The translations under genes were made by a program, and so were the position numbers. Of a stretch of DNA of 64,000 nt, positions 1-64,000 are shown piece after piece. Each line of letters begins with the position of its first letter. Positions within the stretch are counted from its first letter, which is position 1. The notes beneath the pieces are model-generated. The model had not been told where the DNA came from and did not search any database. It saw only the letters and a program-made list of their open reading frames with translations. The DNA comes from Erysipelothrix rhusiopathiae (lineage in GTDB: Bacteria > Bacillota_I > Bacilli_A > Erysipelotrichales > Erysipelotrichaceae): assembly GCF_900637845.1 (NCBI RefSeq), contig NZ_LR134439.1, forward strand, positions 310,001 to 374,000. The letters are read 5' to 3'.

Positions 1-2
1 CA

Positions 3-464
3 CACAAACGTGGAATGACCATTGTTCTTAATCCGTCCCCCCTTACTGAAAGTCTAAAGCAAATAGATTTAAATAAGATCAGTTGGTTGATTATGAACCA
101 AGTTGAGGCAGAAATGATGAGTGGTTGCACGGAAACGGAGGCCATTCTGGATACATTTAAAGTGAAGTACCCAGATTTAAATTGTGTACTAACGCTTGGG
201 AGCAAAGGAAGCGTGTGTCTCTATGAAGGAAGCATCATCGAGCAGGTTGCTTTTCAAACCAAGGCTGTCGATACAACCGGAGCTGGGGATACGTTTGCAG
301 GATATTTTGTAGCGGGTATGAGTCGCAACAAACCAATCCAAGAGGTATTAAACGATGCATCAAAGGCCGCAGCATTGTGTGTTAGTCGTTATGGAGCGGC
401 ACCATCAATACCCTATTATAAAGATTTAGCTCAGTTAACATCATTCAAAGGAGAAAAACGATGA
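3..464 (+). CDS. PfkB-family carbohydrate kinase, probably ribokinase (5' end outside window)
   Basis: This is the C-terminal part of a PfkB-family sugar kinase; the frame is open to the left edge, so the start lies outside. The PfkB signature DTTGAGDTFAG is visible, with the catalytic Asp in GAGD, and the C-terminal stretch after it is complete. The family phosphorylates sugars or nucleosides with ATP. Ribokinase is the best guess because the gene overlaps by ATGA with a nucleoside-import operon that also encodes nucleoside hydrolases, which release ribose. A nucleoside kinase of the same fold cannot be excluded from this fragment. Confidence 0.85.
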   Translation, partial: HKRGMTIVLNPSPLTESLKQIDLNKISWLIMNQVEAEMMSGCTETEAILDTFKVKYPDLNCVLTLGSKGSVCLYEGSIIEQVAFQTKAVDTTGAGDTFAGYFVAGMSRNKPIQEVLNDASKAAALCVSRYGAAPSIPYYKDLAQLTSFKGEKR

Positions 465-1552
465 AAAAGTTTAAATTAATTTTGTTTGCAGCTGTGTTAT
501 TACTTGTGACTGTGGGATGTAGTTCCACAACGGATTCCGCTTCAGAAGATGGCGTGATCTTGATTGTTAATGGAAACTTGGGTGACCTTGGTTTCTTTGA
601 CTCCGCTAATGAAGGAATGAAACGCGTTGAAAAAGATTTGGGATTACCAATTCAAGTTATTGAAACAGGGTCTGACGAATCAAAATGGGAACCAGCTCTA
701 GCAGATGCTGCTGAAGAAAAAGCAAAAATTATTATTGCGGTATCACCGTCAATGGTTGATCCAATTCAACAAATTGCACCACAATATCCAGATAAAACAT
801 TTATCTTAATTGATAACGCGGTCGATTACAGTAAAGGAAACTTAGACAATGTATATTCAGCAACTTTTAAACAAAATGAAGGTTCGTTCTTAGCAGGTGC
901 TTTAGGTGCTTATATGACTACTGAACTACCAAATGCTGATGAAAATTCCATGATTGGTTTCTTGGGTGGAATGGATATTCCTCCAATTAACGACTTCTTA
1001 GTTGGTTACATTGAAGGTGCTAGATATGTAAATGAAGACATTAAAGTTGTCGCAACATATGCGGGTGACTACTACGACCCTGCTAAAGGAAAAGAGTTAG
1101 GAATTGCATTAGCTAATAAAGGTGTTGATGTTATATTCCCAGCAGCAGGTCCTACAGGATTGGGTACCATTGAAGCTGCTCGTGAAACAAACAAATATAT
1201 CATTGGTGTGGATAGTGACCAATCTGCAATGTATAGCAATAACAATAAACAAGATATTGCCGATATCATTATTTCCTCGATGGTTAAACGTGTCGGAGAT
1301 GTTCTATTTAACTCAGTGAAACTTCATCAAGAAGATAAACTACCACTAGGAACAGCTGAACAATTAGGTGTTAAAGAGGGAGCTGTGGGATTGGCTAAAA
1401 ATGATGTCTTCACATCAAGCATGAAGCCGGAAACAATTGCTGCCCTTGAAGAAATTGAACAAAAAATTGTTGCAGGTGAAATCGAAGTAAGTACTGCAAT
1501 CGGTATGTCTACAGAAATTTTAAATAGCATTAAAACAAGTGTTGCACCTTAA
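461..1552 (+). CDS. BMP-family nucleoside-binding lipoprotein of an ABC transporter
   Basis: This is an extracytoplasmic substrate-binding lipoprotein of the Bmp/Med/PnrA family (363 aa, normal length). The N-terminus is a lipoprotein signal: Lys residues, a hydrophobic run and a lipobox ending at Cys20 (TVGC). The body has family traits such as GDLGFFDSANEG near residue 41 and GATE-like sugar-binding segments (VIFPAAGPTG, IIGVDSDQS). It starts with an ATGA overlap with the sugar kinase and is followed by an ATPase and two permeases of the NupOPQ type. Nucleosides, probably purine nucleosides, are the likely ligand, by analogy with PnrA and NupN and because nucleoside hydrolases follow. Confidence 0.92.
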   Translation: MKKFKLILFAAVLLLVTVGCSSTTDSASEDGVILIVNGNLGDLGFFDSANEGMKRVEKDLGLPIQVIETGSDESKWEPALADAAEEKAKIIIAVSPSMVDPIQQIAPQYPDKTFILIDNAVDYSKGNLDNVYSATFKQNEGSFLAGALGAYMTTELPNADENSMIGFLGGMDIPPINDFLVGYIEGARYVNEDIKVVATYAGDYYDPAKGKELGIALANKGVDVIFPAAGPTGLGTIEAARETNKYIIGVDSDQSAMYSNNNKQDIADIIISSMVKRVGDVLFNSVKLHQEDKLPLGTAEQLGVKEGAVGLAKNDVFTSSMKPETIAALEEIEQKIVAGEIEVSTAIGMSTEILNSIKTSVAP

Positions 1553-1590
1553 GAATTGATGCAACTCAATTCTCAGGTATGGAGGTTATT

Positions 1591-3144
1591 ATGCAAGAAT
1601 TACTAAATGTAGAGAATGTATTGAAAGTTTACCCCAATGGTGTTGTCGCAAATAAAGATGTAAATTTGAAATTGATGACCAACGAAATTCATGCCTTAAT
1701 TGGAGAAAATGGCGCTGGTAAATCAACGTTGATGAAGATTCTGTTTGGGATGGAACGTCCAGATAGTGGTACGATAACACTTAATGGAGAAGCGGTTACG
1801 ATTGAAAACTCTAAGAAAGCAATCGATTTAGGGATCGGGATGGTTCACCAACATTTTATGTTGGTTGAATCACTCACGATTGCTGAAAATATTGTCCTTG
1901 GCGATGAGCCAACACGTGGAAAATTATTTCTCGATGAAAAAGAGATGCTTAGCCTTGCACGTGAATATAATGAAAAATATCAGTTTAATATCGATATTAC
2001 AAAAAAAGTCCAGGATGTATCCGTGGGTGTTAAACAAAAAACAGAAATCCTAAAAGCGTTGGTTCGTGGTGCCAAGATTTTAATTCTTGATGAACCAACT
2101 GCAGTGTTAACCCCACAGGAAACAACGGAGTTATTCCAACAATTAAAGATGTTAAAAAAACAAGGACACACCATAGTATTTATCTCGCATAAATTGAATG
2201 AAATTATAGAATTATGTGATCGTGTAACTATTATGCGTCACGGACGTACAGTTGTATCAAAAAATATCTGTGATACGAGTGTTGAAGATATTTCGAGAAA
2301 TATGGTTGGACGTGATGTTGTATTGAAAATTGAAAAAAAACCAATGGAACGTGGTGATGTCTGTTTATCTGCACGAAATTTAGTTGCAATCAATGATATC
2401 GGGAAACGCGTTGTGGATCATGTCTCACTGGATGTTTACGCCGGACAAATTCTGGGAGTTGCGGGTGTTGAAGGCAATGGTCAATCTGAATTGTCGGATA
2501 TCTTGAGTGGAATGACAACGATGCAAGAGGGTTCCTTTACAATTAATGGTAAAGAACCTGAAAACTATACACCCAAAGCAATTCGCGATTGTGGATTAAG
2601 TATTATCTCAGAAGACCGTCTCAAGACAGGAACCGCACCCCACATGTCGATTGTAGATAATATGTTTACCAATCGAATTGAGTCGTTTACCAAAAAAGGG
2701 AATATTATTCTTGATCGTCATAAAATGAACCATCACGCTCAAAAATTGGTTAAAGAGTTTGAAATTGTCACTGACTCAATCAATCGTTCAATTTTAATGT
2801 TATCGGGTGGAAATATGCAAAAAGTTGTAGCTGCTCGTGAATTGTTAAATGAATCCAAGGTTATTATTGCTAACCAGCCAACGCGTGGAATTGACGCGGG
2901 AGCCTCTGAACTTTTACGTCGTAAGATTATTGAATTAAGGGATCAAGGAAAAGCGATTATTCTTATCTCTGCGGATTTAAATGAAATATTAGAGCTGAGT
3001 GATAGTGTCGCAGTTATGTATTCGGGAAAACTCAATGCATATTTTGAGGATACAAAAACACTAACTGAAGAAGAACTCGGTTATTATATGTTAGGGGTAA
3101 AAACACAACAAAACCATGGAGGGAAAAACTATGCAGAAAGTTAA
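1591..3144 (+). CDS. nucleoside ABC transporter, tandem ATP-binding protein (NupO/RbsA-like)
   Basis: This 517-residue protein has two fused ABC cassettes, as in RbsA and NupO. The first has a full Walker A (GENGAGKST, residues 38-46) and Walker B ILILDEPT. The second has a degenerate Walker A (GVEGNGQSE), a good signature (LSGGNMQKV) and a Walker B in which NQPTRG replaces DEPT, typical of the sugar/nucleoside import subfamily. I place the start at 1591, because the upstream in-frame ATG at 1579 lies in the GGAGG ribosome site. The 3' end overlaps the permease gene by 14 bp, so translation is probably coupled. It energises import of the BMP protein's ligand. Confidence 0.93.
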   Translation: MQELLNVENVLKVYPNGVVANKDVNLKLMTNEIHALIGENGAGKSTLMKILFGMERPDSGTITLNGEAVTIENSKKAIDLGIGMVHQHFMLVESLTIAENIVLGDEPTRGKLFLDEKEMLSLAREYNEKYQFNIDITKKVQDVSVGVKQKTEILKALVRGAKILILDEPTAVLTPQETTELFQQLKMLKKQGHTIVFISHKLNEIIELCDRVTIMRHGRTVVSKNICDTSVEDISRNMVGRDVVLKIEKKPMERGDVCLSARNLVAINDIGKRVVDHVSLDVYAGQILGVAGVEGNGQSELSDILSGMTTMQEGSFTINGKEPENYTPKAIRDCGLSIISEDRLKTGTAPHMSIVDNMFTNRIESFTKKGNIILDRHKMNHHAQKLVKEFEIVTDSINRSILMLSGGNMQKVVAARELLNESKVIIANQPTRGIDAGASELLRRKIIELRDQGKAIILISADLNEILELSDSVAVMYSGKLNAYFEDTKTLTEEELGYYMLGVKTQQNHGGKNYAES

Positions 3145-4228
3145 AATGAAAAGAACAAAAATGGATAAATTTCTGTATAAGTTTGAAATTGTAAGACTTT
3201 TGATTGCTGTTGTTATTGCATTTGGTGTCTCGTTTGGAATTCTAGCAATGTTTACACCCCATCCGGTGCAAGCAATTGTTGATTTAATTATTGGTCCACT
3301 AACATCTGTACGTCGCTTTAGTACGGTTATTGAAAAAGCAATTCCGCTTACATTTGCAGGATTAGCAGTGAGTGTTATGTTTAGAGCAAATCAGTTTAAC
3401 TTAGCAGCTGAAGGCGCACTTTATTTTGGTTCTTTGGTTGCAGCAACGATTGCAATATTTATGGGTGGTCATCCTATCTTTGTAACGATCGTAGCAATAT
3501 TAAGTGCTGGGGTGGTCGGCAGTATTATAACCGCAATTCCAGGATATCTAAAAGTTAAGTGGAATGTCAGTGAATTGGTGGTATCCATCATGTTAAATAC
3601 GATTATTTTATATTTTGGGACGTATCTCTTCAACCATTATATTCGAGATATTAATTCTGCCTATGCAGCATCCTATCCATTCCGTGACGGCGTCGGTTTG
3701 CCCGTACTCTTAAAAAATACACGCCTTCATCTAGGAATCGTGATTGTCGCAATCTTCGTGATTGCGGTTAACTTCTTTATTAATAAAACAAAATGGGGCT
3801 ATAAAATTACAGTTACTGGTAATAATGAAGAATTTGCGAAAAGTGTAGGAATGAATACACCACGAATTATCATGTTAGCTCAACTTGTTGGAGGATTTGT
3901 TGCAGGTATTGGTGGTGGCGTTGAAATGCTTGGTTTGTATACGCGTTTTCAATGGATGGCGTTGCCTGGATTTGGTTTCGATGGTGTTGTTTTAAATATT
4001 ATTGCTAAAGGCAATCCGAAATTCATTCCACTAGCAGCAATCTTTGTTTCCTACATCCGTATTGGTGCTGACTATATGTATCGTCAATCCGGTGTAGCAC
4101 CTGAAATTGTCGCAATTATTGAAGGAATTTTAATCATTCTTATTGCCGCAAACGCATTCCTTGCTAAATGGCGTCATAAGATGACCGTTGATATTTCTAC
4201 ACGCGAATTAAATAAGGAGGTTGCATAA
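3131..4228 (+). CDS. nucleoside ABC transporter permease (NupP-like)
   Basis: This is a 365-residue integral membrane permease of the BPD_transp_2 family, with about eight to ten hydrophobic helices and a charged N-terminus. The core has the family-type segments RANQFNLAAEGALYFG and GWGY-like KWGYKITVTGNNEEFAKSVG. The start at 3131 follows a GGAGGG ribosome site; an earlier in-frame ATG at 3116 lies inside that site. The stop overlaps the next start as TAATG. It forms one half of the membrane channel with the following permease. Confidence 0.92.
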   Translation: MQKVKMKRTKMDKFLYKFEIVRLLIAVVIAFGVSFGILAMFTPHPVQAIVDLIIGPLTSVRRFSTVIEKAIPLTFAGLAVSVMFRANQFNLAAEGALYFGSLVAATIAIFMGGHPIFVTIVAILSAGVVGSIITAIPGYLKVKWNVSELVVSIMLNTIILYFGTYLFNHYIRDINSAYAASYPFRDGVGLPVLLKNTRLHLGIVIVAIFVIAVNFFINKTKWGYKITVTGNNEEFAKSVGMNTPRIIMLAQLVGGFVAGIGGGVEMLGLYTRFQWMALPGFGFDGVVLNIIAKGNPKFIPLAAIFVSYIRIGADYMYRQSGVAPEIVAIIEGILIILIAANAFLAKWRHKMTVDISTRELNKEVA

Positions 4229-5196
4229 TGGAATACATTCAAATGATCTTTACCACTTCATTTTACGATACCATTATTCGCGTTGCGACTCCGTTATTGC
4301 TTGCGACTATGGGAGCGGTTATCACTTCAAATGCTGGAATTACAAATATTGGACTTGAAGGAGTAATGCTTACATCTGCACTTGTCGCTGTATTATCCAG
4401 TGCATTTGGGTTTGGACCTTGGTTTGGTCTCCTGATTGCTGTCATTACGGGAATCTTAGCATCATTATTTATTGGATATGTTTCACTGAAACTCAAAACG
4501 GACAGTGCATTAACGTTTATTACTTTTAATGCCATGGCTTCCGGTGGAACCATCTTCTTTATGTATTCGATCACAGGCGATAAGGGCACAACCAGTTCCT
4601 TAAATTCAGGGGTACTACCAAATATAACTATCCCCATCATTAAGGATATCCCTATATTGAATACGATATTTTCGGGACATAATGTGGTTGCGTATATTGC
4701 GGTGATTGCTATTATTGCAGTATGGATTTTGCTTTATAAAACACCAATGGGACTTCGAATACGTGCAGCAGGAGAGGCACCGCAATCTTTGGAGTCCGTA
4801 GGTCAAAGTGTTTTTAAAACAAAAATGATTGCACTTGCCATTAGTGGAATTTTAGGTGGAATCGCCGGTGCTTACATGTCAATGGGCTATGTAAGTTGGT
4901 TTTCGAAAGACATGCTAGCAGGTCGTGGATTTATTGCGATGGCAGCTGATGCAATGGGGAAATCAACACCTCTTGGCGCAAGCTTAGCGGCAATTCTCTT
5001 TGCTTTCGCAGAAGCATGGTCTTACGCTTTACAATTAACCTCCATTCCGACGGAATTGGTTCAAATGATTCCTTATGTTGTGTCTGTTGTTGGACTGGTA
5101 GTATTTAGTATTCGTGTTAAACGCGAAAATGAAAAGAAAAAAATGAGATTAGCACTTGAAGGGAGCATTAAGCATGAAACGCAAAATAATTATTGA
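4228..5196 (+). CDS. nucleoside ABC transporter permease (NupQ-like)
   Basis: This is the second permease of the importer, 322 aa, same BPD_transp_2 family. It has multiple hydrophobic helices and the family-type segments TNIGLEGVMLTSA near the N-terminus and GLRIRAAGEAPQSLESVG in the cytoplasmic loop. It starts one base into the previous stop (TAATG) with AAGGAGG upstream. The 3' end overlaps the nucleoside hydrolase gene by 23 bp, consistent with a single translationally coupled operon. Confidence 0.92.
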   Translation: MEYIQMIFTTSFYDTIIRVATPLLLATMGAVITSNAGITNIGLEGVMLTSALVAVLSSAFGFGPWFGLLIAVITGILASLFIGYVSLKLKTDSALTFITFNAMASGGTIFFMYSITGDKGTTSSLNSGVLPNITIPIIKDIPILNTIFSGHNVVAYIAVIAIIAVWILLYKTPMGLRIRAAGEAPQSLESVGQSVFKTKMIALAISGILGGIAGAYMSMGYVSWFSKDMLAGRGFIAMAADAMGKSTPLGASLAAILFAFAEAWSYALQLTSIPTELVQMIPYVVSVVGLVVFSIRVKRENEKKKMRLALEGSIKHETQNNY

Positions 5197-6121
5197 CTGT
5201 GATCCAGGTCACGATGATGCAATGGCCATTATGTGGGCACTTGCATCACCTGAACTAGATATATTAGGTATTACTACGGTAGCAGGAAATCAAACGTTAA
5301 GTAAGGTTACAGAAAACACACTTCGTATTCTAACCTTATTAGGACATCATGAGATTCCGGTTGCGGTCGGTATGAGCCAACCCCTTGTACGTAATTTGGA
5401 AATTGGTGGTGAATTAGTACATGGGGATTCGGGACTTGAAGGACCCGAACTTCCTGAACGTGGTTTTGATCCAATTAAAGAGGATGCTGTTTCATTTATA
5501 ATTCGTACTCTTGAAGCAAGCAAGGAGCCAATTACATTGGTACCTCTAGGACCTTTAACGAATATCGCATTGGTTTTACGAATGAGACCTGATTTAATGG
5601 ACAAGATAGAATTGATCGCGTTGATGGGTGGTGGAACGGTTGGAAACTATACGCCAGCTGCCGAATATAATATCTGGGCAGACGCTGAAGCTGCAAAGGT
5701 CGTATTCAACAGTGAAATTGAGATTCTAATGGCGGGTTTAGATGTTACTCAAAAAGCTTACATAACACGCGAAGAAAATGAAATTTTGAGAAAACAAGGA
5801 AATAAAGGATCTATATTTGCTGCAGAGTTAATTGATTACTTCAGTAAATATCATTATGAGGTTGAAGGGTTCCCAGGCTGTACACTACATGATCCGACTG
5901 TAATTGGTGCACTTGTTCACCCTGAAATGTTTGAATCCATTCAATGCAATGTAGATGTTGAAACACAAGGAACGCTAACCTACGGAATGACTGTAGTGGA
6001 TACGATTAACTATCAAGAAAAAATCTTTGGCGTAAAACGCCCCCAAAATGTCAAATTCTTAAAGGGTGTCAACCGAGAAGTCTACGTTGAAAACTTCTTT
6101 AAGGCAATGAGTCGATTATGA
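5174..6121 (+). CDS. inosine/uridine-preferring nucleoside hydrolase
   Basis: This 315-residue protein belongs to the IUNH family, which cleaves the N-glycosidic bond of ribonucleosides to give base and ribose. The Ca-binding motif DCDPGHDD is at residues 8-15, followed by GPLTNIAL, the MGGG and EYNIWADAEAA segments, and the conserved active-site LHDP near residue 238. I chose the ATG at 5174, after GGGAG, over the TTG at 5156. Its place downstream of the importer suggests cytoplasmic hydrolysis of imported nucleosides, and the ribose could be used by the kinase at the operon start. Base specificity (purine, pyrimidine or broad) cannot be read from the sequence. Confidence 0.93.
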   Translation: MKRKIIIDCDPGHDDAMAIMWALASPELDILGITTVAGNQTLSKVTENTLRILTLLGHHEIPVAVGMSQPLVRNLEIGGELVHGDSGLEGPELPERGFDPIKEDAVSFIIRTLEASKEPITLVPLGPLTNIALVLRMRPDLMDKIELIALMGGGTVGNYTPAAEYNIWADAEAAKVVFNSEIEILMAGLDVTQKAYITREENEILRKQGNKGSIFAAELIDYFSKYHYEVEGFPGCTLHDPTVIGALVHPEMFESIQCNVDVETQGTLTYGMTVVDTINYQEKIFGVKRPQNVKFLKGVNREVYVENFFKAMSRL

Positions 6122-6750
6122 AACATAAAAAACTACCGATACGTATCTTGATTGCGGCAATTGGATTAATGATTTCAGGAATCGGTGTCGGAATCTTTAT
6201 TTTTAGTCAATTAGGTGTTGACCCAGCAAGTGTTTTTCAACTGGGTCTCGCCAAACAACTTGGGATCCGTTATGGAGATGCATCCGCTTTGATGAATCTG
6301 GTTATTCTAACCATCGTTTTCATCATTGATCGCAAGTTTATTAACATTTCATCTTTTTTAGCGATTTTTTTAATCGGATACACAGCAGATTTTACCAACA
6401 CAATCTTAATGGGGATTTTACCATCAGATTTTTCAGTTGGTATTCGGATGGTGTTGATGATTATCGGATGTGGGATTATGGCATCGGGAATCCCCATATA
6501 CATTCGTGCTAATTTAGGTGTCGGTGCAGTTGATTTGATTTCCGAAATTATTTCGGATAAAAGTGGTGTTGCTTATCGTATGGTTCGCATTGTTGGCGAT
6601 TTAACCCTGGTTATTGTAGGTTATTTTTTGGGCGGGACAGCAGGCGTTGGTACCATCGTGGCAGTTGTTATGACGGGCCCGATTGTACAATTCTTAAGAC
6701 CCCATACCAATAAGATGGTAGATAGGATAATAGGTGAATATGATGAATAG
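6118..6750 (+). CDS. YczE/YitT-like integral membrane protein
   Basis: This is a 210-residue membrane protein with about five hydrophobic helices, resembling the YczE/YyaS/YitT group, whose function is not established. The pattern RILIAAIGLMISGIGVG at the N-terminus and the repeated SQLGVDPAS / ANLGVGAVD half-motifs suggest an internal duplication. It starts with an ATGA overlap with the upstream hydrolase and overlaps the second hydrolase by a few bases. That tight position suggests a role in the salvage pathway, such as base or ribose export, but this is inference only. Confidence 0.8.
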   Translation: MKHKKLPIRILIAAIGLMISGIGVGIFIFSQLGVDPASVFQLGLAKQLGIRYGDASALMNLVILTIVFIIDRKFINISSFLAIFLIGYTADFTNTILMGILPSDFSVGIRMVLMIIGCGIMASGIPIYIRANLGVGAVDLISEIISDKSGVAYRMVRIVGDLTLVIVGYFLGGTAGVGTIVAVVMTGPIVQFLRPHTNKMVDRIIGEYDE

Positions 6751-7756
6751 AGTGATATTGGATATAGATTCTGTTGGCGATGACATTTTAGCTGTAATCT
6801 TTGGTGTTTTAGATCCGAAAACGCATCTTGAGGCGATCACGACAGTTTGTGGAGCAAGTGGCGATATTGAACAGGCTACATGGGTTGCATTGAATACGGT
6901 TGCCCTTACACACCGTCACATTCCTGTGTATGCAGGTATGGCTCAACCGATGAAACCTGTTTCCACTGAACACGGTGACCCTGTGAACTTTCATGAGTTA
7001 CTTCGTGATAAGTTGGGTTCACGTTTGGATCGCTTCAATGAAGCGCAAACAAAACCACTTCAAGAAGCAGAAGTGATGAATGCTGTGGATTATATCATTG
7101 ATACAGTGAAAAACAATCCGAATGAAATTACGATTGTGACGACGGGACCAATGACAAATCTCGGCGTTGCTTTACAAAAATGCCCGGAAATTGCATCGAA
7201 GATCAAGCAAGTTATTGCGCTTGGGGGTAATTTCCAAATTGCCGGAAACATCACACCTTTATCAGAATACAATATTTGGGCAGATCCTGAAGCCGCAAAG
7301 ATTGTACTTAATGCAGACATCGATGACATCACTTTAGTACCACTTGATATCTGTGAAAACAATGATTTCGCAGCGTCGATGCTTTCAAGAGATGATTTAT
7401 ACGATCTTGAAACGTATGGAAAACGTAATGATGTAATCGAGTACATGATTCACAAATTTCCAGTCTATATTGATATTTGGCGTGAGTTCTTTGATTTATC
7501 TGGATTCCCTATGGATGATATCATCACGTTAGCATTGGTTGCACACCCACACTTGTGCACTTATTCCGACCCCGTTCATGTGGATGTTGAATTGGAAGGA
7601 AGCCTGGCACGCGGTGCAACCGTCGCTTACTTTGGTAAGCAAATTATGTACAATCCATTGAAAGAACATCGCAATGTTCGCATTGCACAATCTGTCGATG
7701 GGAGAGCGTTTATGAAACTGTTTGTAGACACAATCATTGATGACTCTCATTTGTAA
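6743..7756 (+). CDS. second nucleoside hydrolase family protein, divergent active site
   Basis: This is a second IUNH-fold protein, about 337 aa. The N-terminal metal motif is kept as DIDSVGDD, and TTGPMTNLGVAL and EYNIWADPEAA follow as in the family. At the position where the first hydrolase has LHDP, this one reads PMDDII, so the usual catalytic His is absent. It may have different specificity or use another residue as acid. ATG codons at 6740 and 6743 both fit; the AGGTG at 6732 spaces better to 6743. It overlaps the previous gene by 8 bp and ends the operon. No terminator is seen before the IS remnant. Confidence 0.88.
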   Translation: MNRVILDIDSVGDDILAVIFGVLDPKTHLEAITTVCGASGDIEQATWVALNTVALTHRHIPVYAGMAQPMKPVSTEHGDPVNFHELLRDKLGSRLDRFNEAQTKPLQEAEVMNAVDYIIDTVKNNPNEITIVTTGPMTNLGVALQKCPEIASKIKQVIALGGNFQIAGNITPLSEYNIWADPEAAKIVLNADIDDITLVPLDICENNDFAASMLSRDDLYDLETYGKRNDVIEYMIHKFPVYIDIWREFFDLSGFPMDDIITLALVAHPHLCTYSDPVHVDVELEGSLARGATVAYFGKQIMYNPLKEHRNVRIAQSVDGRAFMKLFVDTIIDDSHL

Positions 7757-8521
7757 TTAACCTCTAAGAATAGAATGATTCTCAAAAAAGACTGGTGCTA
7801 AAGTTAGAGTCCCCGCATGGTGGGACTCTAATAAAAAATAAGCTGGGATTTGTGACTCGCGGTATTGTACCGGAGACATGAATCCCAGTTTTGCTTGAAT
7901 TCGAGTGTTGTTGTGATGTTTAGTGTATACACGATGTATAGAGCGAATTTTGATTATTTGAATTGTGCACTCACTCATAATCTTTGGGAGTTGATTGGCT
8001 GTATTTGATACAAATTCAATATCTTGAATTGTTCTAAGTGTATAAGCGATAATTTGGCCGTCATATAAATCCATAATCGACGACAAGTAAAAGTTAGTTT
8101 CTCCCCAAGGAAGATCGGTAATATCTGTGGATAGCTTTTCTAATGGACGCGTTGCTTTGAAATTTCGATTCATAACATTATTCGCGACAAGAGCTTCTTT
8201 TCCTCTATAGAGATTTTGACGTTTTTGCTTAGCGCGACACTGAAGATTGAAACGTTGCATAATTCTTTGAAGCGTGTTCTTTCCAATAGGATATCCATCT
8301 CTTTTAAGTATCCCTGTAATCATGCGATAGCCGTAGTTGAAGGTTGTATCATTACAGAGTTTAATGATTATCTCTTCATTTTCAGTAAGACATGTTTCTA
8401 CTGATCTTTGTTTCCAACGATAATAAGTTGATTTTGAAATGTTGAAGAGCTCTCGTATTGATTTGACTGAAATGATACTTTTAAATTCATCGACAAGTTC
8501 TAGGAATACTTCTCGTACCAC
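7757..8521 (-). pseudogene. IS3-family transposase orfB, internally deleted
   Basis: The frame is open for 254 aa and begins with the HTH_21-like start (INSKSTYYRW-type segment SKSTYYRWKQ) and a GYRMITGILKRDGY motif. The rve domain keeps the first catalytic Asp (STDITDLPWG) and the second region (SSIMDLYDGQIIAY). The stretch that should hold HSDQGSQY and the catalytic Glu is missing, and the frame jumps from residue 180 to the terminal GFMSPVQYRE segment. This is an in-frame deletion of about 60-70 residues, so the transposase is inactive. Confidence 0.85.
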
Positions 8522-8835
8522 TTCCTTTCCATCTTCTTGTGCTTTTTTAGTATCTTTACTTGCTGATCCAAAATTTCATTACGCATCATCAAAGATGCTT
8601 CGGTGCAAGATCCTTCGGGGCCCAATCCATTACTATATTGTTTCCCAATGGGTTGTGAAAGTCTATGATGTTCACCATCTCGATATATACTTGTGACTCA
8701 CTTTTGATATCAAGTAATTTTTGAATTTCTTTAACACTATACCCTTCTTGTCTCAGCCTAATTGCTTCCAATTTAACCTCAAGAGGATAGACACTTTTTT
8801 TGTGGAGACCCATTAACAGTGGTCAGTTTCCAAAT
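7785..8835 (-). mobile_element. IS3-family insertion sequence remnant (IS150-like)
   Basis: The remnant contains decayed orfA and orfB on the minus strand. The left end has a 10-bp hairpin, TTAGAGTCCC with GGGACTCTAA at 7804-7831, in the region where IS3-family right inverted repeats usually lie. The boundaries are approximate, because only a short ACTG match between the two ends is visible. Both orfs have lost internal segments, so the copy cannot transpose by itself. It sits directly after the nucleoside operon and before a surface-protein gene. Confidence 0.75.
8589..8813 (-). pseudogene. IS3-family transposase orfA fragment
   Basis: Seventy-four codons begin with a helix-turn-helix typical of IS3 OrfA (LEAIRLRQEGYSVKEIQKLL). 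After about residue 42 the sequence no longer resembles the family and the frame ends early. The last part of orfA, with the leucine zipper, is only seen in another frame towards 8521. It is the 5' gene of the same dead element. Confidence 0.75.
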
Positions 8836-9042
8836 TTGTTATGATTTTCTGTCTATAAAATAATCGTCGTGAATAAGGTGTTTTTTAGCTCTGAAGTTAT
8901 TGGATTTAATGAAATATGCTTGAAAAATTGTGATATAAATGAAAATAAAATTTAGTTAAAAAAGATTTGTGTTATGGTAGTGATAAATAAGGAGCGTGAT
9001 ATTTAACTGTAGGATTCTCAATAATCGTAGAATTATAAGTTA

Positions 9043-9067
9043 TTACCCCTTTTAATAAATGGGGTAA
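9043..9067 (+). other. 5'-UTR hairpin ahead of the LRR protein gene
   Basis: TTACCCC (9043-9049) pairs with GGGGTAA (9061-9067) across an 11-base AT-rich loop, followed by AAATTTTAT. It lies about 55 bases before the ribosome site of the LRR gene. It could be a weak terminator or a leader structure; there is no run of T long enough to be sure. Confidence 0.4.
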
Positions 9068-9131
9068 AAATTTTATATCGATGTTTATTATTGCTTCAGA
9101 AGTCATGTTAGTAGTTGATGAGGAGAAAATT

Positions 9132-10781
9132 ATGAAAAAAAGAAATAGTTTGTTTTTACTTACGCTTTCGTTTTGTCTGTTAATTTCACCAATTTTCGCT
9201 TTTGCGGATGAGACTAAACCTATCAATGAGTGGTTTAAAAGACCCTCTATTGCTCAATTTGTTGCTGATAAATTATCGTTAACAACGTCAGATCTTGTTT
9301 CACAATCACAGTTAGATGAGATTAAGACATTTAATCCAGCTGTTGGTGAATTAGTTGATATGGAGTCTTTTCTTGAGATTGCAAGTCTTAGAAAACTAGA
9401 GAATATTTATCTACGGAAACAAAGTCTAAAGAATTTTGAAGGAGTAGAAAATTTCAAGGAGCTCGATAGTCTTATGGTGGTCGAATCGCCAATTGAGAGC
9501 ATATCAGGAATTGAGCAATTACCCGTGCTAACTTTGTTGTCTATTGGATACAATTACTCACCTGTTTTTATAGAGAATCCAAGTGCTCTAGCTCCAATTG
9601 ATGGAGTGCCATCGTTAGTAAATATCGACTTAAGAATGTTAGATCTGACAAATGATCATTTAAGTAAGCTAAAAAACAATAATCAAAACTTGAGAAATAT
9701 AAATTTACATGGAAATAATCTTACGAGTTTTAAAGGTCTAGATGTATTCCCGAATCTAAAAAATCTTAGAGTTTCACAAAATAATCTAAAAAAAATGGAT
9801 GGTATAGAATCTTTAAAGCAATTAGAAATGCTTGATATAAATAATGAAAACTTTGATAAAAGTTATGGTAATGGAATCGTTGATTCGTCGCTTTTTACTA
9901 TGTGTGATGAGAGTTGCCTTTATTATGACATGGACCGTCATAAAGTAATATTAGAGATGGAAAAAGGAATCGATGATAAATATTATATTGATTTAAATCA
10001 GTTCATAGTTCCAAGTGTAAGTAATAATGCAGTCAAGAAGTTCCATTTTAAGCTTACCAATATTGCTGCTGGTAAATATGACGAGGGTAAAAATATCGTA
10101 GAGTTTACTACTGAAGAAATTGAAAATATTAATTTTTCCGAAGATTTTCTAGAAGTAACTCTAAAAGATCATAATAATCAGAGTTATGGTAGAATTTTTA
10201 TTTATAGTGATAAACCTAATGTGAAAAGAGATGTATTCAAAGTTGTGTATCGAGATGGTATTCAAGATGAACACAGCTTTAAAGACCAGGTGTATGAGGG
10301 TATTGAAGAAGGGAGTCTTACCCCTAAATATGTTGGAACTCCACAAAGAGAGGGTTATCGCTTTAAGGGTTGGAGTCCGGAAGTATCCGAAACTGTTACA
10401 GAAAATACTGTATATGTAGCACAGTGGGAAAAGAATATTGAAGTGAAAAAGACATATGAAGTAGTATACCGAGATGGTATTCAAGATGAAGACAGTTTTA
10501 AAGATCAAGTGTATGGAGGTATTGAAGAAGGAAGTCTAACGCCTGAATATGTCGGAACTCCACAAAGAAAGGGTTATCGCTTTAAGGGTTGGAGTCCTAA
10601 AGTGTCCGAAACTGTTACAGAAAATACTGTATATGTAGCACAGTGGGAGTTAAGCGTAAGTATTGCGAATCCGACAGCACTTCCTCCAACAGGTTTATCA
10701 AATAACAATTTATTTTTAATTGGAATTGGATTAGTGCTCACATCGTTAGCTCCATTAAGTATCAGAAAAAATCGAAATTGA
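9132..10781 (+). CDS. internalin-like LRR surface protein with two InlB-type B repeats and LPPTG anchor
   Basis: This is a 549-residue secreted, wall-anchored protein. A Sec signal (residues 1-27, cut near AFA-DE) leads to a leucine-rich repeat region of about residues 60-270, with units such as LRNINLHGNNLTSF and LKNLRVSQNNLKKM. Two repeats of about 60 aa follow (YRDGIQDE...FKGWSPEV...YVAQWE), matching the Listeria-Bacteroides InlB B-repeat family. The sorting signal is LPPTGL, a hydrophobic helix and a basic tail RKNRN. ATG 9132 follows GAGGAG; in-frame codons further upstream have no ribosome site. The family often binds host cells. Here a role in adhesion is inferred only. Confidence 0.9.
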   Translation: MKKRNSLFLLTLSFCLLISPIFAFADETKPINEWFKRPSIAQFVADKLSLTTSDLVSQSQLDEIKTFNPAVGELVDMESFLEIASLRKLENIYLRKQSLKNFEGVENFKELDSLMVVESPIESISGIEQLPVLTLLSIGYNYSPVFIENPSALAPIDGVPSLVNIDLRMLDLTNDHLSKLKNNNQNLRNINLHGNNLTSFKGLDVFPNLKNLRVSQNNLKKMDGIESLKQLEMLDINNENFDKSYGNGIVDSSLFTMCDESCLYYDMDRHKVILEMEKGIDDKYYIDLNQFIVPSVSNNAVKKFHFKLTNIAAGKYDEGKNIVEFTTEEIENINFSEDFLEVTLKDHNNQSYGRIFIYSDKPNVKRDVFKVVYRDGIQDEHSFKDQVYEGIEEGSLTPKYVGTPQREGYRFKGWSPEVSETVTENTVYVAQWEKNIEVKKTYEVVYRDGIQDEDSFKDQVYGGIEEGSLTPEYVGTPQRKGYRFKGWSPKVSETVTENTVYVAQWELSVSIANPTALPPTGLSNNNLFLIGIGLVLTSLAPLSIRKNRN

Positions 10782-10796
10782 ACTCTTAAATCAAAG

Positions 10797-10828
10797 GTAG
10801 ACAAGTAATCAATCTTGTCTACTTTTTT
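10797..10828 (+). terminator. rho-independent terminator after the LRR gene
   Basis: GTAGACAAG pairs with CTTGTCTAC (9 bp, loop TAATCAAT) and is followed by six T. It lies 16 bases after the stop codon. Confidence 0.92.
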
Positions 10829-11135
10829 CAAAAAAAAAGGTAATACATAATATTGCTTCGTGTGTCGGCAAAAAAATATAGGTACATGGGTTTAAAGATT
10901 TTGATAGAATACAGAGAATCTTTTTTTATTTTTTATATTGAGGTTTATTCGTGAAAGATTAAGGAGAGTATAGAGATGCTTTCTACTATACGAGGATAGC
11001 GCTCAAAACTAGATTCAACTCATAGATCATATTCTTTTTAGAAATAGACTGATTGTAAATGATCGTAAAGAAAAGATAAAAATTAATTTAAGCCCATGAA
11101 ACTTATGATGAAATTTTAGATTGAAAGAGGTAGTT

Positions 11136-11396
11136 ATGAAAGAAAATATATTTTATAAAATCAATTTTTATTTTAAAAAATGGTTTGCAATTAAATTGTC
11201 TAAGAGTATTTTTAAAAGTTTTGATTGGCTATTTTATTTACAAGGTAGTGAATTCAGAGAAGATGTATCGCCAAAATATCAAGGACAGTTTTGTGCGACA
11301 GAGTTATACTTTGATATACAAAAGCGAATAATAAAACACATTCTAAGCGCTGTAGAACGTCTATCAAAAATTAACATTGCTATTAGTTGTGAGTAG
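11136..11396 (+). CDS. short hypothetical protein
   Basis: This open frame of 86 codons is basic and aromatic-rich at its N-terminus and has no family I recognise. ATG 11136 follows AAGAGG. It ends 10 bases before the ATG of the DUF421 gene, so the two could be co-transcribed. There is no clear membrane segment or signal peptide. DUF421 genes often pair with DUF3290 genes, but this product does not look like DUF3290. It could be a gene remnant. Confidence 0.4.
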   Translation: MKENIFYKINFYFKKWFAIKLSKSIFKSFDWLFYLQGSEFREDVSPKYQGQFCATELYFDIQKRIIKHILSAVERLSKINIAISCE

Positions 11397-11406
11397 AATA
11401 CAAATC

Positions 11407-12024
11407 ATGTTTTATTTCGAACTGTTTTTAAAGCTTATTGTAAGTTTTTTTTCTGTCCTTGTTTTTTCAAAATTACTTGGTAAAAGAAATATTTCACCAA
11501 CCAGCCCAAGTGATCACATAAACAACTATGTACTCGGTGGACTCGTTGGTGGTGTTATATATAATTCAGAAATAGGCGTTTTTGACGTTATATTAGTTTT
11601 TGTACTTTGGGGAAGCTTCATTAAAATTCTTGATTTTATTAAAACTTGGGTAAAAAAAATTCGAAAAATTATTGATGGAGAACCAATATTACTTTATTAT
11701 AACGATAATTTTATAATAACTAATCTTAAGAAATCAAATTTGTCTGTCGCAGATTTTTATTACAGCATGCGAATGAAGGGTATTCAAACAACCTCAAATA
11801 TTTCCAAAGCAGAATTATTACCAAATGGACAGATTGTTTTTATAGAATCGAAGGTAGATGAACTCAATTATTTGGTAATTTCAGATGGTAAGTTTAATAA
11901 AAATGAAGTTGAACTGGCAGGCCTAAAGGAAGAATTTATACTAAATGATATTGGTATTCAAGATGTGAAGGAAATAAGCTCTTGCGAGTATACTAACGGT
12001 ACATATCGTTATACCAAATATTGA
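11407..12024 (+). CDS. DUF421 (YetF-like) membrane protein
   Basis: This 205-residue protein matches the YetF/YdfS (DUF421) layout. Two or three N-terminal helices contain the family-type SKLLGKRNISPTSPSD, followed by LGGLVGGVIYNSEIG. A cytoplasmic domain with DGEPILLYYNDNF, and then a small beta domain, complete it. I prefer ATG 11407 to the upstream TTG at 11377, since the membrane segment starts right there. The function of the family is not well established; some members are linked to stress or spore properties. A strong terminator follows. Confidence 0.85.
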   Translation: MFYFELFLKLIVSFFSVLVFSKLLGKRNISPTSPSDHINNYVLGGLVGGVIYNSEIGVFDVILVFVLWGSFIKILDFIKTWVKKIRKIIDGEPILLYYNDNFIITNLKKSNLSVADFYYSMRMKGIQTTSNISKAELLPNGQIVFIESKVDELNYLVISDGKFNKNEVELAGLKEEFILNDIGIQDVKEISSCEYTNGTYRYTKY

Positions 12025-12116
12025 TTATTATACGTTCAATCTGTATGGCATGTTTTATAATGAGGTTTTTTGTAAATTAGTGTTGGTGAGATTACCCGAC
12101 ATATTTAGAGTCAAAA

Positions 12117-12148
12117 CCATCATCATAGGAATATGATGATGGTTTTTT
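12117..12148 (+). terminator. rho-independent terminator after the DUF421 gene
   Basis: CCATCATCAT (12117-12126) pairs perfectly with ATGATGATGG (12133-12142) and is followed by six T. Confidence 0.92.
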
Positions 12149-12189
12149 ATATCTTAGTGTACCCGTATGGTTGTAGTGGTCAAACTTTT

Positions 12190-13110
12190 TTATAACTCAG
12201 GTGGATAAATAGATTTAAGTATTTCTAATTTCATTTGGAATTCTATAATCATTTGATGCATGTGGTCTAATCTAGTCATACCATCTAAACAAATATTATG
12301 ATATAGCATTTTCAAGTTGTTTGTCACTATTAAATTGGTAACGGTTGATAAGCACAAATTTCAAAGTTCTAAAGAATCGCACTATTCCTACATTATCATA
12401 AGGGCATCCGCCTTTGCTCATACTTTGAGTCACTTCATTTTCTACACAAAATTCTGTGAAATTGTATGAAGCAAATTGACTTTCTTGATCACTCTGAAGA
12501 CTTAAATCCTTTGGTTGTTCATTTTAGGTTAATAATGCTTCGGTCTGAGAGGTCTAGAATACTGCAGTTGTATTGAGACTTTACATTCAAACCTTGGATA
12601 TATGTGAAATCAGTACACTAAACTGTTTTCTGTTGCTCAATATTTAAGTCTTGAAGCGATTGGGAAAAAGTTCGTGCTTTGTTCCTTCGACGTAGAGTAG
12701 ATGATTCTTAGCCGGTACGCAGTAGGTCTGAAGCTCTTGATTCATAAATTTGTGAACTGTGGTTTTGCTAAGTTTAATCCCTTGCCGCCTGTTGAATGAA
12801 AAAATCTTTAATTCTATCTTAAACCAATTTCTTCCTTTGATAATAATCACTGCTGATATTATTGAGATAGTTATATTAATCATCGGCATCAACACCACAC
12901 TGCTAAAATAATTAACATAAGCCAAAGTGGCACTTATACTGATTAATGAATTCATGTATTACTTGCCTATTTTCTTCGCGGAATTAGATAGTTTTTGTTT
13001 GAGTTTACGGTTCTCTTCCATCAATAAGAGTTCGCTTTTTGCTTCAGGAGTTGTTGGAAATTTTTTTGGTAATCACGAATCGAGTTGTTGCATGTTCACT
13101 ATACCATTAA
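12190..13110 (-). pseudogene. IS3-family transposase remnant (orfA and orfB, many frameshifts)
   Basis: Reading the minus strand in shifting frames recovers IS3 pieces in order. An OrfA tail (MEENRKLKQKLSNS, near 13020-12960) is followed by an OrfB start (FNRRQGIKLSKTTVHKFMNQ, near 12790). Near 12580-12330 come degraded rve pieces, including LQSDQESQFASYNFTEFC, SMSKGGCPYDN and RFFRTLKFVLINRY. Stops and shifts lie between all of them, so no protein can be made. It differs in sequence from the IS3 copies at 16.8 kb and 47.2 kb. The edges are approximate. Confidence 0.75.
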
Positions 13111-13367
13111 ACGCTCTGTTTCATTTGAGATAAAAACATTGCTTTAAGTTTCTAAAAGCAGTTTGTGAACTTAGGATGAATGAAAACGAAATCATAGTGA
13201 TATCGCAGCAGATAAGTCGATATATTTTATGTGTTTGATAGAATTGGTTTGTAATGTCATGTTTTTCAGTGATTTAGGTTGCTGTATTAAAGGAGGGGTT
13301 ACTTATAAAGTTTATGAATATGCAATAAAGAATAACTTAATCTTATAGAGTACATTAAGGAGGAACA

Positions 13368-16300
13368 ATGAAAAAAACGTTAAAAAAATTTTTACATATA
13401 GCTTTTTCTTTGACACTAATTTTAAGTAATGCTTTTATTACAAATATCAATGCTTCGACAGTGAGCGATGGTGATATTATTACTCTAACGGACCCAAACT
13501 TTAATAAATCCAACGGGTATAATACTAATATAGAGAAATATATGACTATAGAAGTTGCAGAAATAAATGAGAATCAATCTAACATTATATTATCTATAAA
13601 TCGAGAAAACGGTATTTTGGCGTATACGCCCTATAATAGAAGTACTAAAACTTATGGTGAAACTGTAGAGTTCTCGAACACCAGTCTCAATGTTGAACGT
13701 AAAGTCTATTCTAGAACCAATCTTGAAGTTGATCACAAGGCAGGTACGTACAAATATACTCCTGATCAGAACAGAACTGGAAACATCTATAACGGTAAAT
13801 TTAGATACGATGGTTCCAACATTGCTTATACATATGGAAAAGGGTTTGCAGGAATACCAAAATTTGTGAATGTAACAGCTAAATTTATGAGTGATGGAAA
13901 AGAAATCAAGCCAGCTGTGACTAAAAAAGGAATCCAATCACAGTCCTACATTTTTTTAGAAAACTATCCAATCGAGGGATATTCACAAACAACTGTTAGC
14001 GGAGTCAAATCTGGGAAAGTTGGAAAATCAGACATTACAGTGATTTATAATTATGTTGAAGACTACGATGCAGCCAAACATGATATTGTGATTGATCCAG
14101 CTAGTTCAGGAGACACGAAAATAATTGGAACTGGATTTCCAGGTGATACAATTGTATTCACGGATTCTTCGGGAGAAAAAATCGGTGAAGGTGTCGTTGA
14201 TTCAAATGGAGATTACGACATTACATTAGATAGACCTTTAATTGGTGACGAAATTATAACAGGTCAACCTATTACAAATGGCATTAAAGGTAATAAAGAA
14301 AATGTTGTTGTTTATAATCGTGAGAAGCATAAAGTAACGATTGAACAACCAGTAGAAAATGATATTATTGTAAAAGGTAAGGGAATCGCGGGTGATTTAT
14401 TAATTCTAAAAGATGGCAATGGAATAAATATTGGCGAAACAACTGTCAATGATGATGGGTCTTACACTATTAATGTATCTCGTCCTCTAATTGGCAATGA
14501 GGAAATCAAAGTTATCCCTTATACGAATGATATAGAGGGTATGGAGACGAAATCTACCGTTCTCGATAAAGATGCACATAAACCAACGGTGAATAAGCCA
14601 GGCTCGGGTGAAACCAATGTGACTGGAAAAGGAACCCCAGGTGATGAAATCATCATTACTGATGGTAAAGGTAAAGAAATCGGAAAAGGTACGGTTGATT
14701 CGGAAGGTAACTTTGATGTGAAAACAGATCGAGCATTAGAACCTAATGAAGTGATTACAATCACACCCCAAACGGATGGGAAAGCAGGGACACCAGCAGA
14801 AGAAACCGTTCTCGATAAAGATGCCCATAAACCAACGGTGAATAAGCCAGGCTCGGGTGAAACCAATGTGACTGGAAAAGGAACACCGGGTGATGAAATC
14901 ATCATTACTGATGGTAAAGGTAAAGAAATCGGAAAAGGTACGGTTGATTCGGAAGGTAACTTTGATGTGAAAACAGATCGACCATTAGAACCTAATGAAG
15001 TGATTACAATCACACCCCAAACGGATGGGAAAGCAGGGACACCAGCAGAAGAAACCGTTCTCGATAAAGATGCCCATAAACCAACGGTGAATAAGCCAGG
15101 CTCGGGTGAAACCAATGTGACTGGAAAAGGAACCCCAGGTGATGAAATCATCATTACTGATGGTAAAGGTAAAGAAATCGGAAAAGGTACGGTTGATTCG
15201 GAAGGTAACTTTGATGTGAAAACAGATCGACCATTAGAACCTAATGAAGTGATTACGATCACACCCCAAACAGATGGGAAAGCGGGAACACCAACAGAAG
15301 AAACCGTTCTCGATAAAGATGCCCATAAACCAACGGTGAATAAGCCAGGCTCGGGTGAAACCAATGTGACTGGAAAAGGAACCCCAGGTGATGAAATCAT
15401 CATTACTGATGGTAAAGGTAAAGAAATCGGAAAAGGTACGGTTGATTCGGAAGGTAACTTTGATGTGAAAACAGATCGAGCATTAGAACCTAATGAAGTG
15501 ATTACAATCACACCCCAAACGGATGGGAAAGCAGGGACACCAACAGAAGAAACCGTTCTCGATAAAGATGCCCATAAACCAGCGGTGAATAAGCCAGGCT
15601 CGGGTGAAACCAATGTGACTGGAAAAGGAACCCCAGGTGATGAAATCATCATTACTGATGGTAAAGGTAAAGAAATCGGAAAAGGTACGGTTGATTCGGA
15701 AGGTAACTTTGATGTGAAAACAGATCGACCATTAGAACCTAATGAAGTGATTACAATCACACCCCAAACGGATGGGAAAGCAGGGACACCAACAGAAGAA
15801 ACCGTTCTCGATAAAGATGCCCATAAACCAACGGTGAATAAGCCAGGCTCGGGTGAAACCAATGTGACTGGAAAAGGAACACCGGGTGATGAAATCATCA
15901 TTACTGATGGTAAAGGTAAAGAAATCGGAAAAGGTACGGTTGATTCGGAAGGTAACTTTGATGTGAAAACAGATCGACCATTAGAACCTAATGAAGTGAT
16001 TACAATCACACCCCAAACGGATGGGAAAGCAGGGACACCGACAAGTCTTAAAGTCTTTGACAAATATAGTCATAAGCCAGATCTTAACCCAATGAAAGAT
16101 GGCGATGAATTAGTTTCTGGAACCGGAGTGGCTGGTGATGTAGTTATTATAATTGATTCAAAAGGTAATGAAATCGGAAAAGGTAGAGTTAATATACTTG
16201 GGAAATTTTCAATCAAATTAAATCGTAAACTGAGCGGTGGAGAAGAAATCTCGGCTATTCCTTATACAGATGGTATGAGAGGAACTATGATTACTAAATC

Positions 16301-16442
16301 CGTAATGCATCAAAGTGATAGCAAAAATGTTCTTCCGCCGGCCGGAATAAGTAATAATTACTCATTCTTACTTTTAGGAGTATTACAAATAGTTTTTGGA
16401 ATTAAAATATATTTGAAGAGAATGTGTGAAAAAGAATTATAA
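13368..16442 (+). CDS. large repeat surface protein, Ig-like repeats, LPPAG anchor
   Basis: This is a 1024-residue secreted protein. A signal peptide (about residues 1-30, NINAS) leads to an N-terminal domain and a MucBP-like segment (about residues 165-235, ending SDITVIYNYVED). Nine tandem bacterial Ig-like units of about 83 aa follow: two degenerate units, six near-identical units starting KDAHKPTVNKPGSGETN, and one last degenerate unit. The anchor is LPPAGI, a hydrophobic helix and KRMCEKEL, which is a weak basic tail. ATG 13368 follows AAGGAGGAA. The repeats form a stalk in comparable proteins. Adhesion or a spacer role is inferred. Confidence 0.88.
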   Translation: MKKTLKKFLHIAFSLTLILSNAFITNINASTVSDGDIITLTDPNFNKSNGYNTNIEKYMTIEVAEINENQSNIILSINRENGILAYTPYNRSTKTYGETVEFSNTSLNVERKVYSRTNLEVDHKAGTYKYTPDQNRTGNIYNGKFRYDGSNIAYTYGKGFAGIPKFVNVTAKFMSDGKEIKPAVTKKGIQSQSYIFLENYPIEGYSQTTVSGVKSGKVGKSDITVIYNYVEDYDAAKHDIVIDPASSGDTKIIGTGFPGDTIVFTDSSGEKIGEGVVDSNGDYDITLDRPLIGDEIITGQPITNGIKGNKENVVVYNREKHKVTIEQPVENDIIVKGKGIAGDLLILKDGNGINIGETTVNDDGSYTINVSRPLIGNEEIKVIPYTNDIEGMETKSTVLDKDAHKPTVNKPGSGETNVTGKGTPGDEIIITDGKGKEIGKGTVDSEGNFDVKTDRALEPNEVITITPQTDGKAGTPAEETVLDKDAHKPTVNKPGSGETNVTGKGTPGDEIIITDGKGKEIGKGTVDSEGNFDVKTDRPLEPNEVITITPQTDGKAGTPAEETVLDKDAHKPTVNKPGSGETNVTGKGTPGDEIIITDGKGKEIGKGTVDSEGNFDVKTDRPLEPNEVITITPQTDGKAGTPTEETVLDKDAHKPTVNKPGSGETNVTGKGTPGDEIIITDGKGKEIGKGTVDSEGNFDVKTDRALEPNEVITITPQTDGKAGTPTEETVLDKDAHKPAVNKPGSGETNVTGKGTPGDEIIITDGKGKEIGKGTVDSEGNFDVKTDRPLEPNEVITITPQTDGKAGTPTEETVLDKDAHKPTVNKPGSGETNVTGKGTPGDEIIITDGKGKEIGKGTVDSEGNFDVKTDRPLEPNEVITITPQTDGKAGTPTSLKVFDKYSHKPDLNPMKDGDELVSGTGVAGDVVIIIDSKGNEIGKGRVNILGKFSIKLNRKLSGGEEISAIPYTDGMRGTMITKSVMHQSDSKNVLPPAGISNNYSFLLLGVLQIVFGIKIYLKRMCEKEL
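14562..16055 (+). repeat. six tandem 249-bp repeats inside the surface-protein gene
   Basis: Units begin at 14562, 14811, 15060, 15309, 15558 and 15807, each at CTCGATAAAGATG, with an exact 249-bp (83-codon) period. The units differ only at scattered bases: GCACAT/GCCCAT, CCCCAGGT/CACCGGGT, GCATTAG/CCATTAG, GCAGAA/ACAGAA, and one ACG/GCG. Such identity at silent sites shows recent amplification or gene conversion. Copy number is likely to vary between strains and may be collapsed by short-read assembly. Confidence 0.97.
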
Positions 16443-16600
16443 TTAGACCTAAATTTTAAACAAGTGCTCATTGAGAAACCATAGATTGGATCTCATAAGC
16501 TTAGAGACACTTGGAAAACGCGGAGAAATTAGCGCATCCTTAATTCAATGATCTTTAATTTACAATGTAGATAAACCTACCTCGAGAGTTATTAAAGCTT

Positions 16601-16631
16601 CACCCCGTTTATAATAACGGGGTGTTTTTTT
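16601..16631 (+). terminator. rho-independent terminator downstream of the repeat surface protein
   Basis: CACCCCGTT pairs with AACGGGGTG around a six-base loop and is followed by seven T. It lies about 160 bases after the stop codon. Confidence 0.88.
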
Positions 16632-16794
16632 GTTATCGGTTTAGAAAACCACACGCTATTCGTGTGAGCGTGTGAGAACGGAACTAGGTCAGTTCCTACC
16701 TATGCATATAGAGTTGTAACAGAAAAAACCCTCAGTGTTATTGTAAATGTGACTGACAATCGCAAATATAAACAAGGAGGTTGTTACTTGACAC

Positions 16795-17414
16795 CAAGAG
16801 AGAGTTGATGAATAAACTGAGCATGTTATTAACGTTTTCGTTGATAGTTAAAAGATTTATGGAGCACGTAAAATAAAGACAGTACTAGTCCAAGAAATAT
16901 TTGTCTTATAACGCAGACGAGTATCGGGAATTTGTTGTTCGTAAACAGTTTGAAGTAAGAGTCAGCGACCTAACCTATGTAATGGATGGACATAGCTAGA
17001 ATTACACTTGCACCACTATTGATTTATATATTCGTGAGATTGTGGGACACAGTTGTTGACAAAAGAAAAATAGCAAATTGTTTCATAAGGCGTTTGCAAA
17101 GATAAATTCAAGTTTAAGATCGATTTAATACTTTCATTCATATTGAGGAAGTGAGTTTGGTAATTACCTGATTGACGATATCTGTTCAACAGTTGGTGAT
17201 TAAGTCGTAAGGTTAACTACATTTGACAATACCATCGCTGAGACAAAATTCAAGACAAAAAAAGGAGGTTGACAAAAAGCACATTTTCTCAATACTTGAG
17301 GAACTGGATTATGAGTTTGGATAATTGTTGAGTGGTTTAATTCCAAATTACTTCATGCATAGAACACCATTAGAATAGAAGCAACATTCTATCACTAATT
17401 TGTATATATCTGTT
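16795..17414 (+). pseudogene. IS3-family orfB remnant, same element type as the copy at 47-48 kb
   Basis: Broken frames give VDE-TEHVINVFVDS, IYGARKIK, VSDLTYVMDGHS, IREIVGHSC and LIDDICSTVG, interrupted by stops and shifts. The same segments in the same order appear on the minus strand at 47200-47960 (for example YGTRKIK and REIVGYSCWQKKN). Even the 3' end ACACCATTAGAAT-AGCAACATTCTAT is shared. The 5' part with orfA is not found, so this copy is truncated as well as dead. Confidence 0.78.
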
Positions 17415-17451
17415 GCAATTTTAAGGCGAAATTTAAACCCGAAAAAATAGA

Positions 17452-18018
17452 ATGTTTTATAAGAGAAGAAAACGTAAAAAGAGAATGAGTGGAATGATGA
17501 ATCACTTGAGATGGAAATTGGAAGAGAAAACGGTACTTCCAATTAGCCTAAGACCTAAATATATTGAGGAACGAAACGAGATTGGTCAACTCGAAATCGA
17601 CTCCATCATCGGTAAGAAACATGAAACTGCAGCGATTATATCTATTGTGGACCGCTGCTCAAGAATGATCTGGCTTATTAAAGTAAAATATCCAAATTAT
17701 TATTACACATTAAACAAAATTCGAAAATTTATTGAAGAAAATAAAATAACAATCAAATCGATAACAGTAGATAATGGACTTGAATTTAAAACATTAGGGA
17801 TTACAGTTAAGCGGTTGTACGTAAAGATATATAAGTGTAACTCGTATTGTTCTTTTCAAAGTGGAACTAATAAACGCGAGAATGCAATCGCACGATGGTT
17901 TATACTAAAAGGAAAATCGATGTCTAATATTTGCTTCAAAATTGCCTCAATGACGCGACAAATATTTGAGGTCAAAAAGACTTCACAGCATTATTTTTTC
18001 TTTCTGAATCGATTTTGA
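17452..18018 (+). pseudogene. IS30-family transposase fragment
   Basis: The 188-codon frame shows the IS30 catalytic core: GQLEIDSIIGKK (first acidic residue), IVDRCSRMIW, VDNGLEFK (second Asp) and NKRENAIARW (Glu). The N-terminal helix-turn-helix domain is missing and the C-terminus runs into unrelated sequence. The protein is about half the usual length of 320-350 aa, so it should be inactive. It directly abuts the IS3 remnant, so one element may have landed in the other. The 3' end overlaps the convergent small secreted protein gene by 28 bp. Confidence 0.8.
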
Positions 18019-18266
18019 TTTGCAATGAGTATCAAACCAATTACAAAACAAGCGATGGCACCATAGAGGGGTGCATCGGGGAGTCCATAGGGTGGTAGCG
18101 TTTTAACACCGTTACTGTGTGCTGGGAGTTCATGATCGCTTTGAGTAGAACGGTAATTTTGACTTGTAACAAAAACTTGTGAAGAGCGATTGTTCATCGG
18201 ACTTGGGGAAATAGAGATTGTAAAAATAGAAACCATGCTTAGAATCGAAAAAAATGTTTGTTTCAT
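17991..18266 (-). CDS. small secreted protein with sortase-like tail (LPPYG)
   Basis: This encodes a 91-residue protein with a signal peptide (MKQTFFSILSMVSIFTISIS), about 35 polar residues, then LPPYGLPDAP, a 17-residue hydrophobic helix and a basic tail NRFRKKK. The layout is that of a sortase substrate, but the motif reads LPPYG where the Thr or Ala of LPxTG/LPPAG is expected. The start is set by GGAGG seven bases before ATG 18266; an upstream in-frame ATG at 18281 has no ribosome site. It could be a tiny wall protein, a membrane-held peptide, or the remnant of a larger adhesin that lost its middle. Confidence 0.65.
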   Translation of the reverse strand: MKQTFFSILSMVSIFTISISPSPMNNRSSQVFVTSQNYRSTQSDHELPAHSNGVKTLPPYGLPDAPLYGAIACFVIGLILIANQNRFRKKK

Positions 18267-18624
18267 CGTAGACCTCCACAATAAAAGGGGATTATTAGTA
18301 CCTTATATAGGTATCATACCAACGATTCTATAAAGAATGAAACGAAATACCCTGAAAGACTTAATTGATTTAGAAGAAAATATGCCATATTTGTAATGTT
18401 TTTCTAACAATTATCATGAATGTTTCACCTAATTGTATTAATGGTGATTTAAAGGCTCTATATGTTTGATAAGGTGTTTCTATTAGCCTATTTAAATACT
18501 TGTGTTATATTTATTTCACAAATATAACGAATAATAATGATAGGATACTTTAAAGTCTATATCATTTTCATCACGTGTACGATGTATGATTTTATGAAAA
18601 ATTATTTAGAAAAGAGGAGACACT
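18267..18624. other. divergent intergenic region
   Basis: This AT-rich spacer lies between the small secreted protein (minus) and the adhesin pseudogene (plus). It should carry promoters for both, but I see no clear pair of -35 and -10 boxes and no coding sequence. Confidence 0.5.
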
Positions 18625-21600
18625 ATGTTATTTACGAAGAACCGTAAAATGCGACCGGTGAGTATCGTCGCATTAGTATTCGTACTAATTGTATCGCAAT
18701 TGACAATTTCTGCTAATGTACCTGAGGAGGAGCTTCCCCACGAAGCGATGCTAACTGCGGTGATTGATTCCAAACAATCGAATGTCGTGATCGAATCACC
18801 TACGAAACCTTACACAGCGAGGCAGCATTGACATTGAATTTCAGTGATTCAGAGTGGATTAAAATTAAGGATGAATTTAATCCACTCATGTTTAATGTGC
18901 CCGACGAAGCTACCCTAGTCCATGTTGAGGATCCAGTACATACGGATAAGGACTTAAAGGCTAATACCCTTCAAGATTTAACTCAAATTAAGGTAAAAGA
19001 AGAAACGAATGGATTCAGTTTAGATTTTAAAGATGTAGATGTTAATCCACAATCGTTTAAAATGGTGTATGAAATTCTTATTAATGAAGACTTAAAGATG
19101 GTTGATGAAAAAAATATCCTGCTGTAGGAGCCGTTTTAGATCAATTAAGAACTGAAATCGCTTCGTTAGAATCACAAACAAATTATGTAAATGATGAAGA
19201 TGAAAAGAAGCCTCCAAATGAAGTGAGCGTGCCTAAGGAAAATTAAATTGATGAAATCTTGCCAGTATCGAATGAAACAAAGCCGGTACTAACAGGTGAA
19301 ATTGAGTTGAATCTTGAAGGCGAAACACACGCTAAACTTCGGTATAAGTGTCAATTAATTAGTGAAAAATTCCTGTGAAAATGGAAAGTTATACGAATCA
19401 ATCAACAGATTTTAGTGTTGATATTTTCACAGATGACAAAGAATTTGTAGAAATCAGCTATAAAGTTAAATTTTATCAAGACTCACTTGATAAAATAACA
19501 GCAGATTCCACTATTTTTGATTTCCATTATTTAGAAAATGGAGAACGTGCTGTATATAAATATGAACATGATTTTCCAGAAGAAATAACTCTTTTTACTG
19601 CGACCCAGGAACAATTCATAATCAGTGATAAATTAGAGGAATACAGTACATCGAAGTTTGTACGTAAAAACCCACATCAAATGTCGGAGCATTTAAACTT
19701 GTTGTTGATGAATTACTTATATCAAATGAAGAGGCAGGTATTGAAAATCAGTATCGTTTCCAAAATTTAATTTCATACCAAATTAACAGTTATATTTCTG
19801 ATCAAATTAAGAAAGGGACAGATTTAGATACGATTAAAGAAAATTTAAAAGAAGGATTTGAATTTGCTACCGATGAGTACATTTTTAATCAATATTCTTT
19901 TAAGCAAATGGATAAATCAGAACTTGATAAACTCGAAAATTATCCACTTGTAATCAATGACTTTATTGCTTCAGAAAATAAAATTGAAGAAACGTTCCCG
20001 GTTCAGCCAATCGGTGGCAGTGATCACAAACTGAAGGAAGCTGGGTTTAGTGAGATTAATGGAGGCTTAGAATTAAAATGGGAAGGGATTTTAAATTCAA
20101 GTCGTAACCATACGATGAACAACTTAAATCTTGCGTTCATAATTCCACAAATTGTGAAAACATCTGGTCTTGGAAATTGGGATGTTAAGACTTAAGTAGA
20201 CATTAGCAACTTTAATGTTAAGAATGATGGTACATTAGAACCTTGTAATCAATATCCTTCAGTTTCAGAAGAATTTAAGAATACATCAACTCAAGGAATT
20301 GAAGCTATTGAAATTCCGCTGGTTGAAAAAATATTATTGTAAAATATTTTGTAACGCAAACGTATGTCAATGATAATCTGCAATTAGAAATTGAAGGGAA
20401 TCAGTTGGGAAGACTCACAGCGTCACTCGACAACAAGCAGCTTCTACGTTCAGCAGATAATAAAAAAGTATATCCAAATTCAATCATCATAAAAGGTGAG
20501 AAGCGTGAGGAGGCAATGCCAACCAGTTTAATTTGGGATATTCGATATAATAGTGAATTGGTTCGTAAAGAAAATGATGGGTTTAATTTTAGAATAAATA
20601 AAGATACCATTAAAGCTTACCATGCAGACCAAGAAGATAAGTATATCGAGATTCCAGCAACCTATGACACAATGAAGTTTAACCATAGCGTAATCGTTGA
20701 TAGCAAAACGATTGAAAAGGAGGGTCGTTTTGACGTGGTCTGGAATGATGAAGGTACAGATGCACAATTTCGTCTTAAGTCGAAAGAAACGTTATCGGAA
20801 CCCGTAATGTTTCGTATTATTCTAGAAAACAAAATCAATGAGAAATATCAATCTGGTAAAACGATTCGTGATGAATTAATGGATTCGCCTAGTCTTAAGT
20901 TTGAAGGTGACGCAGAAGTGAAATCTTTTACAAATGAACAGGAAATCACAGGCACTGAGCCTACAGAAGCTGAATTTAAGGAACGCGAAGCAACAAATTA
21001 TTTAGTATTGTTGGATAAAAAACCTATTATGATTGACTATCGAACCAAAGAAGTCATTTGGGGTGCCTCCATCAATACAACAACCGCTCACTGTATCGGA
21101 CTACCAGGACTTTCCTATATAGATAAATTGGGTGAAGGACTTGAATTTGAACCGATGGATAGCGAGCATAAATTGCTTTTGTTTAAAATTGATCCAGCAG
21201 AGAACTCATACCGTGAGTATGAACAATTCCGCCATGAAGTTCAAAAAATCATGGATGATTCAGCACTAGAATCAGCAAACATTTTTGCTGCTGTTACTGA
21301 ATTACTAACGAAACCTTTAGTTGAAGAAGGTGAGTCGGACAAAACTTACGGTCAAGTAGCACAGTTACTCGATGATACATTAGTGGGATATGCTTCTCTT
21401 GAAGATTGAGAATCGTTAAGTACAAAAAAATATATTGTTTCTCGACCGAAAGCTGATCCAACTTATGCTGATAAGATCAAAGGTATCGTTCTTAATGGTG
21501 TTGGTAATGATGTACATCAATCAGATATAAACAAAAATGATTTTACGAAAGACGCTGATATACGTGTTGAATTTGTTGATTCTGACAAAGCAGTCGGAAA

Positions 21601-21676
21601 TGGAGAAGAAGACGATAACACTTATTTTCTTTTATCAAATCTCAACCGCACCACCCAAGGTGCGGTTGAGATTTGA
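18625..21676 (+). pseudogene. decayed cell-surface adhesin (Cna/MSCRAMM-like)
   Basis: A good ribosome site (AGAGGAGA) and a signal peptide start the gene at 18625. The frame then breaks near 18800, 19120, 19245, 19370, 19735, 20190, 20340 and 21407 by shifts and stops. Joined pieces give a secreted protein of roughly 1000 residues. The segment at 20990-21160 (MIDYRTKEVIWGASIN...LGEGLEFE) resembles collagen-adhesin B-type domains of MSCRAMM proteins. No LPxTG tail remains before the terminator hairpin. The longest intact piece is 20405-21409 (334 codons). At least seven lesions mean it is not one sequencing error. Confidence 0.8.
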
Positions 21677-21722
21677 ATTTAGGAAAGGGATTAAACGTAA
21701 TCAAGTTTGATCCCTTTCTTCT
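21637..21722. terminator. two consecutive terminator hairpins between convergent units
   Basis: The first stem is a perfect 16 bp: AAATCTCAACCGCACC (21637-21652) with GGTGCGGTTGAGATTT (21659-21674). The second pairs GGAAAGGGATTAAAC with GTTTGATCCCTTTCT (21682-21720), with T-rich sequence after it. They separate the adhesin pseudogene from the minus-strand tetR gene, so they may serve both directions. Confidence 0.75.
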
Positions 21723-21924
21723 ATTCTAAAACAAAATATTCTGTATTTTAGAATAAATATTTGTAGAGTTTGCATTCTACCCCCCTCTTTTATTATAAAG
21801 TTGACTAATCAATCGAATCCATAAATGGGAGGAATATTTAAGTGGGAAGTATAGGGTGTAATCTAGAAATTGCGAATAAAAATAAACAGTAATATAAAAT
21901 CAACGCTCAAAACCAGATTATATT

Positions 21925-22482
21925 TTAACTCAATGTAATACCCCTAACAAAAACGTCTATAATCCAACATAGATTGTCTTGGTCGTTTTTAGTAGGAACT
22001 GATGTGATATAGGTCGAAAGAATTCGTAAAAACTGATAAACGATTTGGTTGATCGTAAGTTCATCACGAAGTAAATTTTCGTGCAGATGAAATAAGTTGA
22101 AAAACGGTTGAAAGTAGTTTTCTTGCCAAACTAAATAGAGCGTATCGCGCATTGATTGAGATTTTAGGGATTCCATATCATGAATCAATAAATTAAAATT
22201 CATGGGATGCTTTTCTTGAATAAATAAACTCATGGATTTTAAGTGGGTATTCAAATCCATACTACTATTTTCAGCGATAATTCTTAAATCATCACCGATT
22301 TTTATTGCAAAATCATTGAGAACCTCAAAATAGAGAATTTCTTTACTCTTAAAATAGTGATAAATAGCTGGTTGTGTGATTCCAAGATCACGTGCAATAT
22401 CACGAGTAGAGGTTTCTTGGTACCCATATTTCATGAAATATATGTGGGCAGTCTCAAGTATGTGTTTTCTTATCGATTTCAT
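21925..22482 (-). CDS. TetR-family transcriptional repressor
   Basis: This is a 185-residue one-domain regulator with the TetR DNA-binding helices at the N-terminus (STRDIARDLGITQPAIYHYFKSKEILYFEVL in part: TRDIARDLGI, then AIYHYFKSKE). The C-terminal half should bind a ligand. It is divergent from the ABC transporter operon, with 118 bp between the starts. Two 14-bp palindromes in that gap are likely its operators, giving autoregulation and control of the exporter. The inducer is not predictable. Confidence 0.9.
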   Translation of the reverse strand: MKSIRKHILETAHIYFMKYGYQETSTRDIARDLGITQPAIYHYFKSKEILYFEVLNDFAIKIGDDLRIIAENSSMDLNTHLKSMSLFIQEKHPMNFNLLIHDMESLKSQSMRDTLYLVWQENYFQPFFNLFHLHENLLRDELTINQIVYQFLRILSTYITSVPTKNDQDNLCWIIDVFVRGITLS

Positions 22483-22544
22483 ATAATCACCTTTACAATA
22501 TTAAATCAAAAAAAAAGCACAAATACAATCATTAGGCAAATTAC

Positions 22545-22591
22545 TTATCAGGTGATAAAAAATCTGATAGAATGTGTTTATCGGCTGATAA
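22545..22591 (+). promoter_or_regulatory. promoter with two TetR-type operators
   Basis: TTATCAGGTGATAA (22545-22558, perfect arms) and TTATCGGCTGATAA (22578-22591, one mismatch in the arms) have centres 33 bp apart, about three helical turns. A plausible promoter, TTATCA (22545) with a 17-bp spacer and TAGAAT (22568-22573), runs between them, so one operator covers -35 and the other follows -10. That geometry suits steric repression by the adjacent TetR protein. Confidence 0.7.
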
Positions 22592-22600
22592 GGAGGAAAT

Positions 22601-23620
22601 ATGTATTTAGCTATCAAAGAAATTAAAAAAGAAAAAGGACGTTTTGCAATGATTCTTATCGTCATGACCTTCATTGCTTATTTAGTGTTTTTCCTGTCTA
22701 GTCTAGCATACGGTTTGGCATCAATTAATCGTACCGCTCTTGATCAATGGCAGTTTGATTCAATAATATTAAATAAAGATGCAAACCAAAATGCACTTGC
22801 ATCCTTTATTACGAATCAACAAATAGAATCGATGGATTTGAATGTCAAAGATGCATTGCGAATTCGTGGTATTACAGCTACGTTTGGTGATGAGCAAGAC
22901 GATGCAATTTTGATTGGTGCAGATGCATCGCACTTTTCAGATATAGTTACACTTCAAGAAGGTGAATATCCGCAAACACAGCACGATATTCTTATCTCAG
23001 CTGATATTCGAAATGAAAAACAATTAAACATTGGTGATAGCGTCAGAATCTCTAAATACGGAGATTATAAAATTATCGGGATTACAACTTCTAGCAATTA
23101 TAATACGAGACCCGTTTTTTATACTAACCTAGAAGGATCTGAATTGGATGATGACAATCTTTACAACGTGATTTTGGGAACAAACTCAAGTGAAGACTTT
23201 GAGACCTTATCAAAAGCTGAATTAATTGATAATCTACCAGGATACAAAGCACAAATTTTAACATTTGGTTTAATGATTGGGGCACTATCGATAATTTCAG
23301 CGCTTATAATTGGTGTTTTTATGTATATACTCACAATGCAAAAGAAACCAATTTTTGGTATCTTGAAAGTTCAAGGATTTAAAAATAAAACCATCATTAG
23401 TTCGATCATTATTCAAACATTTATTTTAACTGGAGTTGGACTTGGTCTGGGTTTTATTTTATCTGAAATTACTTGTTATGCCTTAAAAAGTACGGTTCCC
23501 GTTGCGACATATGTGCCTCTTTCCATAGGGGTAACTATTGCAATGATTGTATTCTCTCTTTTGGGATCGTTATTTTCATCACGGATTATTCTTAAGATTG
23601 ATCCATTGAAGTCATTGTAG
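22601..23620 (+). CDS. ABC transporter permease (FtsX/MacB type)
   Basis: This 339-residue permease has one N-terminal helix (about residues 14-38), an extracytoplasmic domain of about 170 aa and three C-terminal helices with the FtsX motif (MYILTMQKKPIFGILKVQGF). It starts at an ATG after AAGGAGGA and lies in one operon with its ATPase 11 bp downstream. Such exporters move lipids, peptides or antimicrobials, or act as mechanical transmitters. TetR control suggests an efflux or envelope-stress role (inference). Confidence 0.88.
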   Translation: MYLAIKEIKKEKGRFAMILIVMTFIAYLVFFLSSLAYGLASINRTALDQWQFDSIILNKDANQNALASFITNQQIESMDLNVKDALRIRGITATFGDEQDDAILIGADASHFSDIVTLQEGEYPQTQHDILISADIRNEKQLNIGDSVRISKYGDYKIIGITTSSNYNTRPVFYTNLEGSELDDDNLYNVILGTNSSEDFETLSKAELIDNLPGYKAQILTFGLMIGALSIISALIIGVFMYILTMQKKPIFGILKVQGFKNKTIISSIIIQTFILTGVGLGLGFILSEITCYALKSTVPVATYVPLSIGVTIAMIVFSLLGSLFSSRIILKIDPLKSL

Positions 23621-23631
23621 GAGGAAATGTT

Positions 23632-24294
23632 ATGATATATTTAGAGTCTGTAACCAAATCGTTTAACGACGGAAAAAATCGCGTTGAGGTATTGCATCCA
23701 GTAACATTACACGTAAATCGAGGTTCTTTTGTTGCTATTGTGGGTCCTAGTGGTTCTGGTAAATCCACACTCTTAACCATTATGGGTGCTTTACAAAAAC
23801 CGACACAAGGTACTATTACCATCGATAATCATCAACTTTCACACCTAACGGAAAATGAACTGTCTTCATTGCGATTTAATACACTTGGGTTTATTCTTCA
23901 AACCTCCAATTTAATTCCATTTTTTACAGTTTATGAACACTTTCAATTTAAAATTAAAGAATCAAAGCACAATATTGCAGATCATGAAATTCGCAAAATT
24001 TTAGAGTCCTTGGACATTGATAAGCTTCGTGATCAATATCCAGAAAGTCTTTCGGGTGGTGAACGTCAACGAGTAGCAATTGGGTTGGCGCTGATACTAA
24101 AACCGAGCATTATACTTGCCGATGAGCCAACGGCGAGCTTAGATACTGATCGCGCATTCGATGTGGTAAAGTTATTAAAACGTATTACCAATGAATATAA
24201 TACCTCTGTCATTATGGTGACACATGACCTTCGCATGATTGAGGAATGTGATGAAACATATGAAATGGTTGATGGTACACTTAAGCAAATTTAA
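23632..24294 (+). CDS. ABC transporter ATP-binding protein (LolD/MacB type)
   Basis: This 220-residue single ABC cassette has Walker A GPSGSGKST (about residues 39-47), signature LSGGERQRVA, Walker B IILADEPTASLD and the switch His in VTHD. It is the partner ATPase of the preceding permease, with GGAGGAA before the ATG. Length and motifs are standard for the LolD/MacB group, so it should be functional. Confidence 0.93.
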   Translation: MIYLESVTKSFNDGKNRVEVLHPVTLHVNRGSFVAIVGPSGSGKSTLLTIMGALQKPTQGTITIDNHQLSHLTENELSSLRFNTLGFILQTSNLIPFFTVYEHFQFKIKESKHNIADHEIRKILESLDIDKLRDQYPESLSGGERQRVAIGLALILKPSIILADEPTASLDTDRAFDVVKLLKRITNEYNTSVIMVTHDLRMIEECDETYEMVDGTLKQI

Positions 24295-24312
24295 AGCTTC
24301 GAAAGGAAGTCT

Positions 24313-25035
24313 ATGAAAGCATTATTAATAAGTACGATTCTGTTTAATATCTTTGCCTATCTAACGATTATCATTCGCCCGAAACTATACTCTGTAAAGA
24401 TCTTTAAACCGATGATTTGGAATTTAAAATTATCATTAATCCCCTTTGTGATTGTTCTTATAACAACAGCAGTTACCTTTGGGACACGGTATGTTTATGC
24501 TCTCACGCATTCTCATATCATTTTGTACCTATCAAATATAATCTTTGTATTGGGGTTCGTTCTTTGGTTGGCCTTGCTTCCGAACGCTGCTTATTTACTC
24601 ACCGAGTTAAATTTAACCCACAGAGAGATAGATGAACATGAAGTTCCAATTTGGTATGATATTATTTCGGTAACCTCGCTTGCATTGTCGGGTATTATAA
24701 ATACGATGATGAATATCATGATCGTACAGTTGGGATATTTAATTATTATTGATCCCATAATCGTTCAAACACGCGATCAAGTCATCATTCAACTATCAGC
24801 AGTAATTATTATTCTGTTGCTTTCGGTGGGCATTTATCTTGGACGTGAGGTGAGATTTAATTCATGGGATTTATTACATCCCAAAGATTTCATCGTAAAA
24901 TTTAGAGAGCATTTCAATCATCCGGGAATATGGAAAAACTTTTTTTATTTTGTGCTTTTTCATCTAATCTTCTTATTACTTGTTTATAATCTTCTAGGAC
25001 TAAATAATATTTATTCTTTTTTCACATCACATTAG
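24313..25035 (+). CDS. DUF1361 membrane protein
   Basis: This is a 240-residue protein with about six to seven hydrophobic helices. The family core LWLALLPNAAYLLTEL followed by VPIWYDIISVTSLALSG is typical of DUF1361. The function of the family is unknown. It follows the ABC ATPase by 18 bp with AAAGGAAG upstream and has no promoter of its own, so it probably belongs to the TetR-controlled operon. The stop codon lies in a 12-bp hairpin. Confidence 0.85.
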   Translation: MKALLISTILFNIFAYLTIIIRPKLYSVKIFKPMIWNLKLSLIPFVIVLITTAVTFGTRYVYALTHSHIILYLSNIIFVLGFVLWLALLPNAAYLLTELNLTHREIDEHEVPIWYDIISVTSLALSGIINTMMNIMIVQLGYLIIIDPIIVQTRDQVIIQLSAVIIILLLSVGIYLGREVRFNSWDLLHPKDFIVKFREHFNHPGIWKNFFYFVLFHLIFLLLVYNLLGLNNIYSFFTSH

Positions 25036-25120
25036 GTTTCGTTAATGTGATGTGCAGTTGTTGATGGATAACATGATTTTAGGAAAATTATATATTTGCA
25101 ACCATTTGGTTGCATTTTTT
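25023..25120 (+). terminator. two hairpins ending the exporter operon
   Basis: CACATCACATTA (25023-25034) pairs with TAATGTGATGTG (25043-25054) but lacks a T run. Next, TGCAACC (25097-25103) pairs with GGTTGCA (25108-25114) and is followed by six T, a canonical terminator. Confidence 0.85.
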
Positions 25121-25194
25121 GTATCACCCATTAATTTTCATTAAGAACAGATTATTATTTAATGACAGTTATTGCATAAAGATGGAGAAATCGT

Positions 25195-26586
25195 ATGTTA
25201 AATTTATTGAATACCTTGGATCGTAATCATTATAAACTGATTACTTATCTTAACAGTGACGCACAACCACATGCATCAGTTGGGGATTTGTCGAATCACT
25301 GCAAATGTTCTGAAAAAACAATTTATACCTACCTTGATCAAATAGCTCAGGAGTGGGAACCATTATTAATTATAGAAAGCTATAGTGGACGATATTATGT
25401 TGATGAGTATAATCAAAAAACCAATGAGCAGATATTAAGGACATTTTTGATGCGATCGTTATCAATTACTCTTTTCATTGATATTGTAAAGAATCCAGAA
25501 ACATTAAATGAAGATCGTATGAAGCAGTTTTATATTAGTGAATCAACTTTTTATCGAACTTTACGTATGATGAACAAAGAATTTGGATCAAGCGCAATTC
25601 AGTTTAAGCGAAATGGTAGTAGACCTGTCAGTATTGTATCCGAACAAGAGCATTATATCCGTAAGTTTGTAACCTGTTTAATTCTAGAACTTTATGGTAC
25701 GAAAGATTTGGATGATATTCTAAAAATTAATTTAGAAGAAGCGAAATTAGTGATTCAAGAAGTTTTTGATCGTAAAGGGATATACTATGATAGTCTTACA
25801 CTGATATTCAGTGTGACTTTATTTGTGGTTTCTGAATTGAGAGAGCGACAAGGGTTTCACAGTAATCTTTCCATGATACCGGCGACGATGGTTGAAGCGA
25901 TAGATTTCTCAAAGATTTTCAAGGGATATCGAGATTATGAAACAACTCACTGTATGCAAAGCTTGTCCGAAGTACTGTACTACCATACACCAATTCTCAA
26001 TCCTAGTGAAACAAAGGTGTTTTCGGATGCTTTTCTTGATGAACTTATTGCGAAACATGATTACATTCTGAGTAAGGATACTCAAATTTTTATAAGTTTA
26101 ATTCATCAAACCCTTTTAAATAACTACAGTCTGTACCCTTTTAAAACATCTTTGTTTATTGATCGAATTGCGGATTTTATGCATGCGTTTTATGAAGAAC
26201 ATCCAAAGATTCGTAGCGATTTTTACCAAGCGCTTAACGCTTCGCAGACAATCTCACTTAATCCTGATTTATATCTCGATGATTTATTGTATTGGTCAAT
26301 TATGAATTGTTCAGATATTTTAGATCAAAAACCAAAAATCATGCGCATTTTAATCTACTCGGATTTAGGCATTCAGCACGCGATGTACATACGAAACAAT
26401 TTGATGTGTCGATTTAAGTTGGATGCGACCCAAATTCAAATTGATTGCATGAGTTACTTCGAACTTACTTCGATGGATTATGACCTATGCATCGGAAATA
26501 CCCCCACCACGGGTGATGTTATTTTGATTGATGACTATCCAAGTCAAAAACAATACATAAATATTCTAAGGAAGATCATTTTTTGA
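25195..26586 (+). CDS. Mga-like helix-turn-helix transcriptional regulator
   Basis: This 463-residue protein has the layout of the Mga/AtxA group. An N-terminal winged helix (SVGDLSNHCKCSEKTIYTYL, about residues 29-48) is followed by a second HTH (YISESTFYRTLRMMNKEFG, about residues 117-135). PRD-like helical regions and a C-terminal EIIB-like end (IDCMSYFELTSMDYDLCIG) complete it. The group activates virulence and surface-protein genes in streptococci and Bacillus. The next gene downstream is a large LPNTG surface protein, a probable target. Promoter motifs between them are listed separately. Confidence 0.8.
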   Translation: MLNLLNTLDRNHYKLITYLNSDAQPHASVGDLSNHCKCSEKTIYTYLDQIAQEWEPLLIIESYSGRYYVDEYNQKTNEQILRTFLMRSLSITLFIDIVKNPETLNEDRMKQFYISESTFYRTLRMMNKEFGSSAIQFKRNGSRPVSIVSEQEHYIRKFVTCLILELYGTKDLDDILKINLEEAKLVIQEVFDRKGIYYDSLTLIFSVTLFVVSELRERQGFHSNLSMIPATMVEAIDFSKIFKGYRDYETTHCMQSLSEVLYYHTPILNPSETKVFSDAFLDELIAKHDYILSKDTQIFISLIHQTLLNNYSLYPFKTSLFIDRIADFMHAFYEEHPKIRSDFYQALNASQTISLNPDLYLDDLLYWSIMNCSDILDQKPKIMRILIYSDLGIQHAMYIRNNLMCRFKLDATQIQIDCMSYFELTSMDYDLCIGNTPTTGDVILIDDYPSQKQYINILRKIIF

Positions 26587-26636
26587 TGTGATTTTCATCA
26601 CAATTAGATAGAACCAACATCTACAATATGATTGTA
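26587..26636 (+). promoter_or_regulatory. two inverted repeats upstream of the LPNTG surface protein
   Basis: TGTGATTTTCATCACA (26587-26602) has perfect arms and fits the Crp/Fnr-type pattern TGTGA-N6-TCACA. TACAATATGATTGTA (26622-26636) is a perfect inverted repeat with a 3-base centre. They lie between the Mga-like stop and the start of the surface-protein gene. Both look like protein-binding sites, not terminators, since no T run follows. Which factor binds is unknown. Confidence 0.45.
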
Positions 26637-26694
26637 AATCGTGAATGTAAGACACCCCTTTGCTTCCGTTATAATAATAAAACAAAGGAGCGTT

Positions 26695-29600
26695 ATGATG
26701 AAAAAGAAATTGATGATTGCATTATCGAGTTTTTTATTAATTCTATCTATAATTCCGTTAAGCGCAAGTTTTGAAGCGTTTAATTTAGAAAGTCATGCAT
26801 ACATGACTTATGATTCATTCAATAGTGGTCAAAAAAACAGTATTGAATTCAAACTTAAAGCAACCGGGGCTCATACAACCTTTACCAATTTGAAGGTCGA
26901 TGTATTGATGCCAGATTTTGTTCAGATGGACATAACCTCAATAAAAAATGCTCTTGGAGCTGATTATAATGTAACTCGGACAGATCAAGGAATGTCGATT
27001 ACAAAAGAAATTTTTGAATCGGGAACGTATATGGAGTTGCCATTTATTTTTTCAGTTCCAAATGGTGTTACCCCTACAAGTACGCCATTAACATTCAATG
27101 TGAAAGTAGCCACGGACCAAGTGGAAAAAACAGATCAAGTACTAACGACAACCGTTGAGGCAAGTAGTCCTCTTAAATTAACGAAGGCGTATGAAGGACT
27201 TAAGGATTCAAGGTATAGTGGATCTTTAGGTTTAAGTCCTGGCATGGAAAGTGTTTGGGTTACTAAAGCACAAATTGATCGGCAAGATCAAGGGCAACTT
27301 TATATTAAAGAGGGAAGCCGAATTAGGATCCAAGAAACTTATCATGAATCATTAGAATACCAAGGTATGATAGAAGGACCAAATCCTGATGAAGTAGATC
27401 GAGATACTCGTACGCTTATATGGTATTTTGATGCACCGACGTATCTTGAACAAGATCAATTGGATGCTTTATTATTTCAAAAAAATTTAAAAGTGAATTA
27501 TAGAGCGAACCCACGTCCTTTGGATGTACCCATTCCCGAAGTACGAGTCACATCGCGTTTGGAGTTTACTAATGTTGATGATGTGGTACTTGAAGATACT
27601 TCGTATGCGGAAACAACCTTGTATCCATCAGAAAGTGAAACTCCTGAGGTAGATGGGAATTGGTATGTTCCAGGACACTTTAGCCCGATTGATCCATTTG
27701 GTAAACACTCAACGGATTTTGAAGCACTGAATAAGCGCCCAACCGTATACCCTTGGGCAACATTAACCTACGCCCATCAAATGACAGCTTTGGAACATGG
27801 TGCAGACGGTCGTTATGTTGAGTACAAGTGGAACTACTATATTAATAAACATTTACGCTTAGAATCATTTAAAGCGCCAGGACGCTTCGATTATCGACCA
27901 ACAACAGATTATGGAGATGCAACACCGTTACACGAACAACCCATCCTTCATGCTCATGTCTATGATGATCAAAAACAAATCATCGCAACATTTAAAGATC
28001 TAAGCCATGATCAAATTATTACCCGCGAAGAAATCTTAAAACAAAAGAATTTACCCGAAACAACTCAGATTGCGCAAATTCAATACGATTTTGAGTCCAC
28101 TGTTCCAGGAATGATGATTGATGAACCACTCCCTCAAGAACATAATGGGCTTTCTCGCATGCCTACGTATACATTTAGTATCAAAGATACATGGCGCGAG
28201 GATGCGAAGGAGAATATCACTGAATTAAAGAATGAGATGGACATTGAAACTGCTTTTAATTACGGCAGCAGTTTTGAATTAGTGCGAGAACTTTATGATT
28301 TCAAAGATAATGCAAAAAACGATTACACCATTACATTCCCGGATGGACGTGTGAAAGCATGGTTTGAAGGTTTCCACTTTCTAGCAGCCCCCCGATGGGC
28401 TAATGTAACCGAAAATCCGGAAGCATACCATCCAACTGTTACAAATAGTATTGAACTCCTTGATCAATACAAAGGACAAATTTATAAGGGTACGAATAAA
28501 TTAAAAGTTCAAATAGTAAATGAACCTTCGTCTGTAGGTGCTGTTAGGGACAATGTTCATTCAATCATATATGTACCAAAGAGTTTACAATTTAAAGACT
28601 TAACGCCACAAGGGAATATTAAGTCGATTAAACGTCTTGGTGAGAGTCGCGGAAATCACGATGTTTATCATATAGAGTGGAATATCTCTCAATTGGCCCC
28701 TTATGAATTAGCAAGTCATTCTTTTGATGTGGAAATTTCGGGAGTGTTGCAAGACATTAGTTTAAAAATATTTACGATACTTGAAGCAAATGATACGTTT
28801 GAAACACTTGCAGTTTCAAACCCTACAATTCAAGACACGCTTGTGATTGACTACGATTATTACACAACCCAAGCTACATTTGAATCCAAGAAAATGCTTC
28901 AAAGTCAAAACCATTATCAAATGATTTCAGATTATCAACTCAAGATTAAAAAATGGGTAAAGAATGAAAATGATACCCTTTATGATACACAAGCATATAT
29001 CGAGTTAAACGATAAGATTGATTATAAATTACAACTTACAAATCATACGGGGAAAGTGATCAATGAATTTGTATTGATGGATATTCTACCAAATATTGGT
29101 GATCGTGGGATTACAGACTTTACACAACGCAACAGTGAATTTGATGTAAGTCTCAATGGTCCGGTAGGTGTTGATGAAACATTGTTTAATGTATTTTATA
29201 GTACTTCTTCCAATCCAAGCCGTGAAGATTTAAATCGTGTCCTTACAACTGAAGGCTTTGATGCAATCGTGGATAAGGATACTTCTGAACCAAATTGGAT
29301 CACCGCAGAAGATGTGACGGACTGGAAGACGATTAAAAGTTTTAAAATCGAATTGAAGGATCAAAAAGAGCTTTCGGAACTTCAAGATTTTGAATTCACC
29401 TTCCAATCTAAAATTACCAATCCAGATGTGGTTACTCACAAGTTGGAAAGCAAACCAAATCTTACTGCATGGAATTCATTTGCGGTCGCAATCAACGGTC
29501 ATCCTACTATTGAACCGTTAAAAGTTGCGGTTCGAACCGGTACCACAATACCCGAAGACAAGCCAAATGAACCTTATGAAGAAGATCCAAAAGAAACACC

Positions 29601-29739
29601 AAAAGAAACGCCAAAAGAGTCAGAAAATCCGACTCCGGCATTACCTAACACAGGAATTGCATCATCAAAAATGCCTTACCTAGTAATTGGTTTCGGTAGT
29701 CTCTTTGTATTTAAAGGTTATAAGAAGCGTCGAAAATAA
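26695..29739 (+). CDS. large LPNTG-anchored surface protein with DUF11-like region
   Basis: This is a 1014-residue secreted protein. Its signal peptide (residues 1-24, ending SASF) is followed by an N-terminal beta-rich domain, a long middle region without a family I recognise, and a DUF11-like segment (about residues 775-840, YKLQLTNHTGKVINEFVLMD). A Pro/Lys/Glu-rich wall spanner (PKETPKETPKES) leads to the sorting signal LPNTGI, a hydrophobic helix and KKRRK. ATG 26695 follows AAAGGAG; the longer frame from 26641 has no ribosome site. It may be an adhesin. The Mga-like gene just upstream is its likely regulator. Confidence 0.88.
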   Translation: MMKKKLMIALSSFLLILSIIPLSASFEAFNLESHAYMTYDSFNSGQKNSIEFKLKATGAHTTFTNLKVDVLMPDFVQMDITSIKNALGADYNVTRTDQGMSITKEIFESGTYMELPFIFSVPNGVTPTSTPLTFNVKVATDQVEKTDQVLTTTVEASSPLKLTKAYEGLKDSRYSGSLGLSPGMESVWVTKAQIDRQDQGQLYIKEGSRIRIQETYHESLEYQGMIEGPNPDEVDRDTRTLIWYFDAPTYLEQDQLDALLFQKNLKVNYRANPRPLDVPIPEVRVTSRLEFTNVDDVVLEDTSYAETTLYPSESETPEVDGNWYVPGHFSPIDPFGKHSTDFEALNKRPTVYPWATLTYAHQMTALEHGADGRYVEYKWNYYINKHLRLESFKAPGRFDYRPTTDYGDATPLHEQPILHAHVYDDQKQIIATFKDLSHDQIITREEILKQKNLPETTQIAQIQYDFESTVPGMMIDEPLPQEHNGLSRMPTYTFSIKDTWREDAKENITELKNEMDIETAFNYGSSFELVRELYDFKDNAKNDYTITFPDGRVKAWFEGFHFLAAPRWANVTENPEAYHPTVTNSIELLDQYKGQIYKGTNKLKVQIVNEPSSVGAVRDNVHSIIYVPKSLQFKDLTPQGNIKSIKRLGESRGNHDVYHIEWNISQLAPYELASHSFDVEISGVLQDISLKIFTILEANDTFETLAVSNPTIQDTLVIDYDYYTTQATFESKKMLQSQNHYQMISDYQLKIKKWVKNENDTLYDTQAYIELNDKIDYKLQLTNHTGKVINEFVLMDILPNIGDRGITDFTQRNSEFDVSLNGPVGVDETLFNVFYSTSSNPSREDLNRVLTTEGFDAIVDKDTSEPNWITAEDVTDWKTIKSFKIELKDQKELSELQDFEFTFQSKITNPDVVTHKLESKPNLTAWNSFAVAINGHPTIEPLKVAVRTGTTIPEDKPNEPYEEDPKETPKETPKESENPTPALPNTGIASSKMPYLVIGFGSLFVFKGYKKRRK

Positions 29740-29750
29740 ATATGAAATAA

Positions 29751-29782
29751 AAACAAACAATTCTTTTGAACTGTTTGTTTTT
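29751..29782 (+). terminator. terminator after the LPNTG surface protein
   Basis: AAACAAACAATTC pairs with GAACTGTTTGTTT (one mismatch), loop TTTT, followed by a T-rich run. The A-rich left arm means it could also act on the other strand. Confidence 0.8.
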
Positions 29783-29831
29783 GCTTTTAGTTACATGATA
29801 GAATGAAGTTAATATAATGGAGGTGATTTAA

Positions 29832-30149
29832 ATGGAATATCTATGGCCCATTACAGGTGTTTGTTCTGTTGTGATTGTGTTGTTGAATCTCTTTAGGAGT
29901 TTAACGGGACGCATGAAACATTGGTATCTTTTCTATTCTTTATCGTTTATATTTCCAATCTTGTTTTTATTGAGTGAATATTATCTTATAGTCCGTTTAG
30001 TGAATCACGATGATTTTGGTACAATTGCGGATGTAGCACCAACAATGTTCACGATTATTATGGGGTGTTGTCTGGTGGCATTTATCCTTAACGGCATTTC
30101 GTTATATTTTTATGTCAAACACTATAATTTAAGAGAAAGCTACTCATAA
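29832..30149 (+). CDS. small three-helix membrane protein
   Basis: This 105-residue protein has three hydrophobic helices (about residues 5-23, 34-55 and 74-96) and a basic C-terminal tail. ATG 29832 follows AGGTGA. I do not recognise a named family. It precedes the membrane-linked XRE regulator, and small membrane proteins of this shape occur beside such regulators in Firmicutes. A short hairpin with six T (30140-30159) overlaps the stop codon and may end the transcript. Confidence 0.65.
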   Translation: MEYLWPITGVCSVVIVLLNLFRSLTGRMKHWYLFYSLSFIFPILFLLSEYYLIVRLVNHDDFGTIADVAPTMFTIIMGCCLVAFILNGISLYFYVKHYNLRESYS

Positions 30150-30277
30150 GTAGTTTTTTCTTTGCCGCAACCAAACGGTTCTAGGCTAAAAAAGGAGGTT
30201 ATGATAGGATTTGGATAAAAGGAGCGGCGATCATGATTATAAACCAATAAATTAAATTTTATCGAACAGAACAAAAG

Positions 30278-31054
30278 ATGAGTCAGGAAATGTTAGCGGA
30301 AAAGCTAAACATTTCACGTCAATCAATTTCTAAATGGGAACGCGGCGAAAGTCTACCTTCTATCGATAACCTCATTCGCCTGAGTGAAATACTAGGGATT
30401 CCCTTAAATGATTTGGTGAAAGGAAAAGAAAGTTTTCCAATACCCTTTCGCTTCGGTCAAAACACTACGAAAATCTTTTTTGTAGTGTTTGTGTTTTTGA
30501 CAGCACTTGTATGTTTTGTGACTTACGCCATCAAACCAAATCTCATAGTTGTGCTACTTGTTTTTGGGTATTGTTGTGGGATGGTAAGTTTAATAGGATT
30601 TCGTCATTTCGAAGATTACTATGACTACTTTGTAGTTTGGCATCAAGGCATCGAGGTGTACACAGGAACGAAATTCAAACTAACAGCTACATTGTTAAGC
30701 TTCATGGGTAAACGTAAGACCAAGCAAATACCTTATGATACCATTGAGTCAGTCAAAATCTATTTTAATAATGAAGGGTATGATCTCGGCACCTATGAGG
30801 GTTTAAATTATCGAAGAAGACAGACAGTTGTTGGTAGAGAAGTGTTTAATCTGATTCTTACAACCAAAGATAAAGGAAACTATACCTTAAGTCTCGACCG
30901 TCTATTTTATCCACAAAGTGATGAATATAAATATTTTCCCGCAATTATTAGTTTTTTTGAAAAACATGAAGTAAAGATTAAGGATGCTTATGGAATCCTA
31001 ACAGCAATCTCAGATGAATATGACTTAATTGAATCTGCATATCGAAACCGATAA
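30278..31054 (+). CDS. XRE-family regulator with membrane segments, N-terminus cut by a nonsense codon
   Basis: This is an HTH_3 regulator (SQEMLAEKLNISRQSISKWERGE region, in pieces) followed by two hydrophobic helices (about residues 64-105) and a PH-like beta domain. The natural gene seems to begin at ATG 30233, which has a good site AAAGGAGC upstream. That frame reads MIINQ, then TAA at 30248, then IKFYRTEQK and on into this protein. ATG 30278 has no ribosome site and would delete helix 1 of the DNA-binding domain. So either this is a new pseudogene, a base is wrong, or a truncated form is made. Confidence 0.65.
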   Translation: MSQEMLAEKLNISRQSISKWERGESLPSIDNLIRLSEILGIPLNDLVKGKESFPIPFRFGQNTTKIFFVVFVFLTALVCFVTYAIKPNLIVVLLVFGYCCGMVSLIGFRHFEDYYDYFVVWHQGIEVYTGTKFKLTATLLSFMGKRKTKQIPYDTIESVKIYFNNEGYDLGTYEGLNYRRRQTVVGREVFNLILTTKDKGNYTLSLDRLFYPQSDEYKYFPAIISFFEKHEVKIKDAYGILTAISDEYDLIESAYRNR

Positions 31055-31215
31055 TCGGTTTTAGCCTCACCCTAAGTATTTGATAAATACGTAAAATTCA
31101 AATCTTAGATACATTAAAAGTATTGCCTATAATAATATGGTATTATAGTATTGGTATTTAACGAGATTATTACCAAATATTAATGTAGTAGTTTAATGAA
31201 TGTGAGGAACTTATT

Positions 31216-33021
31216 GTGTATTATTTTAGTTTTATTTACTTATGTGCATTTTTATACTTTGGGAAGCATTTAGACTCAAAGAAAAAATTCATCGTGGCTG
31301 CACTACCGTTTATCTTAATTATCTTTTTAAGGTTTGGTGTAGGGGCAGATTATTTTTCATATCAAACGATATATGAGTCCATTGATCCTCACCGGATTAA
31401 TGAATCTTTTGCAAGCCTACCTAAAATTGAAACTTTGTTTAAGGTATTGATGCTTGGTGGTCGTGCAGTCGGTATGAATTATCATATTTTTTCAGGATTA
31501 CTATGCACGGCAATTCTACTTGTAGCATTATTTTGGATTAAGGACAGTTCTGATAACTTTGAGATGGCAACGTTACTTTACTTCTCAACTTTTTTCTTAT
31601 ACTGGAATTTGGGTGCGTTAAGACAAGTTATTGTTATTGTGGGATCGATGTATGTTTACTTTAATCGAGATCGAGATTTTGACTGGAAAATCAAGGGATT
31701 AACAACAGCTGTTTTATTCTTTATTCATGGAACTGCACTTGTTGTTCCAGTTATCTATATAGCTACAAAGATAAAATGGTCGTTTAAGTGGTTTATATTA
31801 ATTTTTGTGCTATTTCCACTGACCCGTTTAATATTCACACCTGCAGTTTTATCAATTTTTCAGAACATCCCAATACTATCGAAACTGCTTCTATACTCAG
31901 ATGCAGATCATATAAAAATATTGAGTGTACCCTTTTTATTGAGATTTTCAATTTTTACGGTTACAATTTTACACTACAATAAATTAACTGAAAAATATTC
32001 AAAACAAAAAAATCTTATCGATTTTGTGTTGTTGAATATGTTGCTCTACTTCTATCTTCCATTCTCAAAAGTATTGGGAACACGTATTACAGTATTTGGC
32101 TATTATGCTACTGTAATCACTCTACCGATGATTTTAAGTCTATATGAAGATAAAAAAATCTATAAATTAGCGTTTGTAGTCTTATTAGGTTTTAATGGAA
32201 CTCAGTTCTATAATGAATTAGCAAAACAGGTAAAACGTACGGGTTATGAATATTCACCGACGCGACTAAACCTCGAGACAATTTTCCAAAAGAACTATGC
32301 AAGTTTTAATAACATGTACGCATTTGAAGTTCAAAATGGTGAATTAGTTAAAGCCCAAGTTAAAGATTATCAACAAAACAAGATGCGCACTGTTTACGCC
32401 CAAGAAGCACTATATGATCCAAATCTAGTTCATTTATCTGTGAAGTTCCCAGATAGCGAAAAAGTTAAAAAAGGTGAAGACTTCTTAACTTATGGTATCG
32501 TGAATGAAAAAGGACAAATTGTTGAATTACCGACGGCTAAGAGTCGATTTAAGATATATGGACCGTTTGTTGAAGAAACTATCGGCGAAAGATCATATTC
32601 AAGTAAATTGTATCGTAAAATCGGAAATCCATTAGTTGTGGATTATGAAACTGTAAAATCAACAATTGATGTACGAAATGAGTTTAACGGTGCACGTGAT
32701 TCAAAACCGTTCCCAATGACTATGGTTCCAAAACATAAAGTCATTGAGTACGATGAACTTAATGCATATAACAAAAATACTGTTTGGAGAGGGTCCATAT
32801 ACAAAGACTTAACGTTTACAGATCGATCATATTTTATGATTCAAACAGAACATTCTAATTATTTCTCAATAATTGACGAAGAGGGAGCGATTCTTACAGA
32901 TAAGTTCTATTCCTCTATCAGTCCATTTGATGCAGATGGTATAGCTGTAGGAACGACAAAATATTCTCGTGAATACTTAGACTATAATGGAAATGTAATT
33001 TGGATGGAATTGTACGAATAA
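31216..33021 (+). CDS. EpsG-family polysaccharide polymerase with WG-like C-terminal extension
   Basis: This 601-residue protein has an EpsG/Wzy-type N-terminal half (about residues 1-340, some ten hydrophobic helices, family motif GVGADYFSY) and an unusual soluble C-terminal part of about 260 aa. The end of that part (IIDEEGAILTDKFYSSISPF) looks like a WG repeat. The start is a GTG at 31216 after GAGGAAC. EpsG proteins usually end near 360-400 aa, so the extension stands out. It should polymerise repeat units outside the membrane. It stands 38 bp before the Stealth gene, and both are probably one transcript. Confidence 0.8.
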   Translation: MYYFSFIYLCAFLYFGKHLDSKKKFIVAALPFILIIFLRFGVGADYFSYQTIYESIDPHRINESFASLPKIETLFKVLMLGGRAVGMNYHIFSGLLCTAILLVALFWIKDSSDNFEMATLLYFSTFFLYWNLGALRQVIVIVGSMYVYFNRDRDFDWKIKGLTTAVLFFIHGTALVVPVIYIATKIKWSFKWFILIFVLFPLTRLIFTPAVLSIFQNIPILSKLLLYSDADHIKILSVPFLLRFSIFTVTILHYNKLTEKYSKQKNLIDFVLLNMLLYFYLPFSKVLGTRITVFGYYATVITLPMILSLYEDKKIYKLAFVVLLGFNGTQFYNELAKQVKRTGYEYSPTRLNLETIFQKNYASFNNMYAFEVQNGELVKAQVKDYQQNKMRTVYAQEALYDPNLVHLSVKFPDSEKVKKGEDFLTYGIVNEKGQIVELPTAKSRFKIYGPFVEETIGERSYSSKLYRKIGNPLVVDYETVKSTIDVRNEFNGARDSKPFPMTMVPKHKVIEYDELNAYNKNTVWRGSIYKDLTFTDRSYFMIQTEHSNYFSIIDEEGAILTDKFYSSISPFDADGIAVGTTKYSREYLDYNGNVIWMELYE

Positions 33022-33059
33022 ATCTGGCTTTCACTGCCAGTTGCTAGGGAGGTATAGCC

Positions 33060-34064
33060 ATGGAATCGTTAAAAATTGATTTTGTTGTCCCGTGGGTGGA
33101 CGGAAGTGATAAAGATTGGATTCGTGATCGACTCCAACTCGAAGGTAAAGACGTAGAAATTACAGACAGTGATTATCGAGATTGGGATATCTTTAAATAC
33201 TGGTTTCGTGCAGTTGAGATGTATGCACCATGGGTTAATAATGTCTATTTAATTACGTATGGGCATTTACCAGAATTTTTAAATGTTGATCATCCTAAGT
33301 TAAAAATTATTAATCATACAGATTATATTCCAAAGGAATACTTACCAACATTTTCATCGCATGCAATTGAATTGAATATGCATCGTATTGAAGGTTTAAG
33401 TGAACACTTTGTATATTTCAATGATGATATGTTTCTAAACAAACCTGTTACGCCAGAAGACTTCTTTAAAGAGGGTCTTCCTTGTGATACTGCAGTTATC
33501 AACCCAATAGTTCCTGCACGCTATGACACAATTTCGAATATTATGCTGAATGATATTGGAGTAATTAATCAAAATTTCAGTAAACGACAAGTTATCAAGA
33601 AGAATCCAGGAAAATGGTATAACTACCGTAACGGTGTTTTAAATGCATTAAATCTAATCTTTACGCCGTGGTCACGGTTCCCTGGACTTTATCAGCAACA
33701 TCTTCCTACTTCGTTTTTAAAATCTACTTTTGAGACGATTTGGGAAAAGGAATACGATGTATTACATCAAACATGTTTACATCAAATACGTGACTACAAA
33801 TATGATGTCAATCAATGGGTTATCAAAGAATGGCAAATGTGCGAGGGTAATTTCATGCCAAGAAGCCATAAAATTGGGGATCGTTTCCTTATTGATAGCA
33901 TAGAAGAGGCTGAAAAAGGTGCACAGGCCTTAAAGTCAAAGAAATATAAGATGGTGTGTCTTAATGATCATTATGATGGAGAAAATCTTGATGAAATCAT
34001 TAATAAACTAACAAATGCTTTTGAAATGAAACTATCCGACATAAGTGATTATGAGAAAAAATAA
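33060..34064 (+). CDS. Stealth-family sugar-1-phosphate transferase
   Basis: This 334-residue protein shows Stealth conserved regions: CR1 IDFVVPWVDGSDKDW (residues 6-20) and CR2 HAIELNMHRIEGLSEHFVYFNDDMFL in part (about residues 101-126, with NDD as the catalytic acid pair). CR3-type sequences follow (KNPGKWYNYRNGV region and HQTCLHQIRD). The family transfers hexose-1-phosphate from sugar nucleotides to make phosphodiester-linked capsules, as in Neisseria and in GlcNAc-1-phosphotransferase. AGGGAGG precedes ATG 33060. Together with the adjacent EpsG polymerase it suggests a phosphodiester bond in the surface polymer. Confidence 0.85.
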   Translation: MESLKIDFVVPWVDGSDKDWIRDRLQLEGKDVEITDSDYRDWDIFKYWFRAVEMYAPWVNNVYLITYGHLPEFLNVDHPKLKIINHTDYIPKEYLPTFSSHAIELNMHRIEGLSEHFVYFNDDMFLNKPVTPEDFFKEGLPCDTAVINPIVPARYDTISNIMLNDIGVINQNFSKRQVIKKNPGKWYNYRNGVLNALNLIFTPWSRFPGLYQQHLPTSFLKSTFETIWEKEYDVLHQTCLHQIRDYKYDVNQWVIKEWQMCEGNFMPRSHKIGDRFLIDSIEEAEKGAQALKSKKYKMVCLNDHYDGENLDEIINKLTNAFEMKLSDISDYEKK

Positions 34065-34083
34065 TAGATAATAATCTAAACAG

Positions 34084-34120
34084 AGATGAGTTCGTGGTTG
34101 ATTCCAGAACTCATCTTTTT
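34084..34120 (+). terminator. terminator between the Stealth gene and the main capsule operon
   Basis: AGATGAGTTC (34084-34093) pairs perfectly with GAACTCATCT (34107-34116), followed by a T run. Confidence 0.9.
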
Positions 34121-34230
34121 CTTTTCTTAATCCATAGAATTATTAACTCTATAAAGACCTATTGTGTTATATTGGTGATAATTAGGAAAAGTAATGTCAC
34201 ATTGATAAAACGATATTTAATGATATTATG

Positions 34231-34239
34231 TGATATAAT
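34231..34239 (+). promoter_or_regulatory. extended -10 promoter of the main capsule operon
   Basis: TGATATAAT is an extended -10 element (TGn plus TATAAT at 34234-34239) about 50 bases before the first operon gene. No good -35 box is present, which is common with extended -10 promoters. It follows the terminator of the upstream unit. Confidence 0.5.
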
Positions 34240-34292
34240 ATTTCCGTTGTATATACATATATAAAGTAATAGGGGAAGGTTTGGGGAAATTA

Positions 34293-36140
34293 ATGAAAAA
34301 GAATAAAGTTGTCATGGTGTTTTTTGATATTTTAGTTTTAATTCTTTCAATTATCGGTGGTTTAGCAATCCTTAATAATTCGCATTATGCAATGGAGTTA
34401 TTGTATCAGCGGATTGGTCTTTTTGAAGTGGGATTAATCCTTGTAATGTATCTCATTTTCTATAAGATATTTTCACTTGATAAAATGATTTGGAGAAAAA
34501 TATCTGTCCATGAAACAATACGAATTGGTTTAGCTAATATCGTGGCGTTCTTATCCTGTATGGTGATCATAATTATTCGTAATGACGAGCTCATTGGAAC
34601 GCGTGCTATGATTGTGATTACGGGATTGAATGTACTCTTGCAACTCGCAGTACGTTTTGTTGTTCGTTACTATTACGACAAAAAAGAACGCGTAGCCGTA
34701 AAAGGTAAAAAACTCCAATCAATTCTAATTTACGGTGCAGGTAGTGCTGGACAAATGATTCTAAATGAAATCAGTCGAAATAATGAATATGGATATAAAG
34801 TTATTGGATTTATTGATGATAATCCAAACTTGAAAAATAGTATTATTTATTCAGTACCAGTTCTAGGTAGTATTGACGACATCGAAAAAGTTGTAAAGAA
34901 ATACGCTGTAGAGTGTGTTTTTGTTGCGATGCCATCTCAACCATTAAATACCCAAAAGGAAATTATTAATAAACTCGTGAAAATTGGGGTGGATGTTAAA
35001 ACTGTAGAGTCTGCTCAAAAATTAATTCAAAATAAAAACCTAAAAAATAGTCTTCGTAAAATTGAAATTAGTGATTTACTCAATAGACCGGAGATTATAA
35101 TCGATGATGTAGAAATTTTCAGAAACTTAGATAGTCAGCGTGTGCTCATAACGGGAGCTGGTGGTTCTATTGGTTCAGAGTTAGTGCGGCAAGTAGTTAA
35201 GTATTCACCAATGTCCTTAACTTTAGTAGATATTAATGAAAATGGATTGTACGATATTCAGCAAGAACTTAGAATTATGGAACGTGAAGGTGTCATTCCG
35301 AAAATAAAAGTCTCGGCAATTATTACATCTGTTCGTGATCAGTCTTCTCTTGAAAAAGTTTTTGAGTCTGCAAAACCAACAATAGTCTTCCATGCTGCGG
35401 CTCATAAGCACGTTCCTCTAATGGAAGATGCTCCAGAAGAGGCAATTAAAAATAATATTTTTGGAACATTCAATATCATTCAAACATCAATAAAGTACAA
35501 AGTAGAAAAGGTCATAAATATTTCAACGGATAAAGCGGTGAACCCAACAAATATAATGGGGGCTACCAAACGATTTAATGAAATGATGCTTCAAGCATTT
35601 GATAAATGTTCAAGCACGAAATTTGTTGCTGTAAGATTTGGAAACGTATTGGGATCAAATGGATCAGTGGTACCACTATTTAGAAAACAAATCGAACAAG
35701 GCGGACCAGTTACGGTAACGCATCCAGAAATAATTCGATATTTTATGACAATACCCGAAGCCGTGAGTTTAGTATTACAAGCGGCTACCTATGCAGATGG
35801 TGGAGAAATTTTTGTATTAGATATGGGAGAACCTGTTAAAATTCTAAGTTTAGCAGAGAAAGTAATCGAATTAAGTGGCTATGTACCATACAAAGATATA
35901 GAAATTAAATTTACAGGACTAAGACCTGGTGAAAAGCTTTATGAAGAATTATTAATGGCAGAAGAAGGATTGCAAAAGACACCAAATGATTTAATACACA
36001 TTGCAAATCCAATAAATTATGAGATTGATGCGATTAAAACCTCACTACTAACATTAAAACAAGCAGTTGATGGAGAAATCGATGTCTATGATGCGATTAA
36101 AGAAACAGTTCCAACTTATTCTAAGAATAACGAGAAATAA
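34293..36140 (+). CDS. membrane-bound UDP-GlcNAc 4,6-dehydratase (CapD/PglF type)
   Basis: This is a protein of about 615 aa with four N-terminal helices (to about residue 115), a CoA-binding-like Rossmann domain (YGAGSAGQMIL) and a C-terminal SDR dehydratase with NAD motif TGAGGSIGSELV and active-site segment STDKAVNPTNIMGATKR. The family makes UDP-4-keto-6-deoxy-HexNAc from UDP-GlcNAc. ATG 34293 follows GGGGAAA; TTG 34281 is an alternative start. It is followed by a DegT aminotransferase and a PglC-like transferase, the same set as in bacillosamine-type pathways. Confidence 0.9.
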   Translation: MKKNKVVMVFFDILVLILSIIGGLAILNNSHYAMELLYQRIGLFEVGLILVMYLIFYKIFSLDKMIWRKISVHETIRIGLANIVAFLSCMVIIIIRNDELIGTRAMIVITGLNVLLQLAVRFVVRYYYDKKERVAVKGKKLQSILIYGAGSAGQMILNEISRNNEYGYKVIGFIDDNPNLKNSIIYSVPVLGSIDDIEKVVKKYAVECVFVAMPSQPLNTQKEIINKLVKIGVDVKTVESAQKLIQNKNLKNSLRKIEISDLLNRPEIIIDDVEIFRNLDSQRVLITGAGGSIGSELVRQVVKYSPMSLTLVDINENGLYDIQQELRIMEREGVIPKIKVSAIITSVRDQSSLEKVFESAKPTIVFHAAAHKHVPLMEDAPEEAIKNNIFGTFNIIQTSIKYKVEKVINISTDKAVNPTNIMGATKRFNEMMLQAFDKCSSTKFVAVRFGNVLGSNGSVVPLFRKQIEQGGPVTVTHPEIIRYFMTIPEAVSLVLQAATYADGGEIFVLDMGEPVKILSLAEKVIELSGYVPYKDIEIKFTGLRPGEKLYEELLMAEEGLQKTPNDLIHIANPINYEIDAIKTSLLTLKQAVDGEIDVYDAIKETVPTYSKNNEK

Positions 36141-36152
36141 AAAGGGGTAAAT

Positions 36153-37277
36153 ATGAGTAAAAGAATATTATTAGCTTCTCCTCACATGAGTGAAGAAGGT
36201 TTTGAACAAGAATATATAAACAAAGCATTCGAATCCAACTGGATTGCGCCTTTAGGACCTAATGTTGATGGATTTGAACAAGATATTAGAGACTATACGA
36301 AATCAACTGAAGCACTTGCATTAAGTAGTGGTACAGCTGCAATTCATTTAGCACTTAAATTATCCAATATTAAACCTGGAGATAATGTTTTTTGTCAGTC
36401 TCTTACTTTCGCAGCAACTGCAAATCCAATTATGTATGAAAAAGCTAATCCTATTTTCATCGATAGTGAATATTTGACATGGAATATGAGCCCTGAAGCA
36501 CTAGAACGTGCGTTTGAAAAGTATCCTGGTACTAAAGTGGTTATCGTTGTACATCTGTATGGTATTAATGCTCGTATGGATGAGATACGTCAAATTTGTG
36601 ATGATAATAATGCGATACTTATTGAAGATGCTGCGGAATCCCTTGGTAGTTCTTACAAAGATAAAGCATCTGGAACAATCGGTGATTTTGGGATTTTTTC
36701 GTTTAATGGGAATAAAATTATCACAACTTCAGGTGGGGGAATGCTTGTTTCGTCAAACAAAGATATGATTGATAAAGCGCGTTTTTGGGCTACACAAGCA
36801 CGTGAACAGGCTCGACACTATCAACATAATGAAGTGGGTTATAATTATCGTTTAAGTAACGTACTTGCTGGGATAGGTAGAGGTCAAATGCGCGTGCTCG
36901 ATCAACGCGTTGCTCGAAAAAAAGAAATTTTCAAAAAGTATAAAGAAAGTCTAGGACATTTAGATGGAATCACATTTATGCCAGAAAATGAATGGTCAGA
37001 GAATAATTATTGGTTGAGTTCAATGATTGTTAAGAATTCACACATCACAGCTTTAGATGTTATTGTCGCATTAGAGAATGAAAACATTGAATCAAGACCT
37101 GTTTGGAAACCAATGCATTTACAACCTGTTTTCTCAGAGTATGATTTTATTAGTGTTGATAATCATGATGTCTCTAAAGATTTATTTGAACATGGTGTCT
37201 GCTTACCAAGTGACACAAAAATGACAGATGAAGAACTTGAGCGTGTAATTAAAATAATACATAACGTGTTTCAATAA
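36153..37277 (+). CDS. DegT/DnrJ/EryC1 family sugar aminotransferase (PglE-like)
   Basis: This 374-residue PLP enzyme of the sugar aminotransferase family has the substrate region SSGTAAIHLALKL, the Asp pair (EDAAESLGS) for the cofactor and the PLP Lys in FSFNGNKIITT. It should transfer an amino group from glutamate to the 4-keto sugar made by the upstream dehydratase. It begins 12 bp downstream with AAAGGGG before the ATG. No PglD-type acetyltransferase is found nearby, so the 4-amino group may stay free. Confidence 0.92.
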   Translation: MSKRILLASPHMSEEGFEQEYINKAFESNWIAPLGPNVDGFEQDIRDYTKSTEALALSSGTAAIHLALKLSNIKPGDNVFCQSLTFAATANPIMYEKANPIFIDSEYLTWNMSPEALERAFEKYPGTKVVIVVHLYGINARMDEIRQICDDNNAILIEDAAESLGSSYKDKASGTIGDFGIFSFNGNKIITTSGGGMLVSSNKDMIDKARFWATQAREQARHYQHNEVGYNYRLSNVLAGIGRGQMRVLDQRVARKKEIFKKYKESLGHLDGITFMPENEWSENNYWLSSMIVKNSHITALDVIVALENENIESRPVWKPMHLQPVFSEYDFISVDNHDVSKDLFEHGVCLPSDTKMTDEELERVIKIIHNVFQ

Positions 37278-37330
37278 GTATAGGGGTATATATTAACTCA
37301 TTGAATACGTATAAAAGGAGCGAAATAATT

Positions 37331-37954
37331 GTGAATAAATTATATAGGAAATTTCTAAAGAGAGTATTAGATTTTGTTCTTTCTTTAGTTGGGATTATAT
37401 TACTATCACCAGTATTAGTAATTGTTAGTGTAGTTGGGGGAATATTTCTAAAAGGTAACCCATTTTTTCTACAAGAAAGACCTGGTAAGAATGGTAAAAT
37501 ATTCAAATTAATAAAATTTAGAACGATGAGCAATGAAAAAGATGATAACGGTAATTTACTACCTGCGGATGAAAGACTTATTCCTTATGGAAAGTTTTTA
37601 AGATCAACATCTATCGATGAATTACCCGAACTTTTTAACATACTAAAAGGAGATATGGCAATTGTTGGTCCACGTCCATTACTACCAAAGTATCTTCCGT
37701 TATACAATAGTGAACAAAAAAGAAGACATGATATTTTACCTGGATTGACAGGATATGCTCAAGTTCATGGACGAAATGATATTGATTGGAGTAAACGATT
37801 AGCATTGGATGTTTGGTATGTTGATAATTGTTCTTTTGTACTAGATTGTAAAATTTTTATTAAAACGGTACTTGTAATTTTTAAACGCGATGGAATTACA
37901 TCAACAAACGCGGGACAAACATTTATGACGGAGTTTAAAGGAGACGAAAATTAG
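37331..37954 (+). CDS. undecaprenyl-phosphate sugar-1-phosphate transferase (PglC-like)
   Basis: This 207-residue monotopic phosphoglycosyl transferase has one N-terminal membrane segment (residues 9-35). PF02397-type motifs follow: KGNPFFLQERPG, KLIKFRTM, a catalytic Asp-Glu region STSIDELPEL, VGPRPLLP and LPGLTGYAQV. The start is the GTG at 37331 after AAAGGAG; the longer frame from TTG 37301 overlaps that site. It should begin repeat-unit synthesis by putting the amino-deoxy sugar phosphate on the lipid carrier. Its stop overlaps the next GTG. Confidence 0.92.
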   Translation: MNKLYRKFLKRVLDFVLSLVGIILLSPVLVIVSVVGGIFLKGNPFFLQERPGKNGKIFKLIKFRTMSNEKDDNGNLLPADERLIPYGKFLRSTSIDELPELFNILKGDMAIVGPRPLLPKYLPLYNSEQKRRHDILPGLTGYAQVHGRNDIDWSKRLALDVWYVDNCSFVLDCKIFIKTVLVIFKRDGITSTNAGQTFMTEFKGDEN

Positions 37955-39162
37955 TGAATATTCAGACACCATATTTTTTGATCGATAAAGAAGAATTAGA
38001 AAAAAATGTAAATACTTTTTCTAATGCACTTCAAAAATATTGGCCGAATTCAATATTTAGCTATTCTGTAAAAACGAATTCGTTACCATGGGTTTTGGAA
38101 TTTATGCATAGCAAAAAAATAAGAGCAGAGGTTGTATCAGACGAAGAATATCAATTGTCCAAGCTTTGTGGTTTTTCTGATGACCAAATTGTATACAATG
38201 GTCCAATAAAAGGGAACGATCAATTAGAATCAGCTCTAAAGGGAAAAGCAATTATTAATATTGATTCAGAACATGAACTGATGTACATTCTCGAAAATTA
38301 TCATTTGGTATCAGACAATATTGGAGTAAGAGTTAATGTTCCTACTCATATTTTTAAAAAAGAAGATATTGGTTATGAGGAAGATGGTTTTAGATTTGGA
38401 TTTTCAGATGAAACTGGTAGACTTGAAAAAGTCATTACTGATTTAAAAAAGGTTGGTATTTCTAAATTTGGATTGCATTTCCATGTAAATAGTGTTTCAA
38501 GAAGTAATGATGTATATTCGTCAATTTCAAAATATGCTAAGAATATAATCAATAAATATCAACTTGACCCTTCCTATATTGATATAGGTGGTGGTTTTTT
38601 TGGAGGATTACCAACTAAGCCAAGCGCAGAGAGTTATATAGCAACGATTCGAGAAGAACTTGAAGACGTAGTTGATATCAACACTACGAAATTAATAATC
38701 GAGCCAGGATCAGCGATTATTGGATCATGTGTTGAATTGTATTCATCAGTATTAGATCTTAAAGAAACACAAAACGTTGAAATTGTCACTACAGATGCGA
38801 GTCGATTACATATTGATCCATTATGGAAGAAGCAAAACTATTTTTACAGAATTAAAAAAATGGGAAATGAGTCGTTAAATTCTGGAAAGGATAAACTAAT
38901 ATGTGGTTATACGTGCATGGATCACGATCGAATAATGAAACTTGATAAGGAAGTTTCTGTTGCCGCGGGTGATCAAATTATATTTGAAAAAGTTGGGGCG
39001 TACTCAATTACATTAGGCGGGCCGTTTATCAGATATTATCCTAAAGTTTTGGTAAAAGAAGAAAATGATTATTTAATCGTGCGTGATGAGATGAACGTCG
39101 GTGATTACTACTCTTTACACAGATCAAAAACATATAGGGGGATCAAAAATGACCAAAAATAA
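37954..39162 (+). CDS. PLP-dependent decarboxylase, LysA/ornithine decarboxylase fold
   Basis: This 402-residue protein is in the group IV (alanine-racemase fold) decarboxylase family. The PLP Lys is in FSYSVKTNSLPW (about residue 42), followed by barrel motifs such as FGLHFHVNS, YIDIGGGFFGG and IEPGSAI, and a C-terminal DHDR / FEKVGAYS segment that shapes the active site. Start is GTG 37954, overlapping the previous stop, with AAAGGAGA upstream. Family members decarboxylate meso-DAP, Lys, Orn, Arg or carboxyspermidine. In a capsule operon, beside an ATP-grasp gene, it may make an amine that is attached to the polymer (inference). Confidence 0.85.
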   Translation: MNIQTPYFLIDKEELEKNVNTFSNALQKYWPNSIFSYSVKTNSLPWVLEFMHSKKIRAEVVSDEEYQLSKLCGFSDDQIVYNGPIKGNDQLESALKGKAIINIDSEHELMYILENYHLVSDNIGVRVNVPTHIFKKEDIGYEEDGFRFGFSDETGRLEKVITDLKKVGISKFGLHFHVNSVSRSNDVYSSISKYAKNIINKYQLDPSYIDIGGGFFGGLPTKPSAESYIATIREELEDVVDINTTKLIIEPGSAIIGSCVELYSSVLDLKETQNVEIVTTDASRLHIDPLWKKQNYFYRIKKMGNESLNSGKDKLICGYTCMDHDRIMKLDKEVSVAAGDQIIFEKVGAYSITLGGPFIRYYPKVLVKEENDYLIVRDEMNVGDYYSLHRSKTYRGIKNDQK

Positions 39163-40162
39163 TATTTTAGTTTTAGGAGCAACGGGTAATTTAGGTGCAT
39201 ACAGTGCAATCTCGTTAAAGAATAATGGTTTTAATGTTATTGCGGCAGGAAGAAGAAAGAGCGATAATGGATTTTATGAAGATCATGGTATTCCTTATTA
39301 CTCAATCGATATAACACGCAAGGAAGATTTTGAACAATTGAATGATTTAGGAATTGATACTGTTGTACATCTTGCAGGAGAACTCCCTTCTCGATGTGCT
39401 TTTAATCCTGCATTACTTATAGAAACGATTACTGAAGGAACTTTAAATGTTTTAGAATTCATGAAAAACGTAGGGGCTAAAAAAATAATATTTCCAACTA
39501 CACCTTATGATGTTTTTGCGTATCATGAAAATGGCGAGCCGATGGATGCAGACCTTCCAAGATCATTTCCGCTAACAGGAGATCATAGTATTTATGCAAT
39601 CGCTAAAAATGCGGCAGTTGATTTGATTGAACATTATCATCATGAAATAGGTATTCAACGATTTGTTCTTAGATTTTTTACAATCTATCAGTATCATCCT
39701 AATGCATATCATTATGTGGATATGAAGAAACAAATGATGCCCTACAGATCGTTAATTAAAAGAGCTCAAAATGGAGAAGAAATCACAATTTATGGTGATC
39801 CAACACGCGTGAAGGAAATGGTTTATATTAAAGACTTTACGCAGGTTATTGTGAAAGCATCAGAATCTTCTCTTGAAGGTGGTATTTATAATATTGGTAG
39901 TCCGAATCGTGTTTCACTTGAAGAAATGATTAGAGGAATTGTTGAAGTATTTTCACCAGCAGATAATAAGTCGAAAATCTCAAATGACTTCGATAAACCG
40001 GATACTTTACAATCGATGCTTGATTATAGTAAAACAATAAATGATCTAGGATATGAACCTAAATATGATTATATTACTATGCTTGAAGATTTTAAATCTG
40101 AAATGACCAACAATCCTTTTGAAAAATTATGGGGTAAACCAGAAGATTACGAAAATAATTAA
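39149..40162 (+). CDS. NAD-dependent epimerase/dehydratase (extended SDR)
   Basis: This 337-residue protein has a Rossmann motif GATGNLGAYSAI at residues 9-20, the second Asp region YSIDIT, and the active-site Tyr/Lys pair in SIYAIAKN. The likely substrate is a nucleotide sugar. ATG 39149 overlaps the decarboxylase by 14 bp and has AGGGGG upstream, so I prefer it to the longer frame at 39101. The exact reaction cannot be told; it may be an epimerase or reductase in the capsule sugar pathway. Confidence 0.85.
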   Translation: MTKNNILVLGATGNLGAYSAISLKNNGFNVIAAGRRKSDNGFYEDHGIPYYSIDITRKEDFEQLNDLGIDTVVHLAGELPSRCAFNPALLIETITEGTLNVLEFMKNVGAKKIIFPTTPYDVFAYHENGEPMDADLPRSFPLTGDHSIYAIAKNAAVDLIEHYHHEIGIQRFVLRFFTIYQYHPNAYHYVDMKKQMMPYRSLIKRAQNGEEITIYGDPTRVKEMVYIKDFTQVIVKASESSLEGGIYNIGSPNRVSLEEMIRGIVEVFSPADNKSKISNDFDKPDTLQSMLDYSKTINDLGYEPKYDYITMLEDFKSEMTNNPFEKLWGKPEDYENN

Positions 40163-40199
40163 CGATTACGCATAAATAAATATGAAGAGAGGTAGTAAA

Positions 40200-41168
40200 A
40201 TGAATTTACTTTTTTGTAGTGTGGGAAGACGTGGAGAATTAGTCAAAGATTTTAAACAAACAATGAAAAATCACGGGAATATTATCGCTACAGATTGTAG
40301 TGAATATGCACCAGCTATTTATTTAGCTGATAAATATTATATTACATCGAGAATCGATGATGAGAATTACATCTCAGAGTTAATTAATATTTGTAAGAAA
40401 GAAGATATTAAGGCTATTATGACATTTATAGATCCTGAAATTGAAATTCTTACTAAAAATAGAGAATTATTTAAAGAAATAGGCGTAGAAGTTTTACATC
40501 CCGAATACGAAACAGCCAAAATTTGTTTTGATAAATATAAATTTGCGAAACATCTTGAAGCGAACAGTATTTCTACAGTTAAAACTTATGGCGATATTAA
40601 AGAATTTTTAGAAAATAAAGATGGTGTTGATTTTCCTGTTTTTGTAAAACCAAGAACTGGTAGTGGTAGTGTTGGTGCTCGTAAAATAAATAATATTGAT
40701 GAACTTGAAGTTGCCTTTTCGGATGACAATTCCCTAATTATTCAAGAATTAATGGACGAAGAAGATGTAGATGTAGATGTTTACGTTGATACTCTTAGTC
40801 GAGAACTTGTGAGTTTCTTTTCAAAGCGTAAAATTGAAACGAGAATCGGTGGTGCCAGCAAAACAATTTCATTTATTGATAAAAACATAGAGCCATTACT
40901 TGAAGAATTAGTAAATTGTTTAGATTTTTATGGGCCGATGGATGTTGATTTATTCTATAAAAATGGCCAATATTTCATATCTGAAATTAATCCGCGTTTT
41001 GGTGGCGCATATTTACATGCTTATGGTGCCGGTGTGGATTTTGTAGAATTTATTATGAATAATCTCGAAGGGAAAGAGAACTCAAAATCATTCTACCAAT
41101 ATGAAGAAGGCGTTTTGATGATGATGTACGATAGTGTCGTTATAAGTCAAGCGACGGTAGAACGATGA
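40200..41168 (+). CDS. ATP-grasp ligase
   Basis: This 322-residue ATP-grasp protein resembles the carbamoyl-phosphate synthase/CarB-like group. It has FVKPRTGSGSVGARK (nucleotide-binding loop), then IQELMDEEDVDVDVYVD and EINPRFGGAYLHAYGAG with the metal-binding Glu and Asn. Such enzymes join a carboxylate to an amine with ATP. ATG 40200 follows GAGAGG, and the stop overlaps the next start (ATGA). With the decarboxylase and epimerase upstream it may add an amino acid or amine to a capsule sugar (inference). Confidence 0.85.
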   Translation: MNLLFCSVGRRGELVKDFKQTMKNHGNIIATDCSEYAPAIYLADKYYITSRIDDENYISELINICKKEDIKAIMTFIDPEIEILTKNRELFKEIGVEVLHPEYETAKICFDKYKFAKHLEANSISTVKTYGDIKEFLENKDGVDFPVFVKPRTGSGSVGARKINNIDELEVAFSDDNSLIIQELMDEEDVDVDVYVDTLSRELVSFFSKRKIETRIGGASKTISFIDKNIEPLLEELVNCLDFYGPMDVDLFYKNGQYFISEINPRFGGAYLHAYGAGVDFVEFIMNNLEGKENSKSFYQYEEGVLMMMYDSVVISQATVER

Positions 41169-42379
41169 AAATTTTATTTATTTCACTCTCTAAAATTGAA
41201 AGTTTTGAAGATGAAGGTATTTATTCTGATTTACTGCATGAATTTATCATAAATGATCATGAAGTAACTGTAATAACACCGGACTCCGAAATGAAAGAAA
41301 GACATCTCGAAATTAAGAGTCTAAAGAACAACATTATAAAAATAAAAGTTCCTCAAGTTTCTGGTTTGAAATCCAAAATAGTTAAAGGAATTAATACAGT
41401 GCTTTTTCCTCATATACTTTGGAATCGCATGAAATCATTGATAAATGTAAAAAAATTCGATTTAGTCATATATCCTACACCGCCCATTAGTATTGAGAGG
41501 ATAATACAAAAAATTAAAAAAAGCAACAAGAACATTCAAACTTTATTGTTGTTAAAAGATATTTTTCCACAGAACGCAGTAGACTTAGAATATTTTAGTA
41601 AGAGTAGTATAATCTTTAAATATTTTAGAAAGCAGGAAATGCGATTATATAATGTCAGTGATTCAATAGGTTGTATGTCTCAGGGAAATAGACAGTTTAT
41701 ATTAAAAAATAACGAATATTTAGCAGAAAGTGATATAACTATTGTCCCGAATAGTATATCTATAAATAGAGTATGTGGTAGGGTACAAGCTGAAGTAAAA
41801 CAAATCAAGAGAAATGAATTTCTACTGCCACTAGAAAAAAAAATAATTGTTTATGCAGGGAATTTAGGCAAACCCCAAAGTATAGATTTTCTAATTGAAA
41901 GCTTAGAAAAGATTAAAGAATCTGAAAATTTTGTTCATTTTGCATTTTGTGGGAGTGGCACAGATGCGAATAAATTAAAAAAATACTGTATAGATAATCC
42001 CACACAATGTAGTTACTATGGACAATTAAGTAAATTGAAATCAGATGAGCTAATCTCAATATCTGATTATGGCCTCATACTATTAGACGCTAGATTTACA
42101 ATTCCTAATATTCCCAGTAGGATGCTTTCATACATGAAGTTTGGTCTTCCGTTGATAGCATTAACAGACATCAATACAGATATCAAGGATACTATAATAG
42201 AGAATAATCTTGGTTATTGGGCAGAAAGTAGGGGGGAGGAAATGAAAAATATAATTAATAGCATTCATGGACTATCAGATGAAAACTATGTCAAAAGTTC
42301 CAACTGTGTTATAAAATACGTAAAGGATATGTGCAATACTGAAAAAGGTTATAAAGAAATTATCAAACAATTAAAATAA
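41165..42379 (+). CDS. GT4 glycosyltransferase, WbuB-like
   Basis: This is a 404-residue GT-B glycosyltransferase of family 4. The N-terminal half contains LLLKDIFPQNAVD, which matches the LLLRDIFP-type motif of WbuB (FucNAc transferase) relatives. The C-terminal half has VYAGNLGKPQSIDFL and the LLDARFTIPNIPSRMLSYM donor-binding region. It is likely cytoplasmic or membrane-associated. The next gene encodes a FnlA/CapE-type dehydratase, which makes the precursor of L-FucNAc, so a related 6-deoxy-HexNAc donor is plausible. Confidence 0.82.
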   Translation: MKILFISLSKIESFEDEGIYSDLLHEFIINDHEVTVITPDSEMKERHLEIKSLKNNIIKIKVPQVSGLKSKIVKGINTVLFPHILWNRMKSLINVKKFDLVIYPTPPISIERIIQKIKKSNKNIQTLLLLKDIFPQNAVDLEYFSKSSIIFKYFRKQEMRLYNVSDSIGCMSQGNRQFILKNNEYLAESDITIVPNSISINRVCGRVQAEVKQIKRNEFLLPLEKKIIVYAGNLGKPQSIDFLIESLEKIKESENFVHFAFCGSGTDANKLKKYCIDNPTQCSYYGQLSKLKSDELISISDYGLILLDARFTIPNIPSRMLSYMKFGLPLIALTDINTDIKDTIIENNLGYWAESRGEEMKNIINSIHGLSDENYVKSSNCVIKYVKDMCNTEKGYKEIIKQLK

Positions 42380-42430
42380 GTATCATAAATTTGAGAAGAA
42401 CATTATTGTAAAAAAAAAGGTGGTTAAATT

Positions 42431-43435
42431 ATGTTTAAAGATAAAGTATTACTTGTAACAGGTGGAACGGGATCGTTTGGTAATGCACTTGTTAGACGAT
42501 TTATAAAAGAAGATATTAAGGAAATTAGAATTCTTTCTCGTGATGAGAAGAAACAAGATGATATGCGTAAACTATATCAAGATGATCGCCTTAAATTTTT
42601 TATTGGCGATGTAAGAGATCGCTCATCACTAGTACATGCTGTTAAGGGGGCAGACTATATTTTTCATGCTGCAGCTTTAAAGCAAGTACCTGCATGTGAA
42701 TTTTTTCCAATTGAAGCAGTTAAAACCAATGTAATTGGAACAGATAATGTATTAGAGGAAGCAATTGCTCAAGGGGTTGAGCGTGTAGTTTGTCTTTCAA
42801 CGGATAAAGCAGCCTATCCAATTAACGCTATGGGAATTTCAAAAGCAATGATGGAAAAATCATTCATAGCTAAAGCAAGAATATCATCTGGAACAGTAAT
42901 ATGTGGAACTCGTTATGGAAATGTAATGGCCTCCCGTGGCTCTGTAATTCCACTGTTTTTAGATCAAGTCCAAGCTGGCAAGGAGTTAACGATTACAAAT
43001 CCTAAAATGACACGATTTTTAATGAGTCTCGATGATGCTGTTGACTTGGTGTTATTTGCCTTTAAAGAAGGACAATCGGGTGATTTGTTCGTACAGAAAT
43101 CTCCAGCAAGTACAGTTGAAGATTTGGCACAAGCAATTATCGAAATTACGAAACATGATAAGGGCACTCGTGTTATTGGTACTAGACATGGAGAAAAAAT
43201 CTATGAAACTTTACTTACAAAAGAAGAATATGTTAAAGCTGAAGATTTGGGAGACTATTATCGTGTACCTATGGATCAAAGAGATTTGAACTATGATAAG
43301 TACTTTGTAGAAGGTGAAGAGCACGATGTTATTGATGAATATCATTCACATAACACATATCGTCTAAATATAGATGAAATTAAAGATAAATTATATAACT
43401 TATATGAAATTAAAGATAAGTTAAAGGAGTTTTAG
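42431..43435 (+). CDS. UDP-GlcNAc 4,6-dehydratase/5-epimerase (FnlA/CapE type)
   Basis: This 334-residue SDR protein has TGGTGSFGNALVRRF at the N-terminus and the conserved STDKAAYPINAMGISKAMM active-site block, which is a hallmark of FnlA/WbjB/Cap5E. The enzyme makes UDP-2-acetamido-2,6-dideoxy-beta-L-arabino-hexos-4-ulose. ATG 42431 follows AAAAGGTGG. The usual next enzymes for UDP-L-FucNAc (FnlB/CapF and FnlC/CapG) are not found nearby. A palindrome and a long non-coding stretch follow. Confidence 0.9.
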   Translation: MFKDKVLLVTGGTGSFGNALVRRFIKEDIKEIRILSRDEKKQDDMRKLYQDDRLKFFIGDVRDRSSLVHAVKGADYIFHAAALKQVPACEFFPIEAVKTNVIGTDNVLEEAIAQGVERVVCLSTDKAAYPINAMGISKAMMEKSFIAKARISSGTVICGTRYGNVMASRGSVIPLFLDQVQAGKELTITNPKMTRFLMSLDDAVDLVLFAFKEGQSGDLFVQKSPASTVEDLAQAIIEITKHDKGTRVIGTRHGEKIYETLLTKEEYVKAEDLGDYYRVPMDQRDLNYDKYFVEGEEHDVIDEYHSHNTYRLNIDEIKDKLYNLYEIKDKLKEF

Positions 43436-43550
43436 TCCTGAATTTTCGATTTTTATAGACTTAGATGATACCAAACCAAAAATATAAAAGAACAAACTAG
43501 AAATATCTACTTAGTTGATTTAAACTCATTTAAATATAAGAATAATGATG

Positions 43551-43580
43551 TATAAAACTTCACATATGTGAAGTTTTATA
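43551..43580. terminator. 30-bp perfect palindrome, probable terminator of the capsule operon
   Basis: TATAAAACTTCACAT is followed by its exact reverse complement. As RNA, AAAACTTCA pairs with TGAAGTTTT around CATATG, and a T/A-rich tail follows. It can act on both strands, and it lies 115 bases after the FnlA-type gene. Confidence 0.7.
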
Positions 43581-44343
43581 CTTATAGTAAAATATGAGAG
43601 GTTTTCAAAGGAATGGATTATAGTATGAATTAGCAAAAAGTAATAACAAATTTTAGAACGTGTCTTGAAGAAACTTGTAGAAGGTCGTTAATCATATTTC
43701 TAAAATAAATCTTACTTAAAGCGACACTGCAAGAAATACTCTATTTATGCAGGTATTCTAGCTTATCTTGTAACCAAATAGAAAAGTAAAATATAAGAAA
43801 TTTTGTATAGTATAAATTTAGAAATAAGAAAATACAATGTGGTATTTGCACATACGTAAGAAAACATCACTAACGAAGATAACTTTTTATATTTAATACA
43901 GAGTTTGAATACAACTGCTGATATATTGGGTGCTTCACGAATCATTAGTACAAATTCGAGAGCAAAATAGTTGTTGGATTCATCATTTAATTCTATGTAT
44001 CCCTACATTCAAGCACAATAATGTTTAGCTTTTAATGATAATGTGGTCTTATAAAACTATTCTAAGACATCTTTAAGTGATTGTGGTACGATAAGTTAGT
44101 AATCACCAATTATTGCCTTTAAAGCACAGAATATAAGACTGAAGATTAACCCCTAAGAAGGAATAATGGAGGGATTGCAAAGATGGTTTGGTTAGGTAAA
44201 GAAAGATTTATAAAAGAACTTAGAGTATAAGAGACACAAGAAAAAAGCAAACTACGGACTATTTTAGCTTTTAGTATGCCGAGAGTTTCTGATTTAGTGT
44301 TACGAATTAATATTTCTTATACTGATTATATATAAAGAAGAGT
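43581..44343. other. 763-bp stretch without an intact gene
   Basis: No open frame with coding character covers it, and there are no clear IS ends. A 60-codon minus-strand frame at 43763-43945 has no ribosome site. It is very AT-rich and is probably decayed DNA between capsule blocks. The promoter for the next glycosyltransferase may lie near TATACTGATTATATA at 44318-44332. Confidence 0.5.
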
Positions 44344-44352
44344 GTGGTAAAA

Positions 44353-45534
44353 GTGAAAAAAAGAATAATTTATGTAAGTCCTCATACTGATGAAGATTTA
44401 GGTCATTTGTCGAGTTCTTTGCAAATTCAAAATATAATGTCAAAGAGTGTTTATGGATTATTAGAAAAAACGGATTTTGAAACATTAGTTGTAAACAGTC
44501 CTTCTAAACTTCAAGATAATGGAGTTTTTATAAGGAAACAGCAAAAAAAAGGAACCATCCGGTTGGGATATATCAATCTTTTCTTATTGAGAGAAATATC
44601 TCTATCTTTTAATTTGTTCAATTGTTTGAGAAAAGAATTAAATAAAAATGATATAGTTTTAGGATACAATTTTGGTCCTACGTTTTTCTTGGCGCTTTTA
44701 TTCTGTAAAAAGAAAAAAGTTCTTTTCGGAACATTCTTTTTAGATCCCCCTACAATTTTTCCAGGCTTGGGTCGACTAAAAAATATTTTGTTTAAAATTT
44801 GGAATAATATTTCAAAGGTTTTAAGTAAAAAAATTAATTTTGTAATAACTATTGCCCCTCCAATTATTGAAGATTTCTTCCCAAACTTACCGTCAAAGAA
44901 CAAACTCGTTTTCCCACTTTGTTATAGTCATGACTACCTAAATGAAATTAATTCTTTTCGATACAACGAAACTGAATTTAATTCAGAAGACAATTTAAGT
45001 TTTTTGTTTGCAGGGAATCTAGATTATCACAATGATATTGAATTATTGCTGAAAGTTTTTTCTCAACGTCCTAATATAAATCTCATTCTATATGGGGGAG
45101 GCAGGTTAGAACAAAAAGTTATAGAATATTCAAAAAAATATGATAATATTAAATATAATGGACTAGCAGATTACTCTACGTTAATAAAGGCATACCAATC
45201 AACAGACATTTTACTTGCGCCTAGAAGTATCAAAAATGATAGGGATAAATTTTTATCCAAATATGGAGTGTCTTCAAAGCTCTCTGAGCTTCTACTGTTT
45301 GGTAAACCAGTCATAACAAGAAATATTCCAGCTATTCCTGAAAATATAATTGATTATGTTTTTAAATATGATTCGGATGATGATTTTATTAAAATAATTT
45401 ATGACATGAATAATGATTTTAAATGCTATTACGATCAAGCCCAAGCTAATAAGGAAAAGTATGTTAGAAATTTTTCATGGGACAATCAAGTAAACTTATT
45501 AGAAGAATTTCTTGAAAGTCTTAAGGAGGACTAA
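44353..45534 (+). CDS. GT4 glycosyltransferase
   Basis: This is a GT-B fold protein of about 393 aa. The N-terminal half is low in known motifs. The C-terminal half has LFAGNLDYHNDIELLLKVF, NLILYGGGRLEQKV and SKLSELLLFGKPVITRN, typical of donor-binding domains of family 4. GTG 44353 is preferred because AGAAGAG is ten bases upstream; GTG 44344 is a possible alternative. It is followed after one base by the second EpsG polymerase, so they form a two-gene unit. Confidence 0.8.
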   Translation: MKKRIIYVSPHTDEDLGHLSSSLQIQNIMSKSVYGLLEKTDFETLVVNSPSKLQDNGVFIRKQQKKGTIRLGYINLFLLREISLSFNLFNCLRKELNKNDIVLGYNFGPTFFLALLFCKKKKVLFGTFFLDPPTIFPGLGRLKNILFKIWNNISKVLSKKINFVITIAPPIIEDFFPNLPSKNKLVFPLCYSHDYLNEINSFRYNETEFNSEDNLSFLFAGNLDYHNDIELLLKVFSQRPNINLILYGGGRLEQKVIEYSKKYDNIKYNGLADYSTLIKAYQSTDILLAPRSIKNDRDKFLSKYGVSSKLSELLLFGKPVITRNIPAIPENIIDYVFKYDSDDDFIKIIYDMNNDFKCYYDQAQANKEKYVRNFSWDNQVNLLEEFLESLKED

Positions 45535-45535
45535 A

Positions 45536-46735
45536 ATGTATTATTCGATCTTTATTTACTTATTTATACTGAGTTGTTTCGAGATTTATCAAAAAAAACT
45601 TGGAAACAGGATAGAAACAAAGAAAAAAATTATTTTTATAATTCCTGTTGTTTTAGTACTAGCTTTAAAATATGGGCAGGGTGCAGATTATGTTGTATAC
45701 GAATATTTTTACGAAAATCCTAATATGATAAATAATATGGATATTTTCTATAACTTAATAGCAAAAACGAGTTATAATTTAGGAATCAATTTTTTTGTAT
45801 TTTACTCATTAGTTACAGTTTTCCTGTGTGCCGCATTAATATACTTATTGCTAGATTATACAGAGTTATTTTTCTTTCCGTTCTTTTACTTTTTTGGGAG
45901 ATATCTAGTCTATTTTCACACTACTATTCGACAAGGTCTTGCGATAGTGTTTTATCTGTTTGTTCTTTTTGAAATTGTTGTAAAAAATTCAAGAAGTTCG
46001 AATAAAAAAGCAATATTTTTTTCTCTATTATCGGTTTTATTCCATAGTTCGTCGCTTCCATTTGTGCTTTTACTAAATGGTTATAATCTGTTCGTTAAGA
46101 ATAATAAGTTTAAAGCTTATTATAAGAGAATTTCTAAATACCTAATTGCACTAGACTGTTTATATGTAATACTAGTCTCTTTTGTCTTGTACATTACTCT
46201 ATCAAAGATCTTACCATTTTTTCTACTTTTCTTAAATCGGGATTTTATTAATCACCGTCTTCAGTTCTATCTTAACCCTACTAGTTTAACTTCTTTTATG
46301 TATCGTGTAATAGAATATTATTTGATTAATATTATCATCAAGGGAAATATAGGAGATAATAATTCTATCTTTAGTAAAACAAAATTTATTACTACGGTTT
46401 CATTATTATTCTATGGTATGTTAGGATTCTCCTCTTTAATTTCAACACGAATGATTATCTATATTGATATTCTGAAAGTCTTTTTGATTCCACAAGTTAT
46501 CATCAGCAAAATAGTTAATTTGCAAATAGGTCTGGATATTACTCGACTTAAATCAAAGATTACATATGCAATAGCTTTTATTATCTTATTTATTGCTATT
46601 GATTACATTAAATTTATGAGAACTGAAAATAATTTTGGAAATTATTATAACAAGAACTACTATCCATATGTTTCCATTTTTAACAAAGATAAAATTGTCG
46701 AATATTCAGATTATTATAAAATTCTCTCTGAATAA
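45536..46735 (+). CDS. EpsG-family polysaccharide polymerase
   Basis: This 399-residue membrane protein has about ten helices and the EpsG motif GQGADYVVYEYF, close to the GVGADYFSY of the polymerase at 31216. The segment HTTIRQGLAIVFY matches the RQ motif of the family. ATG 45536 follows AAGGAGGAC, one base after the previous stop. It is the second Wzy-type enzyme in the locus. Its length is normal and it lacks the extra C-terminal domain of the first. Confidence 0.85.
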   Translation: MYYSIFIYLFILSCFEIYQKKLGNRIETKKKIIFIIPVVLVLALKYGQGADYVVYEYFYENPNMINNMDIFYNLIAKTSYNLGINFFVFYSLVTVFLCAALIYLLLDYTELFFFPFFYFFGRYLVYFHTTIRQGLAIVFYLFVLFEIVVKNSRSSNKKAIFFSLLSVLFHSSSLPFVLLLNGYNLFVKNNKFKAYYKRISKYLIALDCLYVILVSFVLYITLSKILPFFLLFLNRDFINHRLQFYLNPTSLTSFMYRVIEYYLINIIIKGNIGDNNSIFSKTKFITTVSLLFYGMLGFSSLISTRMIIYIDILKVFLIPQVIISKIVNLQIGLDITRLKSKITYAIAFIILFIAIDYIKFMRTENNFGNYYNKNYYPYVSIFNKDKIVEYSDYYKILSE

Positions 46736-47155
46736 TTTGAATGTTAATTACAGAATTATACGAATATTTAGTTCTTTAAATCAAGCAAATATCTAGGATT
46801 AAAATTTTACAGAGAAAAACAAAAAATCTTGAACCCGAACAGCAACACAGCTCTAGGGTTGCAGGGGATAGTGGATTTTTAAAAAGTTTGTATAATTTAG
46901 TGAAATCAACCAAACAAGAGAATCATGTTAAGCGTTAAAGAGAAACGAAGATGCAAACTGTAATAGAAACTACCTTTTAGCATTTTTCTCTAAATATGGT
47001 GTACAAAACGGATCTATGAATTACTGAATTCTAATTTTTAAAAGAAAGAAGATTATTATTTCCTTTAGTGGCATTGTAGATTGTGAGGCTATGGACAAAT
47101 TCTTAGTGCACGATGGTATTAGTCTTAGTCAAACTTATTCTAACGGGAATAGCGC
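46736..47155. other. 420-bp stretch without an intact gene
   Basis: This is AT-rich and lacks ribosome sites. Around 47045-47155 a short plus-strand frame reads IISFSGIVDCEAMDKFLVH, which may be a gene scrap, but I cannot name it. It ends at the left edge of the dead IS3 element. Confidence 0.4.
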
Positions 47156-48337
47156 AACACTTATATAGACAAATTAATAATAGAATGTTGCTTGTATTCT
47201 AATGGTGTTTTATACTCCAATGCTGCATGAAACCTCTGGAATTAAACCACTCAACATATTTGCCGAACTCACAATTCAATTATTCAAATATAGATAAAAT
47301 ATGCTTTCTGACAAGCTCTTTTTTGATCGTCTTGAATTGTGTCTCAGCTACGGCATTGTCGTAAGGGTTGCCTTCCGACTTAATGACTGTTTAATCCCAA
47401 ACGTTGATAAGACATCATCAATTGAATAATTATCGAATTCACTTCCTCTATCTGAGTGAAAGTACTTAATGCTACCTAAATTTGAATGTATATTCGTAAA
47501 CGCCTTATGAACCAGTTCGGCGTTTTTCTTTTGCCAACAACTGTATCCAACGATTTCACGATTATGTAAATCCATGATGGTGCAGATGTAACTCTAACTA
47601 GAACCAACTCTTACATAAGTTAAATCACTGACTACTAATTCAAACTGCTGACGATCATCAAACTTCAGATTAACTGCATTTGTTGTAGTACTTTCATTGA
47701 CCTTTGATTTGTATGAACGATATTTCTTGTTGTATAAACCGATACTAGGCGATTGTCACACTTGATTCGTGATATATGTCTAAAGGATAAAATAACTTCT
47801 TCGAGGTCAATACCCCCTTTCCCTTTATTTTTCGTGTTCCATAGATTACATGACTGTCATAGAATACTTTTGTGACTTTCTCGGCGTATTCATCAACTTT
47901 CTCACTTGAATCCACGTATATATAAACGTATTGTCTAATAACGTTTAGAATGTTGCGCATTGCTGATATGGGATACTTACGGCGATTTGACCGGATGAGT
48001 TTTACTTTCGTGCCATTATCAGCGCCGCTTGCTTTAAAATATCATTTTCCATCTTGAGTTGCCTGTTCTCTTTCTCAAGTTCAATGCGTCGGTTCTCTTC
48101 AGGAGTTCTATTTTCATATGCCTTTAATGAACCACTCTTGTTGAGCTCTTCATGCATCCGTAGATCACAGATGCATGAAGGTTGTGCTATCGCTCGAAAT
48201 TTAGGATGGTTTTGCCACTGTTATAAAGCTCAACGATTTGCTTCTTGAAATCCACACAATATCTTTTCTAGTCCTACTAGGTTCCCTGCTTTCTTGCATT
48301 ACAGCATGTCTATTAAGAAAGTGTCATCTAAAGTGTA
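47156..48337 (-). mobile_element. dead IS3-family element, about 1.18 kb
   Basis: The ends match as imperfect inverted repeats: AACACTTATATAGACA on the left and, reading inwards from the right, TACACTTTAGATGACA. Minus-strand pieces follow the IS3 order: OrfA (KKQIVELYNSGKT near 48240), an OrfB start (VDEYAEKVTKVFYDS and YGTRKIK near 47900-47800), and a rve core (MDLHNREIVGYSCWQKKN, HSDRGSEFDNY near 47575-47410). They are split by stops and shifts. The length fits a full IS3 copy. No target duplication is evident. It is related to the truncated copy at 16.8 kb. Confidence 0.8.
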
Positions 48338-48849
48338 CCCATCGACACTAACGCTAGATATTGTAGAATATACTTTTTTTTCTGACTGTCATAAAAAAAT
48401 TACATAAACAAATTATAATAACTTGACGTCTTTTATTTAAAAAATCTCTGTATTGTCGTAAATTTGCTGATATCTGAATTTATAAAAGTATGTTATTTAG
48501 AATAGATAATTTAGATTTTGTCATAAGTAAATTTTATATCTTAATGTGTGAATCAATAGTTTATCTTATTTATATACTCAATGTTCTCTGATTTTTGGCG
48601 GATTCTAATTGGAAGTGAAAGAAATTGATATAAACATTTGATTCCTAACATAATCATTGTTAAAAAAACTGCCGTATTTCACATACTTGTTTGAATACCG
48701 GTATAATATTTTATATTTATCGCAAAAAGTCTATAATACTTTTTATTATCTCTCCATAAGTGCACGTTATGGGAGTATTATGTTTATACCAAGAAGCACA
48801 GGGGAAGCAATCGTGCTTTTTGAAATATCAATTAACGGAGGAGAATTTA
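48338..48849. other. leader region ahead of the AEC transporter gene
   Basis: This AT-rich 512-bp stretch has a TATAAT box at 48702-48707 as a possible -10. Downstream lie two hairpins: CCATAA/TTATGG (48757-48775) and AAGCAC/GTGCTT followed by five T (48796-48825), which resembles a small attenuator. The ribosome site GGAGGAG follows at 48838. No coding sequence is convincing. Confidence 0.45.
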
Positions 48850-49893
48850 ATGGATATTATAAAACAAGTCCTGTCTGATCAGGCGTTTCTAGGAGCGATA
48901 TTCTCAACAATATCAATCATCCTTTTAGGTTACTACCTAAAGAAAACAAATAAAGTTACAGATGATGCATCAAAAGCATTAACTGCAGTATTACTTAATG
49001 TTGCGTTACCAGCATTAGCATTTAAAGCATTTATGACAGATATTAAACCTGAAACATTTACTGTTGGTTTAAACTCATTCATCTTTGGTTTTGTGGCATA
49101 TGTACTCTTAATTCTTATCACATTAGCTTATACAGCTAAATATAAAGGTGATAAACTTGATGCAATGCGTGGACTTACAATCTTTGGATCCACAACATTC
49201 TTCGGTATTCCCATCATTTCAGCTTTCTTAGGAAATGAAGGAGCACTTTACGCAAACTTATTTAATGTAGCATACCGTGTATTCCTATACTCATATGGCT
49301 ATATCTTATTCTCAGGTTTAAAATTTGAGAAGAAAAACTTAAAACAAATTATTCTTAACCCAATCATTATTGCTACATTCTTAGGATTCTTAATTTGGAT
49401 GTTCCAAGCAAGCCTGCCACAAGTAACTGTAGGCGCTGGTGAAACTGCTAAGACAGTTGCATTCTTACGTTTAGATGTGACACTTCCATGGTTCATGAAA
49501 GCTGTTGGTTACTTAGCATCATTATCATCACCACTTGCATGGTTAGCAATCGGTATGACATTAGCAAAAATTTCACTTAAAGATGCAACTAAAGACGTTA
49601 ATGTTTGGATCTACTCATTTGGAAAACTGGTTGTTGTTCCAGCAATTATGCTACTTATCATGATTTTCTACAAGAAAATCGGATTCTTACCTTTAGACTA
49701 CGTTGCGATTACTGGTGTAATCATCATGCTTGCAACACCACCTGCAACCGTTGCCGTAAGTTATGCAATTAATTTTGATAAAGAAGCATTATTCTCGTCA
49801 AATGCATCACTTGTTGCTACAGTATTATCGATTGTTGCAATCATTTTATGGTTAGTTATTCTTACAGCATTACATGGCGTAGGAATTATCTAA
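48850..49893 (+). CDS. AEC-family transporter (auxin efflux carrier type)
   Basis: This 347-residue transporter has about ten helices. The family is Mem_trans (AEC), with N-terminal LGYYLKKTNKVTDDASKALTAV and LNVALPALAFKAF, and C-terminal LATPPATVAVSYAINF. AEC members carry malate and other organic anions. The start is ATG 48850 after GGAGGAG; the longer frame from 48760 lacks a site. It forms a two-gene unit with a 2-hydroxyacid dehydrogenase 22 bp downstream, so a 2-hydroxyacid such as D-lactate or malate may be the substrate (inference). Confidence 0.88.
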   Translation: MDIIKQVLSDQAFLGAIFSTISIILLGYYLKKTNKVTDDASKALTAVLLNVALPALAFKAFMTDIKPETFTVGLNSFIFGFVAYVLLILITLAYTAKYKGDKLDAMRGLTIFGSTTFFGIPIISAFLGNEGALYANLFNVAYRVFLYSYGYILFSGLKFEKKNLKQIILNPIIIATFLGFLIWMFQASLPQVTVGAGETAKTVAFLRLDVTLPWFMKAVGYLASLSSPLAWLAIGMTLAKISLKDATKDVNVWIYSFGKLVVVPAIMLLIMIFYKKIGFLPLDYVAITGVIIMLATPPATVAVSYAINFDKEALFSSNASLVATVLSIVAIILWLVILTALHGVGII

Positions 49894-49915
49894 GAATCAA
49901 AAAAGGAGATTTAAA

Positions 49916-50908
49916 ATGAAACTATTATGCTACGGTGTTCGACCAGTAGAAAAACAATTCTTTGTAGAGTTAAATGAAAAATTCAATTTTGACTTAGTCT
50001 TAACAGAAAAAATGCTAAATGACGAAACAGTTCATATGGCAGAAGGTTGTGAGGCAGTAATGCTTCGCGGGAATTGCCCAGGAAATCGCCAAAATTTAGA
50101 AATTTACAAAAATTATGGCGTTAAGTATGTCTTAACACGTACTGTAGGATATAACCATATCGATTTAGAAGCTGCTAAAGAATTTGGTTTAAAAGTTGCT
50201 TATGTACCATTCTACTCACCTAATGCAATTGCTGAATTAGCATTAACACTTTCATTAACACTTGCACGTCATACTCAATACACTGCAAACAATACACATA
50301 AAGGAAACTTCAAAATTGATGACTTTATGTTTAGTAAAGAAATTCGTAAATCAACAGTTGGGATTATTGGTTTAGGTAAAATCGGATTTACCGCAGCTAC
50401 AATCTTCAAAGGTGTTGGTGCCAATGTTATTGGTTATGATGTTGTTGAAAAAGACTATCTTGGAGATACATGTACTCAAGTAGATCTTGAAACACTTTTA
50501 AAAGAGTCAGACATCATCTCGATGCATATGCCTTACTTCAAGGGGTCAAATGATGAATTCTTGAATGCAGAGAAAATTGCTCAAATGAAAGATGGCGTTA
50601 TTGTTGTGAATACTTCACGTGGAGAACTTCAAAACATTAATGATATTCTTGATGCTGTTGAATCTGAAAAAATCCAAGGTTTCGCGGCAGATGTTCTTGC
50701 AAATGAAACAAAATACTTTAATAAGGATTTATCAGGAGAAGCGTTTGATGAATTACAAACACGTTTGAATAATCTTTATCCACGCGTTCTTGTAACCCCA
50801 CATGTTGGTTCATATACTGATGAAGCTGTAAGTAATATGGTCGAATACTCATATGAAAACCTTCAAGAGTTTATCGACAAAGGTGAATCAAAGAATCAAT
50901 TAGCTTAA
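49916..50908 (+). CDS. D-isomer-specific 2-hydroxyacid dehydrogenase, D-lactate dehydrogenase-like
   Basis: This 330-residue NAD enzyme has catalytic-domain motif TRTVGYNHIDLEAA, the Rossmann motif GIIGLGKIG (about residues 146-154), the substrate Arg region VVNTSRGELQN and the catalytic His in TPHVGSYTDEA. These fit D-LDH/VanH/HicDH types, which reduce pyruvate or 2-keto acids. ATG 49916 follows AAAAAGGAGA. The AEC transporter upstream and a good terminator after it suggest a short fermentation or anion-export operon. Confidence 0.88.
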   Translation: MKLLCYGVRPVEKQFFVELNEKFNFDLVLTEKMLNDETVHMAEGCEAVMLRGNCPGNRQNLEIYKNYGVKYVLTRTVGYNHIDLEAAKEFGLKVAYVPFYSPNAIAELALTLSLTLARHTQYTANNTHKGNFKIDDFMFSKEIRKSTVGIIGLGKIGFTAATIFKGVGANVIGYDVVEKDYLGDTCTQVDLETLLKESDIISMHMPYFKGSNDEFLNAEKIAQMKDGVIVVNTSRGELQNINDILDAVESEKIQGFAADVLANETKYFNKDLSGEAFDELQTRLNNLYPRVLVTPHVGSYTDEAVSNMVEYSYENLQEFIDKGESKNQLA

Positions 50909-50915
50909 ATTTACT

Positions 50916-50941
50916 AAAACCGTCGTAAGACGGTTTTTTTT
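50916..50941 (+). terminator. terminator after the hydroxyacid dehydrogenase
   Basis: AAAACCGTC pairs with GACGGTTTT (loop GTAA), followed by further T. A palindrome GGTATCATGATACC (50988-51001) comes next in the promoter region of the following adhesin gene. Confidence 0.93.
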
Positions 50942-51026
50942 ATCCACTAACGATAACGATTAAATGCAATTATCATTTAAAGTTCAAGGTATCATGATAC
51001 CATGTTCTTAAATATTGGAGGATTTT

Positions 51027-54000
51027 ATGGGGAAAAATTTAAGCGTAGCATTAATGGCGTTTTTAGTATTTATATCATCGGGATTCATAGCTCCCGTTTA
51101 TGCAGATAATCCACCTGAAGTTACAGAAACAGAATACAGTGAAATGAAAGATGCCTTTGATTACAGCATCGTTTTGTCAGGATACCACTCAGCACGACAA
51201 TCATTTGTTACCGGACCTGTTGCCGTTCGTCGTGATTCGAGTTTACCGACTAATTTGATGTCTTTTACCTATGGTGCCGAAGCATCACTTTCTTTGGTTG
51301 AAAATGCGGAGCCACTTGCTTTACTGATTGGTGGTAGAGTGCGCAATTTAAATGCGCACGTACAACCGCAAATTCAAAAAACAAATATTTCGGGTCAACT
51401 GATTAATTCGAAATTAGTTACGGATGATTTCACATGGCCTGATCAAGTTTTTAAAAATGCCGATGGTACACCAAGTTTAGGTGCAGAGCAAAAATCATAT
51501 TTGCCGACATCTCGAACAACGGAATTGTTTTTAGGCTTTGATAAGCAAGTTAAACTTACCTCTGATACGATGAAACCGTTGGTGGAATCATTGGGTCAAT
51601 CAAATGGTAAAACGCTTGGTGGAAAGTGGGTCAATGGTAAGCAAGTTAAGTATAATATTCAACCTTCACAAAAAAACGCTAAAATTCTGGTTGTTAATAT
51701 TGAACCCAATGAGAAGGGTGAGGTTTTAATTTCTGATTTTGGCTTTGATTATGAATCCGTAATTAATAATAAAAATATCGAACAGGTGATTATTACATCG
51801 TACCGTATGGTTCAAGGAAAACCAGAATACGCGAAAAAAGTGATCCATCACAGTAATTTTATGTCCAATAAAGGCGGGGCTGAACATACTCTTCCCAGTG
51901 GAAGTTCGGAGATTGCTGAACATGGTGCAAAAATCATTCATTACATGCCTGAAGCTACTCAACTAACAGATTTTTATAACGATAAAAATCAAAATGGTGA
52001 TTTCTTTGCACCGCGTGGAATTTCAGTTATGCATAGTGGCTTGGATGTTGATGGAAGCTTGCACTTAGACAGCGATGAAATCAGCAAAGAAAATAACATC
52101 ATTTCCTATGACGATGTATTCGGAACAATCTTTGCACCGAAGGCAAGTGTTGTGTTAAGCGGTGCGAATGTTTATGGTCAAATTTTTGTGGTTGATTACC
52201 ACCAACGTGGTAATAACACTCATGTCTTTATTCCCAATACATGGTTATCCTCAATGATTCCACCACAAACTGATAATCTTCACACCATTCAAATTCAAAA
52301 AGTTGATCAAGATGATCCAAACCATGTTTTGGCTGGTTCTAGGATAACTTTAGGGATGGTTTTCGGTAACAAGCTCAAGTATTATCGTATTCGCAACAAC
52401 GTTGTTGATTGGGTTGAAGATGTAGAAGATGCGGCAGTGCTAGAGACAGGAACGGATGGGTTGGTTGCCTTTCCTAGATTAATTCCGAGCACGCGTCCTT
52501 ATTATGTGATTGAAATGGAAGCTCCCACGGGTTATGACCTAGGCTTTATCGATGAAGAAGTGATTGTTGACCCTGATCATAAGGGCATTCAACGTAAGGG
52601 AGTGCCAGTGACCATTACACAATCTTCAGGTCGAGTCATTGAAACTCACGTTTATAATAAGAAGACACCCAAGCCAAAAGTCCTTTTCAACATCAATAAA
52701 CACAATCAACAGGGGGATTTATTGAATCATGCAGGTTTCTTACTTTTCAAAATAGATAAGAATCATCGTTTTTACTACAGCACAAGTTCATCATCGTCTG
52801 AGACTGTGTGGACACAAGAAGCTGATGAAAAAAATGTGTTGTTTACGGAACAAGGTCGATTTAATACTGACTTAAATTTAGAAGTTGGAACGTATTACCT
52901 TCAAGAAATTATCGCACCAGAGGGTCATGTGTTGAACTCTACAATCCGTGAGATTACTCTGAGTGAGCAGGATAACCCTCATATGGAAACAATTCTTAAT
53001 CAACAAATGGATGCAGACAATCAGTTACAACTTTCCAAAGTAGGGGTTGAAGATGATGACAGCATCACACCGTTCATAGCACCACTTTGGGCTCGCTTTA
53101 AGCTATATAACATGCAAACAGGTCGCTATTATGCTGTGAAAGATCAGAACGTTGTATGGACTGTTGGAACGGATCCCAAGGCGGTAATTGAAACGGACGG
53201 GTTAACTGGAGATATTCTTTTTAAAGAATTACCGAAGGGGGATTATGTTTTGCTTGAGGTAGAGACATCTCAAGGTTACGTGGTGGATACCCAACCTCGC
53301 ATCATCCATGTCGAAAATGCTGCGGTGACACCAGTTGAATACCAATTTGAAAACTATAAAAAAGTACGTACTATTTATGGTACAATCGCAATTGAAAAAG
53401 TTGATGCATCAAATCCTTTAATTAAACTCCAAGGCGCACAGTTTGTTCTAACAAAAAACGATGAACACGGCGATACCTACTACTACACGATTTCGAACCA
53501 GGCTGTAAAATGGGTAAAAAGTACAACGCCTCCAGCTGATGCAATTGTGGAAACAAACGAGAAGGGTAAGGCTGTTTTTATTGGGGTTGAACCAAACCAA
53601 GATTATCAAGTTCAAGAAGTAAAAGCACCGGATGGTTATGAGGGGAATGTGACGGTGGATATTACGAAAGCTGATTTTGATGACCAGCTAGCAACTGTAC
53701 CTCTTGTTGTACGTAAAACCGTCACAAATACGAAAACTCATACATCACGTGATTATAGTTTTATAAAAGTTGATGAACGCGATCAACCATTATCTGGCGC
53801 ATCCTTTTTACTCTATAATATGATCGATGGAACGCGTAACTATTATCGTGGCGATGGCACATGGACTGAAGACCGCAATCAAGCGGACCCAAGCGTATCG
53901 ACACCTTCAGGTATCGTGACGTTTAATGATGTACCATTAGGAAATTACTTTATTCAAGAAGTTGAAGCACCACAGGGATATCAGTTAAAAAACCAACCGT

Positions 54001-55265
54001 TATCCATTCAAGTGAAGCAGGAGGCTGGGATGCCTTTACGCTTCAAGAATCTAAAAGTACCACGACACCACCGTTTGGAAATCACTAAGTTAGATGGGGA
54101 TAACCCTCGTGTCACCTTACGCGATGCTATCTTTGTCTTGTATCGTGACCAAGACGGTCAAAAAGAATATTATAATTCGGAAAATGGAATTACTTCCTGG
54201 GAAACGAGGGAGGTACGCCATCGTAGTGACCGTTATGGCCACCTCTACTTTGAGAACCTTGAACCGGGAACGTACACAATCGAAGAGGTGCAAGCACCAC
54301 TGGGATATGAAACGGCAACCTATAAAGAATCGATAACGATAACGGATAAGGATGATACCCTGATCACCCGACAAGTTTTAAATCATAAAGAGGCAGATCC
54401 AATCACACCCGGAACGCAATACCACGCACTCAATATCTACAAAGTTGATGCAGCAGATGATACCAAATTGCTTCAAGATGCCGTATTACGCTTAAGTCGT
54501 AAGGGTCAAGGAACAACATGGTATTATCATCAGGATGACTATGGTTTTGTGACTTGGCGACTTGATCCTTCTGAGGGAACCGTTATGAATACCGATGCCA
54601 AAGGATTTACTCAATTTTCTCAACTTGAAGCAGGAACTTATGAACTCGAAGAACTCAAAGCACCTCAGGGTTATGAGTTACTCAGAAACCCCGTATCTAT
54701 TGTGGTTGAAGATGGTGTAACCTCAGGTGATACATCGTTTGTTTTAAAAAATACGAAACAGGAGGACCCAATGGAATCTTTTGATTTGCTTTTGGTAAAA
54801 CGTGATGCGCAGACATATAAAACACTCAAGGGTGCTGAGTTTGGACTTTATCGTATCCATGAGGGGCAAAAAGAGTATTATCAACAGGATGGCTCATGGT
54901 CTAAAGATATCGCAACGTGGGTTAGCGATGCATCCGGATCCATTCAATTTGAGAAATTAGCACAAGACACCTATTGGTTAAAAGAATTAGCAGCCCCGCA
55001 AGGGTATCAGCGCTTAACAGACCCTGTGGAGGTAACATTAACACGTTCGATGAGTATGGATGTCTTAAACACAAAAGCAACCTCAGAGGTTCCTCAAACA
55101 CCTCACAAACCGCAAAAACCGGAGATATCGGTACCAAGTGAAAAACTTCCTGCTACCGGTATCACACCAAAAGGAATTTGGCACTATGGTATTGTTCCAA
55201 GTATCGTGGGCGGCTTGTTGTTGTGGATCAATCGGAAACAAAAAAAGAAGCGAAATTTTAAATAA
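51027..55265 (+). CDS. large pilin/adhesin-like protein with SpaA/Cna-B repeats and LPATG anchor
   Basis: This is a 1412-residue secreted protein. A signal peptide (about residues 1-27) is followed by a domain of the choice-of-anchor A type (about residues 40-400, FYNDKNQNGDFFAPRGIS and GTIFAPKASVVLSGANVYGQIF). Eight SpaA/Cna-B-like repeats of about 95 aa run to about residue 1360. Each starts with a Lys-containing strand (IQIQKVDQDD, IAIEKVDA, FIKVDERD) and ends with an E-box such as QEVEAPQGY. The anchor is LPATGI, a helix and KQKKKRNFK. ATG 51027 follows TTGGAGG. The repeats probably form Lys-Asn isopeptide bonds. It is probably an adhesin or pilus-like shaft protein. Confidence 0.88.
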   Translation: MGKNLSVALMAFLVFISSGFIAPVYADNPPEVTETEYSEMKDAFDYSIVLSGYHSARQSFVTGPVAVRRDSSLPTNLMSFTYGAEASLSLVENAEPLALLIGGRVRNLNAHVQPQIQKTNISGQLINSKLVTDDFTWPDQVFKNADGTPSLGAEQKSYLPTSRTTELFLGFDKQVKLTSDTMKPLVESLGQSNGKTLGGKWVNGKQVKYNIQPSQKNAKILVVNIEPNEKGEVLISDFGFDYESVINNKNIEQVIITSYRMVQGKPEYAKKVIHHSNFMSNKGGAEHTLPSGSSEIAEHGAKIIHYMPEATQLTDFYNDKNQNGDFFAPRGISVMHSGLDVDGSLHLDSDEISKENNIISYDDVFGTIFAPKASVVLSGANVYGQIFVVDYHQRGNNTHVFIPNTWLSSMIPPQTDNLHTIQIQKVDQDDPNHVLAGSRITLGMVFGNKLKYYRIRNNVVDWVEDVEDAAVLETGTDGLVAFPRLIPSTRPYYVIEMEAPTGYDLGFIDEEVIVDPDHKGIQRKGVPVTITQSSGRVIETHVYNKKTPKPKVLFNINKHNQQGDLLNHAGFLLFKIDKNHRFYYSTSSSSSETVWTQEADEKNVLFTEQGRFNTDLNLEVGTYYLQEIIAPEGHVLNSTIREITLSEQDNPHMETILNQQMDADNQLQLSKVGVEDDDSITPFIAPLWARFKLYNMQTGRYYAVKDQNVVWTVGTDPKAVIETDGLTGDILFKELPKGDYVLLEVETSQGYVVDTQPRIIHVENAAVTPVEYQFENYKKVRTIYGTIAIEKVDASNPLIKLQGAQFVLTKNDEHGDTYYYTISNQAVKWVKSTTPPADAIVETNEKGKAVFIGVEPNQDYQVQEVKAPDGYEGNVTVDITKADFDDQLATVPLVVRKTVTNTKTHTSRDYSFIKVDERDQPLSGASFLLYNMIDGTRNYYRGDGTWTEDRNQADPSVSTPSGIVTFNDVPLGNYFIQEVEAPQGYQLKNQPLSIQVKQEAGMPLRFKNLKVPRHHRLEITKLDGDNPRVTLRDAIFVLYRDQDGQKEYYNSENGITSWETREVRHRSDRYGHLYFENLEPGTYTIEEVQAPLGYETATYKESITITDKDDTLITRQVLNHKEADPITPGTQYHALNIYKVDAADDTKLLQDAVLRLSRKGQGTTWYYHQDDYGFVTWRLDPSEGTVMNTDAKGFTQFSQLEAGTYELEELKAPQGYELLRNPVSIVVEDGVTSGDTSFVLKNTKQEDPMESFDLLLVKRDAQTYKTLKGAEFGLYRIHEGQKEYYQQDGSWSKDIATWVSDASGSIQFEKLAQDTYWLKELAAPQGYQRLTDPVEVTLTRSMSMDVLNTKATSEVPQTPHKPQKPEISVPSEKLPATGITPKGIWHYGIVPSIVGGLLLWINRKQKKKRNFK

Positions 55266-55419
55266 TTTCACTTGTGATTTTGAGAAGAACCTTAACAATT
55301 ATCACAAGATGGATTTACTTTAGGGTGAATCCATCTTTTTTGAGAAAAAAAGTACTAATTATGCAAGATGGAACTATGACAAAGTGTTTAGTCATGCTAG
55401 ACTTGATACGGTGATAAAT

Positions 55420-56463
55420 ATGAAATCCATATATGGATACGATCTAAATGAAATGGGAGATTTATTTGAATCTTATGGTGAGAAGCGTTTTCGTGCAAAA
55501 CAACTCTTCCAATGGCTCTATCAAAAACGAGTTACCTCGTTTGATGATATGAGTGATTTAAGCATCTCTTTACGTGAAAAATTAAAACAAGACTTTGAAT
55601 TGGATACACTTAAAGTTGTTATGAAACAAGTAGCTTCCGATGAAACGACAAAATTCTTATTAGAGTGTAGTGATGGCGCACTCATTGAAACAGTTATGAT
55701 GAAGCATGATTACGGATACAGTGTATGTGTTACATCTCAAGTTGGATGTGCGATGGGGTGTAAATTCTGTGCTTCAGGACTTTTGAAGAAAAAACGTAAT
55801 CTTACATCTGCTGAAGTAGTTAATCAAATTATGTTTGTGCAACGTCATTTGGATGAACAAGATAAACGGGTAAGCCATATTGTTGTGATGGGAATTGGTG
55901 AACCCTTTGATAATTATGATAACATCATGCGCTTTATACGTATTGTGAATCATGACCATGGGTTAGGGATTGGTGCGCGCCATATTACAATTTCAACATC
56001 AGGCGTTGCGCCGGTGATTAAAAAATTTGCAGATGAGCAAACCCAAGTGAATCTTGCGATTTCACTCCATGCACCAAATGATACGCTCCGTTCAGAAATC
56101 ATGCCGGTGAATAAAATGTTCAATCTTGAAAAACTCTTTGATGCCTTGAAATACTATCAATCAAAAAGCAACCGTCGATTGACGTTTGAATATATTCTAA
56201 TTGATAACGTTAACGACCAAATCGCTCAAGCAAAAGAATTAGTAGCCCTTATTCGTGGAATGAATGCGTATGTAAATCTTATTCCTTATAATGAAGTCGA
56301 TGAAAATCCGTTCCGTCAAACAAAACCGGAACAAGCGGCTAAGTTTTATGATTACTTAAAACGCAATGGAATTCAATGTACCATTCGTCGTGAAAAAGGA
56401 AGCGAAATTGATGCAGCATGTGGACAATTACGGGCGAATGTGGAAAAACAACGTAAACAATAA
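55420..56463 (+). CDS. rlmN: 23S rRNA (adenine2503-C2)-methyltransferase RlmN
   Basis: This 347-residue radical SAM enzyme has the motif CAMGCKFCASG with three cluster Cys residues, HIVVMGIGEPFDNYDN, and the C-terminal catalytic Cys in IDAACGQL. RlmN methylates A2503 of 23S rRNA and also tRNA A37. ATG 55420 follows GGTGA; the in-frame codon at 55384 is not supported by a ribosome site. It stands alone between terminators. Confidence 0.95.
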   Translation: MKSIYGYDLNEMGDLFESYGEKRFRAKQLFQWLYQKRVTSFDDMSDLSISLREKLKQDFELDTLKVVMKQVASDETTKFLLECSDGALIETVMMKHDYGYSVCVTSQVGCAMGCKFCASGLLKKKRNLTSAEVVNQIMFVQRHLDEQDKRVSHIVVMGIGEPFDNYDNIMRFIRIVNHDHGLGIGARHITISTSGVAPVIKKFADEQTQVNLAISLHAPNDTLRSEIMPVNKMFNLEKLFDALKYYQSKSNRRLTFEYILIDNVNDQIAQAKELVALIRGMNAYVNLIPYNEVDENPFRQTKPEQAAKFYDYLKRNGIQCTIRREKGSEIDAACGQLRANVEKQRKQ

Positions 56464-56489
56464 AAACCGAGTTAAAAAACTCGGTTTTT
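56462..56489 (+). terminator. terminator after rlmN
   Basis: AAAAACCGAGTT pairs with AACTCGGTTTTT around AAAA. The run of T follows directly, and the stem begins within the stop codon. Confidence 0.93.
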
Positions 56490-56547
56490 ATTTGGTTCTT
56501 TGAGTACGATTATGTTAGAATTTTGATACAAAAATAAGGAGTTACTT

Positions 56548-57378
56548 ATGGCAACACATCAAAATATAATACTCAAGACCTACCGTAAAGATATTTGGTC
56601 AAAATTTATGAAAGGTATTACACATTATCAACTGATTCAACCCAATGATTGCATAGGAGTTTGCATATCAGGCGGCAAAGACAGTATGCTCATGGCACTG
56701 TGTTTCAAAATTCTTGTCCAACATTCAGAGGTTCCTTTTACCGTTAAATACATTGTTATGGATCCTGGATATAATGAAGTTAATCGTCAACGCATCTACC
56801 AAAATGCACATGAACTGGAACTCGATATTGAGATGTTTGATGCGAAAATATTTGACTATGTAGATCACATAGAAAAGAGTCCGTGTTATTTGTGTGCTCG
56901 AATGCGTAGGGGTCACTTGTACCAATTTGCAGAACAATTAGGCTGTAATAAAATTGCTTTGGGACATCATTATGATGATGTTATTGAAACGACTGTCATG
57001 AATCTGTTTTATGGGGGCCAATTTGGGACCATGATGCCACGTCTTAAATCCACAAGCCATCCAGATATCGAACTTATTCGTCCCTTGTATTTAGTTCGTG
57101 AGTCGTCAATTATCAAGTGGGTCAACTGTACGGGTCTTGAATTCTTGCAATGTGCGTGTCGTTTCACCGAACGCGATGAAAAACTGCATCATGAAACAGA
57201 AAGTAAACGTAAAGAAATAAAACAGTTTATCCAAACATACAAAGCCATTAACCCATTTATTGAATCGAATATTTTCAGGAGTACTGAGAACGTGAACCTT
57301 AATAAAGTCATTTCTTATTTTGATGATGAAACCCAACATCATTTTTTAGATGATTTCAACGAACCAAATATACAGTAA
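56548..57378 (+). CDS. TtcA-like tRNA thiolation protein (PP-loop ATPase)
   Basis: This 276-residue PP-loop enzyme has the ATP motif SGGKDS (about residues 37-42), the CYLC pair (about residue 113) and LGHHYDDVIETTVMNLFYGG, which matches the TtcA/TtuA group. A further Cys pair lies in FLQCACRF. The group adds sulfur to tRNA bases with an iron-sulfur cluster. It might make 2-thiocytidine in tRNA, but the target base cannot be fixed from sequence. ATG 56548 follows AAGGAG. Confidence 0.82.
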   Translation: MATHQNIILKTYRKDIWSKFMKGITHYQLIQPNDCIGVCISGGKDSMLMALCFKILVQHSEVPFTVKYIVMDPGYNEVNRQRIYQNAHELELDIEMFDAKIFDYVDHIEKSPCYLCARMRRGHLYQFAEQLGCNKIALGHHYDDVIETTVMNLFYGGQFGTMMPRLKSTSHPDIELIRPLYLVRESSIIKWVNCTGLEFLQCACRFTERDEKLHHETESKRKEIKQFIQTYKAINPFIESNIFRSTENVNLNKVISYFDDETQHHFLDDFNEPNIQ

Positions 57379-57459
57379 AAATTGAAAGGTCCGTGAGATA
57401 GAAGTCGAATCATTTATTTCGTGATATGATAGGAACATCAAGAAAGTGAGTGATAAACC

Positions 57460-58314
57460 ATGTATGATTATTTAAAAGTAAGCAATACAGATTCTCTTTT
57501 TTATATTAAAGATATCGTACCAAATCCCCGTGGTGTAGTGCTCATGTGTCATGGATTCACCAATCATTCGGGCGACTATGATGTATATGCACGTGAACTG
57601 AATAAAAACAACTACTCTGTATACCGTTACGATATGCGTGGTCACGGCAAGACCATTTCAGAAAAAGGTGATATTGACACGTATAAGACCTATATTACGG
57701 ACCTACACACTATGGTTCGTATGGCAACTCGTGAAAACATTCATATCCCTTTATTTACCCTGGGATTTAGTATGGGTGGTCTTGTTTCAGCGCTCTATGG
57801 TATTGAGTACCCAAACAGCTTAAGTGGACAGGTATTCCTTGGGCCTGCGGTCGGTTATGTCAGTGGTGTTCGAGGTCCCAATCGACTGGGAATCAAACTG
57901 GCAAGTAAATTAGCTGATGATATGCTTGTGAAATTCACGGAGGACTCGTTGGAAATTAATAATCCAATCAAAAAAGAAACGCTGGAAAAAGATTATATGT
58001 ATACCAGCAAAAATCCGATGCGTTTATCGTACTTTACCGTTCGTTTTGCACGATCAGTATTTATTGATGGGGCTGAAGATTTGATGAGTCGACGTGAATT
58101 TTATCGCTATCCAACCTTTATTGCGCAAGGAGAAGAAGATCCAACCGTTCCTAAAGATGTTTCGGAGTCTTTTTATGAATTAATTCAATCAAAGGATAAA
58201 ACTTTAAAAATCTATCCCGGCATGCGGCATGTCCTATATGATGAGCCAAATGGGATGGAAGTCATTCAAGATACGATTGATTGGCTTAGCAATCGAACAA
58301 CCCCTCTAAAATAG
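57460..58314 (+). CDS. alpha/beta hydrolase, monoacylglycerol lipase-like
   Basis: This 284-residue hydrolase has the nucleophile elbow GFSMGG (Ser about residue 105), the HGFTNHSGDYD oxyanion region and the MRGHGKT motif. A catalytic Asp is likely in GEEDPTVP and the His in MRHVLYDEP. There is no signal peptide, so it acts in the cytoplasm or on the inner membrane face. The shape is that of lysophospholipase or monoglyceride lipase. AGTGAGT precedes ATG 57460. Substrate is not known. Confidence 0.85.
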   Translation: MYDYLKVSNTDSLFYIKDIVPNPRGVVLMCHGFTNHSGDYDVYARELNKNNYSVYRYDMRGHGKTISEKGDIDTYKTYITDLHTMVRMATRENIHIPLFTLGFSMGGLVSALYGIEYPNSLSGQVFLGPAVGYVSGVRGPNRLGIKLASKLADDMLVKFTEDSLEINNPIKKETLEKDYMYTSKNPMRLSYFTVRFARSVFIDGAEDLMSRREFYRYPTFIAQGEEDPTVPKDVSESFYELIQSKDKTLKIYPGMRHVLYDEPNGMEVIQDTIDWLSNRTTPLK

Positions 58315-58334
58315 TCTCTCAAGACTATTTTTTT
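58308..58334 (+). terminator. terminator overlapping the hydrolase stop codon
   Basis: AAAATAGTCT pairs with AGACTATTTT, loop CTCA, followed by T. The TAG stop is inside the left arm. Confidence 0.92.
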
Positions 58335-58446
58335 GTAATAATACCATTTTGATTACATTACCTTTAACTTATATAACATTCTTCATTCCAATGATTTAAT
58401 ATCTTATATATTAATCGTGATGAAGTCGTGAAAATAGGAGACGTTT

Positions 58447-60006
58447 ATGAATCAAAATAATTTTTGGGCAATTATTGCATCCATTCGAAATCAAAGTCAG
58501 AATGATGATGCGTTGTTTTATTTCCTTTTCCAAAAAAATGTTAAAAACATGGCTCCCCAAGATTTAGAAAATTTTAACTTATATTTTTATGGATATCTCG
58601 AAGCCTTAAATGAGAGTGTTTGGCCCATCATGCTCTGTCAAGTCGTGAATGACTCAATTGAGTATGATACCGTTCGAAACTTTAACTTATGGGTTTTAAG
58701 TCAAGGCTACGGTGCTTATTGTACTGCCTTAGATAATCCAGATATGTTGGGAGATGTGGTAACATATATTCCATATAAAAATGCACAATTCCCACAGTTA
58801 ATTGATGTTGTGGGAGAAAGAGGATATGGTGACATAAGGGTTGAGACACCAAACTATTATCGTAATCTAAAATGGGGAAACTACAAAAACACAGAACATG
58901 CGTTACTGGATATTTCAAATGTCCTTCCACGTATGAATTCAGCGATGGAACTTTATGGTATGAAAAATTTATCCTCGGAAGATGTAGAGAAGTTACTTAA
59001 AAAATGGGGTGTTAATACTAATTTTTTTGCAGAATATAAAAATAGTAAGGAAGCATCAAAGTTTACTGAGATAGCTAGGAATGTATGTACTGAATATTTT
59101 GATATCCAAGAATCGCTCCATGAAATTGTGGAACTTTTGACGATTCAAGCGCACCACTTGTTTTACTGTGCAGTTAATCCATTTACCCATACAAGTAGAA
59201 TCGTTCGTTTTAATATTGATACCAAGAAAAAAAATGATATTTATAAATCGACATGTATTACAAAAGTCACTTACGTCGACCGCAACCAAGAGTTTCTTGT
59301 TTTTTTTGTTGATCATGGCTATGAGAATCAAAGCTGTGAAGATATGTATTTGATTTACAATATAAATGCCAATACGATTAATCGGGTAAAACCACAGTTA
59401 AGTGAGCCAATGACATTACTGAATAAGGCAATTTTGATTGAAAAAGATTTATATTTTTGTGCTAAAACCAATGATTCAAAGTCATATGATATTTATCGAT
59501 ACAGTACGTTAACACACACAACATTTAAAATGATTTTAAATGCAGGGATGTTGACTCGGTATGAGGATACATTTATATTCGGAAAAATAAATGCTTCGGA
59601 CAAAGTTCACTTTGTTCGTGGTATCTATGAATTTTCAATCGAGCGCGAGCAAATTATTACCCACAATTCAAACATATTTTACAATGAAGTTTCTATCCAT
59701 GGAAAAGAAGGCATTTTTGGTTTGAGAGAAGGACTTCACGTCTGGTTGAATTGCTTCGATTTTGAAAGTCATAAAATGTGTCCCCTCGAATTTGATGATG
59801 TCATCCCACTTGTCTATAATGAGCGTATGTTGGTTGGATGGATGCGTGTTGAAAGTGGACAGAAGCTTGTAATCATTGATCGGTCTACGAAAAAATTATA
59901 TAGTTTAGAAAAAGGGGTTATTTATGCTTTTGATGAGAATCATTTAGATTGGATAAGTACGGATTCCTATCAAAAATCAATAAAGATAAATCATCTGTTG
60001 TATTAA
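58447..60006 (+). CDS. DUF4240 domain protein, 519 aa
   Basis: The first 110 residues resemble DUF4240 (FWAIIASIRNQS, LNLYFYGYLEALNESVWPI region, FNLWVLSQGYGAYCTAL and a PD pair). The rest, about 400 residues, is beta-rich with repeated Tyr/Asp segments (IYRYSTLTHTTF, YLIYNINANTIN) and could form a propeller-like fold. I do not recognise its function. There is no signal peptide or membrane segment. ATG 58447 follows AGGAGAC. The gene stands alone and ends in a shared hairpin with the minus-strand operon. Confidence 0.7.
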   Translation: MNQNNFWAIIASIRNQSQNDDALFYFLFQKNVKNMAPQDLENFNLYFYGYLEALNESVWPIMLCQVVNDSIEYDTVRNFNLWVLSQGYGAYCTALDNPDMLGDVVTYIPYKNAQFPQLIDVVGERGYGDIRVETPNYYRNLKWGNYKNTEHALLDISNVLPRMNSAMELYGMKNLSSEDVEKLLKKWGVNTNFFAEYKNSKEASKFTEIARNVCTEYFDIQESLHEIVELLTIQAHHLFYCAVNPFTHTSRIVRFNIDTKKKNDIYKSTCITKVTYVDRNQEFLVFFVDHGYENQSCEDMYLIYNINANTINRVKPQLSEPMTLLNKAILIEKDLYFCAKTNDSKSYDIYRYSTLTHTTFKMILNAGMLTRYEDTFIFGKINASDKVHFVRGIYEFSIEREQIITHNSNIFYNEVSIHGKEGIFGLREGLHVWLNCFDFESHKMCPLEFDDVIPLVYNERMLVGWMRVESGQKLVIIDRSTKKLYSLEKGVIYAFDENHLDWISTDSYQKSIKINHLLY

Positions 60007-60042
60007 AAAAAGATCAGAACCTAAGAGTCCCGATCTTTTTTT
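60005..60042. terminator. bidirectional terminator between convergent genes
   Basis: AAAAAAAGATC (60005-60015) pairs with GATCTTTTTTT (60032-60042), so each strand has a T run after the stem. The stop codon of the minus-strand gene is in the loop. Confidence 0.85.
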
Positions 60043-60746
60043 GATGCATGGTATAAAAGTTCATCAACTTTCTTAAACTGTCTTTGAATATAGAGATATA
60101 TCACTATAATAACAAGTAACGGAATTAATAACAAAACCATTACAGTAATCGTGATTGATCTTGGATTTATCGTTTCAAATGCCCCAACTTGACTAGCGAG
60201 TGATGCATCACGATTTATAGAATTCCATGTTGCATTTTTTGCGGGGACCTCAAACACTTTAATCTGAATCATAGTCTGATTGCTCGTCTTGAAAGTGACC
60301 GTTATCCCATCCGCGCTTTCTTTTCTTAATACTTCAGTAATTGGAATTGTTTCGCCGGTTTCTTGAATCCAAGCTCTTACGTGCGCGAGGTCGATTAACC
60401 GTTGATCTGTTAGGCGACTAAAGGTTCCTATTGTAATTTCTATGTTAGAAGCAACAATAACCTCAGTACTATCGGTAAGTTTTTTATTTTCGGTTTGTGG
60501 TTCTGACACAGACTTTATGATTGGATTGGGTGTATTTTTTAAATCGTCTTCAGTTATTGTTAGAGTAATAATATCATATTGTTCGAGCCCGTCATCATCG
60601 ATATAATAGATACGAATACGATATCGACCAGCTTCGGTAATATGTTCAACTGAATCGTAAATCTTTTCATCTTCGAATGAAAAAACAGGTACTAAAATAA
60701 TTTCGAATAAAAATATTATAGTAAATAACCTAGTGAGTTTCTTCAT
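60021..60746 (-). CDS. secreted single-span membrane protein of the two-component operon
   Basis: This 241-residue protein has an N-terminal signal or anchor (MKKLTRLFTIIFLFEIILVPVFS), a beta-rich extracellular region of about 165 aa with an Ig-like start (AGRYRIRIYYIDDDG), a C-terminal hydrophobic helix (about residues 197-220, TVMVLLLIPLLVIIVIYLY) and a short basic cytoplasmic tail. ATG 60746 follows GGAG. It overlaps the 3' end of the kinase gene by 17 bp, so the two are coupled. I do not recognise the family. It may sense or modulate the kinase signal. Confidence 0.7.
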   Translation of the reverse strand: MKKLTRLFTIIFLFEIILVPVFSFEDEKIYDSVEHITEAGRYRIRIYYIDDDGLEQYDIITLTITEDDLKNTPNPIIKSVSEPQTENKKLTDSTEVIVASNIEITIGTFSRLTDQRLIDLAHVRAWIQETGETIPITEVLRKESADGITVTFKTSNQTMIQIKVFEVPAKNATWNSINRDASLASQVGAFETINPRSITITVMVLLLIPLLVIIVIYLYIQRQFKKVDELLYHASKKDRDS

Positions 60747-62118
60747 CATGTTCTCCACGTTCTTTTGGAAGTGTAATTGTAATAAATACATTCTTATTAT
60801 TAGTTTTGAGGTTGTATGATCCATGAGCCAAATTTGCGAGATCTTTAATTAGGAAGAGACCATTTCCACTACTGTGTTGATGCTCTTTATCTTCATTTAG
60901 AACGTTAAATAGAAATTCGGATTTCTTCATGCGATCGAGATTCTTAAGACTGCTTTCATTTTCATAAATCATTTCGACCGAGTGAGAAAGTTCGCGAATA
61001 GAAATGAAAACGGTTGATTCAGGGAGTGCGTAATGTCCGATATTCGACATTAAATTATGAATCAACAATTGTAAAATAACTTTATTGGATTCAATATTTA
61101 ACGATTCGGGCCCATCAATGTCAATCATTAAAGCTTTCTTTGAAAAGCTTTGTCCGAAAGAACGTAAGGTTGTATAAGTTAATGCGATTAAATCAAAATT
61201 TGAAATATTTTTTTCCAGTGTAAGATTATCTTGGTTTAATACTTTTAGAATTTCATTAATACGTTCCATGAGTTTGGTGCTATGTTTTATGTTCATAGAC
61301 GCAACAGATGATGGAGTATCTGATGGATTAGTGTTATCAATTACCAGTTCATTAATCATCAACTGTTGGTGCACCGGTGTTTTTAAATCGTGAACGAAAG
61401 AACGTGAAACAACTAAAGCGTTGTTTAAACGTTGACGACTAATTTCTAAATCTTTTTCAAAGTCAGTATAACGGTGTGACGCTTGTATCATTGCATTATC
61501 AATTTGAGATGAGACATTAGAAAGACGTTGATTGATCACATCATCACTGGCTTTGATTTGATCAAATTCGTAATTTTGAAGATGCTCGAGCGATACTTTT
61601 GCTTTCTTTAATGGTTGTATAAGCGAATTCATAATAAAGAAAAATGCTAATGTAATTATGATGAACGAGAAGCTTAGAATAATTATTTGTTTTGCTAGAA
61701 AAGGCATTAAATATATATCGTCAGGGAAATTATACAAACGTATAAAAAATTGATAATCATCTTCGTGAGAATTCAAGTTGCCTTTCGCTTCGTATAATAC
61801 TGCTTTTGAAGAAACAATGTCGAAGAAATTTCTATCATCAAGTGCTATTGAAGATTGATAGATGGTTTTCTGATTCTCAATTACAAGAAGATCAAGAGGA
61901 TACCGTGCTGCAAGAGTCCCAAAGTGATTCTCTTTCGTTAATGCATAATCATCAACAGATTTGCTGACTTCAGCTTCAATTTTTTCGACAGCTTTAGACT
62001 CCTCTAGCCGGTATTGAGCAGGGAGGTTGCTGAGATTTATAACATAATAGGCTATTATAACGACATAGCCTATAGAGAGCGCGATTCCGAAAAGAAAGCT
62101 ACTTTTACTATGCTTCAT
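60730..62118 (-). CDS. sensor histidine kinase
   Basis: This 462-residue kinase has a helix at about residues 11-30, an extracytoplasmic domain of about 110 aa and a second helix at about 143-163. The phosphoacceptor region RSFVHDLKTPVHQ has His243. The ATPase part has an N box (LLIHNLMSNIGHYAL) and G2 box (SSGNGLFLIKDLA), but the DxGxG G1 box is not clear. ATG 62118 overlaps the response regulator stop. It should phosphorylate the regulator encoded just upstream. Confidence 0.85.
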   Translation of the reverse strand: MKHSKSSFLFGIALSIGYVVIIAYYVINLSNLPAQYRLEESKAVEKIEAEVSKSVDDYALTKENHFGTLAARYPLDLLVIENQKTIYQSSIALDDRNFFDIVSSKAVLYEAKGNLNSHEDDYQFFIRLYNFPDDIYLMPFLAKQIIILSFSFIIITLAFFFIMNSLIQPLKKAKVSLEHLQNYEFDQIKASDDVINQRLSNVSSQIDNAMIQASHRYTDFEKDLEISRQRLNNALVVSRSFVHDLKTPVHQQLMINELVIDNTNPSDTPSSVASMNIKHSTKLMERINEILKVLNQDNLTLEKNISNFDLIALTYTTLRSFGQSFSKKALMIDIDGPESLNIESNKVILQLLIHNLMSNIGHYALPESTVFISIRELSHSVEMIYENESSLKNLDRMKKSEFLFNVLNEDKEHQHSSGNGLFLIKDLANLAHGSYNLKTNNKNVFITITLPKERGEHDEETH

Positions 62119-62785
62119 TCCACTTATAGCCACATCCTCGGACTGTGACAATTGAAAAAATATTCATTTTGGTTCGCAAGTTCTTCAAATGTACATCAAC
62201 CTTACGAATGTTTTCAGGAGTAGGCTCCTCAGCCCATACAGCTCTAAGTAAATCTTCGCGCGTGATTAATTCAGACTTATGACTTAAAAAGTATTCAAGA
62301 AGACCGAATTCAGTAGGGGTTAAATGATGTTCTACATTGTCTTTGTAAACACTTCTAAGACGCAAATCCATCATGATATTTTCAATGCTTGATGCTAAAA
62401 ATTTGATGTGTGTGATAGGGACTTCTTCACGATCTAAAATATTCGCAATATACTGAAGAACTACCTTTAAGCTTTTTGATTTTTCAATATATAAATCTGT
62501 ATGAAGTCTGAGTGATTCGAGTTCGGTACTGTTGCTTGGTTTTCCAGTTAAAATAATTGAACGTGTACCTGGCGACATTTTTCGTGATGCCTCAACAAGA
62601 CGTAAACCATTAATCACATCTAATTCAAGGTCAGTTAGTAATAAATCATAATGATTTAAAGCTAAACTTTCCATTGCATCAATTCCACTGTAGACACAAT
62701 CCACATCATAAGGAACTTTCTCAAGCTTTTCTTTTAGAAAATCAGAATATTCAACATCATCTTCAACAAATAATATTTTTTTCAT
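62108..62785 (-). CDS. OmpR-family response regulator
   Basis: This 225-residue protein has an N-terminal receiver with acidic pair D9/D10, phosphorylation site D52 (LLLTDLELD) and T80-region ILTGKP. A C-terminal winged helix (TPTEFGLLEYFLSHKSE, VDVHLKNLRTKMN) binds DNA. ATG 62785 follows AGAGGTAAA. It is first in the minus-strand regulator/kinase/membrane protein operon. The target genes are not known; the divergent surface protein at 63663 is a candidate by position. Confidence 0.92.
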   Translation of the reverse strand: MKKILFVEDDVEYSDFLKEKLEKVPYDVDCVYSGIDAMESLALNHYDLLLTDLELDVINGLRLVEASRKMSPGTRSIILTGKPSNSTELESLRLHTDLYIEKSKSLKVVLQYIANILDREEVPITHIKFLASSIENIMMDLRLRSVYKDNVEHHLTPTEFGLLEYFLSHKSELITREDLLRAVWAEEPTPENIRKVDVHLKNLRTKMNIFSIVTVRGCGYKWNEA

Positions 62786-63662
62786 AAATTTACCTCTTTT
62801 AAATTACTCATATTTTATCTTTATTTTCTACACAAGACCTCAAAATGCTATATAAACATTGAAAAATGTAATAAAAATCAAAAATTGGAAGTATAAGGTT
62901 CACAATATGGAATAAACAAATAAATTCAAAATAAGGAACTGTTTATTTAATATCATATGATTTTCTAATGGTAATTAAGCCTAATCCAAGATTACATAAA
63001 AAGGTTGTAATTATATTAATCATTTATAATTTTTTACATTAGCTCTGATCATTAGGAAGAGAAATGTAGCGTATTAATAATCATAAGTCTTTCACTTAAT
63101 GAATTATTGAAATTGCAAAAATAGAGCGTTTTAAAGAAACATTCTTTTTTAAAAAATTAATTATGAGTATTAGGAGGATTGAAACTGATAAAAAACAGAA
63201 TGTATTAACAACTGAAAGTACACATGTTTTTATGGAATGATTAGTATTTAAACCTGGATGAAAAATACAATTGTAAACGGTGTAATCAATATTTTTAGAA
63301 GCCAACATACAGGTTTGTTTTTGTATGTAAAATAACAAAAAAAGTTTGTTTGTTTTGCTGTTTGAATTTAGTATTAGAATTTTGAGTGAAGAACTCGTTA
63401 TTTAAGTGAACTATGAAGACGGAAATTCGTTTTTCGTATCCCTTTATAATAACAAAAATGTTGTAATATCCATTTATAAGTAGATATTATCAATTTTTAC
63501 AAAAATTTAATATTCAAATTATGCACTTAATTAACTACATATTTCATCTATTTTTTTATAACATTTAAGCTTTTGTTTATGACAAATTGCGCACAAAAGT
63601 CACGTCGGACTTTAAGATAATTTCGTAAACACACGCGACGTGTGTTAGAAGGAGGATGAGAT
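62786..63662. other. 877-bp divergent intergenic region with a leader hairpin
   Basis: No real gene is seen; the short minus-strand frame at 63096-63338 has no ribosome site. The region should hold the promoters of the two-component operon and of the secreted protein. TATAAT at 63445-63450 is a possible -10. AACACACG pairs with CGTGTGTT around CGA (63628-63646), six bases before the AAGGAGG site of the next gene. Confidence 0.55.
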
Positions 63663-64000
63663 ATGAAGGGTATTAAAAAACATTTAGTTGCTTTATTATC
63701 TACAGTATTGATGATGACATCACTCGGTATCGCACCAGCACTCGCTGATGATGCGCCACTTGGAAACGATGACTTCAATATCGTAGTGAATAAAAAACTA
63801 AACCCCAAAGATCTTACATTAGATTTAAAAATCAAACTTGAAGATAAAGATCCGACTACGCCTAAAGTAGTTAATGACTTATCACAAGTATTCAAAGACG
63901 AGGGAAAGGAGAAAGAGAAACTTGATCTTGTAAAAGATAAAACCGACGAGTACGAAATGGTTGTATCTGAGAATGGCGAAGTTGAATTTGAACTAAACTA
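63663..64000 (+). CDS. secreted surface protein, N-terminal part (3' end outside window)
   Basis: This is the start of a secreted protein. MKGIKKHLVALLSTVLMM and ending ALADD is a typical signal peptide cut near residue 28. The next 85 residues are very charged (Lys/Asp/Glu), such as LKIKLEDKDPTTP, and I recognise no domain. ATG 63663 follows GGAGGATG. The frame is open to the edge. An LPxTG or choline-binding end cannot be checked here. Confidence 0.8.
   Translation, partial: MKGIKKHLVALLSTVLMMTSLGIAPALADDAPLGNDDFNIVVNKKLNPKDLTLDLKIKLEDKDPTTPKVVNDLSQVFKDEGKEKEKLDLVKDKTDEYEMVVSENGEVEFELN

Follow-up and report, generated by a model that had tools for sequence, protein, structure and literature searches.

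A tandem array of near-identical Big_6 immunoglobulin-like domains in a surface-protein gene of Erysipelothrix rhusiopathiae

Results

The surface-protein gene and its repeat array

The window analyzed here comprises 64,000 nucleotides of the Erysipelothrix rhusiopathiae genome (GCF_900637845.1; contig NZ_LR134439.1, positions 310,001 to 374,000 of the forward strand), and all positions given below refer to this window. It contains a 1024-codon gene whose product combines a signal-peptide-like start, an N-terminal region, a MucBP-like domain, nine Big_6 domains, and an LPPAG sorting-like tail. The sequence AAGGAGGAACA is located directly before the ATG of the gene. The features of the locus are as follows.

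7803-18607, strand not assigned: stretch holding the gene, missing in the genus member G001, where the flanks 7802 and 18608 lie only 1.15 kb apart
13368-16442, plus strand: 1024-codon surface-protein gene, single open frame (Big_6, E value of 5.6e-92, nine stretches)
13368-13868, plus strand: signal-peptide-like start and N-terminal region, candidate functional head (sequence reading)
13869-14054, plus strand: MucBP-like domain, residues 168-229 (PF06458, under cut-off)
14076-14324, plus strand: diverged upstream Big_6 domain 1 (44% identity to the core unit; 65-70% of silent sites differ)
14325-14573, plus strand: diverged upstream Big_6 domain 2 (39% identity to the core unit; 72-76% of silent sites differ)
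14556-16043, plus strand: tandem array, 6.0 x 249 bp, of near-identical Big_6 units (Tandem Repeats Finder and unit comparison)
16068-16316, plus strand: diverged downstream Big_6 domain (44% identity to the core unit; 64-68% of silent sites differ)
16317-16439, plus strand: C-terminal sorting-like tail with LPPAG, a hydrophobic stretch, and a basic end (read in translation)
16601-16624, plus strand: terminator-like hairpin downstream of the gene, a 9-pair stem followed by a T run

The Big_6 family (PF17936) matched the protein over its gathering cut-off (302.5 bits versus 27.6) in nine stretches, while other Pfam matches (Nodulin_C, PUA, etc.) had no individually significant stretch and were treated as repeat-driven noise. 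No Pfam family exceeded its cut-off within the first 167 residues, and the single-sequence structure model of the N-terminal part was unusable (pLDDT of 30). As to ligand binding, Pfam recognized no such domain in the N-terminal part beyond a sub-threshold MucBP match (PF06458), which reached an E value of 0.0052 (18.0 bits) when the N-terminal part was searched and of 0.00025 (22.1 bits) alone, the cut-off being 23 bits. The N-terminal part may constitute a binding head. At the opposite end, LPPAG takes the place of LPXTG as the anchor motif, and the tail gave no match to the Pfam anchor model at an E value of 0.001. Still, the tail resembles sortase substrates in its layout, and the genome encodes one sortase, which would presumably anchor it. 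The terminator-like hairpin is weak, as three such sites were found versus 3.0 expected, and neither promoter-like nor terminator-like sites were in excess over shuffled sequences.

The original prediction had placed six near-identical 249-bp repeats with a fixed period at positions 14562-16055. Tandem Repeats Finder (TRF) bore this out, reporting 6.0 copies with a period of 249 at 14556-16043 (98% matches, 0% indels, score of 2871); its length and identity rule out a chance or low-complexity repeat. The head-to-tail copies correspond to 83 codons each and are in frame inside the 1024-codon gene. On the left, the match at lag 249 runs from position 14556, the first mismatch leftward being 14555, and on the right, unit 6 diverges from the other units from unit offset 221 onward. 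We read a long minus-strand frame over the array (14519-16063) as a shadow of the repeats, not as a gene candidate. The array is single-copy in its own 1.77-Mb single-contig genome, where the DNA search otherwise matched 60 bp of the downstream domain and nothing else.

Silent sites within the array and in the flanking domains

Any two of units 1-5 differ at 2-7 of 249 bases, whereas comparisons of these with unit 6 give 15-20 differences, mostly in the tail of unit 6. Over the first 74 codons of each unit, units 1-6 compared in all 15 pairings have 72-74 of 74 residues in common and show 0-7 silent differences at approximately 54 sites (dS of 0-0.142, Nei-Gojobori counts). The expectation that the units agree at almost all silent sites thus held for most pairs but not for unit 3, in which four silent changes present in no other unit (offsets 185, 200, 212, and 215) are clustered within 31 bp. 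When four third-position changes were placed at random, they were as tightly clustered in 0.7% of trials, although this test was devised post hoc.

All nine domains share one 249-bp spacing (starts at 14076, 14325, 14574, and on to 16068), yet only the middle six are alike. The three flanking domains had been described as diverged units of the same domain, and they are indeed all Big_6, with 39-44% protein identity to the unit (27-34 of 74 residues matching); compared in register, 64-76% of their silent sites differ from those of the units, which equals saturation. The G+C content of the array is 43.6% versus approximately 35% in the flanking domains. Its third-position G+C content of 0.289, however, lies within the range of 18 genes of the window (0.20-0.35), and the composition of the array therefore follows its amino acids. 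We rejected codon or compositional bias as the cause of the silent identity, since the third-position value is ordinary for the window, and the same value gives no support to a recently imported array. A search for a near source of the array found none, the best units in other genera being approximately 58-60% identical.

Variant sharing among the units

Eleven sites, at offsets 0-222, vary among the units, and three pairs of these sites occur in all four combinations (62 x 222, 65 x 222, and 159 x 222). The pairs 62 x 222 and 65 x 222 cannot be formed without unit 6, where the sequence departs from the array at 221-222, whereas 159 x 222 holds in units 1-4 alone, without the array edge. Furthermore, the silent variants at 62 and 65 are common to the non-adjacent units 2 and 6, and the variant at 159 is common to units 1 and 4. 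The longest exact shared stretches measure 185, 172, 219, 247, and 93 bp for sequences 249, 498, 747, 996, and 1245 bp apart, respectively, and the peak values at distances of three and four units suggest that blocks of several units were duplicated together. The variant sharing and the four-combination pair are best explained by exchange or by block duplication between units. The evidence for exchange is good but not overwhelming, since a single recurrent mutation could produce the only robust pair. Near-identity at silent sites next to saturated flanks, this pair, and the variants common to non-adjacent units support the earlier suggestion of recent expansion or ongoing exchange.

Fold of the unit

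A structure model of two units (alignment of 15 rows, including four from the window) was confident, with a mean pLDDT of 96.1 and a pTM of 0.79. Its best solved match was the C region of Bap (7dm0; E value of 9.7e-13, 30% identity). Over both domains, the TM-score to 7dm0 was 0.47 with an rmsd of 8, a low value that we read as a different angle between domains. A profile search of solved chains yielded three matches at E values of up to 0.1, each of which bears the name "Biofilm-associated surface protein."

Genomic setting

G001, which among the genus members has the best-matching flanking gene (88% protein identity), is without the 10.8-kb stretch that holds the array gene. Transposase-like remnants are located near both ends of this stretch, one in a minus-strand open reading frame (ORF) at 7757-8521 (HTH_21 and rve_2 over cut-off) and the other in a plus-strand ORF at 17452-18018 (rve match under cut-off). 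The stretch also carries a YetF-type gene and encodes an LPPTG protein in which Listeria-Bacteroides repeats occur together with leucine-rich-repeat-like ones (the latter under cut-off); this protein has a smaller in-frame repeat of its own at 10240-10648 (1.9 copies of 219 bp, 90%, Listeria-Bacteroides repeat type). Outside the stretch, window positions 18608-21628 align at 68% to part of a G001 gene for a 2595-residue surface protein with an LPTTG tail but contain several shorter frames, and this region looks like a decayed surface-protein gene.

The N-terminal residues 1-402 matched only their own genome among 13 genomes of the genus. Because these residues are confined to one genome and G001 is without the stretch, the gene appears to be accessory, as far as the two comparisons go. 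Big_6 itself is present in three of the 13 genus genomes, one of which (G006) has a single weak match, while another (G007) encodes a different surface protein, ending in LPSTG, that contains a Big_6 array of 3.0 copies at the same 249-bp period (98%; L042, 2909-3653). Within a draw of 392 genomes of the phylum, the unit was found in one, its own, a result that describes the sample and is not evidence of absence.

Arrays and copy number in homologues

A search of the genome_contigs set with the full protein gave 24 stretches matching by pattern and no relative. Phages gave no match, and the viral_contigs set gave 503 such stretches, again with no relative. Among 72,556 plasmid records, 12 matched, all at less than 60% identity; the best included Vagococcus fluvialis (L039, 58%), Staphylococcus aureus (50%), and Enterococcus faecalis (L041, 40%). 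Nine loci matched in named genomes, of which six were examined and L049, L050, and L052 were left out. Of 11 related loci analyzed with TRF, seven (L039, L040, L041, L042, L044, L048, and L051) contain arrays whose period lies between 249 and 273 bp, and four of these have at least 97% matches (L040, L041, L042, and L048); L043 contains a single unit, and TRF found no array in L045, L046, and L047. Near-identical arrays are thus present in several distinct proteins with Big_6 and more diverged arrays in others.

The arrays of V. fluvialis L039, S. aureus L040, and E. faecalis L041 resemble the one described here in consisting of Big_6 units but have a period of 261-264 bp instead of 249, and L039 and L040 end in an LPQTG tail, in contrast to LPPAG here. 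S. aureus L040 also has a KxYKxGKxW signal, and among the alignments listed, its matches to the N-terminal 402 residues of the E. rhusiopathiae protein fall at residues 194-401, which is almost entirely Big_6. On the E. faecalis plasmid LR962555 (L041, positions 1558-5406), 14.6 copies of a 264-bp unit with 100% matches were found in an unannotated record, matched by the Big_6 unit. The Vagococcus array gene (L039, 3473-4981) lies directly after an IS1216 transposase; its translation starts inside a repeat, and it looks cut at the 5' end.

Two plasmids of camel S. aureus from Kenya (L040 and L043) share the same gene neighborhood, with flanking alignments of 3327 and 5745 bp that are 99.97% and 99.91% identical. 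The gene, however, measures 5151 bp with 14.8 units in one plasmid and 1497 bp with one unit in the other, so that the two lengths differ by exactly 14 x 261 bp (the unit is approximately 50% identical to the array unit here). Such a difference is as predicted by unequal exchange, although an assembly collapse of the shorter gene could also explain it.

Discussion

The array appears to belong to an already known kind, that of Periscope Proteins and fibrillar adhesins. Periscope Proteins, in which the gain and loss of repeats alters how far the protein projects, are defined in PMC8201768, which describes a screen for tandem repeats of more than 50 residues with at least 80% identity and includes a Big_6 example in print, S. 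aureus SAP077A_019, with varying repeat number. Compared directly with this repeat rule, the present unit has 83 residues and 72-74 of 74 residues in agreement. As presented there, SasG, Rib, Sgo_0707, and SAP077A_019 share with our protein long, highly identical tandem repeats and the surface-protein layout, and the last also shares Big_6; these proteins differ from ours in having LPXTG motifs and repeat-number variation, whereas the E. rhusiopathiae protein has LPPAG, a candidate head only, and six units from one genome.

The C-repeats of staphylococcal Bap (PDB 7dm0, 7c7u, and 6m3a) are the best match in fold, with an Ig-like unit of 86 residues versus 83 here, but are only approximately 30% identical to our unit. 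PMC7785521 reports that the Bap C-repeats are identical at the nucleotide level and that their number varies within a species and during infection. The A/B N-terminal regions with EF-hands that the same paper ascribes to Bap were not recognized here by Pfam (E values of up to 0.001 for the protein and of up to 1 for the N-terminal part). A partial match to Ig_like_BLP2/Blp2 (NF040520) scored 168.4 bits, far below the curated cut-off of 750 bits. Erysipelothrix surface proteins are listed in PMC7083082, PMC9637936, and PMC4105556, including an Ig-like-domain protein, NBX27_07335 (PMC9637936), and CwpB (1013 residues, PMC7083082). In the parts of the Erysipelothrix literature covered, on LPXTG and tandem-repeat proteins, sortase, Ig-like repeats, and repeat number, we found no description of such an array.

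We consider it highly probable that the array forms the stalk of a cell-wall-anchored, fibrillar adhesin-like surface protein whose units are homogenized, gained, and lost by exchange. Each 249-bp unit encodes one 83-residue Big_6 immunoglobulin-like domain. In the mechanism we propose, copies out of register would recombine homologously, by unequal crossing-over or by gene conversion and perhaps together with replication slippage, and whole units would thereby be duplicated, deleted, and homogenized, which would explain their near-identity. Since the period equals 83 codons, the frame would be kept at every gain or loss, and the stalk would only lengthen or shorten. Homologous recombination is the likely mechanism named in PMC9704523.

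Several other accounts of the array have to be weighed. Protein-level selection alone, keeping the units alike without any exchange between DNA copies, would fit the confinement of amino-acid differences in units 1-5 to three sites (offsets 12, 159, and 222); it is nevertheless strongly disfavored, to the point of being scarcely credible, because the silent sites are also nearly identical next to saturated neighboring domains and because the ordinary third-position G+C content excludes extreme codon bias as the reason. A single past burst of duplication, followed by stable copy number and by ordinary mutations as the source of the unit differences, is a rather unlikely alternative: with up to seven silent differences between units and few amino-acid changes, the array is not brand new. 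Under such a history, though, exchange, block duplication, or recurrent mutation would still be needed to account for the four combinations at 159 x 222 and for the variants at 62 and 65 that units 2 and 6 have in common, and the homologous S. aureus array differs in copy number. We regard it as quite improbable that the assembly arrived at six units in error, by collapsing a longer array or expanding a shorter one; a 1.5-kb array is beyond the span of short reads, yet the units carry distinct variants between well-defined ends, and the genome is one contig with 99.98% completeness.

Two further readings concern the source of the variation and its purpose. The array may be kept alike partly by outside DNA, the unit 3 cluster having been imported from the array of another strain; the cluster is without a remaining donor in its own genome, which makes it a possible imported tract, and we hold this addition to be unlikely, if worth keeping in mind. 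It is more doubtful still that the array is a device of antigenic variation, selected for immune escape rather than reach. There is a precedent in the alpha C protein of group B Streptococcus, for which PMC9704523 summarizes an effect of repeat-number change on antibody recognition. However, nothing in the present sequence bears on immunity, and with units alike at 72-74 of 74 residues, gain or loss would alter the amount and distance of an epitope but not its type. Moreover, Bap variants work alike in biofilm formation according to PMC7785521.

For the stalk reading that we favor, the original suggestion that copy number could switch stalk length is plausible by analogy, as copy-number variation is seen in homologues, namely, in the S. 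aureus plasmids and in the systems described in PMC8201768 and PMC7785521. By the same analogy, copy number would be expected to vary within the host species. Stalk length would then presumably be under selection, although the negligible effect of Bap repeat number on biofilm capacity, as reported in PMC7785521, counts against length being important in Bap. An effect of copy number on antigenicity, also suggested originally, may exist.

The finding probably extends a known device, the variable-length stalk built of identical Ig-like repeats, to Erysipelothrix and does not define a new class of system. If outside DNA does contribute to the array, the stalk of this island gene would exchange both length and units between strains. 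The array also offers a ready length marker for following strains, by a PCR product that would change in steps of 249 bp.
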